Shown: positions 1 to 64,000 of the stretch, in pieces
Position numbering within the stretch: position 1 is the first letter of the stretch
Layout of the letters: each line of letters opens with the position of its first letter
Assembly (NCBI RefSeq): GCF_003664255.1
Contig: NZ_RCCV01000001.1
Location: 1,488,001 to 1,552,000, forward strand
Direction: 5' to 3'
DNA: 64,000 nt
Origin: Micromonospora sp. M71_S20
Lineage (GTDB): Bacteria; Actinomycetota; Actinomycetes; Mycobacteriales; Micromonosporaceae
The notes under the pieces: generated by a model
Seen by the model: the letters and a program-made list of their open reading frames with translations, nothing else
What the model was told of the DNA's origin: nothing
Database searches by the model: none
Translations under genes and position numbers: made by a program

Positions 1-349
1 GCGGGCCGGCCGCCACCTCGACGTCCTGGAGGGCGAAGCAGCCCTCGGGCAGCGGCGGCAGCGGGTCGCCCTCGGGCAGGCCCGAGTCGACGAAGCCGAG
101 CCACGCCTGCTCGACGCCGAGGATCGCCCGCGCGGCGTCCATCTCCGCCCGGCGGACGTCGGCGATGTTGGCCCAGACGTCCGGCCGGTCCATCTTCGGG
201 TTCAGCACACTGCCGCGCTCGCCGCCGGTGCACGTGACCACCAGGACGTCCACGCCCTCGGCGACGTATTTCGCCATGGTCGCGGCACCCTTGCTCGACT
301 CGTCGTCGGGGTGTGCGTGGACGGCCATCAGTCGCAGTTGCTCTGCCAA
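1..349 (-). CDS. mca: Mycothiol S-conjugate amidase Mca (N-terminal part, cut by window edge)
   Basis: Only about 116 N-terminal residues are present; the gene continues beyond the left edge. The visible part has the LmbE/PIG-L deacetylase zinc motif AHPDDES at about residues 12-18, followed by [16 protein letters not shown] and [13 protein letters not shown], which is the Mca/MshB pattern. Mca cleaves mycothiol conjugates of electrophiles and releases mercapturic acids for export, so it is a cytoplasmic detoxification enzyme found in mycothiol-producing actinomycetes. I chose the TTG start at 347-349 because GGAG lies 8 nt upstream; an in-frame ATG lies seven codons further in. It is divergent from the DUF4307 gene. 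MshB is the main alternative, but the DUF4307-greA context favours Mca. Confidence 0.85.
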
Positions 350-540
350 CGTCGGCGCTCCTCGTCTCTGGCCCCGGCGGACCCCCCGCGGGACCGCCCG
401 GCTGACCTGCCGGAATCTTCCCCCCGCGCCGGGACCTGCCGGTGCCGACCTGTCATATTTGACGACGGGACGGGCTGGGAAGATGGAACCCTGCCATTCT
501 TGCCGATGCCCCCGACAACGACGCCAGGAGATACCCGCCG

Positions 541-975
541 GTGACCGAGACGCACGCCACACTTCCACCGGGCGCGCCGGCCTTCCCGCCGGGCCGGTAC
601 GGCCGCCGCCGGGAGCCCGGGCGCCGCCGGCCGCTGCTGGTGGCGCTGCTGGTGGTCGCCCTGGTGGCCGTCATGACCCTGGTCGCGGTGCGGCTCTACC
701 GGCAGTACGGCGACCCGAACTACGACGCCGAGGTGATCACCTACACGGGGATCACCGACAGCCAGGTGGTGGTCGACTTCCGGGTCACCGTGCCAAAGGG
801 CGGCTCGGCGGTCTGCCTGCTGCGCGCCCGGGACCGCGACGGCGCCGAGGTGGGCCGGGAAGAGGTGACGGTCACCGCCCGGCCCGACCAGCGGCAGGTG
901 ACCGCGCAGCACCGGGTGGCCACCACCGCCCGGCCCTTCGTCGGCGAGGTGCTGCGCTGCCGGCCCGTGGGCTGA
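541..975 (+). CDS. DUF4307 family membrane-anchored protein
   Basis: This 144-residue protein has a Pro/Arg-rich N-terminus, one membrane segment at about residues 32-50 and a beta-rich outer domain (about 60-140) of the DUF4307 type. It is probably a single-pass membrane protein with the C-terminal domain outside; no catalytic motif is visible and its role is unknown. The GTG start is preceded by AGGAGA. The neighbours, mca divergently upstream and greA downstream, match a common actinobacterial gene order. The link to mycothiol metabolism rests only on that position. Confidence 0.8.
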
Positions 976-1027
976 GCGGCCACGACGCGGGCCGGACGCG
1001 CGTGGGACACCCTCGGCGGCCCGGATG

Positions 1028-1043
1028 CCGGCGGCACCGCCGG
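1028..1043. terminator. Short GC-rich hairpin between DUF4307 gene and greA
   Basis: A perfect 7-bp stem (CCGGCGG/CCGCCGG) with a 2-base gap lies about 50 nt after the DUF4307 stop. It has no U-tract, so it is only a possible terminator or attenuator ahead of greA. Confidence 0.3.
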
Positions 1044-1127
1044 TGTTCGAGCGCACCCTGTGTCGTACGGCACTGGTAACTTGGAAGTTCACCTGTCAGC
1101 CAGCACGCACGAACGAGGAGACCGCCT

Positions 1128-1625
1128 GTGTCCACTGGCAACGAGGCGCCCGCCACCTGGCTGTCCCAGGACGCATTCGACCGGCTCCAGGCCGAGCTCG
1201 ACGAGTTGATCGCCAACCGGCCGGTCATCGCCGCCGAGATCAACGCCCGCCGCGAGGAGGGCGACCTGCGGGAGAACGGTGGCTACCACGCCGCCCGCGA
1301 GGAGCAGGGCAAGGCCGAGGGGCGCATCCTCTACCTCAAGGAGCTGCTCCGCACCGCCAAGGTGGGCGGGGCGCAGGCCGCCGACGTGGTGTCGCCCGGC
1401 ATGGTCGTGACGATCTTCTTCGACGACGACAAGGACGACACCGAGACCTTCCTGCTCGGTTCCCGGGAGATCGCGTCGACCACCGAGCTGACGGTCTACA
1501 GCCCGGAGTCGGCGCTGGGCCAGGCGATCCTGGGCGGCCGGGCCGGCCAGACCTGCACCTACACCGCCCCGAGCGGGGCCGACATCAAGGTGACCGTGGT
1601 CAGCTTCGAGCCGTTCGCCGGCTGA
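1128..1625 (+). CDS. greA: Transcription elongation factor GreA
   Basis: GreA binds the RNA polymerase secondary channel and stimulates cleavage of backtracked transcripts, which restarts stalled elongation. The 165-residue length is typical. The N-terminal half is the expected coiled coil, with the conserved stretch REEGDLRENGGYHAAREEQG at about residues 43-62; its tip carries the acidic residues that act in cleavage. The C-terminal half is the FKBP-like domain, ending TVVSFEPFAG. The GTG start has GAGGAG seven bases upstream. Regulation cannot be seen beyond a likely own promoter in the 150-bp gap upstream. Confidence 0.95.
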   Translation: MSTGNEAPATWLSQDAFDRLQAELDELIANRPVIAAEINARREEGDLRENGGYHAAREEQGKAEGRILYLKELLRTAKVGGAQAADVVSPGMVVTIFFDDDKDDTETFLLGSREIASTTELTVYSPESALGQAILGGRAGQTCTYTAPSGADIKVTVVSFEPFAG

Positions 1626-1752
1626 GCCCCCGCCGCCCGGCCGGGGCGGGCCGGGCGGGCGACACGGCCGCCCGGGCACCGGTCCGGCCAGGCGGCAACG
1701 ACATGCGACCGCGCTGCTCGGCGCGACGGGGCGGACACCCTGCCGCCAGAGA

Positions 1753-1786
1753 CGAGGCGTGACACCGGCCCCGGTGTCACGCCTCG
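1753..1786. terminator. Bidirectional terminator between greA and ilvA, overlapping the ilvA stop codon
   Basis: A perfect 16-bp inverted repeat with a 2-base centre (arms CGAGGCGTGACACCGG and its complement) sits between the convergent greA and ilvA genes. Its right arm includes the ilvA stop codon at 1777-1779, so the last ilvA codons are part of the stem. There is no U-tract, as is usual in actinomycetes. Confidence 0.75.
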
Positions 1787-2997
1787 CCGGCGAAGACCAC
1801 CTGGTAGCCGCTGGCCCGCAACGCGCTGATCAGCGTGTCGGAGTGTTCGACCCCCCGGGTCTCCACCGACAGGGCCACCTCCACCTCGCCCAGGCGCAGG
1901 TGCGGATTGGCCCGTTGGTGCTCCACGTCCACCACGTTCGCCCGGTGCTCGGCGATCTGGCCGAGCAGCGACGCGAGCTGGCCGGGGCGGTCCGAGCAGC
2001 GCACCGTCACCCGCAGGTAGCGCCCGGCGGCGGCGAGGCCGTGCTCGATCACCCGCAGCATCAGCAGCGGGTCGATGTTGCCGCCGGAGAGCACCGCCAC
2101 CACCGGCGCCTGCACCTCGACGACGCCCGCCAGCAGCGCGGCCACGCCCACCGCGCCGGCCGGCTCGACCACCTGCTTGCCCCGCTCCAGCAGCATCAGC
2201 AGCGCCCGGGAGATGTCCTCCTCGGAGACCGTGACGATCTCGTCCACCAGCTTGCGGACGTGGGTGAAGGTGAGTTCCCCCGGCCGGCCGACGGCGATGC
2301 CGTCCGCGATGGTGCCGAACGACGGGAGGCGTACCGGCTCGCCGGCCACCAGGGAGGGCGGGAAGGCGGCGGCGCCGGCGGCCTGCACCCCGATGATCCG
2401 CACGTCGGGCCGCAGCGCCTTGGCCGCCACCGCCATGCCGGAGACCAGCCCGCCGCCGCCCACCCCCGTGATGATCGTCCTGACCTCGGGGCACTGTTCG
2501 AGGATCTCCAGGGCCACCGTGCCCTGGCCGGCGATCACGTCCCGGTGGTCGAACGGGTGGATCAGCGTCGCGCCGGTCCGCTCGGCGTAGGTCTGCGCCG
2601 CGACCAGGGACTCGTCGACGGTGTTGCCGACCAGCTCGACCTGGGCGCCGTAGCCCTTGGTGGCGGCCACCTTCGGCAGGGGCGCGTTCACCGGCATGAA
2701 GACCGTGGCGTGCGTACCGACGAGGCCGGCGGCGAGCGCGACCCCCTGGGCGTGGTTGCCGGCGCTCGCCGCGACCACCCCGTGGGCCCGCTCCGCCTCC
2801 GACAGCCGGGAGATCCGCACGTACGCGCCGCGGACCTTGTACGAGCCGGCGCGTTGCAGGTTCTCGCACTTGAGCCACGTCGGCCCGCCCAGCGCCGCGC
2901 TGAGCGGCCGGGAGGGCTCCAGCGGGGTGGTGCGGACGACGCCGGCGAGAAGTTCCCGCGCGGCCCGTACGTCGGCGAGACCGACCAGTTCCGTCAT
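1777..2997 (-). CDS. ilvA: Threonine ammonia-lyase (threonine dehydratase)
   Basis: This PLP enzyme converts threonine to 2-oxobutanoate and ammonia, the first step toward isoleucine. The PLP lysine is K54 in RAGSYKVRGAY and the phosphate-binding loop is GVGGGGLVSG. A single ACT-like domain occupies about residues 325-400 (LRVTVRCSDRPGQLASLLGQ), so the 406-residue protein belongs to the shorter one-ACT class rather than the two-ACT biosynthetic E. coli IlvA. The ACT domain suggests control by an amino acid, but which one cannot be read from sequence. It is followed on the same strand side by the amidase and cystathionine gamma-synthase genes, with short gaps that allow co-transcription. Confidence 0.92.
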   Translation of the reverse strand: MTELVGLADVRAARELLAGVVRTTPLEPSRPLSAALGGPTWLKCENLQRAGSYKVRGAYVRISRLSEAERAHGVVAASAGNHAQGVALAAGLVGTHATVFMPVNAPLPKVAATKGYGAQVELVGNTVDESLVAAQTYAERTGATLIHPFDHRDVIAGQGTVALEILEQCPEVRTIITGVGGGGLVSGMAVAAKALRPDVRIIGVQAAGAAAFPPSLVAGEPVRLPSFGTIADGIAVGRPGELTFTHVRKLVDEIVTVSEEDISRALLMLLERGKQVVEPAGAVGVAALLAGVVEVQAPVVAVLSGGNIDPLLMLRVIEHGLAAAGRYLRVTVRCSDRPGQLASLLGQIAEHRANVVDVEHQRANPHLRLGEVEVALSVETRGVEHSDTLISALRASGYQVVFAGEA

Positions 2998-3046
2998 GCC
3001 CTGATCGTGCCACCCGCCACCCGCGCCAGCGCGCGCACGCCACCCC

Positions 3047-4444
3047 TCAGACGGGAGCCGGGATCCGGGGGTAGCCGGGGGCGTGGCGGGACCAGGGAGC
3101 CTGCATCTCGAACTGGCCGGCGACGCCGAGGAGCAGCAGCTCGCTGCCGGGCGGGCCGATCAGCTGCACCGCGACCGGCAGCCCGTCCGGGCGGCGGCCG
3201 ACCGGCACCACGAGCGCGGGCAGTCCGGCGATGTTCCACGGGGCGGCGAACGGGGCATACCTGACGCTGGCCAGCATGTTCGCCCGCCAGGACCGGCCGG
3301 ACCAGCCCGTGGCCTCCGGCGGCGCGGTCGCCAGGGCGGGCGTGAGCAGCAGGTCGACCGAGTGGTCGGCGAAGAAGCCGATCGAGCGCTCGCGCCAGGC
3401 GGCCCGGTCGGCCTCCCGGACGTACCCCCGCCGCTGCGCCCACTCGCCGAGGGCGACGTGCCGGCGGCTGCGCCGCTGGAGGCCCCGCCGGTCCAACCCG
3501 GCGGCGCGGACGTCGGCGGCCGCCGCGGCGAACCAGGTGGCGATGCCCTGCAGGCCCAACGCCGTCGGGTAGACCGGGTCGGCCGGCACGGTGTCGTGGC
3601 CCGCGCCCGCGAGCAGCCGGCCGGCGGCGGCGACCGCGTCCCGGTTGGGCGCGTCGGCGTGCACGCCGCGCACGGGCGAGCGGAGCGAGACGCCCACCCG
3701 CAGCCGCTGCGGCGGCACCAGCTTGTCCGGGCGGCGGCCGGCCAGCACCGAGAAGCCGACGGCCGCGTCGGCGACCGTGCTGGTCAGCATGCCGTGCTCG
3801 GTGAGCCCGAACCAGTCGTCCGCGCCGAGCTGGCACGGGACCACCCCCCGGCCCGGCTTGAGCCCGACCAGGCCGCAGCAGGCGGCCGGGATGCGGATCG
3901 AGCCGAGGCCGTCGTTGCCGTGGGCGATCGGCACCAGGCCGGCGGCGACGGCGGCGGCCGCGCCGCCGGACGAGCCGCCGGGGGTACGCCGGGTGTCCCA
4001 GGGGTTGCGGGTCACGGCCGTCTCGTCGTCGGTGATGCCCCAGAGGCCGAGCTCCGGCATCCGGGTCACCCCGAGGATCACCGCGCCGGCGCCGCGCAGC
4101 CGCCGGACCACCTCGTGGTCGGCCTCGGCCACCGGCGTACGCACCGCGGCCGACCCGTTCCAGGTGGGCAGCCCGGCCACGGCGGTGTTCTCCTTGACCG
4201 CCACCGGCACCCCGGCCAGCGGCAGGTTGGCCAGGTCCTCCTGCTCGTCGACCTTCTCCGCCTCGGTGATCGCCTCCCCGCCGCGTACCGCACGGAACGC
4301 GGCGAGGTCGGCGTCGACCCGGGCGATGTGGTCCAGGTGGTCGGCGACGACCTGGGTGGCCGTGACGTCGCCCCGGCGTACGCCCCGGGCGATCTGCTTT
4401 GCGGTCGCCCCCACCCAGGTCGGCATGATGTCCTGCACGGCCAC
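3047..4444 (-). CDS. Amidase signature family protein
   Basis: This is a 465-residue amidase-signature hydrolase with the Ser-Ser-Lys triad visible: K84 in VAVKEN, the cis-Ser in GGSSGG (158-159) and the nucleophile S182 in GLGSIRIPA. The family hydrolyses amides; the substrate here cannot be predicted and it is not a GatA, since no gatB or gatC is nearby. It has no signal peptide and should be cytosolic. Only 15 bp separate it from cystathionine gamma-synthase upstream, so the two are probably co-transcribed, and ilvA follows 50 bp downstream. Confidence 0.85.
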   Translation of the reverse strand: MAVQDIMPTWVGATAKQIARGVRRGDVTATQVVADHLDHIARVDADLAAFRAVRGGEAITEAEKVDEQEDLANLPLAGVPVAVKENTAVAGLPTWNGSAAVRTPVAEADHEVVRRLRGAGAVILGVTRMPELGLWGITDDETAVTRNPWDTRRTPGGSSGGAAAAVAAGLVPIAHGNDGLGSIRIPAACCGLVGLKPGRGVVPCQLGADDWFGLTEHGMLTSTVADAAVGFSVLAGRRPDKLVPPQRLRVGVSLRSPVRGVHADAPNRDAVAAAGRLLAGAGHDTVPADPVYPTALGLQGIATWFAAAAADVRAAGLDRRGLQRRSRRHVALGEWAQRRGYVREADRAAWRERSIGFFADHSVDLLLTPALATAPPEATGWSGRSWRANMLASVRYAPFAAPWNIAGLPALVVPVGRRPDGLPVAVQLIGPPGSELLLLGVAGQFEMQAPWSRHAPGYPRIPAPV

Positions 4445-4459
4445 CCTCCCAGCCAGCGG

Positions 4460-5602
4460 TCAGCCCAGCGCCTGCTCCAGATCGGCGAGCAGGTCGTCGA
4501 CCGTCTCGATGCCGACAGACAGTCGCACGAGATCGCCGGGAACTTCAAGCGGCGAGCCGGCAGCACTTGCGTGTGTCATCCGGCCCGGGTGCTCGATCAG
4601 GGATTCCACGCCGCCGAGCGACTCGGCGAGGATGAAGAGCTTCGTCCGGTTGCAGATCTCGACGGCGTGCTCCTCGCCGCCGGCGGCCCGGAACGAGATC
4701 ATGCCGCCGAAGCGGCGCATCTGCTTCGCGGCCACCTCGTGGCCCGGGTGCGCGGGCAGCCCCGGGTAGATGACCTGACCGACCTTGGCGTGCCCGTCCA
4801 GGTAGGCCGCGATCCGCTCGGCGTTGTCGCAGTGCCGGTCCATGCGTACGCCCAGGGTCTTGATGCCGCGCAGGGTGAGCCACGCGTCGAAGGGGCCGTT
4901 GATCGCGCCCATCGCGTTCTGGTGGTAGCGCAGTTCCTCGCCGAGCCCGGCGTCGGCCGCGACCAGCGCGCCACCGACCACGTCGGAGTGGCCGCCGATG
5001 TACTTGGTGGTCGAGTGCACCACCACGTCCGCGCCGTGCGCGATCGGCTGCTGGAGGTACGGCGAGGCGAACGTGTTGTCGACGACCAGCAGGGCGCCCG
5101 CGTCGTGCGCGACACCGGCCAGCGCGGCGATGTCGGCGATGCCGAGCAGCGGGTTGGTGGGCGTCTCCACCCAGACGATCCGGGTCCGGCCCGGCTCGAC
5201 GGCGGCCCGGATCGCGTCGGGGTCGGAGACCTTCGCCGGGGTGAAGTCCAGCCCCCAGCGCTCGGCCACCCGGGCGAAGAGCCGGTACGTGCCGCCGTAC
5301 GCGTCGTCGGGGATCACCACGTGGTCGCCCGGCTTGCAGACGGTACGCAGCAGGGTGTCCTCGGCGGCCAGGCCGCTGGCGAAGGCGAGCCCGACCGGGC
5401 CGCCCTCCAGCGCGGCGAGGCACTCCTGGAGGGCGTCGCGGGTCGGGTTGCCGGAGCGGCTGTACTCGTAGCCCAGCCGGGGCGCGCCGACGGCGTCCTG
5501 GGCGTAGGTGCTGGTCTGGTAGATCGGTGGGATCACCGCGCCGGTGCGGGCCTCGGGGTCCTGGCCGGCGTGGATGGCGAGCGTGTCGAAGCCGTGACTC
5601 AT
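4460..5602 (-). CDS. metB: Cystathionine gamma-synthase / trans-sulfuration PLP enzyme
   Basis: This 380-residue Cys/Met-metabolism PLP enzyme carries the PLP lysine K200 in HSTTKYIGGHSDVVGG, the substrate-phosphate motif YEYSRSGNPTRD at 45-56, and the C-terminal SLGGVESLIEHPGRMTHAS. MetB joins an O-acylated homoserine and cysteine to make cystathionine; the same fold covers cystathionine gamma-lyase, and actinobacterial members can do both. A cystathionine beta-synthase gene lies 9 kb away in this window, so reverse trans-sulfuration to cysteine is also possible. The start is a leaderless ATG with a -10 box six bases upstream. It is divergent from the HIT gene. Confidence 0.88.
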   Translation of the reverse strand: MSHGFDTLAIHAGQDPEARTGAVIPPIYQTSTYAQDAVGAPRLGYEYSRSGNPTRDALQECLAALEGGPVGLAFASGLAAEDTLLRTVCKPGDHVVIPDDAYGGTYRLFARVAERWGLDFTPAKVSDPDAIRAAVEPGRTRIVWVETPTNPLLGIADIAALAGVAHDAGALLVVDNTFASPYLQQPIAHGADVVVHSTTKYIGGHSDVVGGALVAADAGLGEELRYHQNAMGAINGPFDAWLTLRGIKTLGVRMDRHCDNAERIAAYLDGHAKVGQVIYPGLPAHPGHEVAAKQMRRFGGMISFRAAGGEEHAVEICNRTKLFILAESLGGVESLIEHPGRMTHASAAGSPLEVPGDLVRLSVGIETVDDLLADLEQALG

Positions 5603-5608
5603 CCCGTG

Positions 5609-5614
5609 AGGCTA
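5609..5614 (-). promoter_or_regulatory. -10 box of a leaderless promoter for metB
   Basis: TAGCCT lies 6 nt before the metB ATG, with no Shine-Dalgarno sequence. The transcript should start at or next to the start codon. Confidence 0.6.
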
Positions 5615-5715
5615 ATCCCCCGTCCCGAGGGCTGGAACGGAACGGTGCTGTCGGGTCCGGCCCGACGACCCGACGGCCCGGCGCGGCAGGCGTCTCCCGC
5701 GCCGGACCTGCGGCA

Positions 5716-5721
5716 TAGCCT
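5716..5721 (+). promoter_or_regulatory. -10 box of a leaderless promoter for the HIT gene
   Basis: TAGCCT lies 6 nt before the ATG of the HIT gene and no ribosome-binding site is visible. It is the mirror image of the metB promoter on the other side of this divergent intergenic region. Confidence 0.6.
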
Positions 5722-5727
5722 GGACGG

Positions 5728-6150
5728 ATGAGCGGGTGCGTGTTCTGCGGGATCGTGGCGGGCGAGGTCCCCGCCTTCCGGGTCGCCGACGAGCCCGACG
5801 GGATGGCGTTCCTGGACACCCGGCCGGTCTTCAAGGGGCACGTGTTGGTGGTGCCGCGCACGCACCTGGTCACGCTGGCCGACCTGCCCGCCGAGGCGCT
5901 GGCAGGCTACTTCGGCCTGGTGCGGCGGCTCGCGGTCGCCGTGGAGACCGGCACGGACGCCGGTGGGACGTTCGTGGCGATGAACAACAAGGTGTCCCAG
6001 TCCGTCCCGCACCTGCACACCCACGTGGTGCCGCGTACCAAGGGCGACGGCCTGCGGGGCTTCTTCTGGCCGCGCACCCGCTACGCGGACGACGCCGAGG
6101 CCGGGACCTACGCCGCCCGCATCACCGCAGCCCTCCGCCCCGCCACCTGA
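5728..6150 (+). CDS. HIT family protein (histidine triad nucleotide hydrolase)
   Basis: This 140-residue HIT-fold protein has the catalytic triad HLHTHV at about residues 93-98 and the N-terminal zinc-type CVFCGIVAGEVPAF with two cysteines. HINT-like enzymes hydrolyse nucleoside phosphoramidates or AMP conjugates. The length fits a stand-alone bacterial HIT protein. The start is leaderless. The gene stands alone, divergent from metB, with a GC-rich repeat tract downstream. The physiological substrate is unknown. Confidence 0.88.
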   Translation: MSGCVFCGIVAGEVPAFRVADEPDGMAFLDTRPVFKGHVLVVPRTHLVTLADLPAEALAGYFGLVRRLAVAVETGTDAGGTFVAMNNKVSQSVPHLHTHVVPRTKGDGLRGFFWPRTRYADDAEAGTYAARITAALRPAT

Positions 6151-6200
6151 CGACGCGAGGCGACGCGGGCCGCGGGGCGACGTGGGCCGACGCGGGGCCC

Positions 6201-6269
6201 GGCGCGACGTGGGGTGGCGCGGGACGCGGCGCGACGTGGGGTGGCGCGGGACGCGGCGCGACGTGGGGC
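6201..6269. repeat. GC-rich 27-bp tandem repeat (2.5 copies)
   Basis: Two exact 27-bp units (6201-6227, 6228-6254), each starting GGCGCGACGTGGGG, are followed by a partial third copy. Looser variants of the GACGTGGG/GACGCGGG core extend back to about 6153. The tract lies just after the HIT stop, between convergent genes. No function is evident beyond possible replication slippage. Confidence 0.8.
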
Positions 6270-6361
6270 GCGACCCGGGGCGCGAGACCGTCCGGGGCGC
6301 TCCCGATCCTGGACGCGGGCACGGCCCTACCAGGCGCCGGAACCAACCATGACCTCGTGGG

Positions 6362-6877
6362 TCACCGCGCGTAGCGGGCGATCCAGAGGTGGGGAAGGAC
6401 TTCCTCGGCCCCCGTGGAGGCGAAACCGAGCGACTCGTAGAGCTGTCGGGCCGGGCGGTTGTCCCGGCCGGTGGCGACGACGACGCGGCGGGCGCCGGCA
6501 CGGGCCAGCACAGCGCCCACCAACGCCCGCCCGACGCCGCGCCGGTGCGCGGCCGGGTCGACCACCAGACGATCGATGTCGACGGTCGTGTCGTCCTCGG
6601 TCCAGCCGACCGCCCCGATCAACCGCGAACCGGAGCGGGCCCCGAGCCAGTGCAGGGGCATCGCCCGGACGTCGGCGAGGGTCTCGTGCAGCGGCGGGAT
6701 GCGGTCATCGCCGATCAGCGCGGCCTCGACGGCGTACGCCGCGTGCTGCACCGCAAGCAGTGACCGGGCCAACCCCTCGTCGGCCTCGGGCCAGATCCGG
6801 ACGACCGAAACCCCGCCGGCCCCGCCGCCTCGACCTTGACGGGACCGCTCCGCTCCGCCCGGCCGCATTCCTCGCAT
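6362..6877 (-). CDS. GNAT family N-acetyltransferase
   Basis: A 171-residue GNAT protein. The acetyl-CoA loop is visible as VDPAAHRRGVGRALVGAVL, followed by VVVATGRDNRPARQLYESLG, the motif A/B pattern of the family. The acceptor substrate cannot be inferred. I chose the ATG at 6875-6877 because GAGGGAGA lies just upstream; a longer reading frame begins at 6949 and a shorter one at 6868. It converges on the HIT gene. Its upstream region contains the 63-bp hairpin and gene remnant described separately. Confidence 0.78.
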   Translation of the reverse strand: MRGMRPGGAERSRQGRGGGAGGVSVVRIWPEADEGLARSLLAVQHAAYAVEAALIGDDRIPPLHETLADVRAMPLHWLGARSGSRLIGAVGWTEDDTTVDIDRLVVDPAAHRRGVGRALVGAVLARAGARRVVVATGRDNRPARQLYESLGFASTGAEEVLPHLWIARYAR

Positions 6878-7014
6878 GCTTCTCCCTCGACCCCAAGGCA
6901 CCCGACCCTCGACGCCCATCCCATGCCCGATGTCCCGCCCATGCCCCAAACCTCAACCGCCAGACGCCCAGTCCCCCCGCGCCGAGCGCCTGCCGCCCGA
7001 AAACGCAAGCATCA

Positions 7015-7077
7015 AGGTGATCAGGACGCCATGGACGTTACGCGGCCGTTATGGCGTCCATGGGGTCCTGATCACCT
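7015..7077. repeat. 63-bp dispersed inverted repeat (hairpin), copy 1
   Basis: Arms of 23 nt (AGGTGATCAGGAC then CCATGGACG, one mismatch between arms) flank a short GC-rich centre. A second 63-bp element with nearly the same arms lies at 52748-52810. Here it sits between the divergent GNAT and msrA genes and directly abuts a decayed remnant of the gene family that carries the other copy at its 3' end. In that remnant's orientation the hairpin is also immediately downstream. Confidence 0.85.
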
Positions 7078-7090
7078 CTGACTGGACCGG

Positions 7091-7243
7091 CGTTCGTGGA
7101 TCGCGTCGGTGACTAGGAAGACAATTCGGGTGGCTGTCTGGTACGTCGCCCGTGTGAGACGCGGCATCAGACGGCCCGCCGGGTACCGCCTCGGGTCGAG
7201 CGACATCGGGCGCGGGACGGTAGTGGCAGCAGCGCCGTATCTC
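7091..7243 (-). pseudogene. Remnant of a DUF559-like nuclease-fold gene (3' end only)
   Basis: Read on the minus strand, this stretch aligns by eye with the last ~60 codons of the intact gene at 51821-52732. The best part is TRIVFLVTDAIHER here against ARIVRLVTDAIHER there. Further upstream the match continues in a different frame ([14 protein letters not shown] against the region of FQRDVARLNVLRAAGW), so at least one frameshift separates the two pieces. At DNA level the shared blocks include the reading GTCACnGACGCnATCCACGAACG. The N-terminal two thirds of the gene are absent, and it ends 14 nt before the hairpin. It overlaps the region upstream of msrA. Confidence 0.6.
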
Positions 7244-7343
7244 ACGCTCCGTCCGCCGGATCCGTCTGAGTGCGGGTGGAGCGGGTAAGGAAGGCGGGTC
7301 CGGCGGTGTTGCACGCTGGGAGAGGTACGAGAGGAGTCCCACC

Positions 7344-8006
<663 letters not shown>

Positions 8007-8019
8007 ACCCTCCGGGGGC

Positions 8020-8059
8020 GGACCACCGGCACGATCACCGGGACCACCGGCACGATCAC
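8020..8059. repeat. 20-21-bp direct repeat downstream of msrA
   Basis: The unit GGACCACCGGCACGATCAC occurs twice head to tail just after the msrA stop. The remaining 225 bp to the next gene hold no reading frame I can support. They include an A/T-richer patch around 8214-8240 that probably contains the promoter of the osmoprotectant operon. Confidence 0.7.
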
Positions 8060-8283
8060 GCGGGCCGGCGCGGCGTCAGTCGCGCCGGCCTCCGCGCTTC
8101 CCGGAACTGAGCAATCGATCACACCTGCCCCGGCGCGGAAACCGCCCCACCCGGCACTCCTGACGCGGTCCGCCACGGCGGTCGACACGCGCCGTGACGG
8201 AATCGCGCAGTGTAGCAAAACTTCAAGAAACTGTTATCAGCCCAACGGGCAATCCTCGCTGCCCTCTGGCAGCATTGCCTGGC

Positions 8284-10068
8284 ATGTGCGGACTTGCGGG
8301 AGAGTTCCGCCGTGACGGTTCACGCGCCGACGTGGCGGCGGTGGAGCGCATGGCGGCCACGATGAGCGACCGGGGGCCCGACGACAGCGGCGTCTGGGCC
8401 CAGGGCCCGACGGCCCTCGGACACCGACGCCTGAAGATCATCGACCTCTCCGCCGCGAGCGGGCAACCGCTGGTCGACCCCGGTGCGGGGCTGACCGGCG
8501 TCTTCAACGGGTGCATCTACAACTACCGCGAGCTGCGCGAGGAACTCCAGGCCAAGGGCCACCGGTTCTTCTCCTCCGGCGACAGCGAGGTCGTGCTCAA
8601 GGCGTACGCCGAGTGGGGGCTCGACTTCGTCGACCACCTGATCGGCATGTTCGCCGTGGCGATCAGCGAACGGGACACGGGCCGGTTGGTGCTGGCCCGG
8701 GACCGGCTCGGCATCAAGCCGCTCTACCTGGCCGAGACGCCCGGCGCGGTGCGCTTCGCCAGCACCCTGCCCGCGCTACTGGCCGGGGGCGGGATCGACA
8801 CGGGCATCGACCCGGTCGCGCTCGCGCACTACCTGAGCTTCCACAGCATCGTGCCGCCGCCGCGCACCATCCTGCGCGGCGTCACCAAGCTGCCCCCGGC
8901 GACCGTACGGGTCTACGAGGCGGACGGCCGCACGTCCGAGCGGGTCTACTGGGATCCGGCCTTCACCCGCTGCGCCGAGCGGGCCGGCTGGTCCGAGAAG
9001 GACTGGCAGGACGCCCTGCTGGAGTCGCTGACCACCGCCGTCCGCCGGCGGATGGTCGCCGACGTGCCGGTCGGCGTGCTGCTCTCCGGCGGCCTGGACT
9101 CCAGCCTGGTGGTCGCCCTGCTCGCCGGTGAGGGCCAGCGCGGGCTCTCCACCTTCTCCATCGGCTTCGACGCGGTCGGCGGCCGGGAGGGCGACGAGTT
9201 CCGCTACTCCGACCTCGTCGCGAAGACGTTCGACACCGACCACCATCAGATCCGGGTGGCCGCCGCCGACCTGGTGCCGCCGCTGGAGGCGGCCGTCGCC
9301 GCCATGTCCGAGCCGATGGTCAGCCACGACTGCGTGGCGTTCTACCTGCTCAGCGAGGTGGTGTCGCAGCACGTCAAGGTCGTCCAGTCCGGCCAGGGCG
9401 CGGACGAGATCCTCGGCGGCTACCACTGGTACCCGCCGCTCGCCCGGGTCGGCCGGGACGGGGCGCTCGACACGTACGCCGGGGCCTTCTTCGACCGGGA
9501 CGCGGCCGGGCTGGCCCGGGTGCTGAACCCGGCCTGGCTGACCGAGGGCGACCCGGCGCGGGAGTTCGTGGCCGCGCACCTGGGCCGGGCCGGGGCCGAG
9601 ACCGCCGTCGACGCCGGCCTGCGCATCGACACCCAGGTCATGCTGACCGACGACCCGGTCAAGCGGGTGGACAACATGACGATGGCGCACGGGCTGGAGG
9701 CCCGGGTGCCGTTCCTCGACCACGAGTTCGTCGAGCTGGCCGCGAGCTGCCCGCCGGAGCTGAAGCTGGCGCAGGGCGGCAAGGGGGTGCTCAAGGAGAT
9801 CGGCCGCCGGGTGCTGCCGCACGAGGTCATCGACCGGCCGAAGGGCTACTTCCCCGTGCCCGGCCTCACCCACCTGGAGGGCAAGCTCCTCGACCGGGTA
9901 CGCGACGCGCTCTCCGCGCCCGAGGCCCGCCGCCGCGACCTGTTCCGCGCCGACTACGTCGACGCCCTGCTCGCCGATCCGAACGCCGAACTGACCCCGT
10001 TGAACGGAAACAAGCTGTGGCAACTCGGACTCCTGGAAATGTGGCTCCAGAGCCACGGAATCGACTGA
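8284..10068 (+). CDS. asnO: N-acetylglutaminylglutamine amidotransferase (asparagine-synthase-like)
   Basis: This is the first gene of the NAGGN osmoprotectant operon. The 594-residue product has an N-terminal class II glutaminase domain starting MCGLAGEF, with C2 as nucleophile, and a C-terminal Asn-synthase domain with the pyrophosphate loop LLSGGLDSS. It amidates the dipeptide N-acetylglutaminylglutamine to N-acetylglutaminylglutamine amide. I start it at the ATG before CGLAG because the cysteine must be exposed after Met removal; the frame is open 30 codons further upstream. The next two genes are the expected partners, which separates it from ordinary AsnB and from lasso-peptide cyclases. 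Only 2 nt separate it from the second gene. Confidence 0.9.
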   Translation: MCGLAGEFRRDGSRADVAAVERMAATMSDRGPDDSGVWAQGPTALGHRRLKIIDLSAASGQPLVDPGAGLTGVFNGCIYNYRELREELQAKGHRFFSSGDSEVVLKAYAEWGLDFVDHLIGMFAVAISERDTGRLVLARDRLGIKPLYLAETPGAVRFASTLPALLAGGGIDTGIDPVALAHYLSFHSIVPPPRTILRGVTKLPPATVRVYEADGRTSERVYWDPAFTRCAERAGWSEKDWQDALLESLTTAVRRRMVADVPVGVLLSGGLDSSLVVALLAGEGQRGLSTFSIGFDAVGGREGDEFRYSDLVAKTFDTDHHQIRVAAADLVPPLEAAVAAMSEPMVSHDCVAFYLLSEVVSQHVKVVQSGQGADEILGGYHWYPPLARVGRDGALDTYAGAFFDRDAAGLARVLNPAWLTEGDPAREFVAAHLGRAGAETAVDAGLRIDTQVMLTDDPVKRVDNMTMAHGLEARVPFLDHEFVELAASCPPELKLAQGGKGVLKEIGRRVLPHEVIDRPKGYFPVPGLTHLEGKLLDRVRDALSAPEARRRDLFRADYVDALLADPNAELTPLNGNKLWQLGLLEMWLQSHGID

Positions 10069-10070
10069 CC

Positions 10071-11885
10071 GTGACCGACACCCTGGCGACAGGAGCGGCC
10101 CGGACCGACCGGTCGCGCAACGGCCGGCGACGGGAGCGGGTGGGCCCCGGCGGCGATCCGATGGCACCGGAGCCGGCGGAGCCGCCGACCCGGGAGGGCG
10201 ACACCGACGTGGTGCTGGACTGCGGCTGGGGGCGGCTCGTCTTCGGGCAGACCTTCGCCGATCAGGCCGCCGTCGCCGCCGTGCTGCGCTCCGAGGCCGC
10301 CGGTTCGCGGGACATCTGCATCTACCTGCGCGACCCGCACGTGCTGGTGTCCCGGCTGCCCGACGAGCTGTTCATCGATCCGTCGCTGACCTACCGGCTG
10401 CCGCTCGGCGGCGACCGGCCGACCGGTGACGGCGACGTGCCGGGGCTGACCATCCGCCCGCTGGCCGACGCCGCCGACGCGGACGCGGTGAACCGGATCT
10501 ACGCCCGCAACGGCATGGTCACCGCCGGAGTGGACGTGCTCGTCGACAACGCGCGCACCGACCGCTTCCTGCACCTGCTCGCCGAGGACGCCACCGGCGA
10601 GATCGTCGGCACCATCACCGGCGTCGACCACGTCGCGGTCTTCGACGACCCGGAGAACGGCGCCAGCCTGTGGTGCCTCACCGTCGACTTCAACACCGCG
10701 CCGCCGGGCACCGGCCAGGCGCTGATCACCGCGCTGGCCGCCCGGCTGGTCGAGCGGGGCCGGGCGTACGTGGACCTGTCCGTGCTCGCCGAGAACGCCG
10801 GGGCGATCCGCCTCTACGAGCGGCTCGGCTTCTACCGGACGTCGACGCTCTGCGTGAAGCGGAAGAACCCGATCAACGAGCGGCTCTTCCTGCCCGCCAC
10901 GCCGCAGGGGTACGACCAGCTCAACCCGTACGCGAGGATCGTCGCCGACGAGGCGATGCGGCGCGGCATCCGGGTGGAGGTCACCGACCCGGCCTGGGGT
11001 GAGCTGCGGCTGAGCAGCGGCGGGCGGACCGTGCTGACCCGCGAGTCGCTGTCGGAGCTGACCTCGGCGGTGGCGATGAGCCGCTGCGACGACAAGCGGG
11101 TGACCCGCCGCATCCTCACCGAGGCGGGGCTGTCGGTGCCGCGCGGCCGGACCGCCACCGGCGACGACAGCGACACCGCCTTCCTCGCCGAGGTCGGCCG
11201 GGTGGTGGTGAAGCCGGCGCGCGGCGAGCAGGGCAACGGCATCACGGTGGGCGTACGGACTCCCGAGGCGCTGGCCGCCGCCGTCGAGCTGGCCGCCCGG
11301 TTCTGCCCGGACGTGCTGATCGAGGAGATGCGCGCCGGCGAGGACCTGCGCGTCGTCGTCATCGACCACGAGGTGGTGGCCGCCGCGGTCCGGCGGCCCG
11401 CCTCGATCACCGGCGACGGCGTGCACGACATCGCCGAGCTGATCGAGCGGCAGAGCCGTCGCCGGGCCGCCGCCACCGGTGGCGAGTCCCGGATCCCGCT
11501 CGACGACATGACCCGCGACGTGCTCGCCGAGGCCGGCCACGAGCTGCACGACGTGCTGCCCGAGGGGCAGGTGCTGGCCGTACGCCGGACCGCGAACCTG
11601 CACACCGGCGGCACCATCCACGACGTCACCGCCGAGCTGCACCCGGCGATCGCCGAGGCGTGCGTGGCGGCCAGCCGGGCGCTGGACATCCCGGTCACCG
11701 GGCTGGACCTGCTGGTCGGCGCCCCGCACCGGCCGGAGCACGTGTTCATCGAGGCCAACGAGCGGCCCGGCCTGGCCAACCACGAGCCGCAGCCGACCGC
11801 CGAGCGCTTCGTGGACCTGCTCTTCCCCGGCACCCGGGCGCCGCAGCGGCTCTGGACCCCGGCCGGCCCGGGAGGTGCCGCGTGA
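10071..11885 (+). CDS. ngg: N-acetylglutaminylglutamine synthetase (GNAT + ATP-grasp fusion)
   Basis: The second NAGGN gene encodes about 604 residues. An N-terminal GNAT acetyltransferase domain has its acetyl-CoA region near PGTGQALITALAARLVERG, and a C-terminal ATP-grasp ligase has VVVKPARGEQGNGITVG and the metal-binding end FIEANERPG. It acetylates glutamine and ligates a second glutamine to give the dipeptide. The GTG at 10071 starts 2 nt after the previous stop; a later ATG at 10161 is possible because the first ~40 residues are low-complexity. The 3' end overlaps the next gene by 4 nt (GTGA), indicating translational coupling. Confidence 0.9.
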   Translation: MTDTLATGAARTDRSRNGRRRERVGPGGDPMAPEPAEPPTREGDTDVVLDCGWGRLVFGQTFADQAAVAAVLRSEAAGSRDICIYLRDPHVLVSRLPDELFIDPSLTYRLPLGGDRPTGDGDVPGLTIRPLADAADADAVNRIYARNGMVTAGVDVLVDNARTDRFLHLLAEDATGEIVGTITGVDHVAVFDDPENGASLWCLTVDFNTAPPGTGQALITALAARLVERGRAYVDLSVLAENAGAIRLYERLGFYRTSTLCVKRKNPINERLFLPATPQGYDQLNPYARIVADEAMRRGIRVEVTDPAWGELRLSSGGRTVLTRESLSELTSAVAMSRCDDKRVTRRILTEAGLSVPRGRTATGDDSDTAFLAEVGRVVVKPARGEQGNGITVGVRTPEALAAAVELAARFCPDVLIEEMRAGEDLRVVVIDHEVVAAAVRRPASITGDGVHDIAELIERQSRRRAAATGGESRIPLDDMTRDVLAEAGHELHDVLPEGQVLAVRRTANLHTGGTIHDVTAELHPAIAEACVAASRALDIPVTGLDLLVGAPHRPEHVFIEANERPGLANHEPQPTAERFVDLLFPGTRAPQRLWTPAGPGGAA

Positions 11886-13066
11886 GCCCGAGGCCCCTGG
11901 AGATCGACCTGGACTACCTGCGCCAGGTGCTGGTGGAGCTGCTGGAGATCCCGAGCCCGTCGGGGCGTACGGACCACGTGCAGCAGTACGTCGGCGAGCG
12001 GCTCTCCGCGCTCGGCATCCCCTCCACGCTGACCCGGCGCGGCGCGCTGAGCGCCTGCCTGCCCGGCCCCCGCTCGACGGGCGCGGACCGGGCGATCGTG
12101 GTGCACACCGACACCATCGGCGGCATGGTGAAGCGGCTGAAGGAGAACGGCCGGCTGGAGCTGAAGACGATCGGTACGCACAGCGCCCGGTTCGCCGAGG
12201 GCGCGCACGTGCGGATCTTCACCGACGACCTGGAGCGGGTGATCACCGGCCAGGTGCTGCCGTTGAAGGCCAGCGGCCACCGCTACAACGACGACGTGGA
12301 CCTCCAGGGCGTCGGCTGGCAGCACGTCGAGGTCCGGGTGGACGAGCCGGTCGAGGACATCGCCGGGCTGCGTGCCCTCGGCATCGACGCGGGCGACTTC
12401 GTGGCGTTCCTGCCGAACCCGACGATCACCCCCAGCGGGTACGTCAAGTCCCGCCACCTGGACGACAAGGCCGGCGTGGCGGCGGTCCTCACCGCGCTCA
12501 AGGCGATGGTCGACGCCGGCGTACGCCCGGCGGTGACCGCGCACCTGCTGGTCACCGTGACCGAGGAGATCGGGCACGGGGCGTCGCACGGGCTCGACCC
12601 CGACGTGGCGGAGATCGTCTCCGTGGACGCGGCGGTCGTCGCGCCCGGCCAGCAGTCCCGCGAGGACGCGGCCACGCTGGCGATGGGCGACGGGGTCGGG
12701 CCGTTCGACTACCACCTGACCCGCAACCTGGCCTCGATCGCCGCCGAGCACGGGGTGGACCTGGTCCGCGACGTCTTCGAGTACTACCGCTCGGACGTGG
12801 CGGCGGCCGTGGAGGCCGGCGCGCACGCCCGGGTGGCGCTGCTCGGCTTCGGCGTGGACGCCACCCACGGGCACGAGCGCACCCACCTGGAGGGCCTGCG
12901 CCAGCTCACCCAGCTGCTCTGCCTCTACCTCCAGAGCGACCTGGTCTTCCCCGAGTGGGACGCCGAGCCGGAGGGCGACCTGGCCGACTTCCCATCCCTG
13001 GCTGTTCAGCCGGCGAGCGAGGAGGGCCCGCGCGAGGGGCCGATCGGCATCGCCGAGAACCCCTGA
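11882..13066 (+). CDS. M42 family peptidase of the NAGGN osmoprotectant system
   Basis: The third gene of the trio encodes a 394-residue M42-type zinc aminopeptidase relative. The metal-ligand regions are visible as VVHTDTIGG, LDDKAGVAAVL and TVTEEIGHG, with a late HGHERTH. This subfamily is found consistently beside the NAGGN synthetase and amidotransferase. It probably hydrolyses the dipeptide amide or a precursor, but I know of no firm activity. The GTG start overlaps the stop of the synthetase. The last ~35 residues are an acidic tail. Confidence 0.87.
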   Translation: MSPRPLEIDLDYLRQVLVELLEIPSPSGRTDHVQQYVGERLSALGIPSTLTRRGALSACLPGPRSTGADRAIVVHTDTIGGMVKRLKENGRLELKTIGTHSARFAEGAHVRIFTDDLERVITGQVLPLKASGHRYNDDVDLQGVGWQHVEVRVDEPVEDIAGLRALGIDAGDFVAFLPNPTITPSGYVKSRHLDDKAGVAAVLTALKAMVDAGVRPAVTAHLLVTVTEEIGHGASHGLDPDVAEIVSVDAAVVAPGQQSREDAATLAMGDGVGPFDYHLTRNLASIAAEHGVDLVRDVFEYYRSDVAAAVEAGAHARVALLGFGVDATHGHERTHLEGLRQLTQLLCLYLQSDLVFPEWDAEPEGDLADFPSLAVQPASEEGPREGPIGIAENP

Positions 13067-13168
13067 CCGCCGGCCCGCTGTTCCCGGACGCCGTGTGATC
13101 GAAATCCGTTGCCCGGAACGCGAGGGCTGGATAGCGTGGCGGTACACGGGAAAGGAGGTGGTCCAGAC

Positions 13169-13207
13169 TTGTATAGCAATCGGACTCGTGAGGTGGCTGT
13201 CCGCTAG
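13169..13207 (+). CDS. 12-codon leader-peptide-like ORF with near-complete anti-SD match
   Basis: A TTG-initiated frame encodes LYSNRTREVAVR and a TAG stop. It is preceded at 13151-13166 by AAAGGAGGTGGTCCAG, which matches the complement of the 16S rRNA 3' end over about 14 nt with one mismatch, far stronger than any other ribosome-binding site in the window. Reading continues in the same frame upstream as GKGGGPD, so the true start is uncertain. It lies in the 350-bp gap between the NAGGN operon and rnz, followed by hairpins. A role as a leader peptide that couples ribosome movement to folding of the downstream RNA is my inference. Confidence 0.5.
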   Translation: MYSNRTREVAVR

Positions 13208-13210
13208 CCG

Positions 13211-13366
13211 CTGTCCTCGACAGTAAACTCGTCCGCCGCGAGGCGGGCACAGCACCATCGTCGAGACCGTGTGGCAGCGGTGCGGCGAAACCACGACAGC
13301 CACCCGACCCCCGGGGTGCCGGCCCAGTCCAGCCGGCCCGTGCGCGAGCACGGAAGCCCCGGGGGT
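13211..13366 (+). promoter_or_regulatory. Structured leader RNA candidate upstream of rnz
   Basis: Several stems follow the small ORF. CTGTC/GACAG forms a hairpin at 13211-13223 and CCGCC/GGCGG closes on a GCGA loop near 13232-13246. The largest element is 13307-13366: a 10-bp outer stem (ACCCCCGGGG with CCCCGGGGGT) encloses a 5-bp hairpin (13318-13337) and a 6-bp hairpin CCGTGC-GCGA-GCACGG (13338-13353), so it can draw as a three-way junction. GC-rich DNA forms stems easily, so conservation must be tested. No known riboswitch class is recognised. Confidence 0.4.
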
Positions 13367-13417
13367 CGACCCTTTCCGCAGGCCGGGTGGTCGACGCAGC
13401 CGGAGGTCACCGTGTCG

Positions 13418-14341
13418 ATGCGCGAGCTGGTGGTGCTCGGGACGGCCAGCCAGGCCCCCACCCGGCAGCGCAACCACAACGGGTACGTGCTGCGCTGGGA
13501 CGACGAGGTGATCCTCTTCGACCCGGGCGAGGGCAGCCAGCGGCAGCTCCTGCACACCACGGTCACCGCCACCGACCTGACCCGGATCTGCGTCACCCAC
13601 TTCCACGGCGACCACTGCCTCGGCCTGCCCGGCACCATCCAGCGGCTCTCGCTGGACCGGGTGCCGCATCCGGTGGCGGTGCACTTCCCGGCCGGCGGCG
13701 CGGAGTACTTCGCGCGCCTGCGGCACGCCTCCAGCTTCCACGAGACCGCCGAGCTGCGCGTCGAGCCGATCGACGCCGACGGGCAGCGGATCGCGCTGGG
13801 CGTCGGCACGCTGGAGGCCCGCCGGCTGCGGCACCCGATCGAGACGTACGGCTACCGGCTCGTCGAGCCGGACGGCTGCCGGATGCTGCCGGAGCGGCTG
13901 GCCGCGTACGGCATCGCCGGGCCGGCGGTCGGGGAGCTGATCCGCGTCGGCCACCTCGACGTCGGCGGGCGCCGCGTCACCCGCGAGGAGGTGAGCGTGC
14001 CCCGGCCCGGGCAGTGCTTCGCCTTCGTCATGGACACCGGCCTCTGCGACGGGGTGTACGCCCTCGCCGAGCACGCCGACCTGCTGGTCATCGAGTCGAC
14101 GTTCCTCGACTCGGAGGCCGCGCTGGCCGCCGAGGTCGGCCACCTCACGGCGGGCCAGGCCGCGCGGGTGGCGGCCGAGTCGGGCGTACGCCGGCTCGTG
14201 CTCACCCACTTCTCCCAGCGGTACGCCGACCCGCGCCGCTTCGCCGACGAGGCCCGCGCGCACTTCGACGGCGACCTGGTGATCGCCGAGGACCTGACGA
14301 CCGTGCAGGTCCCGCCCCGGCGGGTAGCCTCGGCCGGGTGA
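13418..14341 (+). CDS. rnz: Ribonuclease Z (tRNA 3'-processing endonuclease)
   Basis: RNase Z removes 3' trailers from tRNA precursors. The 307-residue product is a metallo-beta-lactamase with the zinc motif THFHGDH (H61, H63, D65, H66), a PGEGSQRQL segment near residues 36-44, and the late AxDTGxC ([10 protein letters not shown]) and LTHFSQRY motifs. I chose the ATG at 13418; GGAGGT lies 10 nt upstream. A GTG two codons earlier (13412) is an alternative with too short a spacing. It overlaps the following GNAT gene by 4 nt. Confidence 0.9.
14325..14330 (+). promoter_or_regulatory. -10 box inside rnz for a leaderless GNAT transcript
   Basis: TAGCCT lies 7 nt before the GTG of the downstream GNAT gene, inside the last codons of rnz. 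The GNAT may therefore have its own leaderless transcript as well as read-through from rnz. Confidence 0.4.
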
Positions 14342-14847
14342 CGGTCACCCTGCGCGCCGCCACCGTCGACGACCTGATGGCGGTGGGCGCGCTGCACCAG
14401 CGTTCCCGGGTCGCCGCCTACGCGGCCTTCCTGCCGGCGCAGGCGCTGGCCGACCCGACGCCGGAGGCGATGGGCGCGTACTGGACCGAGCGGTGGACGT
14501 GGGAGCGGGACGAGCACCGGATGACCGTGGTCGAGCGCGACGGCCGGCTGGTCGGCTTCAGCTACCTCGGCCCGGACGACGAGGGCGACCCGGCGACCGG
14601 CCTGCTCAACGCCATCCACCTCGAACCCGCCGAACGCGGGCGGGGCACCGGCCGCGCCCTGATGGTCGACGCGCTGGACGCCATGCGCGCCCGTGGCTGG
14701 TCCCGCGCGGTGCTCTGGGTGCTGCGGGACAACGCGCACGCCCGGGGCTTCTACGAGCGCGGCGGCTGGACCTTCACGGGCACCGAACGCGACGAACACA
14801 TCGGCCCGGCGGTCGTGCCCCAGCTCCGGTACGCCCGCCGGCTCTGA
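14338..14847 (+). CDS. GNAT family N-acetyltransferase
   Basis: A 169-residue GNAT protein with the acetyl-CoA binding stretch [20 protein letters not shown] and the motif B region [19 protein letters not shown]. The N-terminus, [21 protein letters not shown], is a normal GNAT beginning. The acceptor is unknown. The GTG start overlaps the rnz stop (GTGA), so it is translationally coupled to rnz and may also use its own leaderless promoter. A strong hairpin follows. Confidence 0.82.
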
Positions 14848-14922
14848 GCGCCGCCGTGCCCGCCGTCCGGCGCGGGCGCGGCGGCGCCACAGGCCGGTGC
14901 GCATCGGTGAGCCGGGCACGGG

Positions 14923-14956
14923 CGAGGGCCCTCCCCCCGCCGGGAGAGGGCCCTCG
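14923..14956. terminator. Bidirectional terminator between GNAT gene and cystathionine beta-synthase
   Basis: A stem of about 15 bp (CGAGGGCCCTC arm with its complement, one mismatch, short loop) lies between convergent genes. Confidence 0.8.
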
Positions 14957-14973
14957 TGCGAACGTCGTCCGGG

Positions 14974-16344
14974 TCAGCGGGCGCCGAGGTGGGCCAGCAG
15001 GTCCTGCCGGGTGAGGACGCCCTTCGGCTTGCCGTCGACCAGCACCAGGGCGGCGTCGGACTTCTCCAGCAGGCCGACCGCCTCGCTCACCGGCTGCCCG
15101 CCGCCGATCATCGGCAGCGGCTCGGCCATGTGCCGCTCGATGGTGTCGTGCAGGTGCGCCTGGCCGGTGAAGAGCGCGTCGAGCAGGTCCTTCTCGGCGA
15201 TCGAGCCGGCCACCTCGCCGGTCACCACCGGAGGCTCCGCCTTGAGCACCGGAAGCTGCGAGACGCCGTACTCGCGCATGTAGTCGATCGCGTCGCGGAC
15301 CGTCTCCGTCGGGTGCACGTGCACCAGCTCGGGCAGGCCGCCCGGCTTGCCCGAGAGCGCGTCGGCGACCGTCGGCTCCGTGCCCGAGTTGTCCAGGAAG
15401 CCGTACCGGGCCATCCAGGTGTCGTTGAAGATCTTGGACAGGTAGCCCTTGCCGCTGTCCGGCAGCAGCACCACGACCACGTCGTCCGGGCCGGCCTCGC
15501 GGGCCACCTCCAGGGCGGCCACCACGGCCATCCCGCAGGAGCCGCCGACCAGCAGCCCCTCCTCGCGGGCCAGCCGCCGGGTCATCTCGAAGGACGCCTT
15601 GTCGGAGACCTCGATGATCTCGTCGGCGACACCCTGGTCGTACGTCTCCGGCCAGAAGTCCTCACCGACGCCCTCGACCAGGTACGGCCGGCCGGTGCCG
15701 CCGGAGTAGACGGAGCCCTCCGGGTCGGCGCCGACGACCTTGACCCGGCCCTCCGACGCCTCCTTCAGGTAGCGCCCGATGCCGGAGATGGTGCCGCCGG
15801 TGCCGACGCCCGCCACGAAGTGGGTGATTTCGCCCCCGGTCTGCTCCCACAGCTCGGGGCCGGTCGTCTCGTAGTGCGAGCGCGGGTTGGCCGGGTTGCT
15901 GTACTGGTTGGGCTTCCACGCCCCGGGGATCTCCCGGGCCAGCCGGTCGGAGACGTTGTAGTAGGAGCGCGGGTCCTCGGGGGCCACGGCGGTCGGGCAG
16001 ACCACCACCTCCGCCCCGTACGCGCGCAGCACGTCCTGCTTGTCCTGGCTGACCTTGTCGGGGCAGACGAAGACGCACTTGTAGCCCCGCAGCTGCGCCA
16101 CCAGCGCCAGCCCGACGCCGGTGTTGCCGCTGGTCGGCTCGACGATCGTGCCGCCCGGCTGGAGGATGCCCGCCTTCTCCGCGTCCTCCACCATCCGCAG
16201 CGCGATCCGGTCCTTCACCGAGCCGCCCGGGTTGAGGTACTCCACCTTCGCCAGCACGGTGGCCTGGATCCCGGCCGTGACGTTGCGCAGCCGTACCAGC
16301 GGGGTGTTGCCGATCATCTCGACGACGTTGTCGTAGTACCGCAC
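14974..16344 (-). CDS. cbs: Cystathionine beta-synthase
   Basis: A 456-residue PLP enzyme that condenses serine with homocysteine to cystathionine. The PLP lysine is in YLNPGGSVKDRIAL, the Asn/Ser loop is EPTSGNTGVGLAL, and the phosphate cradle is GVGTGGTISGIG. Two CBS domains fill about residues 330-456 (ETVRDAIDYMREYGVSQLPVL, then PMIGGGQPVSEAVGLLEKSDAALVL), which separates it from CysK. CBS domains often sense adenosyl compounds, but the ligand here is not shown. I chose the GTG at 16342-16344, giving VRYYDNVVEMIGNTPLVRL; a GGAGGAGAAGG block lies upstream. It pairs functionally with the cystathionine gamma-synthase gene at 4.5-5.6 kb. Confidence 0.92.
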   Translation of the reverse strand: MRYYDNVVEMIGNTPLVRLRNVTAGIQATVLAKVEYLNPGGSVKDRIALRMVEDAEKAGILQPGGTIVEPTSGNTGVGLALVAQLRGYKCVFVCPDKVSQDKQDVLRAYGAEVVVCPTAVAPEDPRSYYNVSDRLAREIPGAWKPNQYSNPANPRSHYETTGPELWEQTGGEITHFVAGVGTGGTISGIGRYLKEASEGRVKVVGADPEGSVYSGGTGRPYLVEGVGEDFWPETYDQGVADEIIEVSDKASFEMTRRLAREEGLLVGGSCGMAVVAALEVAREAGPDDVVVVLLPDSGKGYLSKIFNDTWMARYGFLDNSGTEPTVADALSGKPGGLPELVHVHPTETVRDAIDYMREYGVSQLPVLKAEPPVVTGEVAGSIAEKDLLDALFTGQAHLHDTIERHMAEPLPMIGGGQPVSEAVGLLEKSDAALVLVDGKPKGVLTRQDLLAHLGAR

Positions 16345-16421
16345 CTCGTTGTGCCCTTCTCCTCCGGCGCCGCCGGCGGCGGCCGGGCAGACGTCTTCTC
16401 GACGCCCCAGGGTACGTGGGT

Positions 16422-16778
16422 TCAGGACGCCACGTGCCCGGGGATCACCGAGCTGCGCCGGGCCTCCCACTCCAGGAACCGCTCGGTCTCGGCCAGCACG
16501 CTGCCGGCCAGCCAGGTCACCATGACCGCGTCGTCGGCCAGCCCGAAGATCGCCAGCGGGATCTCGGGAATCAGGTCGACCGGCGAGACGATGTACGCCG
16601 TCGCCGCGGTCATCAGGGCCAGCCGCAGGCCGCCGTCGTACTCCCCCCGGGCGGTGGCCCGGATCATCCGGGGCAGCGCGCCCAGCCGTGCCCCGATCGA
16701 CGGCCCGCCCCGCGACCCGGCCGCGAGCGCCCGGGCCAGCGCGCTGAACGCCGCGCTTCGCTTCAATGTCTTCCCCAT
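16422..16778 (-). CDS. DUF1232 (YkvA-like) membrane protein
   Basis: A 118-residue protein with the DUF1232 signature: LALMTAATAYIVSPVDLIPEIPLAIFGLADD, one hydrophobic helix followed by the conserved SPVDLIPD-type motif. It is probably membrane-associated; no function is known for the family. The ATG at 16778 is supported by GGAGAGG about 8 nt upstream, and the open frame upstream of it is not coding-like. It is 77 bp upstream of cystathionine beta-synthase on the same strand and divergent from the SGNH gene. Confidence 0.82.
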   Translation of the reverse strand: MGKTLKRSAAFSALARALAAGSRGGPSIGARLGALPRMIRATARGEYDGGLRLALMTAATAYIVSPVDLIPEIPLAIFGLADDAVMVTWLAGSVLAETERFLEWEARRSSVIPGHVAS

Positions 16779-16914
16779 GTTCGGCCCCTCTCCACGTGCC
16801 AGGGTGACGCGCCCGCGCAACCGTCCCCCGGTCACCCGTACTGGTACCCAGGACCGTCGCCTTCCAGGCACCCGCGAGCCGACACGACGACAGCGGCGTG
16901 TCGTGCCGGCGCGA

Positions 16915-16920
16915 TAATCT
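16915..16920 (+). promoter_or_regulatory. -10 box of a leaderless promoter for the SGNH hydrolase pair
   Basis: TAATCT lies 6 nt before the ATG at 16927 in a locally A/T-rich patch, with no ribosome-binding site. Confidence 0.6.
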
Positions 16921-16926
16921 CGCTGT

Positions 16927-17979
16927 ATGGGGGTCGCTGGTTCCGTCGTCCCGGTTGGTCCGCGCTGGCAGCGCGCCCGGCAGTTCGCCCGCCTCGCGGC
17001 GATCGGCACGGGCGCCACCGCCGCGGCCGTGGTGGCGACCGGCGGCGTGCTTCTCGGGCAGGCCCGGCAGGCCCGCCGCACGATCCCGATGGCCGAGGCC
17101 CCGCCGCCGCGCTGCGACGGCGTCTACGGCGCGAAGCTGCCGGGCCCGCCGGTCACCCTGGTGGTGCTCGGCGACTCGTCGGCCGCCGGCTACGGCGTGC
17201 ACCGCCGCCGGGAGACGCCCGGCGCCCTGCTCGCCACCGGCCTGTCCCGCCGCCTGCAACGCCCCGTCCGGCTGCACCGCTTCGCCGTGGTCGGCGCCAT
17301 CTCGGCGGTGCTGCGGCACCAGGTGGAGGCGGCGCTGGAGTGCCGGCCCGACGTCGCGGTGATCCTGATCGGCGGCAACGACGTGACCAACCGCGCGCCG
17401 TTCGCACTGGCGGTGCGCTACCTGGTCGACGCGGTCCGCACGCTGCGCGCGGCCGGCTGCGAGGTGGTCGTCGGCACCTGCCCCGACCTGGGCGCGATCC
17501 GGCCGATCCAGCCGCCGCTGCGGTGGCTGGCCCGGCACTGGAGCCGGCAGCTCGCCGCCGCCCAGACGGTGGCCGTGGTCGAGGCCGGTGGCTGGACGGT
17601 CTCCCTCGGCGACCTGCTCGGTCCCCGGTTCACGGCGGAGCCGACCCGGATGTTCGCCTGGGACCGTTTCCACCCCTCGGCGGAGGGCTACGCGATGGCC
17701 GCCGCCGCCCTGCTGCCGACCGTGCTGTCCGCGCTCGGCGCGGGGCAGGAACGCCGCCCGACCCTCGACCGGGGCGAGGGCGTGCGCTCGCTGCCGCAGG
17801 CCGCCCAGGAGGCGGCCCGCCACGCGGGCACCGAGGTCAGCGGCACCCGGGTCAGGGGGCGCGAACGCGGCCCCGCCGGCCGGTGGGCGCAGCTGCGCCG
17901 ACGGGCCTTCTTCGGTGTCGGCGCGGCGCCGCAGCCCAGCCCCGCCGCCGACTCACCCACACTGGAGGGACTGGCATGA
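16927..17979 (+). CDS. SGNH/GDSL-family hydrolase (first of a tandem pair)
   Basis: A 350-residue SGNH hydrolase with block I VVLGDSSAAGYG (Ser nucleophile near residue 82), block III ILIGGNDVTN, and block V FHPSAEGY with the catalytic His. A hydrophobic N-terminal stretch (about residues 20-40) suggests a membrane anchor or signal sequence, so the enzyme probably acts outside. The C-terminal ~90 residues are a charged extension missing from the second copy. The substrate is unknown; lipase, esterase or cell-wall deacetylase are all possible. The stop overlaps the start of the second gene (ATGA). Confidence 0.85.
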   Translation: MGVAGSVVPVGPRWQRARQFARLAAIGTGATAAAVVATGGVLLGQARQARRTIPMAEAPPPRCDGVYGAKLPGPPVTLVVLGDSSAAGYGVHRRRETPGALLATGLSRRLQRPVRLHRFAVVGAISAVLRHQVEAALECRPDVAVILIGGNDVTNRAPFALAVRYLVDAVRTLRAAGCEVVVGTCPDLGAIRPIQPPLRWLARHWSRQLAAAQTVAVVEAGGWTVSLGDLLGPRFTAEPTRMFAWDRFHPSAEGYAMAAAALLPTVLSALGAGQERRPTLDRGEGVRSLPQAAQEAARHAGTEVSGTRVRGRERGPAGRWAQLRRRAFFGVGAAPQPSPAADSPTLEGLA

Positions 17980-18779
17980 GCGAGCGCTTCATCCCCTCGG
18001 GGCTCGCCAATCGACTGGGCCGGGCGGCGACGCTCAGCCTCATCGCCGGCACGGTCGGCGGCGCCGCCGTCCTCGCCGGTCAGGCCTTCGCCGCCCGGCA
18101 CCGCCGGTACGCCCAGCCGGAGCTGGCGCTCGCCCTGCGCGCCACGGTCGGGCGTGCCGACGCGCCGCCGCTGCGACTGGTGCTGCTCGGTGACTCGTCC
18201 GCCCTCGGCGTCGGGGTCGGCCGCCTCGACGAGACCATCGGCGGGCAGCTGGCCAACCTGCTCGCCGAGGGCCCGGCCGGCCGCCGGGTGCACCTGTCCA
18301 GCGTCGGCGTCTCCGGCTCACGCTCGACCGACCTGGCCACCCAGGTGGCCCGGGCGCTGCTCGGCGAGCGTCCCGACGTGGCGGTGATCCTGATCGGGGC
18401 CAACGACGCCACCACCCTGCGTCGCCCGATGGAGGCCGCCGCCTACCTCGGGGCGGCCGTGCACCGGCTTCGCGAATCCCGGGTGGAGGTGGTCGTCGGC
18501 ACGTGCCCCGACCTCGGCGCCGTACGCGCCATCGCGCCGCCGCTGCGCAACGTGGTCGGCTGGTCGGGGCGGCGGGTGGCCCGCGCCCAGGCGGCGGCGG
18601 TGCTCGACGCCGGCGGCACGGTGGTCGACCTGGCCACCGAGACCGGCGCGGTGTTCCGGGCCGACGCCGGCACGCTGTGCCACGACGGCTACCACCCCTC
18701 CGCCGACGGCTACCGGGTCTGGGCGCACGCCCTGCTGCCGGCCGTCGCCGCCGCCGCGGCGGTCGCCTCGCGGCGGTGA
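17976..18779 (+). CDS. SGNH/GDSL-family hydrolase (second of a tandem pair)
   Basis: A 267-residue paralogue of the preceding gene: LVLLGDSSALGVG (block I), VILIGANDATT (block III), YHPSADGYRVW (block V), plus an N-terminal hydrophobic helix at about residues 18-38. Many blocks are shared, such as VVVGTCPDLGA and the DSSA region, so the pair came from a tandem duplication. The four-base ATGA overlap indicates translational coupling. Whether the two act on the same substrate is unknown. A hairpin terminator begins right after the stop. Confidence 0.85.
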   Translation: MSERFIPSGLANRLGRAATLSLIAGTVGGAAVLAGQAFAARHRRYAQPELALALRATVGRADAPPLRLVLLGDSSALGVGVGRLDETIGGQLANLLAEGPAGRRVHLSSVGVSGSRSTDLATQVARALLGERPDVAVILIGANDATTLRRPMEAAAYLGAAVHRLRESRVEVVVGTCPDLGAVRAIAPPLRNVVGWSGRRVARAQAAAVLDAGGTVVDLATETGAVFRADAGTLCHDGYHPSADGYRVWAHALLPAVAAAAAVASRR

Positions 18780-18780
18780 A

Positions 18781-18801
18781 CCGCCCGCCAGTGGCGGGCG
18801 G
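18781..18801. terminator. Terminator after the SGNH hydrolase pair
   Basis: A perfect 9-bp stem CCGCCCGCC/GGCGGGCGG with a 3-base loop starts immediately after the stop codon. Confidence 0.7.
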
Positions 18802-18946
18802 GTCCTCCTGGCGGGAGGCGAAGCGGGCGAAGAGCGACGCGGTCCCGCCCCGGGTGGGCGAGCGGTCCGTCGACGCCGGGACGGCGACGGCGCGGCGTGA
18901 CATTTCCCGGCCGGCGGGCAGCTTCCGCCCGAAGTTACCGACGGGT

Positions 18947-18952
18947 TAACGT
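18947..18952 (+). promoter_or_regulatory. -10 box of a leaderless promoter for the thiolase gene
   Basis: TAACGT lies 6 nt before the ATG at 18959. No Shine-Dalgarno sequence is present. Confidence 0.6.
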
Positions 18953-18958
18953 TGGTTC

Positions 18959-20221
18959 ATGCCGACTGAGTCGTCCCGCGACGCCGTCATCGTCGCCACC
19001 GCCCGCTCCCCCATCGGCCGGGCGCACAAGGGGTCCCTGCGCGACGTCCGCCCGGACGACCTCGCCGCGACCATCGTGCGGGCCGCCCTGGACAAGGTCC
19101 CCCAGCTCGACCCGGCCGAGATCGACGACCTCTACCTGGGGTGCGGTCTGCCCGGCGGCGAGCAGGGCTTCAACATGGCCCGGGTGGTCGCCACCCTGAT
19201 GGGCCTCGACACCCTGCCCGGCGCGACGCTCACCCGCTACTGCGCGTCGTCGCTGCAGACCACCCGGATGGCGATGCACGCGATCCGGGCCGGCGAGGGC
19301 GACGTGTTCGTCTCCGCCGGCGTGGAGATGGTCTCCCGGTACGCCCGCGGCAACTCCGACGGCCTGCCGAAGGAGGCGCAGGCGCTGGTCGGCGGCGGCT
19401 GGGAGAACCCGCGCTTCGCCGCCGCGGCCGAGCGTTCCAAGGCCCGCGCCCAGGGCGGGGCCCCGGTGTGGACCGACCCGCGCGAGGCCGGCGAGCTGCC
19501 GGACATCTACCTGACCATGGGGCAGACCGCCGAGAACCTGGCCCAGGTGTACGACGTGACCCGCGCCGACATGGACGAGTTCGGCGTACGCAGCCAGAAC
19601 CTCGCCGAGAAGGCGATCGCCGACGGCTTCTGGGCCCGGGAGATCACCCCGGTCACCACGCCGGACGGCACGGTGGTCGGCACCGACGACGGCCCGCGCG
19701 CCGGGGTCACCCTGGAGGGCGTCTCCGGGCTGAAGCCGGTGTTCCGTCCGGACGGCCGCATCACCGCCGGCAACTGCTGCCCGCTCAACGACGGCGCCGC
19801 CGCCGTGGTGATCATGAGCGCCCAGCGGGCCAGGGACCTCGGAATCACGCCGCTGGCCCGGATCGTCTCCACCGGCGTGACCGCCCTCTCGCCGGAGATC
19901 ATGGGCCTCGGCCCGGTCGAGGCCACCCGGCAGGCGCTCAACCGGGCCGGGATGACCATCGACGACGTCGACCTCGTGGAGATCAACGAGGCGTTCGCCG
20001 CCCAGGTGATCCCCTCGTACCGCCAGCTCGGCATCCCGCTGGAGAAGCTGAACGTCATGGGTGGCGCGATCGCCGTCGGGCACCCGTTCGGCATGACCGG
20101 CGCCCGGATCACGGGCACCCTGCTCAACGCCCTGGACTGGCACGACAAGACGATCGGCCTGGAGACCATGTGCGTGGGCGGCGGCCAGGGCATGGCCATG
20201 GTCGTCGAGCGCCTGAGCTGA
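18959..20221 (+). CDS. Acetyl-CoA acetyltransferase (thiolase)
   Basis: A 420-residue thiolase. The acyl-accepting cysteine is in RYCASSLQTTRMA (about residue 96), the histidine in GGAIAVGHPFGMTGAR and the second cysteine in MCVGGGQGMAMV. The family catalyses reversible Claisen condensation of two acyl-CoAs or thiolysis of 3-ketoacyl-CoA. No beta-oxidation genes are adjacent, so the direction is not shown. It is a single leaderless gene of the usual length. Confidence 0.9.
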   Translation: MPTESSRDAVIVATARSPIGRAHKGSLRDVRPDDLAATIVRAALDKVPQLDPAEIDDLYLGCGLPGGEQGFNMARVVATLMGLDTLPGATLTRYCASSLQTTRMAMHAIRAGEGDVFVSAGVEMVSRYARGNSDGLPKEAQALVGGGWENPRFAAAAERSKARAQGGAPVWTDPREAGELPDIYLTMGQTAENLAQVYDVTRADMDEFGVRSQNLAEKAIADGFWAREITPVTTPDGTVVGTDDGPRAGVTLEGVSGLKPVFRPDGRITAGNCCPLNDGAAAVVIMSAQRARDLGITPLARIVSTGVTALSPEIMGLGPVEATRQALNRAGMTIDDVDLVEINEAFAAQVIPSYRQLGIPLEKLNVMGGAIAVGHPFGMTGARITGTLLNALDWHDKTIGLETMCVGGGQGMAMVVERLS

Positions 20222-20246
20222 GCGGCCCGGCCATGCGCGGATCGGG

Positions 20247-20567
20247 CTAGAGGGTCTCGCGGGTCGCCGTCACCTCGGCGGCGGCCCGCGCCAGCACCTC
20301 CGGCGGCGGGGCGGCGGCGACCAGGTCGGCGGCCACCACCCGGAGCTGGTCGGGCAGCGCCAGGTCGTTGTCGAGCCGGGGCACCGTCCGCCGGGGCCCA
20401 CCCTCCGCGTCGGCGGCCCAGTTGGCGATCTCCTGCACCAGCCGGTGCACGAGATCGGCGCGGGACACGTTGCCACCGGCGGCCGTAGCCGCCCAGCGGG
20501 GCTGCTGCCAGTGCCCGACCTGCCGGACCAGCAACTCCACCGCCCGCCCCAACTCCCCCACGCTCAC
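20247..20567 (-). CDS. Conserved actinobacterial hypothetical protein
   Basis: A 106-residue soluble protein (GELGRAVELLVRQVGHW ... ADLVHRLVQEIANWAAD ... LRVVAADLVAAA), helical and with clear codon bias. I do not recognise a characterised family. The start is uncertain: GTG at 20567 and GTG at 20561 are both in frame and neither has a strong ribosome-binding site. It converges on the thiolase gene, 25 bp away. No signal peptide or membrane helix is seen. Confidence 0.6.
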   Translation of the reverse strand: MSVGELGRAVELLVRQVGHWQQPRWAATAAGGNVSRADLVHRLVQEIANWAADAEGGPRRTVPRLDNDLALPDQLRVVAADLVAAAPPPEVLARAAAEVTATRETL

Positions 20568-20653
20568 CCCGCCGAGTCTACGGACCACCCACCCACCCCC
20601 ACCCCCGCCGTCCCACCCCGCCCACCCGGCCCCGGGCCCCGGGCCCGGCCGGC

Positions 20654-20741
20654 GATCATGAGGTTTGCGGCGGGAATCGCGATCAACTTCGCCGCTAACC
20701 TCATGATCAACGCTGCGGAGAGGCGGGCTGCGGAGAGGCGG
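20654..20741. repeat. 55-bp inverted repeat plus 15-bp tandem repeat
   Basis: Arms of about 20 nt (GATCATGAGGTT then GCGGCG, two mismatches) at 20654-20673 and 20689-20708 flank a 15-nt centre. The arm is built quite differently from the 63-bp hairpin elsewhere in the window. It is followed by two copies of GCTGCGGAGAGGCGG (20712-20741). The surrounding 230 bp hold no gene I can support. Confidence 0.8.
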
Positions 20742-20767
20742 GACGCGGGACCGGGGCGGGACGCGAC

Positions 20768-20801
20768 GGCGCCCGCCCTCGCGGGTGCGAGGGCGGGCGC
20801 C
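20768..20801 (-). terminator. Terminator of the Bax-inhibitor-like gene
   Basis: A perfect 15-bp stem (GGCGCCCGCCCTCGC and its complement) with a 4-nt loop lies 20 nt beyond the stop codon. Confidence 0.85.
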
Positions 20802-20820
20802 GGTCAGTCGTGGACGACGG

Positions 20821-21636
20821 TCAGTCGTCGCCTTGGAAGTAGCTCAGCAGGCGCAGGATCTCGATGTAGAGCCAGACCAGGCTGACCAGGATGCCGAAGG
20901 CGGCGACCCAGGAGTAGCGCTGGGGCAGGCCCATCCGGACGCCGTCCTCGACCTCCTTGAAGCTGAGCACGAAGCTCAGCGAGGCGACGACGATGCAGAC
21001 CAGGCTGAACCCGATCGCCAGCGGGCTGCCGTCGCGCAGGCCGGTGTTCACGCCGAAGAGCGCGAACACGAGGTTGATCAGCATGACGGCGAAGAGACCC
21101 GCCATCACGGCGATCATGCCCTTGACGAACTTCGGGGTCGCCCGGATGACCTTCGCCTTGTAGAGCATGGCCATCACGAAGAAGACACCGAACGTGGCGG
21201 TCACCGCCTGGACCACGATGCCGTCGTAGAGCGAGTTGAAGAACTTGCTGACCATGCCGACGAAGACGCCCTCGACGACGGCGTACGCGACGACCAGCGC
21301 CGGGTTCGCCATCCGGGAGAACGAGATGATCAGGCCGAGGACCAGGCCGACGACCGCCGCGCCGATCCAGGCCGCGCCGAGCAGCGCGTCGGGCACCAGC
21401 ACCCAGGCGGCCGCGGCGGAGACGCCGAGGATGCCGAGGAGCGTGACGGTCTTGACCACCACGTCGTCGATCGACATGGTGTTGACGGTCGGCGGGGCCG
21501 CCGGGTAGCCGGCCTCCGTCGGGTACTGCTGGGGATAACCGGGCTGTCCGTACGGCCCGGTCGGGGCGTACCCGGCGGAGCGCTCCCGCTCGGCCGCCTG
21601 GCCGAGCCGGGCGAGCACCGGGTTCGAAGTCTTCAC
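20821..21636 (-). CDS. Bax inhibitor-1 / YccA-like integral membrane protein
   Basis: A 271-residue protein with a Pro/Gly/Tyr-rich cytosolic N-terminus (about residues 1-50) and six to seven membrane helices. It belongs to the Bax inhibitor-1-like superfamily in the actinobacterial branch (SFVLSFKEVEDGVRMGLPQRYSWVAAFG, then LRLLSYFQGDD). Relatives are proposed calcium-leak channels, but the role in bacteria is unsettled. The GTG start at 21636 has GGAGG 7 nt upstream; the reading frame remains open upstream but is not coding-like. It has its own terminator and lies just downstream of the tRNA on the same strand. Confidence 0.88.
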   Translation of the reverse strand: MKTSNPVLARLGQAAERERSAGYAPTGPYGQPGYPQQYPTEAGYPAAPPTVNTMSIDDVVVKTVTLLGILGVSAAAAWVLVPDALLGAAWIGAAVVGLVLGLIISFSRMANPALVVAYAVVEGVFVGMVSKFFNSLYDGIVVQAVTATFGVFFVMAMLYKAKVIRATPKFVKGMIAVMAGLFAVMLINLVFALFGVNTGLRDGSPLAIGFSLVCIVVASLSFVLSFKEVEDGVRMGLPQRYSWVAAFGILVSLVWLYIEILRLLSYFQGDD

Positions 21637-21747
21637 TGTCAGGCCTCCCTCAGGGGGTCGTTGCACGTGAACGTGCACTCCCAAGAGTAAACGCCCAGGG
21701 CAGTCCCGTGGAGATCGCCAAGCTGAGCGGAAGCTGAGAGTGCGGCG

Positions 21748-21828
21748 TGCCCGGGGCGGGGGTCGAACCCGCACGCCTTGCGGCAGCCGCTTTTAAGGCG
21801 GCCGTGTCTGCCGTTCCACCACCCGGGC
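21748..21828 (-). tRNA. bldA: tRNA-Leu (anticodon UAA), bldA-type
   Basis: The minus strand folds as a tRNA: acceptor GCCCGGG with CCCGGGC and discriminator A; anticodon loop CTTAAAA, giving anticodon TAA; a long variable arm (TGCCGCAAGGCGT region) typical of class II tRNA; and a T-arm with GGTTCGAAC. CCA is not encoded. This is the tRNA that reads UUA leucine codons, which are rare in such genomes; in Streptomyces the same tRNA (bldA) limits translation of developmental and antibiotic genes. A regulatory role here is inferred from that precedent only. Confidence 0.92.
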
Positions 21829-21917
21829 GGGTGACACCGCGCGGGTCGACACGCGCGGTGCAGTGTCACGGTAGCGGGTCGGCGGCGACCCGGCGTACCC
21901 CGGCGGGCGGGTCACAC

Positions 21918-21923
21918 TAGGGT
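21918..21923 (+). promoter_or_regulatory. -10 box of a leaderless promoter
   Basis: TAGGGT lies 7 nt before the GTG at 21931; no ribosome-binding site is visible. Confidence 0.55.
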
Positions 21924-21930
21924 CGAGACC

Positions 21931-23763
21931 GTGAGCAGCACAGCCCCCACGGCCCCCGACGCCGTCCCTGACCAGGCTGTCCTCGTCGCCGACCGGCCGT
22001 CCCGCCGGCTCCGGCCGGCGCGCCTGCTGACCGCCGTCCACCGTCGCCGGGCCGACGTCACCGTCGCGCTGCTCTTCGTGGCGCTGGCCGGCTGGCTCAC
22101 CCACGGGCTCTGGCCCGACCCGGCGGCCCGGGTCCTGGCGCTCAACCCGGAGGACCAGGCCCTCTACGAGTGGTTCCTCGCCGTCGACTCCCGGGCGCTG
22201 CTCGGCGACTTCGACCTGCTCACCGGGCGGCTCAACGCGCCGGACGGGGTCAACCTGATGACCAACACCACGGTCATCGCGCTCGGGGTGCTCCTCGCCC
22301 CGGTGACCCTGCTGTTCGGCGCGCCGGTGACCTTCGCCCTGCTGGCCATGGCGAACCTGGCCGGCACCGCGATCGCCTGGTACCTGCTCTTCACCCGGAT
22401 GCTGCGCACCCGCCGGATCGCCGCCGCGCTCGGGGCGGCGCTCTGCGGCTTCGGCCCGGGGATGGTCTCGCAGACCAACAGCCACCTGCACATGACCGCG
22501 CAGTGGCTGGTTCCGGTGATCGTCTGGCTCGTGGTCCGCATGCTGCGGGCCGCCGACCCGGCGGGCACCGCCGACGGGCCGGACCGCCGGCGGGTGGTCA
22601 GCTCGGCCGTCGGCCTGGCGGCGGCGGTCACGGCGCAGGTCTTCGTCGGCGAGGAGGTGCTCTTCCTCTGCGCGGTCACGCTGCTGGTGATGGCGGTCGC
22701 CTACGCGGTGGCGGACCGGAACCTGGCCCGCCGCGCCCTGCCCGGCTTCGCCGCCGGGATGACGCTCGCCGCCGGGCTGGCCCTGCTCGTACTGGCCTGG
22801 CCGCTCTGGTTCCAGTTCGCCGGCCCGCAGGGCGTCTCGGACGGCATGTTCAGCCCGCACTACTTCTCGGCGGACCTGCGCAGCTGGTGGACCGTCTCGC
22901 CGCTGTCGGTCGCGGGCGGCGACGGGGCCGCCCGGCTGACCACCGGGCCGGCCGAGTACAACACCTTCCTCGGGCTGCCCCTGCTGTTGGTCGCCGCCGC
23001 CTGCGCGCTCTGGCTGGGCCGTCGCCCACTGGTCGTCGCGTGCGTGGTCGGCACGCTCGTGACAGGTGCGCTGTCGCTCGGGCCCCGGGTGGTCGTCGAC
23101 GGCGAACGCACCGCCGTTCCGGGCCCGTACGCCCTGCTCTCGGGACTGCCCGTGGTGGACGGTGCGCTGCCGATGCGGTTCGCCCTCGCGGTGCTCCCGC
23201 TGATCGCCACGCTGCTGGTGCTGGCGGTCGACCGGGCCTTGCGCGGCACCGGCCTGGCCCGCCGCCTGGTGCCGGCGGCGGTCGGCGTGGCGCTGCTGCC
23301 GCTGCTGCCGACCCCGCTGCCCACCGCCGGGCGCCCGCCGCTGCCCGAGTTCGTCACCGGCGGGCACTGGCGCCAGTGTGTCGAGCCGGGCGGGGTGCTG
23401 GTGCCGGTGCCGCTCGCCACGCCCAAGCAGCCCTGGCCGATGCGCTGGGCGACCGCCGCCGACGCGGCGTTCGGCATGCCGGAGGGCTTCTTCATCGGCC
23501 CGTACGGTCGCGGCGGCACGGCGGCGATGGGCACCTACTCGCGGCCCACGTCGGCCCTGCTCGCCGAGGTCGGCCGGCGCGGCGGTCAACCCGTCATCGG
23601 GGACGAACAGCGCCGGCAGGCCGTGGAGGACGCGGAGTTCTGGGGGGCCTCCTGCGTGGCGCTGGCCGACGGCACCCCGCACGCCGACAGCCTGCGCGGC
23701 ACGCTGGAGCAGCTCTACGGCCCCGCCACCCGGATCGCCGACGCCTGGACCTGGCGCGTCTGA
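21931..23763 (+). CDS. Large polytopic membrane protein, possibly GT-C type glycosyltransferase
   Basis: The 610-residue product has about ten to twelve hydrophobic helices from residue 42 to 455 and a soluble C-terminal domain of about 150 residues. The first loop after helix 1 holds acidic residues (LNPEDQALYEWFL, then GDFDLLTGRLNAPDGVNLM), resembling the D/E-rich first outer loop of GT-C glycosyltransferases that use lipid-linked sugars. I cannot name a family with certainty. It is leaderless and converges on the NADH dehydrogenase gene with a shared terminator. Confidence 0.65.
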   Translation: MSSTAPTAPDAVPDQAVLVADRPSRRLRPARLLTAVHRRRADVTVALLFVALAGWLTHGLWPDPAARVLALNPEDQALYEWFLAVDSRALLGDFDLLTGRLNAPDGVNLMTNTTVIALGVLLAPVTLLFGAPVTFALLAMANLAGTAIAWYLLFTRMLRTRRIAAALGAALCGFGPGMVSQTNSHLHMTAQWLVPVIVWLVVRMLRAADPAGTADGPDRRRVVSSAVGLAAAVTAQVFVGEEVLFLCAVTLLVMAVAYAVADRNLARRALPGFAAGMTLAAGLALLVLAWPLWFQFAGPQGVSDGMFSPHYFSADLRSWWTVSPLSVAGGDGAARLTTGPAEYNTFLGLPLLLVAAACALWLGRRPLVVACVVGTLVTGALSLGPRVVVDGERTAVPGPYALLSGLPVVDGALPMRFALAVLPLIATLLVLAVDRALRGTGLARRLVPAAVGVALLPLLPTPLPTAGRPPLPEFVTGGHWRQCVEPGGVLVPVPLATPKQPWPMRWATAADAAFGMPEGFFIGPYGRGGTAAMGTYSRPTSALLAEVGRRGGQPVIGDEQRRQAVEDAEFWGASCVALADGTPHADSLRGTLEQLYGPATRIADAWTWRV

Positions 23764-23813
23764 CCCCACACCGGTACGCGCGGGCCGCAGCCCCGCGCGC
23801 CGACGGCCGGACG

Positions 23814-23854
23814 CGCGAAAGCCCCCTCCGCCCGGAGGCGGAGAGGGCTTCGCG
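23814..23854. terminator. Bidirectional terminator
   Basis: A stem of about 18 bp with one mismatch (CGCGAAAGCCCCCTCCGCC arm, CGGA loop) lies between the convergent membrane-protein and NADH dehydrogenase genes. Confidence 0.85.
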
Positions 23855-23861
23855 TGCTTCG

Positions 23862-25196
23862 TCAGGCGGCGCGGGCGGCGCCGACCGGCTGGGACGCCTC
23901 GGCGAACTCCTCGCGCGGATCGTGCAGCTGGCCGAGGGCGACCACCTCGCGCTTGAGGAAGAACGCCAACGTCCAGTCGACCACGACCCGGACCTTGCGG
24001 TTGAACGACGGGATCCGGCTCATGTGGTACGTCCGGTGCATGAACCACGCCGGCCAGCCGGTCATCTTGATCCCGTACACCTGGGCCACGCCCTTGTGCA
24101 GGCCGAGGCTGGCGACGCTGCCGGCGTGCTTGTGCTTGTACTCCACCGGCTCCCGGCCACGGACGACGTTGACGATGTTGTCGGCCATCCGGGCGGCCTG
24201 ACGCACCGCGTGCTGGGCGCTCGGCGAGCAGTAGTTGCCCGGCTCCTTGGTCAGGTCCGGCACGGCCGCGCAGTCACCGGCGCTCCAGGCGCCGTCGACC
24301 ACCCGGTCGCCGTCGACCACCTGGAGGGTCGGCAGGCAGGTGACCCGCCGCCGCTCGTCGCGGGGGAAGTCCGTCGCGTCCAGCATCGGCGACGGCTTCA
24401 CGCCGGCCGTCCAGACGATGGTGTCGGAGCGGAAGCTGTCGCCGTCGGAGAGCTTCACGACCCCGTCGAGGCAGGACTCCAGGCGGGTGTCCAGCCGGAT
24501 GTCCATGTTCCGCTTGAGCAGCTGCTGCACCGTGTAGGCGCCCATGTCCCGGTCGACCTCCGGCAGCACCCGCTGGGTCGCCTCGACCAGCACCCAGCGC
24601 ATGTCCTCCGGCTTGAGCTCCGGGTAGTACTTCAGGGCGTCCCGGGCCATGTCCTCCATCTCGGCGAGCGCCTCGATGCCGGCGTACCCGCCGCCGACGA
24701 AGGTGAAGGTCAGCGCCGAGCGACGGACGGCTGGGTCCGGCGTGGCGGCGGCCACGTCGAGCCGATCCAGCACGTGGTTGCGCAGGTAGATGGCCTCGCC
24801 GATGGTCTTGAAGCCGATGCCGTGCTCGTGCAGGCCGGGGATCGGCAGCGTCCGGGACACCGAACCCGGGGCGACCACCACGTGGTCGTACGGAATCTCC
24901 CGGGTGGGACCGCTGATGGGCTGCACCACGGCGGTCTTGCGGTGGTGGTCGATCCGGGTCACCGTGCCCGCCACCACCTTGCACCGCCGCAACTCCCGCC
25001 GCAACGGCACCACGGAGTGCCGGGGCGAGATGTTCCCGGCAGCCGCCTCGGGCAGGAACGGCTGGTAGGTCATGTGGGGCTGAGGGTCCACCACGACGAC
25101 CTCAGCCTCACGGGAGCTGAGCTTCTTCGACAGGCGCAGGGCCGCGTAGAGACCGACGTGCCCGGCACCCACCACAAGGATCCGCTTCGGGTTCAC
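23862..25196 (-). CDS. ndh: Type II NADH dehydrogenase (NAD(P)/FAD-dependent oxidoreductase)
   Basis: A 444-residue flavoprotein that would pass electrons from NADH to quinone without pumping protons. The FAD dinucleotide fold is RILVVGAGHVGLYAALRL at the N-terminus, the NADH fold is FTFVGGGYAGIEALAEM near residue 175, and the late FAD motif is GAWSAGDCAAVPD. A C-terminal amphipathic segment (VVDWTLAFFLKREVVALGQL) fits the membrane-docking region of NDH-2. The GTG at 25196 starts immediately before NPKRILVVGAG. It is a single gene with its own terminator. Confidence 0.88.
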   Translation of the reverse strand: MNPKRILVVGAGHVGLYAALRLSKKLSSREAEVVVVDPQPHMTYQPFLPEAAAGNISPRHSVVPLRRELRRCKVVAGTVTRIDHHRKTAVVQPISGPTREIPYDHVVVAPGSVSRTLPIPGLHEHGIGFKTIGEAIYLRNHVLDRLDVAAATPDPAVRRSALTFTFVGGGYAGIEALAEMEDMARDALKYYPELKPEDMRWVLVEATQRVLPEVDRDMGAYTVQQLLKRNMDIRLDTRLESCLDGVVKLSDGDSFRSDTIVWTAGVKPSPMLDATDFPRDERRRVTCLPTLQVVDGDRVVDGAWSAGDCAAVPDLTKEPGNYCSPSAQHAVRQAARMADNIVNVVRGREPVEYKHKHAGSVASLGLHKGVAQVYGIKMTGWPAWFMHRTYHMSRIPSFNRKVRVVVDWTLAFFLKREVVALGQLHDPREEFAEASQPVGAARAA

Positions 25197-25300
25197 GTCA
25201 TCTATCTTTCCCCGCGCAGCCCGGCTAATCCCGCCCGCGCCCCTTCTCTGTGACGGAGCACAACCCCTGTGACCTGCACGACTTCCCCCGAAAGGGGCTG

Positions 25301-25861
25301 TCACCTGCGGCGCAGCAGCCACCCCAGCAACGCCACCACCGCCACCGCCACGAGCAGACCGACCACCGTCGCCGCCTGGTGTCCGGCGTCACCACCGAGC
25401 CCGCCGACCTCGACCAACAGCACACCGAGGACGAAGGTGGCCAGCAACACCCCGCCGGCCCGGGCCAACCACCGCACGATCAGGTCCGGATCGACCACCG
25501 CGTCGTACGGCAGCACGGCGGCCAGCGCGCAGAGGGTGTGGGTGAGGTAGAGCGCCGCCGCCACGGCGAGCAGCCGCCAGAGGGCGATCGGTCGGCCGTA
25601 CCCGTCGGTGGCCACCAGCCAGCCGCCGACCGTGACCAGCGCCGCGAAGGTCGGCCAGACCCGGCGCGGCCCGACCGCCGGCAGCACCGCCACCGCCACG
25701 AGGGCGAGCAGCGGCCGCCCGAGGAGCACCTGTGACGGGTACGCCAGCACGAGGCCGACCAGCGTGGTGAGGAAGATGCCGGCGCGCACCAGCAGCGGCG
25801 TCAGGCTGACCCGGGCGGCGGCGTACCGCACGGCCCGGACCCGTTCGATGACGGCGTTCAA
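25301..25861 (-). CDS. Hypothetical membrane protein at the end of the DUF4129-MoxR-DUF58 operon
   Basis: A 186-residue protein with about five to six hydrophobic helices (AGIFLTTLVGLVLAYPSQV, LLALVAVAVLPAV, FAALVTVGGWLVA and others) and an Arg-rich C-terminus. No family is recognised. The TTG start is preceded by GAAAGG, which is itself the end of the adjacent 59-bp tandem repeat. It follows the DUF58 gene on the same strand and is probably the last gene of that operon. The 100 bp downstream contain only a short CCCC/GGGG hairpin near 25283. Confidence 0.65.
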   Translation of the reverse strand: MNAVIERVRAVRYAAARVSLTPLLVRAGIFLTTLVGLVLAYPSQVLLGRPLLALVAVAVLPAVGPRRVWPTFAALVTVGGWLVATDGYGRPIALWRLLAVAAALYLTHTLCALAAVLPYDAVVDPDLIVRWLARAGGVLLATFVLGVLLVEVGGLGGDAGHQAATVVGLLVAVAVVALLGWLLRRR

Positions 25862-25863
25862 CT

Positions 25864-25981
25864 GTGCCGCCTTTCGTTCGCGACTGCGGGACTCCGCTGC
25901 GCTGCGTTCCTCGCGCTCACCGGTGCCGCCTTTCGTTCGCGACTGCGGGACTCCGCTGCGCTGCGCTCCTCGCGCTCACCG
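25864..25981. repeat. 59-bp tandem repeat (two copies)
   Basis: Two 59-bp units, nearly identical (one clear T/C difference), fill the gap between the DUF58 gene and the next membrane-protein gene. Read on the minus strand each unit runs GTGAGCGCGAGGA ... CGAACGAAAGGCGGCAC and could encode VSARSAAQRSPAVANERRHR. The second unit begins within or next to the DUF58 stop, and the end of the first supplies the Shine-Dalgarno sequence of the next gene. Confidence 0.85.
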
Positions 25982-27388
25982 GTTGTTCACCCTCGGGGCG
26001 GTCGCCAGGCGGGCCACGTCCCGCAGCACCTGGTCGAGGCTGCCCGCGCCGGCCCAGGGCACCACCGGCACGCCGTGCTCCCGCAGTTGCCCGATCATCG
26101 TGTCCCGGTCCAGCCGCCACAGCCGGTACGCCACCTCGGCCCAGCCCCGATCCTTCGGCGGGGTGAGATCCGCCGGCAGGGTGTCCACCGCGACCACGAA
26201 CCGACCGGAGCGGGCCAGCCGGGCCAGCATCTGCGCCGACCGCTCGTCGAGCAGCGGGGTGAGGACCACCACCAGCGCGTCCGCCGACAGCAGCTGCGGC
26301 CCGAACACCTGGTCGTACGGCTCGTGCGGCGAGGACTCCGCCCGCACCTCCAGCAGCCACTCCAGGACGGTCAGGTACTGCCGGCGGCCGGTGGCCGGGC
26401 GCAGCCGGCGCGCGGCCGGGCCGTACTCGAGCATCGACACCCGGTCGCCGCGATGCAGGTAGTGCTCGGCGATCGCGGCGGCGGCCCGGACGGTGGTGTC
26501 CAGTACGGAGGCGGCACCGGCCACGCCGCCCGAGCGGCCCGCCTCGGCGAGCACGTCGAGCAGCACCACCACCTCGGCGTCCCGGTCGGAGAGGGTGGCC
26601 GCCACGTGCAGTTGCCGGGCGCGCAGCGAGACCCGCCAGTCGATCCGGCGCAGCCGGTCCCCCGGCGCGAAGACCCGTACGCCGGCCAGCTCGCCACCCT
26701 CGCCGGGCCGGCGCGAGTGGTGCGCGCCGACCAGGCCGGCGGCCCGGGGCATCGCCTCCACCGCGTCGAACGGCTCGGTCTTCGGGTAGACCCGCAGCCG
26801 GGACGGCTCGGCGATCACGGCGCGGGAGACCAGCAGCCCCTGCGCGGCGGACGCCCGGGCCCCCGCCGGGCCGACGGGGTGCCGCCCCCAGCGCAGCGCG
26901 GTGCCGGTCAGCTCCAGGTCCACCGCCGCGTCCCTGGGGACGGCGGTCACGAAGGGCCGCTCGGCGACGGACGGGCCGGCTGCCGAACCGGTGCCGGACG
27001 CCGCGGTCGCCCCGGCGATCGTCGCCCGCTCGACCCGCAGCCACGGTGAGACCCGGCTGCGGACCACCGCCACGTCGTAGTCGAGCAGGTCCGGGTTGCC
27101 GACGGTGACCATGCCGGTGAGCTCGCCGCCCTCGACGAGGTGGCCCTCGTCGGCGGAGATCCAGACCTGTGGCAGGGCGGTCGGCCGGCGGCGCAGCGCG
27201 TACGCGGTGCCGATCGCGAACGGGGCGGCCAGCACGACCAGGTCGACCCGGCCGAGCAGCACCCCCACGATCAGCAGCAGCCCGGTGAGCAGAACCGCCC
27301 GGCCGAGCGCCCAGGTGGGGGCCCACCCGGTCGCGGGCTCCGGCTCCTGCGGCGGCGACTCGCGGGGCGACACGGCGGGCGCGACCAT
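25976..27388 (-). CDS. DUF58 domain protein
   Basis: A 470-residue protein with two N-terminal membrane helices (about 30-70), a beta-sandwich-like region, and the DUF58/vWA-like region with GDRLRRIDWRVSLRARQLHVAATLSDRDAEVVVLLDV near residue 235. DUF58 proteins accompany MoxR ATPases and are thought to take part in assembly or maturation of partner complexes. The ATG overlaps the MoxR stop (TGATG). The stop at 25976-25978 lies in the flanking tandem repeat. The client complex is unknown. Confidence 0.85.
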   Translation of the reverse strand: MVAPAVSPRESPPQEPEPATGWAPTWALGRAVLLTGLLLIVGVLLGRVDLVVLAAPFAIGTAYALRRRPTALPQVWISADEGHLVEGGELTGMVTVGNPDLLDYDVAVVRSRVSPWLRVERATIAGATAASGTGSAAGPSVAERPFVTAVPRDAAVDLELTGTALRWGRHPVGPAGARASAAQGLLVSRAVIAEPSRLRVYPKTEPFDAVEAMPRAAGLVGAHHSRRPGEGGELAGVRVFAPGDRLRRIDWRVSLRARQLHVAATLSDRDAEVVVLLDVLAEAGRSGGVAGAASVLDTTVRAAAAIAEHYLHRGDRVSMLEYGPAARRLRPATGRRQYLTVLEWLLEVRAESSPHEPYDQVFGPQLLSADALVVVLTPLLDERSAQMLARLARSGRFVVAVDTLPADLTPPKDRGWAEVAYRLWRLDRDTMIGQLREHGVPVVPWAGAGSLDQVLRDVARLATAPRVNNR

Positions 27389-28386
27389 CAGTGCCCGGCG
27401 GCGTAGCTGGGCAGCGCGCCGCTGGCGGGGGCCGGGGTCGCCTCCAGCACCTCGCCGACCACGAAGGACGGATCGACGCGGCGCAGCCACATCTCCGGGC
27501 GCAGCGTGATCCGGTGCGCAAGGGCGGGCGCCGCGACCTCCTTGACGTCCTCCGGCACCACGTAGTCGCGGCCGGCCATGACGGCCCGTACGCGGGACAG
27601 CAGCAGCAGCGCCAGCGAGCCGCGCGGCGAGGCGCCCACCAGCACCGACGGGTGCTCGCGGGTGGCGGCGGTCAGCGCGACTATGTAGCGGCCGATGGAG
27701 TCCTCCACGACCACGTCCTCCAGCGCGGCCTGCATGGCGCGCAGCGTCTCGGCGTCGACCACCGGCTTGATGTCGGCCTCCTCGCGGCGGCGGGCCATCC
27801 GTCGGCGCAGCACCTCCCACTCCTCCTCGGCTTCGGGATAGCCGAAGGAGACGCGGAGCAGGAACCGGTCGAGCTGCGCCTCCGGCAGCGGGTAGGTGCC
27901 CTCGTACTCGATGGGGTTGGCGGTGGCCAGCACGTGGAACGGCTCGTCCAGCTTGTACGTCACGCCCTCCACCGAGACCTGCTTCTCCTGCATCGCCTCC
28001 AGCAGGGCCGACTGGGTCTTCGGCGGGGTCCGGTTGATCTCGTCGGCGAGGAGCAGGTTGGTGAAGACCGGCCCGGCCCGGAACGCGAAGTCGCCGCTGC
28101 GCTGGTCGTACAGGAACGAACCGGTCACGTCGGCCGGCAGCAGGTCGGGGGTGAACTGGAGCCGGCGGAAGTCCAGCCCGAGCGCCTGCGCGAAGGACCG
28201 CGCGGTCAGCGTCTTGCCGAGGCCCGGCAGATCCTCCAGCAGCACGTGCCCGCCGGCCAGGATCCCGGCGAGGACCAGCTCCAGCGCGTCCCGCTTGCCG
28301 ACCACGACCTGACCGACCGCCTCCAGCACCGACCGGGCGAGGTGGCCGACCTCGGCGGCGGGCATGCTGCGGTCCACGTCGTTCAT
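27388..28386 (-). CDS. MoxR-family AAA+ ATPase
   Basis: A 332-residue AAA+ ATPase with Walker A GLGKT in LLEDLPGLGKTLTARSFA, Walker B LLADEINRTPPKTQSALLEAM, sensor region ATANPIEYEGTYPLPEAQLDRF, and a C-terminal helical lid. MoxR ATPases act as chaperones that help insert cofactors or metals, usually with vWA-domain partners. The start at 28386 has GGAGAAGAT immediately upstream and overlaps the stop of the preceding gene (ATGA); its own stop overlaps the DUF58 start. The whole set is therefore a tight operon. Confidence 0.92.
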   Translation of the reverse strand: MNDVDRSMPAAEVGHLARSVLEAVGQVVVGKRDALELVLAGILAGGHVLLEDLPGLGKTLTARSFAQALGLDFRRLQFTPDLLPADVTGSFLYDQRSGDFAFRAGPVFTNLLLADEINRTPPKTQSALLEAMQEKQVSVEGVTYKLDEPFHVLATANPIEYEGTYPLPEAQLDRFLLRVSFGYPEAEEEWEVLRRRMARRREEADIKPVVDAETLRAMQAALEDVVVEDSIGRYIVALTAATREHPSVLVGASPRGSLALLLLSRVRAVMAGRDYVVPEDVKEVAAPALAHRITLRPEMWLRRVDPSFVVGEVLEATPAPASGALPSYAAGH

Positions 28387-28967
28387 ATCTTCTCCAGTTC
28401 GGCGACGATCGCCGCGAGGTCGCGCGGCGACGGGGGGCGGCGGGAGGGGGTGCTGAGGAAGGCCCAGAGCCGGTCGCCGAGCAGGGCACGGGCCCGCTCC
28501 GGGTCGGATTCGCGGGTCAGGCCGTGGCGCTGGCGCAACCGCTCGTCGGCCAGCTCGCCGATCCGGGGCAGGATCCGCGTGGCGAACCGCTCCCGGTCCC
28601 TCCCGGCCCAGTCCAGCGGCCGTTCCCAGCCGTTGATCGCGGCGCGCAGCGCGTCCCGGGCGCCCCAGTTCCAGGTGCCGTCGTCGGCGGCGGCCGGCAC
28701 CCGACCGCCGGAGCGGGGCGGGGGCGGGGGCGCGAGGGCGGCGACGACCCGGCGCACCAGGAACAGCGCTACCACCCCGGCCACCAGGACCGGCAGGGAG
28801 ACCCGGAGACCCACCACGCGCAGGCCGGCGACCAGCACGATCACGACCGCCACGACGCCGGCCAGGGTGCGGAACACCCGACCGGCCCGCCCGCCCCGGG
28901 ACCGTTCGGCGGGCGCCGGCCGCTCCTCCTCGAAGCTCAGCAGGTCGTCGATGCTGGTGCTGCTCAC
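28383..28967 (-). CDS. Hypothetical membrane protein in the MoxR operon
   Basis: A 194-residue protein with two hydrophobic helices (about residues 32-72), a proline-rich link (APPPPPRSGG), and a soluble C-terminal helical domain containing NWGARDALRAAINGWERPLDWAGRDRERF. I do not recognise a named family, though its place between DUF4129 and MoxR genes is conserved in actinomycetes. The GTG start lies 49 bp after the DUF4129 gene and the stop overlaps moxR by 4 nt. It may anchor the MoxR/DUF58 complex. Confidence 0.7.
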   Translation of the reverse strand: MSSTSIDDLLSFEEERPAPAERSRGGRAGRVFRTLAGVVAVVIVLVAGLRVVGLRVSLPVLVAGVVALFLVRRVVAALAPPPPPRSGGRVPAAADDGTWNWGARDALRAAINGWERPLDWAGRDRERFATRILPRIGELADERLRQRHGLTRESDPERARALLGDRLWAFLSTPSRRPPSPRDLAAIVAELEKI

Positions 28968-29016
28968 CGCGCCACCTCGCCACGTCGGGCCGGCAGAGAC
29001 CGGGCCCCGGTCCCGG

Positions 29017-29763
29017 TCACGCGGGCACCTCGGCGTCGTCGGCGGCTACCACGACGGTCAACTCGCCGCGCAGCCGGCGCAGCGCCACCCGGGCCTGGTC
29101 GCGGGTGCGCTCGTCCACCTTCCGGGTGGCGTAGCGGGCCTCGCGGTAGACGTGGGCGAACTCGGCCAGCACGTCGGCGCTGGCGATCGCCGGGATGCCC
29201 GCCGAGGGGTCGCCCCGCAGCAGGCGGGTGACCAGGTCGGTGGGGGTGTCGCCGGGCAGCCGGGGCACGCCCGCCCCGGCGGCGGCCTCCTCCAGGCGCA
29301 CCCAGCAGGCGATCACCGCCGTGCGGGGATCGGTGTCCCGGTCGTCCAGTTCCTCCAGGCCGGCGTCGAGGGCGGCGGCCACCTCGCGGGCGGTGCCCTC
29401 GGCCGTACGCCGGGGCCGCCGGGTCGGCAGCGCCCGGGTGGTGCGCCGCATCGCGCCCCGGACCAGCGTCCAGGTGAGGTAGCCGAACGCGCCGAGCAGG
29501 GCCAGCCCGAGCAGCACGACGACGGCGGTGACGAGCCACTTCGGGATCCGCGTCCCGGTGGTCTCGGCGGTGTCCCGCGGCTCGACGGGGATCGAGGGGA
29601 CCGGCTCGGCGGTCGGATACTCCGGAATGTAGGGGATGCTGTCGGCGGCGGGCGGGATCCGGCTGGCGCCGATCGACGAGTGGGCGGACGAGAACGCGGC
29701 GACGGCCAGCAGGAGCACCACCGCCGCGACCGGCCACCACCTGCGCAGGGCGCTGAGTTCCAT
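29017..29763 (-). CDS. DUF4129 domain membrane protein
   Basis: A 248-residue protein with a signal-anchor helix (residues 9-27), a Pro-rich outer loop, a second membrane helix (about 73-97) and a cytosolic DUF4129 domain: DPRTAVIACWVRLEEAAAGAGV, then RLPGDTPTDLVTRLL and the late ATRKVDERTRDQARVALRRL. DUF4129 commonly accompanies MoxR and DUF58 genes, sometimes fused to transglutaminase domains, which are absent here. It is the first gene of the operon. The function is unknown. Confidence 0.83.
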   Translation of the reverse strand: MELSALRRWWPVAAVVLLLAVAAFSSAHSSIGASRIPPAADSIPYIPEYPTAEPVPSIPVEPRDTAETTGTRIPKWLVTAVVVLLGLALLGAFGYLTWTLVRGAMRRTTRALPTRRPRRTAEGTAREVAAALDAGLEELDDRDTDPRTAVIACWVRLEEAAAGAGVPRLPGDTPTDLVTRLLRGDPSAGIPAIASADVLAEFAHVYREARYATRKVDERTRDQARVALRRLRGELTVVVAADDAEVPA

Positions 29764-29841
29764 CGAGGGCTACCTCCGGGCCACCGGGGCGGTTCGCACG
29801 GGCCGACGCGTCGCGTCCGTCATCGCCACCGCCCCCACGCC

Positions 29842-30582
29842 TCAGTCCACCCCGGCCAGTTGCTTCGCCCGGGTGAACACGTCGTCCAGCATCCCTGGTG
29901 TCAGCCGCCCGGTGAAGGTGTTCTGCTGGCTGACGTGGTAGCAGCCGAGCAGCTCCGGTGCGCCCGTGCCGGACCAGTGTGCCCCATGGCCGAACGCCGG
30001 TCGCGGGCTGGGCGGGCGCAGACCGTACACCTGGCGCAGCACCGGCCACCACGAGGCCCAGGCGAACGCGCCCAGCGCGACCACGACGCGCAGGGTGGGC
30101 CGGATCAGCGCCACCTCGCGGTGCAGCCACGGCGCGCACGTGTCCCGCTCCTGCGGGGTCGGCTTGTTGTCCGGCGGGGCGCAGCGCACGGCGGAAAAGA
30201 TCCGCAGGTCGCGCAGGGTCAGCCCGTCGTCGGCGGCGACGCTGGTCGGCTGGTTGGCCAGCCCGGCCCGGTGCAACGCGGCGAACAGGACGTCGCCTGA
30301 GCGGTCGCCGGTGAAGATGCGGCCCGTGCGGTTGCCGCCGTGCGCGGCGGGCGCCAGGCCGAGGATGGCGATGCGCGCGTCGGGGACGCCGAGCCCGGGC
30401 ACCGGCCGGCCCCAGTACTCCTGGTCCCGGAAGGCCGCCCGGCGGACGCGGGCCACCTCCTCCCGCCACCGCACCAGCCGCGGGCAGGCGAAGCAGTCGC
30501 TGACGGCGGCGTCGAGGTCGGCCAGGTCGGTCGCCCGCGCGGCGCGGGCGACCACCTCGTCGGGCGTACGGGGCTCAGCCAA
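29842..30582 (-). CDS. Type 5 uracil-DNA glycosylase (UdgB-like)
   Basis: A 246-residue base-excision repair enzyme. The iron-sulfur cysteines appear as C30-x2-C33 in [10 protein letters not shown] with two more near [20 protein letters not shown]. Motif 1 is [19 protein letters not shown], which is the type 5 form, lacking the usual polar active-site residue of other UDGs. The C-terminal motif is [16 protein letters not shown]. Type 5 enzymes remove uracil and some deaminated purines. I chose TTG at 30582, giving [11 protein letters not shown]; it overlaps the dienelactone hydrolase stop by 8 nt. An ATG 17 codons upstream is possible but adds only a Pro/Ser-rich tail. Confidence 0.85.
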
Positions 30583-31261
30583 GCTTGGCCCGGAAGAGTT
30601 CGAGGGTGCGGGCCCAGGCGGTGGCGGCGGCACGCTGGTCGAAGTGCTCCGGCCGGTCCTCGTTGAAGAAGGCGTGCGAGGTGCCGGGGTAGTCGTAGGT
30701 CTGGCAGGTGCCGCCCGAGGTCTCGATGGCGCGGCGGACGGCGCGTACGCCGTCGGCGGCGGAGGTGCCGTCCTCTTCGGAGCAGTGGATGTGCGCCGCC
30801 TTGCCCGCGTAGTCGGGCCACTCGGGGCGCATCCCGTCCCACGGCAGCCGGGGGTAGAAGGCGGCGGTGGCGACGATCCGCTCGGAACGGGTCGCCGCCC
30901 AGAGGGCCAGGCTCGCCCCGGCGCAGAAGCCCGCGCAGCCCACCTTGCCGGCGACCTCGGACCGCCCGGCGAGGTAGTCCGCCGCGCCGGCGATGTCCGC
31001 CGCCGCCTCGTCCATCTGCGCGCTGTTCAGCATCTGCCGGGGCTCGCTCGGCTTGCTGGCCGGGCCGCCGTGGCGGAAGTCCGGGGCGAGGGCGACGAAA
31101 CCGGCCTCGGCGAAGCGGTCCACGACCGCCCGGACGTGCGGCACCAGTCCCCACCAGTCCTGGATGACGATGACCGCAGGGCTGGTCGCACCGCCGGAGG
31201 GTATCGCGAGATACCCCTCGCCCGTCCCCCCGTTGCCGCGGTAGCTCACCATCTCGCCCAT
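30575..31261 (-). CDS. Dienelactone hydrolase family protein
   Basis: A 228-residue alpha/beta hydrolase with the cysteine nucleophile in [15 protein letters not shown] (about residue 116), an acidic region [10 protein letters not shown], and the catalytic histidine in GTSHAFFNE. The N-terminal [10 protein letters not shown] is the family hallmark. Classical members open dienelactone in aromatic degradation, but no such pathway is nearby, so the substrate is open. The ATG has AGGAGG 7 nt upstream. The 3' end overlaps the uracil-DNA glycosylase gene. Confidence 0.88.
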
Positions 31262-31406
31262 CGGCCGTCCTCCTAGCGGTCAGTCATCGTTGGCTGGTCG
31301 CACAGTGTTGCTACGTGTCGGTAGCCTGCCACGCCGTGAGCGCCCCGGGGAAGACGCCGGAACAGTGGCATTCACCTCCTGTTCGCCCCCCGTACCCACG
31401 GACGCC

Positions 31407-31439
31407 GACGGCGGCGCGGACGATGTCCGCGCCGCCGTC
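31407..31439 (-). terminator. Terminator downstream of the LppU-like gene
   Basis: A perfect 15-bp stem (GACGGCGGCGCGGAC with its complement) and a 3-nt loop lie 24 nt beyond the stop. Confidence 0.85.
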
Positions 31440-31462
31440 GGCGGTCCTGTCGTACCGGGGGA

Positions 31463-31945
31463 TCAGGCCTTCTTCGTCAGGCACAGCAGGTAGCCAGTCT
31501 TGCCCGGCTCGATGCTGTAGTAGACGTAGCCCTCCTGGCCCTCCTTGATGTACTGGCCGCACGCCTCGCCGGAGCGGGCCTGCGCCTGGGTCTGCCCGTC
31601 GACGCGGCCGACGACGTTGTAGACGGCGTCGGTGGCGGTGCACTCGACGACCTTCGCGCCGTCGACCTTCTCCTCCTTGGTGCCGGTCACCTCGGGCAGC
31701 TCGGCGATGCAGTCGCCGACCTTGGCCTCGGCGGTCTCGTCCTTGTTGAAGAAGTTGCCGATCGCCGAGCCGATGCCGAACTTGAGGCCCGCGACGACCA
31801 GGAACACGACGATCGCGCCCACGATGCCGAGCAGCTTCTTGGATCCGGACTTCTCGGCCTGGGGCTCCGCCGGGGGCGGCGCCTGGACGGCCGACGAGGG
31901 CTGGGCGGCGTCCGGCGCGGGGGGCGGTGCGACCTGCTCTGACAC
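31463..31945 (-). CDS. LppU/SCO3897-like membrane-anchored protein
   Basis: A 160-residue protein with a Pro/Ala-rich cytosolic tail (1-35), one membrane helix (about 37-60, KKLLGIVGAIVVFLVVAGLKFG) and an outer domain with four cysteines (GDCIAEL, VECTATD, GEACGQY, LLCLTKK) that could make two disulfides. The pattern matches actinobacterial LppU/SCO3897 proteins of unknown function. It stands alone with its own terminator. The 117 bp downstream of the HAAS gene and upstream of this one's start hold nothing else I can support. Confidence 0.72.
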   Translation of the reverse strand: MSEQVAPPPAPDAAQPSSAVQAPPPAEPQAEKSGSKKLLGIVGAIVVFLVVAGLKFGIGSAIGNFFNKDETAEAKVGDCIAELPEVTGTKEEKVDGAKVVECTATDAVYNVVGRVDGQTQAQARSGEACGQYIKEGQEGYVYYSIEPGKTGYLLCLTKKA

Positions 31946-32062
31946 GCGTTTTCCTTCCGGGGGGTGAGTGAGCAGACGACACCGTAGCGACCGGGACCGA
32001 CAGCCGTTGCCCCGCTGGACTCATCCGTTCAGCTATTTCCCAGCTTCATTCGATGATCCTGT

Positions 32063-33094
32063 TCACGTCCGGCTCGGGGCGGGCGTGGCGGTCGGCGCAG
32101 TCGTCGGCGCATCCGTCGGCGTGGATCCCGGGCTCGGACTGCCGCCCGGGGCGGGCGCGGATTCGGTCGGCGTGCCCGAGGTGGGGGGCGCCGGCAGCGG
32201 CGGCACGCCCGTCCAAGGCTCGGAACCGGCCGGCACGCGGGGCGCGAAGGGCGCCTGCTGCGGGCAGTACGGATATGTGAACAGCAGGGGATTGCCGATC
32301 CCGTTCGGATCCCCCACGGCCAGGCAGGTCGGGTGGCCGAGCCGGATCGGGTCGCCGTTCTGGTCGAAGAGCCGGGCGTTCTCCACCAACCGGCCCTCGC
32401 GGTCGTAGACGAAGACGTCGCGGATGTGGTCGTACCGGTCGTCGATCGAGATCTGCTCGTAGCCGAGGTCGCCGCTGCCTACCCGGTCGTTCATGTCCGC
32501 CAGGCCGACCAGCCCGAAGATCACCAGCACCGCCGTGCCGGCGTGCAGCATCCGCCGCTTGGGCCGGGTCAGGCCCGGCGTGTGGTGGCCGAGCCAGATC
32601 GAGGCGAGCACGCTGCCGGCGAGCAGCACCAGGCCGGCCAGCAGGCTGCCGTTCAGCTCGGGCAGCACACCGAACGTGTCGCCGGTCGTGATCACCGTGA
32701 CGAGCATGGCGGCCAGGTAGCCCCGCAGCACCCACCACGCCGGCCGGAGCAGCCGGAGGAACTCGCTGGCCGTGGCGTACCCGAGGGGTGGTCCGAGTTG
32801 CACGTCCCAGCGGTGCGCCCGCGCGCGGAACCGGTCCACGGCGACACCGAGGCGACGGTTGCGGCGCCCGCCGGTGGTGGCGGCGCCGACCCCGGCGGCG
32901 GCGCGCAGCTCGGCCGCGTACGCCTCGGGCTCGCCGAGCCGGTCGACCAGCGAGCCGTCGGCCTCGGCGGCGACCTCGGCGAGGTGCTCCGGCAGGTCCT
33001 CGGTCAACTCGTCGCGGTGTGCCGGCGGCAGGTCGGCCAGCGCGGCCCGGACCCGTGCGGCGTAGTCCGCGATCTCCTGCTCCGTGACGGTCAT
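32063..33094 (-). CDS. HAAS-domain membrane protein, partner of PadR
   Basis: A 343-residue protein. Its N-terminal ~65 residues (EIADYAARVRAALADLPPAH ... VDRLGEPEAYAAELRAAAG) fit the HAAS/DUF1700-type helical domain that accompanies PadR regulators. Three to four membrane helices follow (about 115-205), then an outer domain and a long Pro/Thr/Ser-rich tail. The ATG overlaps the padR stop (ATGA). In known pairs the HAAS protein is a membrane target or co-sensor of PadR; its role here is inferred from that. Confidence 0.8.
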   Translation of the reverse strand: MTVTEQEIADYAARVRAALADLPPAHRDELTEDLPEHLAEVAAEADGSLVDRLGEPEAYAAELRAAAGVGAATTGGRRNRRLGVAVDRFRARAHRWDVQLGPPLGYATASEFLRLLRPAWWVLRGYLAAMLVTVITTGDTFGVLPELNGSLLAGLVLLAGSVLASIWLGHHTPGLTRPKRRMLHAGTAVLVIFGLVGLADMNDRVGSGDLGYEQISIDDRYDHIRDVFVYDREGRLVENARLFDQNGDPIRLGHPTCLAVGDPNGIGNPLLFTYPYCPQQAPFAPRVPAGSEPWTGVPPLPAPPTSGTPTESAPAPGGSPSPGSTPTDAPTTAPTATPAPSRT

Positions 33095-33423
33095 GCCGCC
33101 ATCCCCCGATCGTCGAGCAGTGCGTCCATGGTGGTGGCGAACGAGCGCCAGAGCTTGCCGGAGCGGGTGAGCTGGTCCCGGCCGGCGGCGTTGAGGGAGT
33201 AGTACTTGCGGTGCGGGCCGGATTCGCTCGGCACGACGTAGGTGGTCAGCAGGCCGGCGGCGTAGAGCCGACGCAGCGTGCCGTAGACCGAGGCGTCGCC
33301 GACCTCCTCCAACCCGGCGTCGCGCAGCCGGCGCAGGATGTCGTAGCCGTAGCCGTCCTCCGCGCGGAGCACGGCGAGGACCGCGAGATCCAGCACGCCC
33401 TTCAGCAGTTGTGTGGTGTCCAC
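33091..33423 (-). CDS. PadR-family transcriptional regulator
   Basis: A 110-residue winged-helix repressor: QLLKGVLDLAVLAVLRAEDGYGYDILRRL, GDASVYGTLRRLYAAGLL and SGPHRKYYSLNAAGRDQL are the standard PadR blocks. I chose the GTG at 33423 (VDTTQLLKG) over an ATG 7 codons upstream because a -10 box (TAGTGT) sits 7 nt before the GTG, so the transcript is probably leaderless. A palindrome covers that -10 box, so autorepression is likely. It overlaps the HAAS gene by 4 nt. Confidence 0.9.
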   Translation of the reverse strand: MDTTQLLKGVLDLAVLAVLRAEDGYGYDILRRLRDAGLEEVGDASVYGTLRRLYAAGLLTTYVVPSESGPHRKYYSLNAAGRDQLTRSGKLWRSFATTMDALLDDRGMAA

Positions 33424-33447
33424 GCAATGCACACTAGTGCGCAATGC
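33424..33447 (-). promoter_or_regulatory. Palindromic operator over the leaderless padR promoter
   Basis: The dyad TGCACACTAGTGCGCA (33428-33443, one mismatched pair) is flanked by two direct GCAATGC copies (33424-33430 and 33441-33447). The -10 box TAGTGT at 33431-33436 lies inside the dyad and the start codon is adjacent. Binding of PadR here would block initiation. Confidence 0.65.
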
Positions 33448-33492
33448 GCAGTACCGTCAAAGGAACGCGCCGCGCGGCTGAGGGTGTTCCGC

Positions 33493-34281
33493 TCAGGCGG
33501 GTGTCAGGCGCCAGTAGCCGAGCGGATTGTGGAAGAGGTCGTCGATCTCGTGGCGGTCGTCCGGGCGGTGCTCCAGCAGCCAACGCGGGGAGTCGGCGGT
33601 GAGACGGAACCCTTCGCCGTCGGCCATCTCCGCCGCCCGCTCGTCGGTCAGGAGGTACAGCGCCAGCGTGTCCATCAGGGTGACGCGCTCCTCGACCCCG
33701 CCGTCGGTCGTCAGGAGTTCCACGTCGGGCGCGCCGAGCAGGTGCATGCCGCAGCTGTACGACGACTCGCCGGCGCGGATCGGTCGCTTGACCGTGGCGC
33801 GGTACAGCACGCCGGCCAGCTCCGCGTCCGTCGTCGCGGCGGCTGCCTCGTCGGCCAGGGAGAGCCACCGGTCCCGCCCGTGCGCGACACCGTTGCTCTC
33901 GTTCTTCACGGCGGTGGCACCGGAGCGCAGGAGTGCGGCCGACACGGCCAGCGCCGCGCGCGAGACCTCCAGCAGCGTCGGCCGCAGCAGTCGCGGTGGC
34001 ATCGTGACAGCCCGCAGGGGCCGGGACAGCACGTACGCGACGCTGTCGTGCGCCTCCACCGCCGCCCAGTCGGCGTCGGTGAAGCTGGCCCCGGCCAGGC
34101 TCGCCCCGAACGCGTAGGACATCCGCGGGTCGTGCCCCCGTTCGGAGTACTCGTCGTCGAGCGTGAAGCCGGCCGCGGCTCCCGCCTCGGCCGCGACCCT
34201 GCCCACCGTGTCGAAGTCCAGGCCGGCGCCGAGCACGCACAGCACCGGACGGGGCAACAGCTGAGCGGGATCGGCGAGCAT
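33493..34281 (-). CDS. Uncharacterised protein, weakly DUF4261-like
   Basis: A 262-residue soluble protein. Recognisable stretches are AALLRSGATAVKNESNGVAHGRDRWLSLAD and SSYSCGMHLLGAPDVELLTT, which recall DUF4261-type proteins, but I am not certain. No catalytic motif is evident. The ATG at 34281 has a -10 box (TATGTT) 6 nt upstream and no ribosome-binding site; the frame is open for another 54 codons upstream but that part lacks coding character. It is separated from padR by 70 bp on the same strand. Confidence 0.6.
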   Translation of the reverse strand: MLADPAQLLPRPVLCVLGAGLDFDTVGRVAAEAGAAAGFTLDDEYSERGHDPRMSYAFGASLAGASFTDADWAAVEAHDSVAYVLSRPLRAVTMPPRLLRPTLLEVSRAALAVSAALLRSGATAVKNESNGVAHGRDRWLSLADEAAAATTDAELAGVLYRATVKRPIRAGESSYSCGMHLLGAPDVELLTTDGGVEERVTLMDTLALYLLTDERAAEMADGEGFRLTADSPRWLLEHRPDDRHEIDDLFHNPLGYWRLTPA

Positions 34282-34287
34282 GGCGAG

Positions 34288-34293
34288 AACATA
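34288..34293 (-). promoter_or_regulatory. -10 box of a leaderless promoter
   Basis: TATGTT lies 6 nt before the ATG at 34281. Confidence 0.55.
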
Positions 34294-34469
34294 CCGGCAT
34301 TCCCCGTCGCGCAGTCGGGTCGCCGGCGTCCCTGCTGATCCACCGCCGGCCGCGCCGGGTAGTCGGCTGCGTACGGATCTCGTCGCTCGTGGGCAGCTGC
34401 GGCCACTCGTCGACACGACTCTCCCGCTGAGGCTCACGCCCACGAGCGCGGCGAGACCAACAGCACCAC

Positions 34470-34489
34470 CGGAAAGATCGTTCTTTCCG
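34470..34489. promoter_or_regulatory. 8-bp palindrome upstream of the SnoaL-like gene
   Basis: CGGAAAGA and TCTTTCCG flank a 4-nt centre, 80 bp before the SnoaL-like start, in a patch richer in A/T than its surroundings. It may be an operator or a small hairpin. The rest of the 287-bp intergenic region shows nothing else. Confidence 0.35.
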
Positions 34490-34568
34490 TCGTCGCCTGA
34501 GGCCCGCCCTCACACCCGCCCGCGAGGGCCGCTCCCAACCACGTCAACAACAGAGGAGTTCCATCCCA

Positions 34569-34982
34569 ATGAGCAACGCGACACGTACCAGCACGGCCGC
34601 CGTCGTCGAATCCTTCTTCGCGCGGTTCGGCGCCGGCGACGTACCAGGACTCGTCGACCTCTTCGCCGACACGTTCGACTTCGTGGTCAACGGGACCCCG
34701 GACATCCCCTGGTCCGGGCGGCGCTCCACCCCGGCCGAACTGCCGGACTTCTTCGGCTCGTTCGGACGCGTACTCGGACCGGCCCAGGAATACGAGATCA
34801 CGGCGACGGTCGTCGACGGGGAGAACGCGGTCGTGCTCGGGCACAACAAGTTCGAGGTCCTCGCCACCGGGAAGTCGTTCACCAACCACTTCGCCCTGCA
34901 CATCGCCGTCAGGGACGGCAAGATCACGACCTACCACATGTACGAGGACACCCATGCGATCGACGCCGCGTTCGCGGGCTGA
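34569..34982 (+). CDS. SnoaL-like / NTF2-fold protein
   Basis: A 137-residue protein of the SnoaL/ketosteroid-isomerase-like NTF2 fold: VVESFFARFGAGDVPGLVDLFADTFDFVVNG, then WSGRRSTPAELPDFF and HIAVRDGKITTYHMYEDTHAIDAAF. Members are isomerases, hydrolases or simple binding proteins; the ligand here is unknown. It has GAGGAG about 10 nt before the ATG. It is a single gene with a strong hairpin downstream and a small palindrome upstream. No polyketide genes are near, so a biosynthetic role is not supported. Confidence 0.8.
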   Translation: MSNATRTSTAAVVESFFARFGAGDVPGLVDLFADTFDFVVNGTPDIPWSGRRSTPAELPDFFGSFGRVLGPAQEYEITATVVDGENAVVLGHNKFEVLATGKSFTNHFALHIAVRDGKITTYHMYEDTHAIDAAFAG

Positions 34983-35010
34983 GTCGCGGACCGGCTGACC
35001 CGGGTCGAGC

Positions 35011-35053
35011 CGTGCGGTGATCGGAACCGACCGCCGGATCCGATCACCGCACG
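35011..35053. terminator. Bidirectional terminator between SnoaL-like gene and ppx
   Basis: A perfect 15-bp stem (CGTGCGGTGATCGGA with its complement) and a 13-nt loop lie between convergent genes. Confidence 0.85.
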
Positions 35054-35113
35054 CTGTGCCTCACCACCGTCGTGGAGCAGGGTCTCCAGGTTCGCCAGGC
35101 CCTCCTGCGCGGT

Positions 35114-36055
35114 TCAGGCCAGCGACCAGGCGGTGCCGTCGAGGATGTCGTGCTCGGAGGCGACCACCGAGTCCATCCCGGCCCGCTCCATGATCACCCG
35201 GAGCACCAGGGCACCCGCCCCGATCACGTCCGCGCGGCCCGGGTGCATCACCGGGATCGCCAGCCGCTGCTCCCGGCTCTTGCCGAGCAGGTCGGCGGTC
35301 ACGTCGGCCACCGCGTCGTACGGGACCCGGGCGTGATGGATGCGCTCCGGGTCGTACTCCCGGAGGCCCTCGGCGACCGCGACCACGGTGGTGACCGACC
35401 CGGCGAGCCCGACCAGCGTGGCCGCCTGCCGGCCCGGCACGGCCTCCAGCGCCCGGTCCACCGCGACCGCGATGTCGGCCTGCGCCGCGGCGACCTCGTC
35501 CAGCGCCGGCGGGTCGCCGTGCAGGTGCCGCTCGGTCATCCGGACGCAGCCGATGTCCATCGAGATGGCCGCCTCGACGCCGCCCGCGCGGGTGCCGACG
35601 ACGAACTCGGTCGAGCCGCCGCCGATGTCGACGACCAGGTACGGCTCGCGCGCGTCGGCGGGCAGCCCGCGCACCGCGCCGGTGAAGGAGAGCCGCGCCT
35701 CCTCGTCGCCGGTCACCACCTCGGGCGCGACGCCGAGGGTCCGCTCGACCATCTCGCGGAACTCGGCGGCGTTGGAGGCGTCCCGGGAAGCCGACGTGGC
35801 GCACATCCGCACCCGCTCCGCGCCCAGCTTCTCGATCTCGGCGGCGTACGAGGCCAGCGCGACCCGGGTGCGTTCGATCGCCTCCGGGGCCAGCCGCCCC
35901 GTCTTGTCTACGCCCTGGCCGAGGCGCACGATCTCCATCCGCCGGCTCAGGTCGGCCAGCGGCGCCTCCGGACCCGCCGAGGCGTCCGGCAGGTCGGCGA
36001 CCAGCAGTCGGATCGAGTTGGTCCCGCAGTCGATGGCGGCCACACGCGTCGTCAC
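35114..36055 (-). CDS. ppx: Ppx/GppA family exopolyphosphatase / guanosine pentaphosphatase
   Basis: A 313-residue ASKHA-fold phosphatase: VAAIDCGTNSIRLLVADL (phosphate 1 region), the second phosphate motif DIGGGSTEFVVG and SLTTV-like SVTTVVAVAEGL. The family degrades polyphosphate or converts pppGpp to ppGpp. The length fits the short actinobacterial Ppx without the C-terminal HD domain. In many actinomycetes it directly follows eno-ftsB-DUF501; here argA, an esterase and a winged-helix gene lie between. The GTG start is leaderless. Confidence 0.9.
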   Translation of the reverse strand: MTTRVAAIDCGTNSIRLLVADLPDASAGPEAPLADLSRRMEIVRLGQGVDKTGRLAPEAIERTRVALASYAAEIEKLGAERVRMCATSASRDASNAAEFREMVERTLGVAPEVVTGDEEARLSFTGAVRGLPADAREPYLVVDIGGGSTEFVVGTRAGGVEAAISMDIGCVRMTERHLHGDPPALDEVAAAQADIAVAVDRALEAVPGRQAATLVGLAGSVTTVVAVAEGLREYDPERIHHARVPYDAVADVTADLLGKSREQRLAIPVMHPGRADVIGAGALVLRVIMERAGMDSVVASEHDILDGTAWSLA

Positions 36056-36062
36056 GCCAGAA

Positions 36063-36068
36063 ACCCTA
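36063..36068 (-). promoter_or_regulatory. -10 box of a leaderless promoter for ppx
   Basis: TAGGGT lies 7 nt before the GTG at 36055, in the 15-bp gap after the winged-helix gene stop. Confidence 0.55.
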
Positions 36069-36070
36069 CG

Positions 36071-37063
36071 TCAGGCGGGGCCGCCGGGCTGGACGACGTC
36101 GCGGCCGAGCAGTTCGGTGCCGAGCGGCGTCAACCGGTGCAGCACCGCGCCGCCGTCCCGGACGCTGACGACCAGCCCGGCCGCCCGCAACGCCCCCGCG
36201 TGCTCGGACGCCGAGGAGATGCTGATCCCGACGGCCCGGCCGAGCGCCGTGGTGGTGTGCCGGCCGGGGCCGGCGAGGCGGCGCAGCACCGCCGCCCGGG
36301 TCGCCCCCAGCAGGCGGCCCAGCGGATCGCAGGTGGTGGCGCTGATCAGGCGCGGCATCGGCGCGGGGTACACCACCAGCACCGGCCGACCGGGCTCCAC
36401 CAGCACCCGGGGATGCGGGCCGGCCAGCGGCGAGGGCAGCAGGAGCAGGCCGTGGCCGGTGCCGGCCAGCGAGGCGCTCCACCAGGTACGCACCGTCAGC
36501 GTCGGCGCCGCCCACCGGATCGCCGGGTGCAGCGCGTTCAGCAGCCCGTCCAGCCCGTGCGTGGCGAGTTGCGCGGTCGCCCCCGCCACGTGATGCCGGT
36601 GCGCCTGCGTCAGGTCGGCCCAGTGCGGCGCGAGCACCGCGTCGTGCCAGGTGCCCAGGGCCCGGCCGAACAGGTTCATCGTCTCCCCGTCGGCCTCGGC
36701 GAACCGCCTGCGCAGCGGCGTCGCGGGCAGCTGCGCGTACGCGGCGGTCACCTCCGCCCGGATGCGCCCGACGGGGGCCGCCCGGATCGCCTCCAGACCG
36801 GCGGCGACCGATTCCAGGCCGTCCAGCGGGGTGAGGAAGTCGGGCAGGCGCCCGCGTGCGGGAAGCAGGTGCCGCAGCACGGAGGCGGCGGACCGGACCG
36901 GACCCGACGCGGAGGCCGCGTCCGCCGCGGGGCCCGGCGTCATCCGGGCCGTGCCCGCGTCGTGCAGCGCCTGGCAGGCCAGCAGGGACATGCCGACCGG
37001 GTGCAGGCGGTCGGCGAAGCGGACCCGGCACAGGTCCGCCAGTCCCAGGCGGAGACGGAGCAT
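36071..37063 (-). CDS. ArsR-like winged-helix transcriptional regulator with long N-terminal domain
   Basis: A 330-residue protein with a C-terminal winged helix (GRLLGATRAAVLRRLAGPG, then TTTALGRAVGISISSASEHAGALRAAGLVVSVRDGGAVLHRLTPLG) and a 250-residue N-terminal domain. This is the actinobacterial DUF5937/ArsR-type layout. The N-terminal part may bind a ligand, which is not known. I chose the ATG at 37063 (MLRLRLGLADLCRVRFADR), the usual start of such proteins. It is divergent from the esterase gene, which is a plausible target. Confidence 0.8.
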   Translation of the reverse strand: MLRLRLGLADLCRVRFADRLHPVGMSLLACQALHDAGTARMTPGPAADAASASGPVRSAASVLRHLLPARGRLPDFLTPLDGLESVAAGLEAIRAAPVGRIRAEVTAAYAQLPATPLRRRFAEADGETMNLFGRALGTWHDAVLAPHWADLTQAHRHHVAGATAQLATHGLDGLLNALHPAIRWAAPTLTVRTWWSASLAGTGHGLLLLPSPLAGPHPRVLVEPGRPVLVVYPAPMPRLISATTCDPLGRLLGATRAAVLRRLAGPGRHTTTALGRAVGISISSASEHAGALRAAGLVVSVRDGGAVLHRLTPLGTELLGRDVVQPGGPA

Positions 37064-37158
37064 GCCAGCAGACTGCCGGTCTTCGGCCTGGACCGAAAGG
37101 GTTGCCCCGTTCGGGCGGGGCAATCCAGTGTGGACCGGGGTCACGGAGGGGGCGGGGC

Positions 37159-38058
37159 GTGCGACGGACGGTGGCAGTGCTGACGGGGCTGGTCTTCGCC
37201 GTCGTCGCCACGGCGTGCGGTGGGGACCGGGGTCAGTCCCGGGTCACGCCGGCCCCGTCGCCTTCGGGGGCCGTCGAGCGCCCCGCCGCCGGCGACCATC
37301 GGCTCACCCTGGCGCACGGCGGGTCCGACCGCCGGTACCTGCTGCACGCCCCGCCCGGCTACGACCCCGCCCGGCCCACCGCGCTGGTGATCGCCCTGCA
37401 CTTCTATCCCGGCAGCGGAGCCCGTCTGCGGGACATGGTGGGGCTGGACGCCGTGGCCGACCGGGAGAACTTCCTGGTCGCGTACCCGGACGGGCGCAAC
37501 GGCGGCTTCAACGCGCTGATCTGCTGCGGGACGACCGACGACGTCGGCTTCCTCAAGGACCTCACCGACCACCTCGTACGGACGTGGCGGGCCGACCCGG
37601 ACCGGGTCTACCTCACCGGGATCTCCAACGGCGGGGACATGAGCTTCCGGGCCGCCGTCGAGGGCGCGGGGCTCTTCGCGGCGATCGGCGTGGTCAGCGG
37701 CGGCTACAGCGGCCCCCGGACCGCCCCCGACACCTACGTGCCCCGGCGACCGGTCTCGGTGATCACCTTCATCGGCGGGCAGGACCGCTACGCCGACGTC
37801 TTCACCGAGGGCGTACGGACCTGGCAGCGACGGCTGCGCTGCACACCGAAGCCCGGCGTACCGCCGGTGGGCGCGCCGCGGGTCACCCGCACCGACGCGC
37901 GGTGCGACGACGGCAGCGACGTGACCGTCTACACCCTGCCCGACATGGGGCACTCGTGGCCCGGGGCGGCATCCGGCGAGCTGGCCGCCCCCGACGCGGG
38001 CCTCGTCGCCACCGAACTCGTCTGGGACTTCTTCGCCGCCCACCCGCGCCGGAGCTGA
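37159..38058 (+). CDS. Secreted lipoprotein esterase of the LpqC / PHB-depolymerase family
   Basis: A 299-residue alpha/beta hydrolase with a lipoprotein signal: TVAVLTGLVFAVVATACGG, in which VATAC is the lipobox, so it should be anchored outside. The nucleophile elbow is GISNGGDMS, the acid is near FIGGQDRYAD and the histidine is in DMGHSWPG. Relatives degrade polyesters or release ferulate from plant wall material. The GTG start is preceded by GGAGGGGG. It is divergent from the winged-helix regulator. Confidence 0.85.
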   Translation: MRRTVAVLTGLVFAVVATACGGDRGQSRVTPAPSPSGAVERPAAGDHRLTLAHGGSDRRYLLHAPPGYDPARPTALVIALHFYPGSGARLRDMVGLDAVADRENFLVAYPDGRNGGFNALICCGTTDDVGFLKDLTDHLVRTWRADPDRVYLTGISNGGDMSFRAAVEGAGLFAAIGVVSGGYSGPRTAPDTYVPRRPVSVITFIGGQDRYADVFTEGVRTWQRRLRCTPKPGVPPVGAPRVTRTDARCDDGSDVTVYTLPDMGHSWPGAASGELAAPDAGLVATELVWDFFAAHPRRS

Positions 38059-38067
38059 GCGGGCCGG

Positions 38068-38093
38068 GCGCGGCCGGCGGCCTCGGGCCGCGC
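38068..38093. terminator. Likely bidirectional terminator
   Basis: A perfect 8-bp stem GCGCGGCC/GGCCGCGC with a 10-nt loop lies between the convergent esterase and argA genes. Confidence 0.5.
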
Positions 38094-38105
38094 GCACCGA
38101 GCCGG

Positions 38106-38642
38106 TCAGAGGCGCAGCAGCATCCGGGTGTTGCCGAGGGTGTTCGGCTTGACCCGTTCCAGGTCGAGGAACTCGGCGACGCCCTCGTCGTAGGAGCGCA
38201 GGAGCTGCTCGTAGACCGGCTGCGGCACGGGCGCGCCGTCGATCTCGGTGAACCCGAACGAGCCGAAGAACCGGGTCTCGAAGGTGAGCACGAAGATCCG
38301 GGCCACCCCCAGCTCACGGGCGCCGTCGATCAGCTCCGCGACGATCCGGTGGCCGAGCTTGCGCCCACGGCAGGAGGGGTCGACCGCCACGGTCCGGATC
38401 TCGGCCAGGTCCTCCCACATCACGTGCAGCGCACCGCAGCCGACCACCGCGCCGTCGCCGGCACGGACCGCGACCCGGAACTCCTGCACGTGCTCGTAGA
38501 GGGTCACGGTGGCCTTGCTGAGCAGCCGCCGGTCGTCGGTGTAGGTGTCGACGAGCCGCCGGATGCCGCGCACGTCCGAGGTGCGGGCCCGCCGCACCAC
38601 GACCTCGTCGGCCCCCGCCACGCCCCCGTCCGCGCCCACCAT
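38106..38642 (-). CDS. argA: Amino-acid N-acetyltransferase (N-acetylglutamate synthase, short type)
   Basis: A 178-residue GNAT enzyme of the short actinobacterial ArgA type, which acetylates glutamate or glutamine for arginine synthesis. Diagnostic stretches are MWEDLAEIRTVAVDPSCRGRKLGHRIV (acetyl-CoA loop), FVLTFETRFFGSFGFTEIDG and the terminal NTLGNTRMLLRL. The kinase-like domain of long ArgA is absent, as expected. The ATG starts 2 nt after the DUF501 stop, so it is in the eno-ftsB-DUF501 transcript. No other arginine genes are in the window. Confidence 0.83.
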   Translation of the reverse strand: MVGADGGVAGADEVVVRRARTSDVRGIRRLVDTYTDDRRLLSKATVTLYEHVQEFRVAVRAGDGAVVGCGALHVMWEDLAEIRTVAVDPSCRGRKLGHRIVAELIDGARELGVARIFVLTFETRFFGSFGFTEIDGAPVPQPVYEQLLRSYDEGVAEFLDLERVKPNTLGNTRMLLRL

Positions 38643-38644
38643 GG

Positions 38645-39202
38645 TCAGTCCGCCACCGGCACGTCCACGCAGGGCCCGGCCGCCCACCACTTCTCCACCA
38701 GCTCCAACGTCTCGTCGCCGAACGGGTTCACCCCGGGCCCGGCCCCGAGCGCGTGCCCGAGGTGCACGTGCAGGCACTTCACCCGGCCGGGCATCCCACC
38801 GGCGGAGATGCCGGCGATCTCGGGCACCTCGCCGATCGCGTCCCGGCGGGCCAGGTAGTCCTCGTGGGCGGCGCGGTAGCGCGCGGCCAGTTCCGGGTCG
38901 GCGGCCAGCCGGTCCGCCATCTCCTTCATCAGCCCCGCCGACTCCAGCCGGCTGCACGCCGCCGTCGCCCGGGGGCAGGTCAGATAGAACAGCGTCGGGA
39001 AGGGGGTGCCGTCGGCCAGGCGCGGAGTCGTCTCCACCACGTCCGGCAGGCCGCAGGGGCAGCGGTGGGCCACGGCCCGGGTGCCCCGGGGCGGGCGTCC
39101 GAGCTGCGCGGCCACCGCGGCCAGGTCGGCCTCGGTGGCCGGTTCGCGCAACGGCGGGGGTACGGAGTCCGCCGCCGGCTCCGGCGGTGGTACGACAGTC
39201 AC
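38645..39202 (-). CDS. DUF501 family protein
   Basis: A 185-residue protein of the DUF501 family: AAQLGRPPRGTRAVAHRCPCGLPDVVETTPRLADG with a cysteine pair, and FPTLFYLTCPRATAACSRLESAGLM. The cysteine/histidine pattern (HRCPCG, CPRATAAC) suggests a bound metal. Function is unknown, but the gene is consistently between ftsB and ppx in actinobacteria. It is 34 bp after ftsB and 2 nt before argA. Confidence 0.87.
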   Translation of the reverse strand: MTVVPPPEPAADSVPPPLREPATEADLAAVAAQLGRPPRGTRAVAHRCPCGLPDVVETTPRLADGTPFPTLFYLTCPRATAACSRLESAGLMKEMADRLAADPELAARYRAAHEDYLARRDAIGEVPEIAGISAGGMPGRVKCLHVHLGHALGAGPGVNPFGDETLELVEKWWAAGPCVDVPVAD

Positions 39203-39236
39203 GATGCTGATCTCTCGTTCGATGCTCGGGTGTTGC

Positions 39237-39875
39237 TCACCTGTCGGGCTGCTCGCCGTTGGCGGCCTGCACGCTCGACCAGAGGGTGTCGTACCAGGAA
39301 GCGGGGGTGACCGGCGCCGACGGGGCCGCGGACGAACCGGCGTCCCGGGCGGCGCCAGCCGGGTCGGAGAGCACCACCAGCAGCGTCTCGCCCGGCGGCC
39401 CCATGAAGAACCGCTCCCTGGCCTGGATCTTGATGTATTCCGGGTCCTGCCACTTGGCCGCCCGCTCGGAGAGCTCCTCGATCGCCTCCCGCTGGGCGGC
39501 CTGGGCGGCCTCCATCCGTTCGATGTCGGCCTGCTGGTCCAGGTAGACGCGCACCGGGTAGGTGTAGGCCAGGGCGAGCGCGATCAGCACCGCGAAGAGC
39601 ACGGTGGCCCGCCCGGTGAAGCCCCGGGAGCGGGGTGCGGAGAGCCGCTTGACGGTGCCGGCGGCCGTACGACGGGCCGCGGCGGGCCGGCTCGCGGAGC
39701 GTACCCCCTCCGCGCCCCGGGCCGCCCCCGGTGCGCGACCGGCCGTGGCCCGCGGCTCGGCGCGGACACCGCCCTCGCGGACCGACGTCCGGGCGCCCCG
39801 GGCCCCGCCCGGCCGGCCGGTGTGACCCGGCCGGCGGGCGGGGCGCTGACCGCCCGGTGTGCGGCGCTGCTGCAT
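39237..39875 (-). CDS. ftsB: FtsB/DivIC-family septum formation protein
   Basis: A 212-residue bitopic protein: a long basic, Ala/Arg/Gly-rich cytosolic tail (1-85), one membrane helix (about 88-105), a coiled coil (about 112-140, QADIERMEAAQAAQREAIEEL) and the conserved DPEYIKIQARERFFMG. FtsB/DivIC links early and late division proteins with FtsL and FtsQ. The disordered tail is longer than in E. coli but normal for actinomycetes. The ATG has GAGGGG 7 nt upstream; a GTG two codons earlier is possible. It follows eno by 32 bp. Confidence 0.87.
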   Translation of the reverse strand: MQQRRTPGGQRPARRPGHTGRPGGARGARTSVREGGVRAEPRATAGRAPGAARGAEGVRSASRPAAARRTAAGTVKRLSAPRSRGFTGRATVLFAVLIALALAYTYPVRVYLDQQADIERMEAAQAAQREAIEELSERAAKWQDPEYIKIQARERFFMGPPGETLLVVLSDPAGAARDAGSSAAPSAPVTPASWYDTLWSSVQAANGEQPDR

Positions 39876-39907
39876 CGTCACACCCCTCCCCCGAGGCCTC
39901 GCGCGTC

Positions 39908-41371
<1,464 letters not shown>

Positions 41372-41424
41372 TCAACCGGCAACGGGTTTGCGCGCGGTTG
41401 ACTTGATCGGCGAGGCTGGTCGCC

Positions 41425-42117
41425 ATGCCCGCCGCCTCGACCACCCTCCGCATGCTCGCCGTGTCGGTCATCGCGTCGCTCACGGTGACCGGTTGCCAGA
41501 CCCTCGACGACGCCGGCCGGGCGATCGGGCGGTCCGACCTGGTGAACGACCTGGCCGCCCGGCTCGACCGGGCCCTGGAGCTGACGTACTCCGCCGACTA
41601 CCAGCTCCCCGGCGGGCAGACCGCCACCATCGCCCAGGCCCAGGATCCGGCCCGCTCCGCATACACCTGGCCCGGCGGCAAGCTCACCGTCACCCCGGAG
41701 GCGACGACCCGCTGCGAGACCGGCGCCGGCCGCGCGACCTGCACCCTGGAGGCACCGCCCGCGCCCAACGCGAAGCCCACGGTGACCATGTTCACCGAGG
41801 CCAAGCAGCGGGGGCTGCTCACGCCGCCGGTCGTCGTGGGGCTGCTCACCACCGCCGCGCTGGACCCGGAGGCGGTGATCGAGCAGAGCGACACCACCCT
41901 CGCCGGCCACCACGCCACCTGCGTCGACGTGACGCAGTCGGCCGGGGACTTCACCGCCTGCGTGACCACCGACGGGGTGCTGGGCAGCTTCACCGGCCGG
42001 GTCGACGGCCGTCAGGTCGAGCTGGCGCTGAGCCGCTACCGCGAGACGGTCGACGGCACCGTGTTCGACCTGCCGCCCGACGCCGGCGTCGTGGACCGCC
42101 GCCCGGCCAGCTCGTGA
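41425..42117 (+). CDS. Hypothetical lipoprotein
   Basis: A 230-residue secreted lipoprotein with the signal MLAVSVIASLTVTGCQ, in which VTGC is the lipobox. The outer domain is beta-rich with four cysteines in pairs (RCETGAGRATCTL and TCVDVTQSAGDFTAC). It resembles LppX/LprAFG-like or unnamed actinobacterial lipoproteins; I cannot assign a ligand. The gene is divergent from eno and converges on the DUF885 gene. A TTGACT element lies 25 bp upstream of the start. Confidence 0.7.
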   Translation: MPAASTTLRMLAVSVIASLTVTGCQTLDDAGRAIGRSDLVNDLAARLDRALELTYSADYQLPGGQTATIAQAQDPARSAYTWPGGKLTVTPEATTRCETGAGRATCTLEAPPAPNAKPTVTMFTEAKQRGLLTPPVVVGLLTTAALDPEAVIEQSDTTLAGHHATCVDVTQSAGDFTACVTTDGVLGSFTGRVDGRQVELALSRYRETVDGTVFDLPPDAGVVDRRPASS

Positions 42118-42140
42118 CCGACCCCCGTCGGCGGGTCCGT

Positions 42141-42154
42141 GCCCGGCGCCGGGC
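42141..42154. terminator. Possible terminator between convergent genes
   Basis: The 14-bp palindrome GCCCGGCGCCGGGC lies midway between the lipoprotein and DUF885 stops. The stem is short with almost no loop, so the call is weak. Confidence 0.35.
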
Positions 42155-42166
42155 CACCGCCCTCCG

Positions 42167-43786
42167 TCACACGCCCAGCAGGGTGCGCAGGTGCCGCGGG
42201 GGCGGGCAGTCGTGGGCGAGCATCGCGTCGTGCCACTCGCGCACCGACACGCCGGCCGGGCGGGCGGCGGCGACCGCGGCCACCTCGCTGTAGCCGACGA
42301 AGTACGTCGAGAGCTGCGTCGAGGTGAGCAGCGCGCGCCGCCACTTGCCGGCCGCCTCCCCCTCCTCCTGGAAGCCCCGCCCGGTCATCAGCGCCATCGC
42401 CTCGGCCTCCGGCAGCTCCTCGCAGTGCACGAGCTGGTCCAGCAGCGCGTTGATGGTCATCCGGAGCTGCATCTTGAGCTGCTGCAACCGCACCGGCAGG
42501 CCGCCGAAGCCGAGGCCCGCCATCAGCTCCTCCGTGTAGACCGCCCAGCCCTCGATGAAGGGGCCCGACTCGGTCAGCGCGCGTACCCGGGTGGGGCCGA
42601 CGTGCCGGCGGGCGTGGGCGAGCTGGAGGAAGTGCCCCGGCATCGCCTCGTGCACCGTCAGGTTGCGGATCATGTGGTCGTTGTACTCGCGGTAGAACGA
42701 CTCGACCCGGTGCGCGGGCCAGTCCGCCGGGGTGGGCGCGATGCAGTAGAAGGTCGGCACGTCCGCCGTCTCCAGCGGGCCGGGCGAGTCGCAGTAGGCG
42801 ACCGCCACGCCACGGGCGAACTGGGGCATCTCCTGGATCACGCACGGATCGTCGACCAGGGTGACCAGGTCGTGGGCGCGCACGAAGTCGGTCGCCTCGT
42901 CCAGGGTGACCGAGGCGAGGTCCACGATCGTGTGGTCGTCCGGATGCTCGGCGGCCAGCAGGTCCAGCGCCCGGCGTACCGTCCCGTCGTCGGCCGGGCC
43001 GCCGACCAGCTCGACGGCCGCCGCGCGGATCTCCTCGCCGACCCGGTCCAGGTTGGCCCAGGCCCGGCGCTGGATCTCGGCGGCGCCCAGCTCGGTGTCG
43101 AGGGTGTGCCACAGCCGCGCCTCCCAGCGGCGGCGGCCCAGCCGTGGGTCCCGCCCGGGGCCGGCGTCGGCGGCCAGGCCCTGGCGCAGCCACGCGACGA
43201 ACTCCTCCAGCGCCGCGATCGCCGCGGTGGCCGCCGGCTCGACCCGGTCGTACAGGGCGGGGGCCTGCGCGAGCAGCCCCGGCACCTCGTCGCGGATGAG
43301 CGCCGCCGTGCCGGTGAACTGCCCGACCGCCGTCTCGGCGTGGATGCGCGGCATGTCGCGCAGCGTCGCGCGCGCGGTCGCCAGCGCGTCCGGTACGGCG
43401 GCGAGCCGACCGGCCAGGCTGGTCAGCCGCACGTCCACCGGGGCGTACGGGCGGGCGAGCAGCGCGTGCAGCAGCGGCCCGGGGTTGTGCCGCAGCGGGT
43501 CCCACTCGTGTGCGCGGATGTCGCCGGACTCGAACAACTCCCGGTCCACGAACGAGGTGAGCAGCGCGTGGTCGACGCGCTCCTCGACGTCCAGGGCGTC
43601 CGGGTCCAGCTCGGCGAGCGCGTCCGCGGCCTCCTTGAGCATGGTCCGGTCGGCCGCGACCGCCTCGGCGGAGAGGTCCGGCAGCCGATCGTCGTACCGG
43701 TGGTCGCCGGTGGAGGTCGCGAGCCCCGGCCGGCTCTGGAGCAACGCGTCGACGATCCGCTCCGCGAGCGGCACAAACGATTCCAC
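42167..43786 (-). CDS. DUF885 family metallopeptidase-like protein
   Basis: A 539-residue protein of the DUF885 family with a zinc-type motif in VHEAMPGHFLQLAHARR (HExxxxH) and downstream acidic residues in FIEGWAVYTEELM. The family looks like gluzincin-type peptidases but substrates are mostly unknown. There is no signal peptide, so it is cytosolic. Its GTG start is leaderless. It lies 22 bp downstream of mazG on the same strand and may also be read from that transcript. Confidence 0.83.
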   Translation of the reverse strand: MESFVPLAERIVDALLQSRPGLATSTGDHRYDDRLPDLSAEAVAADRTMLKEAADALAELDPDALDVEERVDHALLTSFVDRELFESGDIRAHEWDPLRHNPGPLLHALLARPYAPVDVRLTSLAGRLAAVPDALATARATLRDMPRIHAETAVGQFTGTAALIRDEVPGLLAQAPALYDRVEPAATAAIAALEEFVAWLRQGLAADAGPGRDPRLGRRRWEARLWHTLDTELGAAEIQRRAWANLDRVGEEIRAAAVELVGGPADDGTVRRALDLLAAEHPDDHTIVDLASVTLDEATDFVRAHDLVTLVDDPCVIQEMPQFARGVAVAYCDSPGPLETADVPTFYCIAPTPADWPAHRVESFYREYNDHMIRNLTVHEAMPGHFLQLAHARRHVGPTRVRALTESGPFIEGWAVYTEELMAGLGFGGLPVRLQQLKMQLRMTINALLDQLVHCEELPEAEAMALMTGRGFQEEGEAAGKWRRALLTSTQLSTYFVGYSEVAAVAAARPAGVSVREWHDAMLAHDCPPPRHLRTLLGV

Positions 43787-43792
43787 CCGCCG

Positions 43793-43798
43793 ACCCTA
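43793..43798 (-). promoter_or_regulatory. -10 box of a leaderless promoter for the DUF885 gene
   Basis: TAGGGT lies 6 nt before the GTG at 43786, in the short gap after the mazG stop. Confidence 0.55.
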
Positions 43799-43808
43799 CC
43801 GGGTCGAC

Positions 43809-44780
43809 TCAGGCCTTTTCGGCGGCGCGGACCGCGTCCGCGTAGGCCAGGGCGGCGCGGCGCAGGGCCGCCTCCGGGTCCAGGCCCGCCTCGCGGGCCG
43901 CCGCGACCGAGGCGAGCAGGCTCGCGCCGAGCCGCGCCTCCGGGTCCACCTGGGAATCCGCGAGGGGCGGCGGTACGGCGAGGCCGACCCGCCCGGCGCG
44001 CTCCAGGATCTTGGCGGCCAGGGCGAGGGCGGGCTGGCTCAGCGCGATGCCGTCGAGCACCGAGTCACGCGCCTTCTCGGCCCGCTTGATCCGCTCCCAG
44101 CTCGCCTCGATCTCCTCCAGGGTGCCTGTCGCCGCGTCGGCGAAGACGTGCGGGTTGCGCCGGACCATCTTGTCGATTAGCCCGCCAGCCACGTCGTCGA
44201 CAGTCCACCGCTCCCCCTCGGGCAGCTCCTCGGCGAGGCGGGCGTGCAGCACCACCTGGAGCAGCACGTCGCCCAGCTCCTCGCGCAGCGCGTCGGTGTC
44301 CCCGGCGCTGATCGCGTCGTACGCCTCGTAGCACTCCTCCAGCAGGAAGCCGGCGAGGCTGCGGTGGGTCTGCGCGCGCTTCCAGGGGTCGCCGCCCGGG
44401 GAGGCCAGCCGGTCCATCACCGCCACCGCGTCGAGCAGCCGGGCGCCCGGCGGATCCCAGGAGCCGTACATCAGCTCCAGCTCGGCCAGGCCGGGCTCGC
44501 GGGCCAGCCGCAGGCCCAGCTCGCGGGCCAGCGACTCGTCGCCGGCCGGGCCGGCCAGCCACACCGCGACGCCGTGCGTCGCCGCCGCGTCGAGCAGCGC
44601 CTGCGTCGCCCGGCCGTCGACCACCGTGACCTCGGCGCCCGCCGCGCGGACCGCCGTCGTCAGCTCGCTCTCCGCCCCCGCCAGCACCGGGTGCCGGCGT
44701 ACGACGTCCCAGGCGGCGGCGGTCAGCAGCCCGGCCGGCAGCCGGGGCGAGGTGACGAGCAGGACGATCCGGGCGGGCAT
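43809..44780 (-). CDS. mazG: Nucleoside triphosphate pyrophosphohydrolase MazG
   Basis: A 323-residue house-cleaning enzyme that hydrolyses (d)NTPs to monophosphates. The MazG metal motif EExxE...ExxD is visible in LLEECYEAYDAISAGD and REELGDVLLQVVLHARL. The N-terminal ~110 residues form the tetrapyrrole-methylase-like remnant common in actinobacterial MazG. It starts 2 bp after the stop of the SurA-like lipoprotein gene. The mazG, SurA-like and mfd genes lie on one strand, a common actinobacterial arrangement. Confidence 0.9.
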   Translation of the reverse strand: MPARIVLLVTSPRLPAGLLTAAAWDVVRRHPVLAGAESELTTAVRAAGAEVTVVDGRATQALLDAAATHGVAVWLAGPAGDESLARELGLRLAREPGLAELELMYGSWDPPGARLLDAVAVMDRLASPGGDPWKRAQTHRSLAGFLLEECYEAYDAISAGDTDALREELGDVLLQVVLHARLAEELPEGERWTVDDVAGGLIDKMVRRNPHVFADAATGTLEEIEASWERIKRAEKARDSVLDGIALSQPALALAAKILERAGRVGLAVPPPLADSQVDPEARLGASLLASVAAAREAGLDPEAALRRAALAYADAVRAAEKA

Positions 44781-44782
44781 GC

Positions 44783-45553
44783 TCAGCTGTCGGTCCCGCC
44801 GGCCGCCTGCGGCCCGGCGGTGGGCAGCGGATCCGGGGTGGAGACGTCGGTGACCGCGTCGGAGCCGGCCTCGCCAAGCGGCACGCTCACGGCCGGCGCG
44901 TTGCCGGAGAAGCTCAGCACCGGGAACTCCAGCGGACGGTAGCGGGGGTTGACCGTCACGTCGTACGCGGCGACCGCCTCGGCCAGCGACTTGCGGGTGG
45001 CCAGCGCGCCGCGCAGCTGCTCGCCGTCGAGCTGGCGGGCGGCCGCCTCGTCGGGCACGTCGGCCGGGATGGCGCCCGCCTTGCGGCCCGCCGCCACCAC
45101 GTCCTTCATATCCTGCGCGGTCGGCTCGGCCGGCGCACCGGTCGGCACCCCCGACAGGCAGTTGTAGAGCTCGGCGGACCGGCGCACGTAGCCGGTGTCG
45201 GGCGACAGGCCCATCTGCTGGGCGAGCTGCTCCGGCGCGACCTGCCCGCGCGGCTGGTAGTTCTTGTCCGCGGAGAGCCGCTCGCAGACCTCGGAGAGCA
45301 CCAGCATGCTGACGATCTGGCCGCGGTCGGGCAGCTGCGGCACCTGCGCCGGGGGTTGCCCCTCGGGCGCCTCGGGCTGCCCCGTCGGCGTCGGGTTCTT
45401 GGCCCGCAGGTCGTCGACGACCCCGGTGACGGCATCCTCGGTGATCCGCAGGTCACCGACGTAGGCGGCGACACCGGGCTCGGCACGGCAACCGGAGAGG
45501 GCGACGAGGCCGAGCGCCACGCTGGCGACGGCGACAAGACGGCGAGCACGCAT
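44783..45553 (-). CDS. SurA-like lipoprotein
   Basis: A 256-residue secreted lipoprotein: RRLVAVASVALGLVALSGCRAEPGVAAYVGD, with lipobox ALSGC. The following segment, AAYVGDLRITEDAVTGVVDDLRA, resembles the SurA/PrsA N-terminal chaperone helix; no PPIase domain is evident. It may help fold secreted proteins. I chose the ATG at 45553; a GTG three codons earlier is possible. The gene is between mfd (upstream) and mazG. Confidence 0.75.
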   Translation of the reverse strand: MRARRLVAVASVALGLVALSGCRAEPGVAAYVGDLRITEDAVTGVVDDLRAKNPTPTGQPEAPEGQPPAQVPQLPDRGQIVSMLVLSEVCERLSADKNYQPRGQVAPEQLAQQMGLSPDTGYVRRSAELYNCLSGVPTGAPAEPTAQDMKDVVAAGRKAGAIPADVPDEAAARQLDGEQLRGALATRKSLAEAVAAYDVTVNPRYRPLEFPVLSFSGNAPAVSVPLGEAGSDAVTDVSTPDPLPTAGPQAAGGTDS

Positions 45554-45688
45554 GTCGGTCACTCTCTCATGCCGCCCGGGGCCGCCGTGACACCGCCCAC
45601 CGGTCTGCCCGCGCGTCCGTCCCGTGCCGGCCCGGGTCCCGCCCCCTGGTCGCTCGCCGGCTGCCGCCCGGCCATCGTCGACCGCCGC

Positions 45689-48600
45689 TCACCGGGCGGA
45701 GGCTCCCGCCACCGCCGGCTCGCCCAGCACGTCCTTCAGCAGCTGCGCGCACCACTCCAGCAGGGCCTGGTCGCGCAGCGGCTCGCCGCCCACCCGCCGG
45801 GTGCTCGGCCGGGGCACGCTGACCTGGTCGAGGGCCTGCTTGTAGACCGAGTCCGGGTGGTAGCGCTTGAGCCGCAGCTGCTTCGAGTCGGGCAGCGGCA
45901 ACGGGCCGAACCGGATGTGCTTGCCCTGCATGGAGACGTCGGCCAGGCCGTACCGGCGGGCCAGCAGCCGGAACCGGGCCACGGCGACGAGGTTCTGCAC
46001 CGGTGCGGGCGGCTCGCCGTAGCGGTCCGTCATCTCGGCGACCACCTCGCGCAGTCGCTCCTCGTCGCGGGCCTCGGCGAGCTTGCGGTACATCTCCAGG
46101 CGCAGCCGCTCCACGGCGACGTAGTCGTGCGGCAGGTGGGCGTCGACCGGCAGGTCGACCTTGACCTCGGTCTCCTCCTCCGGGCGCTCGCCCTTGAACG
46201 CGGAGACCGCCTCGCCGACCATCCGCACGTACAGGTCGAAGCCGACGCCCTCGATGTGCCCGGACTGCTCGCCGCCGAGCAGGTTGCCGGCGCCCCGGAT
46301 CTCCAGGTCCTTCATCGCCACGTACATGCCGGCGCCCAGCTCGGTGTGCTGGGCGATGGTCGCCAGCCGCTCGTGGGCGTGCTCGGTGAGCGGCTTCTCC
46401 GGCGGGTAGAGGAAGTACGCGTACGCCCGCTCCCGGCCCCGGCCGACCCGGCCGCGGATCTGGTGCAGCTGGGCCAGGCCGAGCAGGTCGGCCCGCTCCA
46501 CGATCAGGGTGTTGGCGTTGGGGATGTCGATGCCGGACTCCACGATCGTGGTGCAGACCAGCACGTCGAACTCCTTCTCCCAGAAGCCGACCATGACCTT
46601 CTCCAGGGCCTCCTCGCCCATCTGGCCGTGCGCCACCGCGACCCGCGCCTCGGGCACCAGCTCGCGCAGCTTCCGGGCCGTCCTGTCGATCGACTCGACC
46701 CGGTTGTGCAGGTAGAAGACCTGCCCGTCGCGGAGCAGCTCCCGGTGGATGGAGGCGGCCACCTGCCGCTCGTCGTACGCCCCGACGAAGGTCAGCACCG
46801 GGTGCCGCTCCTCCGGCGGGGTGGCGATGGTGGACATCTCCCGGATGCCGGTGATCGCCATCTCCAGGGTGCGCGGGATCGGGGTGGCCGACATGCTGAG
46901 CACGTCGACCGAGGCGCGCATCGTCTTCAGGTGCTCCTTGTGCTCGACGCCGAAGCGCTGCTCCTCGTCGACGATGACCAGGCCGAGCGACTTGAACCGG
47001 GTGGCCGCCTGGAGCAGCCGGTGGGTGCCGATGACGATGTCGGCGGTGCCCGCCGCGGCCATCTCCAGGGTCCGCTCGGCCTCCTTCGGCGTCTGGAAGC
47101 GGGAGAGCTGCTTGATGGTCACCGGGAACTGGCTCATCCGCTCGGCGAACGTGTTGTAGTGCTGCTGCACCAGCAGCGTGGTGGGGACCAGCACCGCCAC
47201 CTGCTTGCCGTCCTGCACCGCCTTGAACGCCGCCCGGACCGCGATCTCCGTCTTGCCGTAGCCGACGTCGCCGCAGATCAGCCGGTCCATCGGGACGGTC
47301 TGCTCCATGTCCCGCTTGACCTCCTCGATGGCGGCGAGCTGGTCCGGCGTCTCCTGCCACGGGAAGGCGTCCTCCAGCTCCCGCTGCCACGGCGTGTCGG
47401 GGCCGAAGTTGTGCCCCTTCGACGCCTTGCGGGCCGCGTAGAGCTGGATGAGCTGGGCGGCGATCTCCTTGACCGCCTTGCGGGCCCGGGCCTTGGACTT
47501 CTGCCAGTCCGAGCCGCCCATCTTGTGCAGGGTGGGCTGCTCGCCGCCGACGTAGCGGGAGAGCTGGTCGAGCTGGTCGGTGGGGACGAAGAGGCGGTCG
47601 CCGGGCTGGCCGCGCTTGCTCGGGGCGTACTCGATGACCAGGTATTCCCGCGAGGCGCCGTTGACGGTGCGCTGCACCAGCTCGACGTAGCGGCCGATGC
47701 CGTGCTGCTCGTGCACGACGTGGTCGCCGGCCTTGAGCTCCAAGGGGTCGATCGTGTTGCGCCGCCGGCTCGGCATCTTGCGCATGTCGCGGGTGGAGGT
47801 GCCCCGCCCGCCGGTGACGTCGTTGCCCGTGAGCAGCACGAACCGGGAGGCCTCGTCGACGAAGCCGCCGGTCAGGCTGCCGCAGGCGACCAGCACCTCG
47901 CCGGGGGCGGGCGCGGTGGGGATCTCCTCGGTCAGCCGCGCGCCGAGGCCGGCGTCGCGGAGCACCTCGACCGCCCGCTGGGCGGGGCCGTGCCCCTCGA
48001 AGACCAGCGCGACCGACCAGCCCTCGCCGGTCCAGCGCTTGAGGTCGTCGACCACCCGGGCGGTCTCGCCGTGGTAGAGCGGGGCCGGCTGCGCGGAGAG
48101 GGTCACCGCGATCGCGTCGTCGGGGGTGACGTCGTACGCCTCCGGCCCGTCCTCCCAGGGCTGCCGCGCCGGGGCGGCGTCCGCCTCGACCAGGCCGAAC
48201 GGCGACAGCGTCCACCAGGGCTGGCGCAGCTTCGCCGCGACGGCGCGTACGTCGGCCAGGGTCCGGAAGGCGGCGGCGCCGAGGTCGACCGGGGCCTGGC
48301 CACCGACGGCGGCCGCGGCCCAGCTCGCCTGGAGGAACTCGTCGGAGGTACGCACCAGGTCGTGCGCCCGGGTGCGGATGCGCTCCGGGTCGCACAGCAG
48401 CACGTGGGTGCCGGCCGGCATGGCGTCCAGCAGCAGCTCCATCGAGTCGGCGCCGATGAGCGCCGGGGCGAGGGACTCCATGCCCTCCACCGGGATGCCC
48501 TCGGCCAGCTTGTCGAGGATCTCGGCCAACTCCGGGTGCTCCTCGGCGAGGGCGGCGGCACGCCTGCGCACCGACGGGGTGAGCAGCAGCTCCCGGCACG

Positions 48601-49339
48601 GCGGCGCCCACAGCTGCGGCACCTGCTCGATGGTGCGCTGGTCGGCGACGGCGAAGGTGCGGATCTCCTCCACCTCGTCGCCCCAGAACTCGACCCGCGA
48701 CGGGTGCTCGTCGGTGGGCGGGAAGATGTCGAGGATGCCGCCGCGCACGGCGAACTCGCCCCGCTTGGTGACCAGGTCGACCCGCGCGTACGCCATGTCG
48801 ATGAGCCGGCGGGCGACCTCCTCCAGGTCGGCCTCTGCCCCGGCGGCGAGCTGCACCGGCTCCAGGTCGCCGAGCCCCTTGAGCTGCGGTTGCAGCAACG
48901 ACCGGACGGGCGCCACGATCACCCGCAACGGGCCGGTGCGGCCGTGCGCGTCGGCCGAGGCGGGGTGCGCCAGGCGGCGCAGCACGGCCAGCCGCCGGCC
49001 GACCGTGTCGGAGCGGGGCGACAGACGCTCGTGCGGCAGCGTCTCCCACGACGGGAAGACCGTCACCTGCTCGGGCGGGAGCAGGCTGCCCAGCGCGGCG
49101 GCCAGGTCGTCGGCCTCGCGGGTGGTGGCGGTCACGGCGAGCACCGGACGACCGGCGCCGCCGCCCGACCCGCCGTCGCCGGCCTGGTCGGCCGCGACGG
49201 CGGCGACCGCGAACGGGCGCAGCGCGGCCGGCGCGGTGATGTCGAGGCCGTCGACCTGCGCGGCACCGGAGCGCGCCAGGTCACGTGCCCGGGCCAGCCC
49301 CGGGTCGGCCAGGGCGGCGGAGAACAGACCGGTGAGCAT
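45689..49339 (-). CDS. mfd: Transcription-repair coupling factor Mfd
   Basis: A 1,216-residue ATP-dependent translocase that displaces RNA polymerase stalled at DNA damage and recruits UvrA. Visible in order: UvrB-like N-terminal domains, the CarD-like polymerase interaction domain (LKAGDHVVHEQHGIGRYVEL), RecG-like motor with Walker A GDVGYGKTEIAVRAAF and DEEQRFGV, the motif VVESGIDIPNANTLIVERAD, and the C-terminal TRCF domain (HDYVAVERLRLEMYRKLAEA). I chose the ATG at 49339 with GGAAG 7 nt upstream; GTG at 49363 with GAGGGG is a second option. Confidence 0.95.
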   Translation of the reverse strand: MLTGLFSAALADPGLARARDLARSGAAQVDGLDITAPAALRPFAVAAVAADQAGDGGSGGGAGRPVLAVTATTREADDLAAALGSLLPPEQVTVFPSWETLPHERLSPRSDTVGRRLAVLRRLAHPASADAHGRTGPLRVIVAPVRSLLQPQLKGLGDLEPVQLAAGAEADLEEVARRLIDMAYARVDLVTKRGEFAVRGGILDIFPPTDEHPSRVEFWGDEVEEIRTFAVADQRTIEQVPQLWAPPCRELLLTPSVRRRAAALAEEHPELAEILDKLAEGIPVEGMESLAPALIGADSMELLLDAMPAGTHVLLCDPERIRTRAHDLVRTSDEFLQASWAAAAVGGQAPVDLGAAAFRTLADVRAVAAKLRQPWWTLSPFGLVEADAAPARQPWEDGPEAYDVTPDDAIAVTLSAQPAPLYHGETARVVDDLKRWTGEGWSVALVFEGHGPAQRAVEVLRDAGLGARLTEEIPTAPAPGEVLVACGSLTGGFVDEASRFVLLTGNDVTGGRGTSTRDMRKMPSRRRNTIDPLELKAGDHVVHEQHGIGRYVELVQRTVNGASREYLVIEYAPSKRGQPGDRLFVPTDQLDQLSRYVGGEQPTLHKMGGSDWQKSKARARKAVKEIAAQLIQLYAARKASKGHNFGPDTPWQRELEDAFPWQETPDQLAAIEEVKRDMEQTVPMDRLICGDVGYGKTEIAVRAAFKAVQDGKQVAVLVPTTLLVQQHYNTFAERMSQFPVTIKQLSRFQTPKEAERTLEMAAAGTADIVIGTHRLLQAATRFKSLGLVIVDEEQRFGVEHKEHLKTMRASVDVLSMSATPIPRTLEMAITGIREMSTIATPPEERHPVLTFVGAYDERQVAASIHRELLRDGQVFYLHNRVESIDRTARKLRELVPEARVAVAHGQMGEEALEKVMVGFWEKEFDVLVCTTIVESGIDIPNANTLIVERADLLGLAQLHQIRGRVGRGRERAYAYFLYPPEKPLTEHAHERLATIAQHTELGAGMYVAMKDLEIRGAGNLLGGEQSGHIEGVGFDLYVRMVGEAVSAFKGERPEEETEVKVDLPVDAHLPHDYVAVERLRLEMYRKLAEARDEERLREVVAEMTDRYGEPPAPVQNLVAVARFRLLARRYGLADVSMQGKHIRFGPLPLPDSKQLRLKRYHPDSVYKQALDQVSVPRPSTRRVGGEPLRDQALLEWCAQLLKDVLGEPAVAGASAR

Positions 49340-49491
49340 GTGATCACTTCCAGCGGACGACACGACGATCACCCCTCGTCCGGTCGGACGGGGGGTCCAC
49401 CGGTCGACACTATCTCTCCGGTCGGACGAACCACCCCCGCGTAGGTTGGTTCCTCGACAATCCGCGTTGGGCCACCCGAGGGGGAGGACGG

Positions 49492-50391
49492 ATGCCTGAG
49501 GGAATCGGCAGCGACCCACGCCTGATGCCCACACCCTGCCGCTGGCGGGTGCTGGGCCACCCGGCGGGGATCTCGATCTCCGAGGCGCACTGCGTCGTCG
49601 AGTACCACGGCTGGTTGGCACCGACAGTCGTGCAACGTCACAGGATCATCCTCGGCCGGTCGGGCGCCTACCGGCGGCGCATCAACGGTCGTACGACGTT
49701 CTCGGACGCCACCTCGCTGTTGCTCACCCGGCCGGGCGACGAGATGCAGGTGTCCCACCCGCTGGGCTGCGACACGTTCACCTGCCTGGAGATCGAGCCG
49801 GCGGTCCTCGCCGAGCACCGGGACGGGGCGCGCTGGTTGGCGACCGCCGGCTGGGACGGCACCTCGGACACACCGCTCGACCTGGCACACCGGATGCTCG
49901 TCACGGAGTTCCGGCGAGGGCTGGACCCGTTCGAGATGGCGGAGCGGCTGCACGGCTTCGTCGGCAGGGTGCTCGACTTCGTCAGCGGCCGGGCCGAGCC
50001 ACCGGGGGCGGACCTGGGACGCGTCGTCGGCCGGCGCCCCGCCACCGCGGCCGCCCACCGGCGCCTCGCCGACCGGGCCCGGGAAGTGCTCATGGTCCGC
50101 GACTTCTCCCTCACGCTCGACCAGGTGGCGCGGGAGGTGGGCGCCTCACCACACCACCTGAGCCGGGTGTTCCAGCGGGTCACCGGCAGCAGCCTCACCG
50201 CCTACCGCAACCGCTTGCGGGTTCAGGCGGTGCTGGACACCCTCGCCGAGGCGGACGGACGGCCGCTGCGCGCCGTGGCGGCGGAGCACGGCTTCGCCGA
50301 CCAGGCGCACCTCACCCGTGTACTCCGGGAGCACGTCGGCCACCCGCCGGCCCGCCTGCGCCGGCTGCTCGCCCAGGGGCGCCCCGACTGA
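49492..50391 (+). CDS. AraC-family transcriptional regulator
   Basis: A 299-residue regulator. The C-terminal two-helix-turn-helix region is FSLTLDQVAREVGASPHHLSRVFQRVTGSSLTAYRNRLRVQAVL, followed by LRAVAAEHGFADQAHLTRVLREHVGHPPARLRRL. The N-terminal ~180 residues are a cupin-like effector domain with several cysteine and histidine residues (CRWRVLGH, HCVVEYH, LGCDTFTC). The ligand is unknown. The ATG is preceded by GGGAGGACGG. It is divergent from mfd and 380 bp before the cyclase-family gene, a possible target. Confidence 0.85.
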   Translation: MPEGIGSDPRLMPTPCRWRVLGHPAGISISEAHCVVEYHGWLAPTVVQRHRIILGRSGAYRRRINGRTTFSDATSLLLTRPGDEMQVSHPLGCDTFTCLEIEPAVLAEHRDGARWLATAGWDGTSDTPLDLAHRMLVTEFRRGLDPFEMAERLHGFVGRVLDFVSGRAEPPGADLGRVVGRRPATAAAHRRLADRAREVLMVRDFSLTLDQVAREVGASPHHLSRVFQRVTGSSLTAYRNRLRVQAVLDTLAEADGRPLRAVAAEHGFADQAHLTRVLREHVGHPPARLRRLLAQGRPD

Positions 50392-50772
50392 GCCGGAGCC
50401 CGATCGAAGTCATCGAGGAACCGGTCGTCGGCGAGGTCGCCGATCTGGTCGACGACCGTCAACCGAGCATCGATGTTCAAGACCCGGGACCGCCGGCGAC
50501 CGAAGATGGTGTTCGCAGCCGGGATCGGACCGCCCGATCGGCGGTCGCGGGGTGCGCGGACCTGTTCGGGGAGGCCCGCAGCTCCGCCCGGCTGCGGCCT
50601 TGGCGACGGCGACCTGCCGTCGCCGCCCGCCGGCGGTGCCGTACACCCCTTTCCCCCTGTACGGCACTCCGGTGACACCCGGCACACCCTTGTCGGCACT
50701 CGGCACACCCGGGCTGCCCGCCGCGACCGGGAGGATCTTGACGGCGTGGCCCGGCCGTGATCGGCTGCGCTG
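50392..50772. other. 380-bp intergenic region without a supported gene
   Basis: Both strands have coding-like codon bias in places. On the minus strand, 50400-50545 reads VLNIDARLTVVDQIGDLADDRFLDDFD, which could be a gene fragment, but it has no start signal and I recognise no family. Around 50640-50710 there are imprecise repeats of CGGCAC/GGCACACCC. I cannot support a gene here. Confidence 0.5.
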
Positions 50773-51699
50773 ATGGGCGACCAGTGGCGGGCACAGTTCG
50801 ACGCGGAGGTCACCTTCGCCAACGGCGGCGGGCTGCGGACGGACGGGTTCCGCCTGGACATCCCCGGCCGCGACATCACCGACGACGAGTTGGCGGCGCT
50901 GTTCGTCCGGCACCTCGGGCTGCTGATGGTGGCCGAGGTGCGGATCACCGCCCGGACGATCGTCGAGGAGCCGCACAAGGGCGGCCGGGGTGTGGCCGCC
51001 GGGTCCGGCGCGGACGACAGTTCCCGGCGACGGCTGATCGAGCTGAGCCACGTGGTCACCGACGGCATGACGACCCTGCCGGGCTGGCCGGCGCCGCGGA
51101 TCACCGAATGGCTGACGCGGGAGGCGTCCCGGGCCAACTACGCCCCCGGCACCGAGTTCCAGGTGGGGCGGATCGACATGATCGCCAACACGGGCACGTA
51201 CCTGGACACGCCCGCCCACCGTTTCGCCGGGGGCGCCGACCTCGCCGCCACCCCGCTGGACCGCCTCGCCGACCTGCCCGCCGTCGTGGTCCGGGTGCCG
51301 GCCGGCACCCGCGCGGTGGACCGGCTGTTGCTGGCGCCGTACGACGTCGCCGGGCACGCGGTACTGCTGCACACGGGTTGGTCGACGCACTTCGGCACGG
51401 ATCGGTACGGCGCGCCGGAGGCGCCCTACCTCACCGGGGACGGTGCCCGGGCCCTGGTCGACGCGGGCGCCGCCCTGGTCGGCATCGACTCGATCAACAT
51501 CGACGACATGAGCCCGGCGGCGGCCGGCGAGCGGCCGGCGCACAGCTCCCTGCTGGCCGCCGGCGTCCCGATCGTGGAGCACCTGACCGGGCTCGACGCG
51601 CTGCCCCCGACCGGCTTCCGGTTCACGGCCGCCCCGCCGATGGTGGCCGGCATGGGCACCTTTCCCGTCCGCGCCTTCGCCGTGCTCGACGCCGCCTGA
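50773..51699 (+). CDS. Cyclase-family (kynurenine-formamidase-like) protein with N-terminal extension
   Basis: The 308-residue product has two parts. Residues 1-73 form a small domain (AEVTFANGGGLRTDGFRLDIPGRDITDDELA ... EEPHKGGRG); residues 87-308 form the cyclase fold (LIELSHVVTDGMTTLPGWPAP). The usual metal motif HxGTHxDxPxH reads NTGTYLDTPAH at 139-149, so two ligand histidines are replaced by Asn and Tyr while Asp and the last His remain. It may use a changed metal site or act differently. The ATG has no clear ribosome-binding site. The AraC gene precedes it. Confidence 0.78.
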   Translation: MGDQWRAQFDAEVTFANGGGLRTDGFRLDIPGRDITDDELAALFVRHLGLLMVAEVRITARTIVEEPHKGGRGVAAGSGADDSSRRRLIELSHVVTDGMTTLPGWPAPRITEWLTREASRANYAPGTEFQVGRIDMIANTGTYLDTPAHRFAGGADLAATPLDRLADLPAVVVRVPAGTRAVDRLLLAPYDVAGHAVLLHTGWSTHFGTDRYGAPEAPYLTGDGARALVDAGAALVGIDSINIDDMSPAAAGERPAHSSLLAAGVPIVEHLTGLDALPPTGFRFTAAPPMVAGMGTFPVRAFAVLDAA

Positions 51700-51820
51700 T
51701 CGACCGCCGGGCGCCAGCACCCGGACCTCCGGCTGGCGCGACTCCGCCTGCCGCGACCGCAGGGAGCCGCCGCGAGCTTCGGGGCAGCGCGCGAGCGGCC
51801 CGTGACGGCAAGCTGTCGGA

Positions 51821-52732
51821 ATGCCACGGGCACCACGCATCCCCAGCGGGTTGGCGTTCCTCCCGTTCTCCGGCAGTCGGGCCGTCGCCGCCGGCCTGAT
51901 CACGTGGCGGATGCTTCGTGGGCCGTCCTGGCGCCGGCTGCTGCCCGACATCTATGTCCACGTTGACGGCTACCGTGAGAACGACCACCGGATGTGGTGC
52001 GACGCCGTAGCCCTGACCCTGCCGGCGGGGGCCGCCATCAGCGGTCTCAGCGCGGCGTTCCTGTGGGGCGTGGATCTCCTGCCACGCGCGAGCCCCGTCT
52101 TCGTCACGCTTCCGGGGGCGGCCCGCCGACGCTCCACCCAACGTGTGTCGGTCGACCAGAGGTCCCTCTCCGCCCGGGATATCACCCGGTTCGCCGGCTT
52201 GCCGGTCACCACCGGCGTCCGCACTGCCTTCGACCTCGGGCGGCAGCTACCCCGGATGGACGCGCTGGTCGCGGTGGACGCGCTGCTGCATCGGCGGGTG
52301 GTCAAGCTTCCGGCGTTGGGCAGCTACCTGGACACGCACGACGGCTGGCCCGGCACCGCCCAACTGCGCGAGGTGCTCACGTTGGCCGAGCCGCTGAGCG
52401 AGTCCCCGATGGAGACCCGGCTCCGGCTCGTCCTGCACGACGCCGGTCTGCCGCTCCTGACCGCACAGCATGACGTGTATGGCGTCCATGCACAGCGTGG
52501 ACGGATCTTTCTCGGCCGCGTCGACCTCGCCTACCCCCGGTGGAAGATCGCCATCGAGTACGAGGGTGACCACCACCGGGAACGCACCCACTTCCAGCGC
52601 GATGTAGCTCGGCTCAACGTCCTGCGTGCGGCGGGGTGGGTGGTGCTGCGCTTCACAGCGGACGACGTACTGCGGCACCCTGCCCGAATCGTCCGCCTGG
52701 TCACTGACGCAATCCACGAACGTCACAACTGA
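51821..52732 (+). CDS. DUF559-like protein with VSR-type endonuclease fold
   Basis: A 303-residue protein. The N-terminal two thirds resemble AbiEi-type or hypothetical actinobacterial proteins (GAAISGLSAAFLWGVDLLP, LPVTTGVRTAFDLGRQLPRMDALVAVDALL). The C-terminal ~90 residues form a DUF559/VSR-like nuclease region with GRVDLAYPRWKIAIEYEGDHH (D...E.EGDxH), RDVARLNVLRAAGWVVLRFT and IVRLVTDAIHER. It ends 15 nt before a 63-bp hairpin. A remnant of the same family lies beside a second copy of that hairpin 45 kb away. Nuclease activity and mobility are inferred. Codon use is less GC-biased than neighbouring genes. Confidence 0.75.
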   Translation: MPRAPRIPSGLAFLPFSGSRAVAAGLITWRMLRGPSWRRLLPDIYVHVDGYRENDHRMWCDAVALTLPAGAAISGLSAAFLWGVDLLPRASPVFVTLPGAARRRSTQRVSVDQRSLSARDITRFAGLPVTTGVRTAFDLGRQLPRMDALVAVDALLHRRVVKLPALGSYLDTHDGWPGTAQLREVLTLAEPLSESPMETRLRLVLHDAGLPLLTAQHDVYGVHAQRGRIFLGRVDLAYPRWKIAIEYEGDHHRERTHFQRDVARLNVLRAAGWVVLRFTADDVLRHPARIVRLVTDAIHERHN

Positions 52733-52747
52733 TCACGCCCCAGCCAA

Positions 52748-52810
52748 CGGTGATCAGGACACCATGGACCCTAAAACGGCCGGGTTACGTCCATGGCGTC
52801 CTGATCACCG
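52748..52810. repeat. 63-bp dispersed inverted repeat (hairpin), copy 2
   Basis: Arms CGGTGATCAGGAC followed by CCATGGAC (22 nt, one mismatch beyond the first 13) flank a GC-rich centre. The total length equals copy 1 at 7015-7077. It lies 15 nt after the stop of the DUF559-like gene and could terminate transcription between that gene and the convergent S66 peptidase gene. Confidence 0.87.
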
Positions 52811-52971
52811 GGGCGCTCGCGCGGCGAAGGCGGCGCGACGGCGACCTCGTCGGGTTCGCCGGGGCGGCCCAGTGGGATGCAGGGGCGCCCATGCGCGAGG
52901 AGCGGGGGCGCTCGCGCGTCACCACCGCCGGCGCAGCGGGGGGCGCTCGCGTGCGAAGGAGGGAGGGGCGG
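52801..52971. repeat. Intergenic tract with repeated GGGGCGCTCGCG motif
   Basis: The motif GGGGCGCTCGCG recurs three times between the hairpin and the S66 peptidase stop (near 52809, 52907 and 52938). No gene is supported. The last copy lies close to the peptidase stop codon. Confidence 0.55.
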
Positions 52972-54012
52972 TCAGTAGCGGACTGAGATGTGTCGGGTTG
53001 TCGCGTCGATCCGGACCTCGCCGCCGTACGGGACGATCAGCTGCGGGTCGGTGTGGCCGAGGTCGACGTCGAAGACCACCACGGCGTCCGGCGCGTACGT
53101 GGCGAGTGCCCGGGTGACCGCCTCCCGCTGCGCGTCCGCCCAGGCGCGCCGCTCGTCGGGGCTGTGCGGACGTTCGAAGTCCCACGCCTTCGGCCGGCCG
53201 ACGAGGACCGCCGGGAAGCCGGCGAGCAGTCCCCGCTCCCCCATGTTGCGCAGGATCCGGAACACCTCGACGGCCGGGGGCAGTTCCTCGGAGGTCTCGA
53301 CCATCAGCACCGACCCGGCCAGGTCCCCGGCCGGGGGAACCCGGTCGGCGGCGAGCAGCCAGTGCAGGATCTCCAGGTTGCCGCCCCAGGTGCATCCCTC
53401 GACCACCGTCGACGGCCCCTGCCAGCGCCAGCCCTCGCCCGGGAGCATCTCCGGCTCGTCGGCCAGCGTCGCCGGGTCCCGCCAGTCGTTCGGCCGGTCG
53501 CCCCACTCGGGCGCGGGCGTGAGGTCGTACCAGCCGGAGGTGAAGAGGGCCGCGCGCAGCGAGTCGAAGGTCAGCGGGTGCGGGCTACCCGACCGGCCGA
53601 GGTGCACCAGCACCGACCCGCCGTGGTACGACACGACGCCCAGCCGGTACAGGTGGTTGAGCACGTTCGTGTTGTCGGAGTAGCCGAAGTACGGCTTCGG
53701 GTTGGCCCGCAGCACGTCGTCGTCCAGGTGCGGGGCGACCGTGATCAGGTCGTCCCCGCCCACCGTGGCGAGGACGGCGGTGATCGTCGGGTCGGCGAAG
53801 GCGGCGGTCAGGTCCCGGGCCCGGTCGCGCGGATCGGCGCCGAGCACCCGGGTCGTCGGGTACTCCACCGGTTCCAGGCCGAACTCCTCGCGCAGCCGGC
53901 GCAGCCCCAGCTCGTACACGTGGGGGAAGAGGGCCGGCAGGCCGGCGGAGGGCGAGACGACCGCGACCCGGTCTCCCGGGCGGGGCTTGGGGGGATAGCT
54001 CGGCGACGTCAT
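52972..54012 (-). CDS. S66 family peptidase (LD-carboxypeptidase / MccF-like)
   Basis: A 346-residue serine peptidase of family S66. The nucleophile Ser is in YFGYSDNTNVL, the Glu in LMVETSEELPP and the His in DVDLGHTDPQLIVPYGG. S66 includes peptidoglycan LD-carboxypeptidases and MccF, which inactivates microcin C-type nucleotide peptides; the length and the motif order resemble MccF-type proteins, but no toxin genes are nearby. There is no signal peptide, so it is cytosolic. The ATG is leaderless. Confidence 0.87.
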   Translation of the reverse strand: MTSPSYPPKPRPGDRVAVVSPSAGLPALFPHVYELGLRRLREEFGLEPVEYPTTRVLGADPRDRARDLTAAFADPTITAVLATVGGDDLITVAPHLDDDVLRANPKPYFGYSDNTNVLNHLYRLGVVSYHGGSVLVHLGRSGSPHPLTFDSLRAALFTSGWYDLTPAPEWGDRPNDWRDPATLADEPEMLPGEGWRWQGPSTVVEGCTWGGNLEILHWLLAADRVPPAGDLAGSVLMVETSEELPPAVEVFRILRNMGERGLLAGFPAVLVGRPKAWDFERPHSPDERRAWADAQREAVTRALATYAPDAVVVFDVDLGHTDPQLIVPYGGEVRIDATTRHISVRY

Positions 54013-54018
54013 GACCGG

Positions 54019-54024
54019 ACGCTA
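54019..54024 (-). promoter_or_regulatory. -10 box of a leaderless promoter for the S66 peptidase gene
   Basis: TAGCGT lies 6 nt before the ATG at 54012. Confidence 0.6.
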
Positions 54025-54126
54025 CCGACCGGCTCCACCGGTTTTCCGCTCGTCCGACCCGCCAGGGCGCTGGCGGACGGCCTCTAGGCTGGCCCCGCCT
54101 AAGTTGATCGAGCATTCGGAGGCCGC

Positions 54127-54783
54127 GTGAGCACCCCCGCCGGACATCCGCCGCAGCCCTTCCACCACCGGCCGCCGGGCAGCGGCCCGTGGGGAGACCC
54201 GGTGCCGCCGCCGGTGACCAGGCGCATCCCGGAGGACCAGCCCTTCGTGGTACGGCCCAACGTCGCGAAGCGCGGCCTGCTGATGATGGGGGTGGCGCTG
54301 GTCCTCATCCTCCCGATCGCCTGCTGTGCCGGCCTCGGCATGGTGAACTCGGCCGACCCGCAGCTGCGCTCCCAGTCGGTCGTCGGCCTCCTCGCCGTGG
54401 TGGGGTGCCTACTGGCCCTGGTCGCCCTGCCGCTCGGGATCCAGCTCTGGCTGATCGGTTCCGGCGGCCCGGTGCTGGCGCTCGGCCCGGCCGGGCTCTG
54501 GATCCGCACCCGACCCACGCGGGGCCAGGCGATCTGGCTGCCCTGGGAGGGCGTCGCGCAGATCTCCCGCCGACGGTGGAGCCTGGAGAAGATGCTGGTG
54601 GTCACGCCACGCGACGCGCGGGCGCTCCGGAACCTCGGCGCGTTCACGGCGCTCGACAGTGCGACCCTGAACACCTTCTACGGCTCGGGGCTGGTCGCCA
54701 CGCTCAACTTCGCGGACCGCCCCGAGGCCGAGATCATGGCGGCGGTCGCCCACTACAGCGCGGGCCGCTGCCAGCTCACCTGA
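54127..54783 (+). CDS. Hypothetical membrane protein with two helices and a PH-like tail
   Basis: A 218-residue protein with a Pro-rich cytosolic N-terminus (1-45), two membrane helices (about 51-75 and 88-112), and a soluble domain (GPAGLWIRTRPTRGQAIWLPWEGVAQISRRRW) that looks like the bacterial PH-like folds seen in similar actinobacterial proteins. No family is certain. The GTG start is preceded by CGGAGG. The 67 bp after it contain the leaderless promoter of the next gene. Confidence 0.7.
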   Translation: MSTPAGHPPQPFHHRPPGSGPWGDPVPPPVTRRIPEDQPFVVRPNVAKRGLLMMGVALVLILPIACCAGLGMVNSADPQLRSQSVVGLLAVVGCLLALVALPLGIQLWLIGSGGPVLALGPAGLWIRTRPTRGQAIWLPWEGVAQISRRRWSLEKMLVVTPRDARALRNLGAFTALDSATLNTFYGSGLVATLNFADRPEAEIMAAVAHYSAGRCQLT

Positions 54784-54838
54784 TCGTCGGCGGTCCCGGC
54801 CGGGCCGGGAAAAGCCACATACCGGGCACGGGCCACCC

Positions 54839-54844
54839 TAGGCT
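54839..54844 (+). promoter_or_regulatory. -10 box of a leaderless promoter
   Basis: TAGGCT lies 6 nt before the GTG at 54851; no ribosome-binding site is seen. Confidence 0.6.
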
Positions 54845-54850
54845 GACGGC

Positions 54851-55888
54851 GTGGACCAGGACATACGCGACAGGCTGCCGCGTACCGCCGCGCTGCTGCT
54901 CGGCACCCTGGTGCTCGCCACGGCCTTCATCACCGCGTACGTCGGTGCGCTGCACCGGCCCACGCCGCGCGACGTGCCGGTGGGAGTGGTGCGCGGGGAC
55001 CAGAAGGCGCAGGCCCTCCTCGGTGCCGTGCGCAACCAGACCGGCACCCTCGAAGCAGTCGGGTACGACGACCCGACGGCCGCCGACGACGGCCTGCTCA
55101 CCCGCGAGGTGTACGGGGTGCTCGCCACCACTGCCGAGGGCGGACTGGTCCTGACCACCGCCAGCGCCGCCGCGCCGGCCGCGACCGACGTCGTCGTCCA
55201 GGTCCTCGGCACCGCCGCCCGGCAGGCGGAGATGCCGTTGCGCGTCACCGACGAGGTGCCGGTGGCGTCGACCGACCCGCGCGGGCTCGTGCCGTTCTAC
55301 CTGGCCGTCGGGTACGTGCTGGGCGGATACCTCGCCGCCACCGTGCTCGGCCTGGGCAACGGCACGGCCCCGCGCAGCCTGCGCCGCGCCGGGCTGCGCA
55401 TCGCCGCGCTCGCCGTTTACAGCCTGGTGCTCGGGGTCGTCGGCGCGGTAGTGGTCGGGCCCGTCCTGGACGTGTGGGACCACGACCTGGTCGGCGTCGC
55501 CGCGAGCGGGGCGCTGGCCGTCCTCGCGGCGGCGATGATCGCCTCGGCGGTGCAGGGCTGGCTGGGGCTGTTCGGCACCGGGCTGGTGATCCTGCTGCTG
55601 GTCGTGCTCGGCAACCCCGGTTCCGGCGGCATCTACGCCCCCGAGTTCCTCCCCACCTGGCTGCGCGGCATGCACCGGTGGAACGTGCCGGGGCTCGCCA
55701 CCGACCTGCTGAAGTCCGTCGTCTACTTCGACCGTCGGTCGACGGGCTGGCCGGTCGCCGGGCTCACCATCTGGACGGCGCTGGGCGTGGCGGGTGTGCT
55801 CAGCGCCACGCCGTTCCACGCCCGCCGCCGGGCCGCCCGCCGCACCGCACCCGCCCCCACCAGCCAAGACGTGCCCGGCGCCGGCTGA
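54851..55888 (+). CDS. Membrane protein resembling ABC-2 / YhgE-Pip permeases
   Basis: A 345-residue protein with one N-terminal helix (about 15-37), an outer domain of about 110 residues (PTPRDVPVGVVRGDQ ... LRVTDEVPVA), then five helices between about residues 143 and 315. This single helix, outer domain, multi-helix layout is that of ABC-2 type permeases and the YhgE/Pip family, but no ATPase gene is adjacent. It could be an exporter part or an accessory membrane protein. The role is unknown. The GTG start is leaderless. Confidence 0.7.
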   Translation: MDQDIRDRLPRTAALLLGTLVLATAFITAYVGALHRPTPRDVPVGVVRGDQKAQALLGAVRNQTGTLEAVGYDDPTAADDGLLTREVYGVLATTAEGGLVLTTASAAAPAATDVVVQVLGTAARQAEMPLRVTDEVPVASTDPRGLVPFYLAVGYVLGGYLAATVLGLGNGTAPRSLRRAGLRIAALAVYSLVLGVVGAVVVGPVLDVWDHDLVGVAASGALAVLAAAMIASAVQGWLGLFGTGLVILLLVVLGNPGSGGIYAPEFLPTWLRGMHRWNVPGLATDLLKSVVYFDRRSTGWPVAGLTIWTALGVAGVLSATPFHARRRAARRTAPAPTSQDVPGAG

Positions 55889-56017
55889 GACGCGAGGAAG
55901 GGCCACCTGCCGTACCCCGGGCGATTGCAAGGGTCCCCCTCCTTCCCGACGGGGGACGCGGATACGATCCAGGGAGTCGGACAGCGCTGTCCTTCGTACT
56001 CGCGTAAGGAGCGCATC

Positions 56018-58804
56018 GTGACCGACCAGCACGACCACGACGGCCCCGACGCCGCCCTGCGGGCCGACATCCGCCGCCTCGGCACCCTGCTCGGGCAGAC
56101 CCTCGCCCGCCAGGAGGGTCGGCCGCTGCTCGACCTCGTCGAGGAGATCCGCGCCCAGGTGCGGTCCGACGCGCCCACCGCCGCGCAGCGCCTCGCCGGC
56201 CTGGACGTCACCACCGGCACCAAGCTGGCCCGCGCCTTCTCCACCTACTTCCACCTCGCCAACATCACCGAGCAGGTGCACCGGGCCCGGGAGCTGCGCC
56301 GCCGCCGGGCGGTGCAGGGCGGCTGGCTGGACCAGGCGGCCAAGATGATCGCCGAGCGTGGGGTGCCGGCCGAGGAGATCGCCGCGGCGGCCCGGCGGCT
56401 GGCGGTACGGCCCGTCTTCACCGCCCACCCGACCGAGGCGGCCCGCCGGTCGATCCTGTCCAAGCTGCGCGCCATCGCCGACGAGCTGGACACCGAGACC
56501 GCGAACGCGATCCTCTACGGCGCCAGCGACGAGGGCCCCGCCAACCGCCGCCTCGCCGAACTGCTCGACCTGATGTGGCAGACCGACGAGCTGCGGCTGG
56601 ACCGGCCGGACCCGACCGACGAGGCCCGCAACGCCATCTACTACCTGCGCGACCTGTACGCCGAGGCCGCCCCGCAGGTCCTCGACGACCTCGCCGACAC
56701 GCTGCGCACCCTCGGCGTGGAGACCTCCCCGACCGCCCGGCCGTTGTCCTTCGGCACCTGGATCGGCGGCGACCGTGACGGCAACCCGTTCGTCACCCCG
56801 GCGGTGACCCGCGAGGTGCTGACGATCCAGCACGAGCACGGCATCGCGGCCACCGAGAAGGCGATGGACCACCTGATCGACGAGGTGTCGGTGTCCCGGC
56901 GGCTGCGCGGGGTGTCGCTCGACCTCTCCGCCAGCCTGGCCGCCGACCTGGACGCGTTGCCCGAGGTGGCGGCCCGGTTCCGCCGGGTCAACGCCGAGGA
57001 GCCCTACCGGCTCAAGGCCCGCTGCGTGAAGGCGAAGCTGGCCAACACCCGGCAGCGGCTGCGCCAGGGCACCGCGCACGTGCCCGGACGGGACTACCGC
57101 GGCTCCGCCGAGCTGGTCGCCGACCTGGAGCTGCTGCGCGCCTCGCTGGCCCGCAACGCCGGCCAGCTCACCGCCGTGGGCCGGCTCGCCTCGACCATCC
57201 GTACGGTCTCCGCGTTCGGGCTGCACCTGGCGACCATGGACGTCCGGGAGCACGCCGAGGCGCACCACGCGGTGCTCGCCCAGCTCTACGCGGCCGTCGG
57301 CGAGGTCTCCGACTACCCGTCGCTGAGCCGGCAGGAGCGCACGAAGCTGCTCGCCGACGAGCTGACCGGGCGCCGGCCGCTCTCCACGCTGGACACCCCG
57401 CTGACCGAGGCCACCCGCAAGACGTTCGACGTGTTCGGCACTATCCGCGAGGCGCAGGACCGGTTCGGCAACGAGGTCATCGAGTCGTACATCGTGTCGA
57501 TGACGCTCGGGGTGGACGACGTGCTCGCCGCGGTGGTGCTGGCCCGCGAGGCCGGCCTGATCGACGTGCACAGCGGCCGGTCCCGGATCGGCTTCGTGCC
57601 GCTGCTGGAGACCCCGGCCGAGCTGAACACGGGCGGCGAACTGCTCGACGAGCTGCTCTCGCTGCCGGCGTACCGGGCCCTGGTGGCGGCGCGGGGCGAC
57701 GTGCAGGAGGTGATGCTGGGCTACTCCGACTCCAACAAGGAGGCCGGCATCACCACCAGCCAGTGGTCCATCCACCGGGCCCAGCGCGCGCTGCGCGACG
57801 TCGCGGCCCGGCACGGCGTACACCTGCGGCTCTTCCACGGTCGCGGCGGCACCGTGGGGCGCGGCGGCGGGCCCACGCACGAGGCGATCCTGGCCCAGCC
57901 GTACGGCACCCTGGACGGCGCGATCAAGGTCACCGAGCAGGGCGAGGTCATCTCCGACAAGTACTCCCTGCCGTCGCTGGCCCGGGAGAACCTGGAGCTG
58001 ACGCTGGCCGCGGTGCTCCAGGCCACCCTGCTGCACACCGCGCCCCGGCAGCCCGCCGAGATGCTGGAACGCTGGGACGCCACGATGGAGCTGGTCTCCG
58101 ACTCGGCCTTCCGGTCGTACCGGTCGCTGGTCGAGGATCCGGACCTGCCCGCGTACTTCTGGGCGTCGACGCCGACGGAGCTGCTCGGCGCGCTGAACAT
58201 CGGCTCCCGGCCGGCGAAGCGGCCGAACACCGGGGCCGGGCTCGCCGGGCTGCGCGCCATCCCGTGGGTGTTCGGCTGGACCCAGACCCGGCAGATCGTG
58301 CCCGGCTGGTTCGGGGTCGGCTCCGGCCTGGCCGCGGCCCGCGAGGCGGGGCTGGAGGACGTGCTGGCCGAGATGCACCGCAACTGGCACTTCTTCCGCA
58401 CGTTCCTGTCGAACGTCGAGATGATGCTCACCAAGACCGACCTGAGCATCGCCCGCCGCTACGTCGAGACGCTGGTGCCGAAGAAGCTGCACCCGATCTT
58501 CCACAAGATCGAGCAGGAGTACGAGCTGACCAAGCGGGAGGTGCTGGCGGTGACCTCCTCGCCGGCCCTGCTGGAGAACTCGCCGGTGCTCCAGCGCACC
58601 CTGGCCGTCCGCGACACGTACCTGGAGCCGCTGCACCACCTCCAGGTGGCGCTGCTGCGCCAGTACCGGGAGTCCGGGGCGGCGGGCCGGGCGGTGGCCA
58701 CCGCGCCGGGCGGCCGGCGGGCGCCGAGCGACGGTACGGCGCTGGAGCGGGCGCTGCTGACCACGGTCAACGGCATCGCCGCCGGTATGCGCAACACGGG
58801 CTGA
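56018..58804 (+). CDS. ppc: Phosphoenolpyruvate carboxylase
   Basis: Anaplerotic enzyme making oxaloacetate from PEP and bicarbonate. The 928-residue length is standard. The catalytic histidine motif is [12 protein letters not shown] (about residue 140), the second motif is [19 protein letters not shown], and the glycine loop is [14 protein letters not shown]. The C-terminus ends [14 protein letters not shown] as usual. The GTG start has AAGGAG 6 nt upstream. The 129 bp upstream form a short leader with no clear element. Allosteric control by aspartate or acetyl-CoA is expected for the family but not visible. Confidence 0.96.
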
Positions 58805-58811
58805 GGGGCGC

Positions 58812-58857
58812 GTAAGGGCCCCTTCCCGACGCTTCCTGCGCGGGGAGGGGCCCTTAC
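58812..58857. terminator. Bidirectional terminator between ppc and the Gly-rich protein gene
   Basis: A 16-bp stem (GTAAGGGCCCCTTCCC arm, near-perfect) with a loop of about 14 nt lies between convergent genes. Confidence 0.85.
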
Positions 58858-58902
58858 GGACATCACCGGCGAACCCGGCCGGCGCGGTCGTCGACGTCGG
58901 CC

Positions 58903-59685
58903 CTACCAGTCACCGCCGCCGAGATCGCCACCGCCGAAGTCCCCGCCACCGAAGTCGCCACCGCCGAAGCCGCCCATGTCACCGCCTCCGACGTCGCCGC
59001 CGGCCTCACCGCCCTGCTCGCCGTAGCCGGTGGCGTCTCCGAAGCCCTCCTGGTAGCCGGCCTCGTAGCCGTACCCGGGATCGGCGAAGCCGGGCGAGAA
59101 GAGCGCGTCGGCGATCAGCACGCCGCCGAGGACACCCGCGCCGGCACCCAGTGCGGTCTTCCACCACGGGGTGGAGTACCAGCCCGCCGGCACCGGCCGG
59201 CCCTGGTAGCGCCCGCCCGGGTAGTAGTAGGGGGTGTCGCGGCCGGGCTGCGGGCCGGCCTTGAAGGTCTGCCCCTGCACGTCGACCTGACGCTCCCGGG
59301 TGAGCTGCCCGGCGCCCTGCGCGGCGGCCAGCGGGGGCAGCTCGGGGCCGGGATCGATGCCGAGCGCCACCCGGGCCGCCCGGGCGTAGGTCAGCCCCTC
59401 CAGCGCGGTCTCCCGGGCCAGGCGGTACTGCTCGACGCTGCGGGCCTGCTCCAGCTGGCTGCCGGCCGCGTTGTAACGCTCCCCGGCGTCGACCAGCGCC
59501 TGGCGCACGGCCGGGTGGTCGCCGTGCAGGTTCATCACCTGACCGCCGAGCCGCTCGTACCAGCGCTGGGCGTCGGCCCGTACGTCGGCGAGGCGCCGGG
59601 CCTCCCGGGCGGCGCTCTCCCGGCGCCACCAGACGACCGCACCCACCAGCAGCACCACGAGGATGAGCAGCGGCAGATATCTCAT
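58903..59685 (-). CDS. Membrane-anchored protein with Gly/Asp-rich repeat tail
   Basis: A 260-residue protein: N-terminal membrane helix (about 4-20), helical region (25-110, RRLADVRADAQRWYERLGGQV), a Tyr/Pro/Gly-rich middle with a second short hydrophobic segment (TALGAGAGVLGGVLIADALF), and a tail with GGGDF/GGGDL repeats encoded by tandem 15-bp units around 58918-58990. It recalls TPM-like or secreted Gly-rich proteins, but I cannot name a family. The ATG is leaderless. Function unknown. Confidence 0.7.
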   Translation of the reverse strand: MRYLPLLILVVLLVGAVVWWRRESAAREARRLADVRADAQRWYERLGGQVMNLHGDHPAVRQALVDAGERYNAAGSQLEQARSVEQYRLARETALEGLTYARAARVALGIDPGPELPPLAAAQGAGQLTRERQVDVQGQTFKAGPQPGRDTPYYYPGGRYQGRPVPAGWYSTPWWKTALGAGAGVLGGVLIADALFSPGFADPGYGYEAGYQEGFGDATGYGEQGGEAGGDVGGGDMGGFGGGDFGGGDFGGGDLGGGDW

Positions 59686-59692
59686 GTCTGCG

Positions 59693-59698
59693 ACGTTA
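59693..59698 (-). promoter_or_regulatory. -10 box of a leaderless promoter
   Basis: TAACGT lies 7 nt before the ATG at 59685 and overlaps the stop region of the upstream HAF gene. Confidence 0.55.
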
Positions 59699-60895
59699 CC
59701 CAGGCCAGGCCAGCGTCACGCCTCCGATGGACGCAGCCCGACGGCCGAGGTTCCACACGACGGCGTGCACGTCGCCGCCCGTGGGGGCCAGGTGGCCGGC
59801 GACGAGCCCCCGGTCGTTGACGAAGCCCACCCGGCCGCCCGAGCGGCCGAGATCCAGCGGGCCGAGGTCGACGCTGCGACCCCGCCCCCAGGCCACGCCG
59901 TGCTTCGCGCCGCCGGCGACCAGCGCCTCACCGACCACGGTGCCGGCGTCGTTGATCGCCATGGCCTGGCTGTACGAGCCGCCGAGCGTGCCCAGATCGG
60001 TGACGGCGCCGTGGTGCCACCGCACGGCGCGCATGTCCGTCGGGGTCTGCGCGCTGCCAGCGATCTGCCCGCGCCGGTTGATGCCCACCGGGTGGCTGTC
60101 GGTGCCGCCGAGGGTGCCGAGGTCCGTGAAGACATCGTCGTACCACAGGAAGGCGTGCCATCCGGAGCCGTCGACCCGCATGGCGCCGACCACCTGGCCC
60201 CGGTCGTTGATGCCGGTGGCCATGCTGGTCGCACTGGCCGGCGGCGTCAGCCGGACCAGCGTGCCGTCGCGCCACAGCGCCGCCTCGGTGGAGGTCCCGT
60301 CCGCGCTGGTGGTGAAGCCGACGACGTCACCGCGGTCGTTGATCGCCGCCGCGAGGGTGTCGCCACCGCGACCGGGCAGGTCGGTGCTGATCCCGTTCCG
60401 CCAGCGGAACGCCTTGCCGTACTGGCCGCTGTCGTCGGTGTATCTCGTGCCGATCACCTCGCCGCGCTCGTTGACGCCGACGGCCGAGGACGACCCGTGC
60501 ACGCCGGAGAGGTCGGTCATGACGCCGTCGCGCCATTGGAACGGCCTGGTCCGCCCGTCGGCCAGGGTGGTGGTGCCGACCACCACGCCCCGCTCGTTGA
60601 CGGCGGCCCCGTGGCTGTCCGTGCCCAGCGTGCCGAGGTCGGCCAGGGCCCCGTCCCGCCACACGAACGCGTGGATGCGGCCGTCGGCGGTCTGGCTGTT
60701 GCCGAGGACCAGCCCGGAGTCGGTGAGCCCGACGGTGACGCTCCAGTCGCCGCCCAGCGTGCCGAGGTCCCGCCAGCCGACGGCGCCGACGGGCGGCGTG
60801 GCGATCGCCGCGGCCGGAGCGCCCGGCGCGGTGAGGCCGGCGAGGAGCACTCCCGCCGCGACGAGTGTCCGTACGGGACGCAGCAGACCAGTCAT
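59696..60895 (-). CDS. Secreted HAF-repeat protein
   Basis: A 399-residue protein with a signal peptide (LLRPVRTLVAAGVLLAGLTAPGAPAAA) and about seven HAF-type repeats of roughly 50 residues, each with the core HAFVWRDGxxxDLGTLGG ... AINDRGxVVG. This fits the extracellular HAF repeat family, probably a beta-propeller. No catalytic residues are evident; binding or cell-surface roles are guesses. The ATG at 60895 has GGAGGGAGA upstream. An upstream in-frame ATG would place the signal peptide further in. Confidence 0.83.
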   Translation of the reverse strand: MTGLLRPVRTLVAAGVLLAGLTAPGAPAAAIATPPVGAVGWRDLGTLGGDWSVTVGLTDSGLVLGNSQTADGRIHAFVWRDGALADLGTLGTDSHGAAVNERGVVVGTTTLADGRTRPFQWRDGVMTDLSGVHGSSSAVGVNERGEVIGTRYTDDSGQYGKAFRWRNGISTDLPGRGGDTLAAAINDRGDVVGFTTSADGTSTEAALWRDGTLVRLTPPASATSMATGINDRGQVVGAMRVDGSGWHAFLWYDDVFTDLGTLGGTDSHPVGINRRGQIAGSAQTPTDMRAVRWHHGAVTDLGTLGGSYSQAMAINDAGTVVGEALVAGGAKHGVAWGRGRSVDLGPLDLGRSGGRVGFVNDRGLVAGHLAPTGGDVHAVVWNLGRRAASIGGVTLAWPG

Positions 60896-61082
60896 GCCGT
60901 CTCCCTCCGAGGTCCTGTCGTCACTCTGGGCCATGTCCCCGGCTCCTGTCTGCCCCGGAACGGCCCCACCTCGCCACGCTGCTCGGCACGATCGGCCACA
61001 ACGTCCATCCACGACAAAGGCGGCGGGTGCGGCGAGAGCGGCACGGCGGCGCGCGGCGCGCCGGTCTGGCAAGCTCCGGGGG

Positions 61083-62261
61083 GTGGACTTCTCGACGCTG
61101 GCCGTGGTGATCGTCTGCCTCGCCGCCGGGGGCGCGGCGGGCTGGTACGCCGCCCGGAACCGCTCGGCGACCGAAATCGCCCGGCTGGACGCCACGCTGC
61201 GCACCACCCGGGAGGGCGAGGGGCGGCTCGAACAGTCCATGCGGGCGCTGAGCTACGAGGCCACCGCGCAGTCCCAGGAGGCGGTGGCCCGCGCCGTCGC
61301 CCCGCTGCACGACACGCTGCGCCGCTACGAGCAGCGGGTCGCCGAGCTGGAGCACGACCGGGTCGACGCGTACGCCGAACTGCGCGAGCAGGTCCGGGCG
61401 ATGAGCACGGTCTCGGGCGAGCTGCGCACCGAGACGAAGCAGCTGGTGGCGGCGCTGCGCGCACCCCAGGTACGGGGCCGCTGGGGTGAGCACCAGTTGC
61501 GCCGGATCGTCGAGGCGGCCGGCATGCTGGAGCACTGCGACTTCTCCGAGCAGGTCACCGCCGCCACCGACCACCAGGGGGTCCGTCCCGACCTGGTGGT
61601 CCGGCTGCACGGCGGCCGGTCGGTGGTGGTGGACGCCAAGGCGCCGTTCGACGCCTACCTGACGGCGATGGAGGCCCGCGACGAGCGGGGCCGCGACACG
61701 CACCTCGACGCGCACGCGAAGCACCTGCGCGGGCACGTCGACGCGCTGGCCGCCAAGACCTACTGGGCCGCGTTCGACAGCACGCCGGAGTTCGTGGTGC
61801 TCTTCGTGCCGGCCGACCCGTTCCTCGACGTCGCGCTGCAACGCGACCCGACGCTGCTGGAGCACGCGTTCGCCCGCAACGTGGTGCTGGCGACCCCGGC
61901 CACCCTGGTCGCGCTGCTGCGTACGGTCGCCTACTCGTGGCGGCAGGAGGCGCTGGCGCGCAACGCGGTCGCGGTGCACTCGCTGGCCCGGGAGCTCTAC
62001 GGGCGACTGTCGACCCTGGGCGAACACGTCGGCAAGCTCGGCTCGTCGCTCGGCGGCGCGGTGACCGCGTACAACCGGGCCGTGGGGTCGCTGGAGGCGC
62101 GCGTGCTGGTCAGCGCCCGCAAGCTCGCCGAGCTGGGGGTCTCGGACCAGGAGCTGGCCGCGCCCGCGCAGATCGAGCTGGCGCCCCGGCAGCCGCAGGC
62201 CCCGGAGCTGCTCGAAAACGCCGATGCCGGACCGCCGACCGGACGGTCGACACTGGACTGA
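61083..62261 (+). CDS. rmuC: RmuC-family DNA recombination protein
   Basis: A 392-residue protein with an N-terminal membrane anchor (about 4-24), a coiled-coil region (about 30-115), and the RmuC nuclease-like domain with VRGRWGEHQLRRIVEAAGM and RPDLVVRLHGGRSVVVDAKAPFDAYL (PD...D.K, restriction-endonuclease-like). RmuC limits inversion at short inverted repeats in E. coli, though the mechanism is unclear. The GTG start lacks a strong ribosome-binding site. It is divergent from the HAF gene. Confidence 0.85.
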   Translation: MDFSTLAVVIVCLAAGGAAGWYAARNRSATEIARLDATLRTTREGEGRLEQSMRALSYEATAQSQEAVARAVAPLHDTLRRYEQRVAELEHDRVDAYAELREQVRAMSTVSGELRTETKQLVAALRAPQVRGRWGEHQLRRIVEAAGMLEHCDFSEQVTAATDHQGVRPDLVVRLHGGRSVVVDAKAPFDAYLTAMEARDERGRDTHLDAHAKHLRGHVDALAAKTYWAAFDSTPEFVVLFVPADPFLDVALQRDPTLLEHAFARNVVLATPATLVALLRTVAYSWRQEALARNAVAVHSLARELYGRLSTLGEHVGKLGSSLGGAVTAYNRAVGSLEARVLVSARKLAELGVSDQELAAPAQIELAPRQPQAPELLENADAGPPTGRSTLD

Positions 62262-62285
62262 CGACCGATACCTACCACTGCCGAT

Positions 62286-62350
62286 GTGACAATGGACGAG
62301 CGCCCATGTCACGAAGTGGTCACAACGAACTCGGTGGTAGTGACAGTGAC
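62286..62350 (+). promoter_or_regulatory. Cluster of five GTGAC/GTCAC motifs upstream of the S8 protease gene
   Basis: GTGAC occurs at 62286, 62340 and 62346 and its complement GTCAC at 62308 and 62319, all within 65 bp, 75-140 bp before the protease start. The first and second form a dyad GTGACA...TGTCAC with a 15-nt centre. The clustering suggests a regulator-binding region; the regulator is not identified. Confidence 0.4.
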
Positions 62351-62423
62351 CAGCGGCAGCGCGAAGGATTCGCTTCACGCGTGCCCTGCATCTGAGGGCC
62401 CTGTTCTCTGGAGGAAAGAGAAC

Positions 62424-64000
62424 GTGAGCAAACCCCGAAACCTGAGCCGGCGGACATCCGCCGCGCTTTTCGCGTCGGTCGTGGCGGCCAGCGCCGTGAC
62501 CGTGGCCGGCGGTGCCGCCACGGCGAGCGCCGCGCCCACCGCCGCACCCGACGCGTCCCAGGCCACCCCTGTGGAGGCGCTGGGCTCGCACGACGCCAAG
62601 CTGCTCGCCGAGGCGGAGGCGAAGAAGGCCCCGACCGTCACCCTGATCGTGGCCACCAAGAAGGGCGAGGCGAAGGACGTCGCCGCCGACCTCAAGAACC
62701 TCGGCGCCGCCGTCACCGAGCGCTACGACAGCATCGGTTACGTCCTGGCCAAGGTCCCCACCGCCAAGGTGGTCAAGGCGGCCACGCTGCCCGGCGTCTC
62801 CGCCGTCGACCTGGACGAGACCATCCAGCTGCCCGACCCGACGCCCGAGGTCGCCCCCTCCGGCAAGAAGGCGGCGAAGCAGGCGGCGACGCTGCCCGGC
62901 CCGGGGGCCGACACCCCGGCCGCCAACCCCTACATGCCGACGAACGAGATCGGCGCCGTCGACTTCGTGGCGAAGAACCCCCAGTGGGACGGCCGCGGCG
63001 TCACGATCGGCATCATGGACTCCGGTGTGGACCTCGGCCACCCGGCGCTGCAGAAGACCACCACGGGCGAGCGCAAGATCGTCGACTGGGTCACCGCGAC
63101 GGACCCGTTCGAGGACGCCACCTGGCGCCCGATGCTCACCGAGGTGACCGGTCCGACGTTCACCTCCGGCGGCGCGACCTGGACGGCCCCGGCGGGCACC
63201 TACCGGTTCAACCGGTTCAGCGAGTCGATCACGGCCGCCAGCGACCCGGCCGGTGACGTCAACCGCGACGGCGACCGGACCGACACGTTCGGCATCCTCT
63301 ACGACCCGGCCACCCACAACATCTGGGTGGACGCCAACCAGAACAACAACTTCACCGACGACGCCGTGATGCGGCCGTACAAGGAGAAGTTCGACGTCGG
63401 CTACTTCGGCACCGACAACGCGGCCACCCCGGTGGTCGAGCGGATCCCGTTCGTGGTCGAGTACCGCGAGGACGTGGACACCGCCCCCATCGGCGGTCCC
63501 GGCCTGGTGGACTACGTCAACATCGGCATCGTCGAGAGCACCCACGGCACCCACGTCGCCGGCATCACCGCCGCCAACGACATGCTCGGCAACGGCGCCT
63601 TCGACGGTGCCGCGCCCGGTGCCAAGCTGGTCTCGGCCCGCGCCTGCTCCTGGGGCGGCGGCTGCACGTACGCCGCCCTCACCACCGGCATGGCCGACCT
63701 GGTGATCAACCGCAAGGTCGACGTGGTCAACATGTCGATCGGCGGCCTGCCGGCGCTGAACGACGGCAACAACGCCCGCGCCGAGCTCTACAACAACCTG
63801 ATCACCACCTACGGCGTGCAGATGTTCATCTCGGCCGGCAACTCCGGCCCGGGCCTGAACACCATCGGCGACCCGTCGGTGGCGGCCAACGTGGTCAGCG
63901 TCGCGGCCAGCATCAGCAAGGACACCTGGCTGGCCAACTACGGCTCCGCGGTGAAGAAGAAGAACGCGCTGTTCAACTTCTCCTCCCGCGGCCCGCGCGA
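62424..64000 (+). CDS. Secreted S8 subtilisin-like serine protease (cut by right edge)
   Basis: The first 525 codons are present without a stop. The N-terminus is an export signal (basic start, then AALFASVVAASAVTVAGGAATASA) followed by an inhibitor-I9-like propeptide (APTVTLIVATKKGEAK ... VLAKVPTAKV). The catalytic Asp is in VTIGIMDSGVDLGHPAL and the His in ESTHGTHVAGI; the oxyanion-hole Asn is in FISAGNSGPG. The catalytic Ser must lie beyond the window. An insertion of about 120 residues separates Asp and His regions. The GTG start has GGAGGAAAG upstream. Confidence 0.9.
   Translation, partial: MSKPRNLSRRTSAALFASVVAASAVTVAGGAATASAAPTAAPDASQATPVEALGSHDAKLLAEAEAKKAPTVTLIVATKKGEAKDVAADLKNLGAAVTERYDSIGYVLAKVPTAKVVKAATLPGVSAVDLDETIQLPDPTPEVAPSGKKAAKQAATLPGPGADTPAANPYMPTNEIGAVDFVAKNPQWDGRGVTIGIMDSGVDLGHPALQKTTTGERKIVDWVTATDPFEDATWRPMLTEVTGPTFTSGGATWTAPAGTYRFNRFSESITAASDPAGDVNRDGDRTDTFGILYDPATHNIWVDANQNNNFTDDAVMRPYKEKFDVGYFGTDNAATPVVERIPFVVEYREDVDTAPIGGPGLVDYVNIGIVESTHGTHVAGITAANDMLGNGAFDGAAPGAKLVSARACSWGGGCTYAALTTGMADLVINRKVDVVNMSIGGLPALNDGNNARAELYNNLITTYGVQMFISAGNSGPGLNTIGDPSVAANVVSVAASISKDTWLANYGSAVKKKNALFNFSSRGPR

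Follow-up and report, generated by a model that had tools for sequence, protein, structure and literature searches.

The gene considered here occupies positions 51821..52732 on the forward strand of the window, by which we mean the whole stretch of 64,000 nucleotides analysed, and encodes a protein of 303 aa whose reading frame and profile matches indicate a fusion of an AbiEi-like part to an I-Bth0305I/Vsr-like nuclease with a DUF559 domain. The DUF559 profile matches with E 3.5e-8 and the PADLOC AbiEi models match the N-terminal half with a best E of 9e-11; PF01797, the Y1 HUH transposase family, was not matched by the protein. The predicted structure likewise consists of an AbiEi-like part, with the two-domain AbiEi fold, fused to an I-Bth0305I/Vsr-like nuclease whose catalytic domain has the EDxHD/Vsr fold; a single-sequence structure model (pLDDT 39.9) was useless. 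D235, E246 and H252 are invariant across 88 sequences and may correspond to the known EDxHD/Vsr active-site positions. Upstream lies a putative cyclase gene (50773..51699, forward strand, assigned by its family match to PF04199), and downstream a reading frame on the opposite strand (52972..54012) that is presumably LD-carboxypeptidase-like. With these two as its neighbours in the window, the gene lacks an adjacent DUF1814/AbiEii toxin as operon partner, in which it differs from the AbiEi type IV antitoxins (S. agalactiae AbiEi, Rv2827c) that it resembles in its predicted two-domain fold.

As the original prediction stated, the gene ends 15 nt before a 63-bp inverted repeat, the stop codon ending at 52732 and the hairpin, here called type A, spanning 52748..52810 with a 59-bp core at 52750-52808. 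The second 63-bp hairpin with the same arms that it placed at 7015..7077 is also there (core 7017-7075), and is one of at least ten copies in the M71_S20 genome (G000). Eight of these have exact 11-nt outer arms, a perfection that is partly a product of the search pattern, and all eight are exactly 59 bp long under a pattern allowing 47-72 bp. Across the genus, exact matches were again 59 bp each among the matches listed, with 25-50 nt allowed between the arms, and a reversed-pattern control gave no matches in this genome or in any of the 160 genus genomes. A scan of viral contigs with the type-A pattern found two stretches, whose matches were 48 bp rather than 59 and were taken as chance. Three inverted repeats in the window reach a score of at least 16 with a loop of at least 6: the two type-A hairpins and one of a sister family, type C, at 20654..20708 (GATCAWGARGTT / GATCATGAGGTT arms), like those flanking another gene of this genome at C1:2416198-2416890. 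Elsewhere in the window, positions 13144-13374 of the forward strand match the actinobacterial sRNA Ms_IGR-5 of Rfam at 91.5 bits.

The type-A hairpin is confined to five of the 160 genus genomes, with 8 exact copies in G000, 11 in G065, 17 in G104, 10 in G110 and 6 in G141, gene-site copies included, and orthologs of at least 84% identity occur in the same five and no others, that of G110 being split between frames. The hairpin lies 3' of the gene in G065, G104, G110 and G141 as well. The five form one side of a branch (support 97/96) in a tree of a neighbouring gene that took in 30 of the 106 genomes with a match, so the co-occurrence of hairpin and gene represents one evolutionary event, not five. 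In all five, gene and hairpin lie between the cyclase gene and the LD-carboxypeptidase-like gene. The cyclase gene was within the flank, at 13 to ~670 nt, in 17 of 25 other genomes fetched that hold the LD-carboxypeptidase-like gene, and none had a type-A gene or hairpin at that site. The presence of gene and hairpin is clade-specific, via insertion here or loss elsewhere, and by comparison of these loci the gene keeps a single location throughout its clade and is vertically inherited. At the spot beside the LD-carboxypeptidase-like gene, inverted repeats of other kinds were seen by eye in G097, G064, G081 and G072 (L232, L234, L247, L248), resembling a hotspot.

Insertion sites were compared for 52 type-A copies, those at the gene included (10 from G000, 11 from G065, 6 from G141, 14 of the 17 from G104 and 11 from G110). 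These fall into 29 sites, a count that derives from flank clusters with the largest split by hand, some shared sites and ortholog clusters resting on one flank: the gene site, 12 sites common to at least two genomes and 16 found in a single genome, ten of the latter in G104. Copies within G104 differ on average at 4.9 of 59 positions, against 10.9 in G000, 11.0 in G065, 10.5 in G141 and 7.2 in G110, and the simplest reading of this low divergence is that type-A hairpins spread recently in G104. Five sites were queried between G104 and G000 for empty counterparts, and two were resolved. L158 is occupied in G104, which is ~190 bp longer there, and empty in G000, G065, G110 and G141; L161 is empty in G000 and G065, while G110 and G141 hold other, longer inserts. 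The insertions at the aligned G104 sites are longer than the hairpin itself, with neither a clear target duplication nor a clean boundary. G104 also carries, in L163 at 1513 and 1847, two type-A hairpins of opposite orientation ~330 bp apart with similar outer flanks, an arrangement like a REPIN or BIME pair.

Some dispersed copies are accompanied by pieces of the gene. Beside the 7015-7077 hairpin, on the reverse strand at about 7089..7211 (window coordinates derived from flank coordinates), lies a decayed, 5'-truncated tail of the gene corresponding to gene nt 777-904. The frameshifted remnant that had been predicted at this place is real, with net gaps and the VTDAIHER end (76% identity to the G104 ortholog, E 7e-17); its detectable extent is ~43 codons and not the ~60 claimed. 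The same site is occupied in G104 (L155), the flank past the remnant being 94% identical over 230 bp, so the site was probably already occupied before the two species separated. In all, a tail at E<=1e-5 adjoins 6 of the 47 type-A hairpins away from the gene, two of the six representing one shared site, and a further match in L164 is weaker (1.8e-5). The tails start at gene nt 777 (W1), 787 (L155), 737-738 (L159), 806 (L157), 832 (L154) and 871 (L153), and all six reach the 3' end of the gene (L159 in its second-best match). The spacing from tail to hairpin approximates that at the gene itself in all except L159, and the hairpin, oriented by its loop consensus, is flipped relative to the tail in L153, L154, L157 and L159. 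Such tails suggest copying that started at the hairpin and stopped at varying positions within the gene. One further copy in the M71_S20 genome, L016, has a short flank that resembles a gene tail by eye only.

The proposal that gene and hairpin move as a unit mostly does not hold, given the small share of hairpins with a tail and a gene found at one site. The five type-A genomes yielded no second intact copy of the type-A gene, and the absence of such a copy from the M71_S20 genome rules against transposition of the whole gene plus hairpin. The predominance of lone hairpins and the vertical inheritance of the gene are both outcomes that the original prediction had counted against its own idea; yet REP/RAYT systems combine mostly lone palindromes with a vertically inherited gene in the same way, and the analogy it drew with them is well supported here, each gene clade having its own hairpin type, dispersed copies and a vertically inherited gene.

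Homologs of 56-69% identity mostly have a different 3' hairpin, type B, with GTGGAAC arms, usually 51 bp long and often in tandem arrays. The type-B pattern occurs in 44 of the 160 genus genomes (control 0), comprising 19 of 24 with a type-B gene versus 25 of 136 others; with copies at the gene locus excluded, at least two copies elsewhere occur in 17 of the 24 gene-bearing genomes, versus at least two copies in 10 of the 136. Copies away from the gene are present in 18 of 19 genomes with a gene-adjacent hairpin, the sole copy in G018 sitting at the gene, and in 0 of the 5 where no hairpin adjoins the gene. Those five (G049, G067, G079, G099 and G148, with genes L086, L088, L090, L091 and L084) have no type-B pattern, and their genes form one clade without a 3' hairpin. 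Among the 25 hairpin-bearing genomes without the gene, four (G022, G047, G059, G161) hold relics of it. The remaining 21, which have neither gene nor relic, do not fit the pairing simply: 12 have one copy, and G070 has 13, G051 9, G164 6, G052 5 and G156 4.

More distant homologs carry hairpins with other arms on both sides. Type C occupies one locus in each of eight genus genomes used for comparison, and the M71_S20 genome has it too (L040, both sides, at the C1 locus given above). The 5' and 3' hairpins of one type-C gene are more alike than hairpins from different genomes, by a test on six genes in which 6 of 720 permutations gave a value as low. On a protein tree with 33 of 42 rows labelled, four hairpin states need three changes, which is the minimum. 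In these sequence comparisons gene clade predicts hairpin type, much of the congruence being plain inheritance of the locus. Inverted repeats with a score of at least 15 and a loop of at least 6 lie within 700 bp of the gene in 20 of 29 homologs drawn mainly from the A and B clades (the second gene piece of G110, L095, left out), all 20 on the 3' side. The same criterion was satisfied by 13 of 18 near-full-length homologs (15 of all 30 loci, the other 12 being mostly fragments), taken from genomes chosen for type-B hairpins without a type-B gene at 1e-60, and by 3 of 25 control genes; far-flank background for the three sets was 0, 0 and 3. A cognate palindrome flanks the gene, in clades A and B exclusively on its 3' side, with no match at 9 of 29 and 5 of 18 genes, of which the loop rule itself misses L085 (loop 4) and the imperfect hairpins of L072, L077 and L094, whose 3' hairpins were judged by eye. 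Two side observations concern further repeats: a homolog of 27% identity in the M71_S20 genome (C1:592103-592933, L043) has a 3' hairpin with GAATCTTGGACAGTTGCC arms and is perhaps a fourth gene-hairpin pair, and inverted repeats with arms like AAGGGCCCCTTCC/AAGGGCACCTTCC recur in several genomes as another hairpin family (window 58811-58858, L047 12108-12167, L171 2724, L010 5543).

Beyond the genus, all ten homologs in plasmid or phage records were found by protein similarity, some of the proteins matching nuclease models below Pfam's cut-off. Six have an inverted repeat near the gene, three of them the same hairpin on both sides, and two of the ten loci have repeats further off too, one of them four. 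Hairpins on both sides are found in other subfamilies and in Tsukamurella and Arthrobacter. Hairpins were searched against 72,556 plasmid-labelled records, and since a palindrome can score on both strands the copies number about half of the places given. Those of Arthrobacter StoSoilB13 matched 38 and 10 places, in records of that organism only; the query with 38 places was taken from a copy that lies 1.7 kb from the gene on plasmid 2, and a member of its family adjoins the plasmid-1 gene. Those of Tsukamurella tyrosinosolvens matched 20 and 11 places, again only in the organism's own records, and both organisms show dispersal. The Arthrobacter ERGS1 hairpin matched four places in its own records, about what the two gene flanks account for, with no dispersal, and in each of three Microbacterium genomes the exact hairpin (exact pattern only) occurs once, at the gene. 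Two unrelated inverted repeats used as controls matched 3 and 2 places, and a plain 64-nt flank 3 places, one at full length. In Nonomuraea gerenzanensis a perfect hairpin with 30-bp arms (L258 5449-5517) occurs at no fewer than 40 places and is 1.8 kb away from the sole match to the gene in that record, so dispersed hairpins occur also without such a gene beside them.

We observe a pairing of gene clade with hairpin type, dispersal of the hairpins, sites occupied in some genomes and empty in others, and younger copies in G104. We infer binding, cutting and copying by the protein, with the hairpin as its substrate, and our preferred reading, at a probability of roughly 60%, is that the gene together with its hairpins makes up a REP/RAYT-like system whose enzyme is unrelated to RAYT, in which the hairpins would be copied by way of the protein. 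The AbiEi part would most likely recognise both arms of its cognate hairpin, at or beside which the nuclease would cut. Repair or replication would then copy the hairpin, at times with part of the 3' end of the neighbouring gene, into new intergenic sites. The resident gene would stay in place and be inherited vertically, the hairpins being its non-autonomous dependants.

The AbiEi-like part could instead be a regulator and the dispersed palindromes its binding sites, spread by something other than the nuclease. AbiEi and Rv2827c autoregulate through inverted repeats of similar size and spacing, as described in extracts of PMC7319586, and hairpins lie 5' of the gene in several subfamilies; we nevertheless consider such a regulon unlikely, as the gene-linked hairpin is exclusively 3' wherever one was matched in the set mainly of clades A and B, some dispersed copies carry gene-tail pieces and lie in lineage-specific insertions, and the acidic and histidine residues of the nuclease domain are invariant. 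We give almost the same low credence to dispersal by a factor unlinked to the gene, be it another transposase, replication or repair, with one hairpin that settled beside the gene and was inherited along with it. That type A is a single clade would suit this account, as would the numerous type-B hairpins without the gene in G070, G051, G164 and G052 and a PF01797 enzyme in G104 and G070, but gene-hairpin pairs, each with another hairpin, are seen repeatedly, in several clades of the gene as well as in Tsukamurella and Arthrobacter, and the hairpins often lie on both sides. PF01797 was moreover detected in only five of 20 genomes tested (G104, G110, G070, G006 and G002), the M71_S20 genome having none, and within 1.5 kb of the G104 copy there is neither a type-A hairpin nor a strong inverted repeat. 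A RAYT as driver is rejected because PF01797 is missing in G000, G065 and G141, three of the five type-A genomes; it may apply in G104, where the spread looks most recent.

Two other explanations seem to us very improbable. Were the hairpins transcription terminators or other RNA hairpins common to many genes, the predicted RNA stems of -25 to -40 kcal/mol (ten copies of the M71_S20 genome and the consensus) and the finding that convergent or co-directional genes flank 41 of 49 classifiable sites would be expected; against this, the remaining 8 of 49 lie between divergent genes (both counts from crude gene calls), changes in the inner arms are mostly uncompensated and hairpin types are clade-specific. 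A purely terminating role, the original prediction's alternative, is disfavoured by the divergent sites, and a terminator scan, whose loop limit of 3-8 nt put the gene's hairpin out of its reach, gave no site there. A role in defence, with the nuclease cutting foreign DNA and the hairpins as self marks or decoys, is the least likely of all: it draws on the match to PADLOC's AbiEi models, but no neighbour is named as a defence gene in five annotated loci, and 6-17 copies per genome are sparse for a self mark.

RAYT genes are kept as single, vertically inherited copies. In PMC3733652, 'REPtrons' and 'TIRtrons' consist of a gene flanked by its own palindromes, with a gene-specific repeat type and dispersed copies, and the present system resembles REP/REPIN and RAYT (TnpA-REP) in each of these features. 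It differs in that RAYTs are HUH Y1 tyrosine enzymes whereas the window protein is predicted to be AbiEi plus Vsr/EDxHD-like, and in that REPs usually number more than 100 (PMC2817692) against 6-17 exact type-A copies per genome. Unlike EDxHD homing endonucleases such as I-Bth0305I, and Vsr, the protein is linked to dispersed hairpins and has an AbiEi-like N-terminus, and its gene was not seen in an intron or intein; relatives hold the gene site without the gene. The CGTC-tagged REPs are likewise dispersed palindromes, which according to PMC3733652 'apparently lack a dedicated transposase', and they differ in being reported mainly in alpha-Proteobacteria. In open-access literature, at the level of titles and abstract openings and with subscription journals and preprints outside its scope, no link between DUF559 or AbiEi proteins and dispersed hairpins was found.

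It is conceivable, at somewhat less than even odds, that such systems form a separate class of hairpin spreaders across several Actinomycetota orders, in which an AbiEi-type reader of inverted repeats joined to an EDxHD/Vsr-type endonuclease would act on its own hairpins as RAYT does on REPs, through double-strand cuts repaired by copying, in place of the single-strand chemistry of HUH enzymes, and which may be the missing partner of repeat families without an enzyme. Some bacterial palindromic repeats have no known enzyme, and here an uncharacterised nuclease family, of an enzyme type without a known role in hairpin spreading, is linked, each clade separately, to hairpins of its own, many of them dispersed. 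Should the protein act on these, repeats of the REP kind would have arisen at least twice with unrelated enzymes, a subgroup of DUF559 would acquire a role, and the question where the orphan repeats of high-GC genomes come from would become directly testable with one protein, one 59-bp substrate and the sister families as specificity controls.
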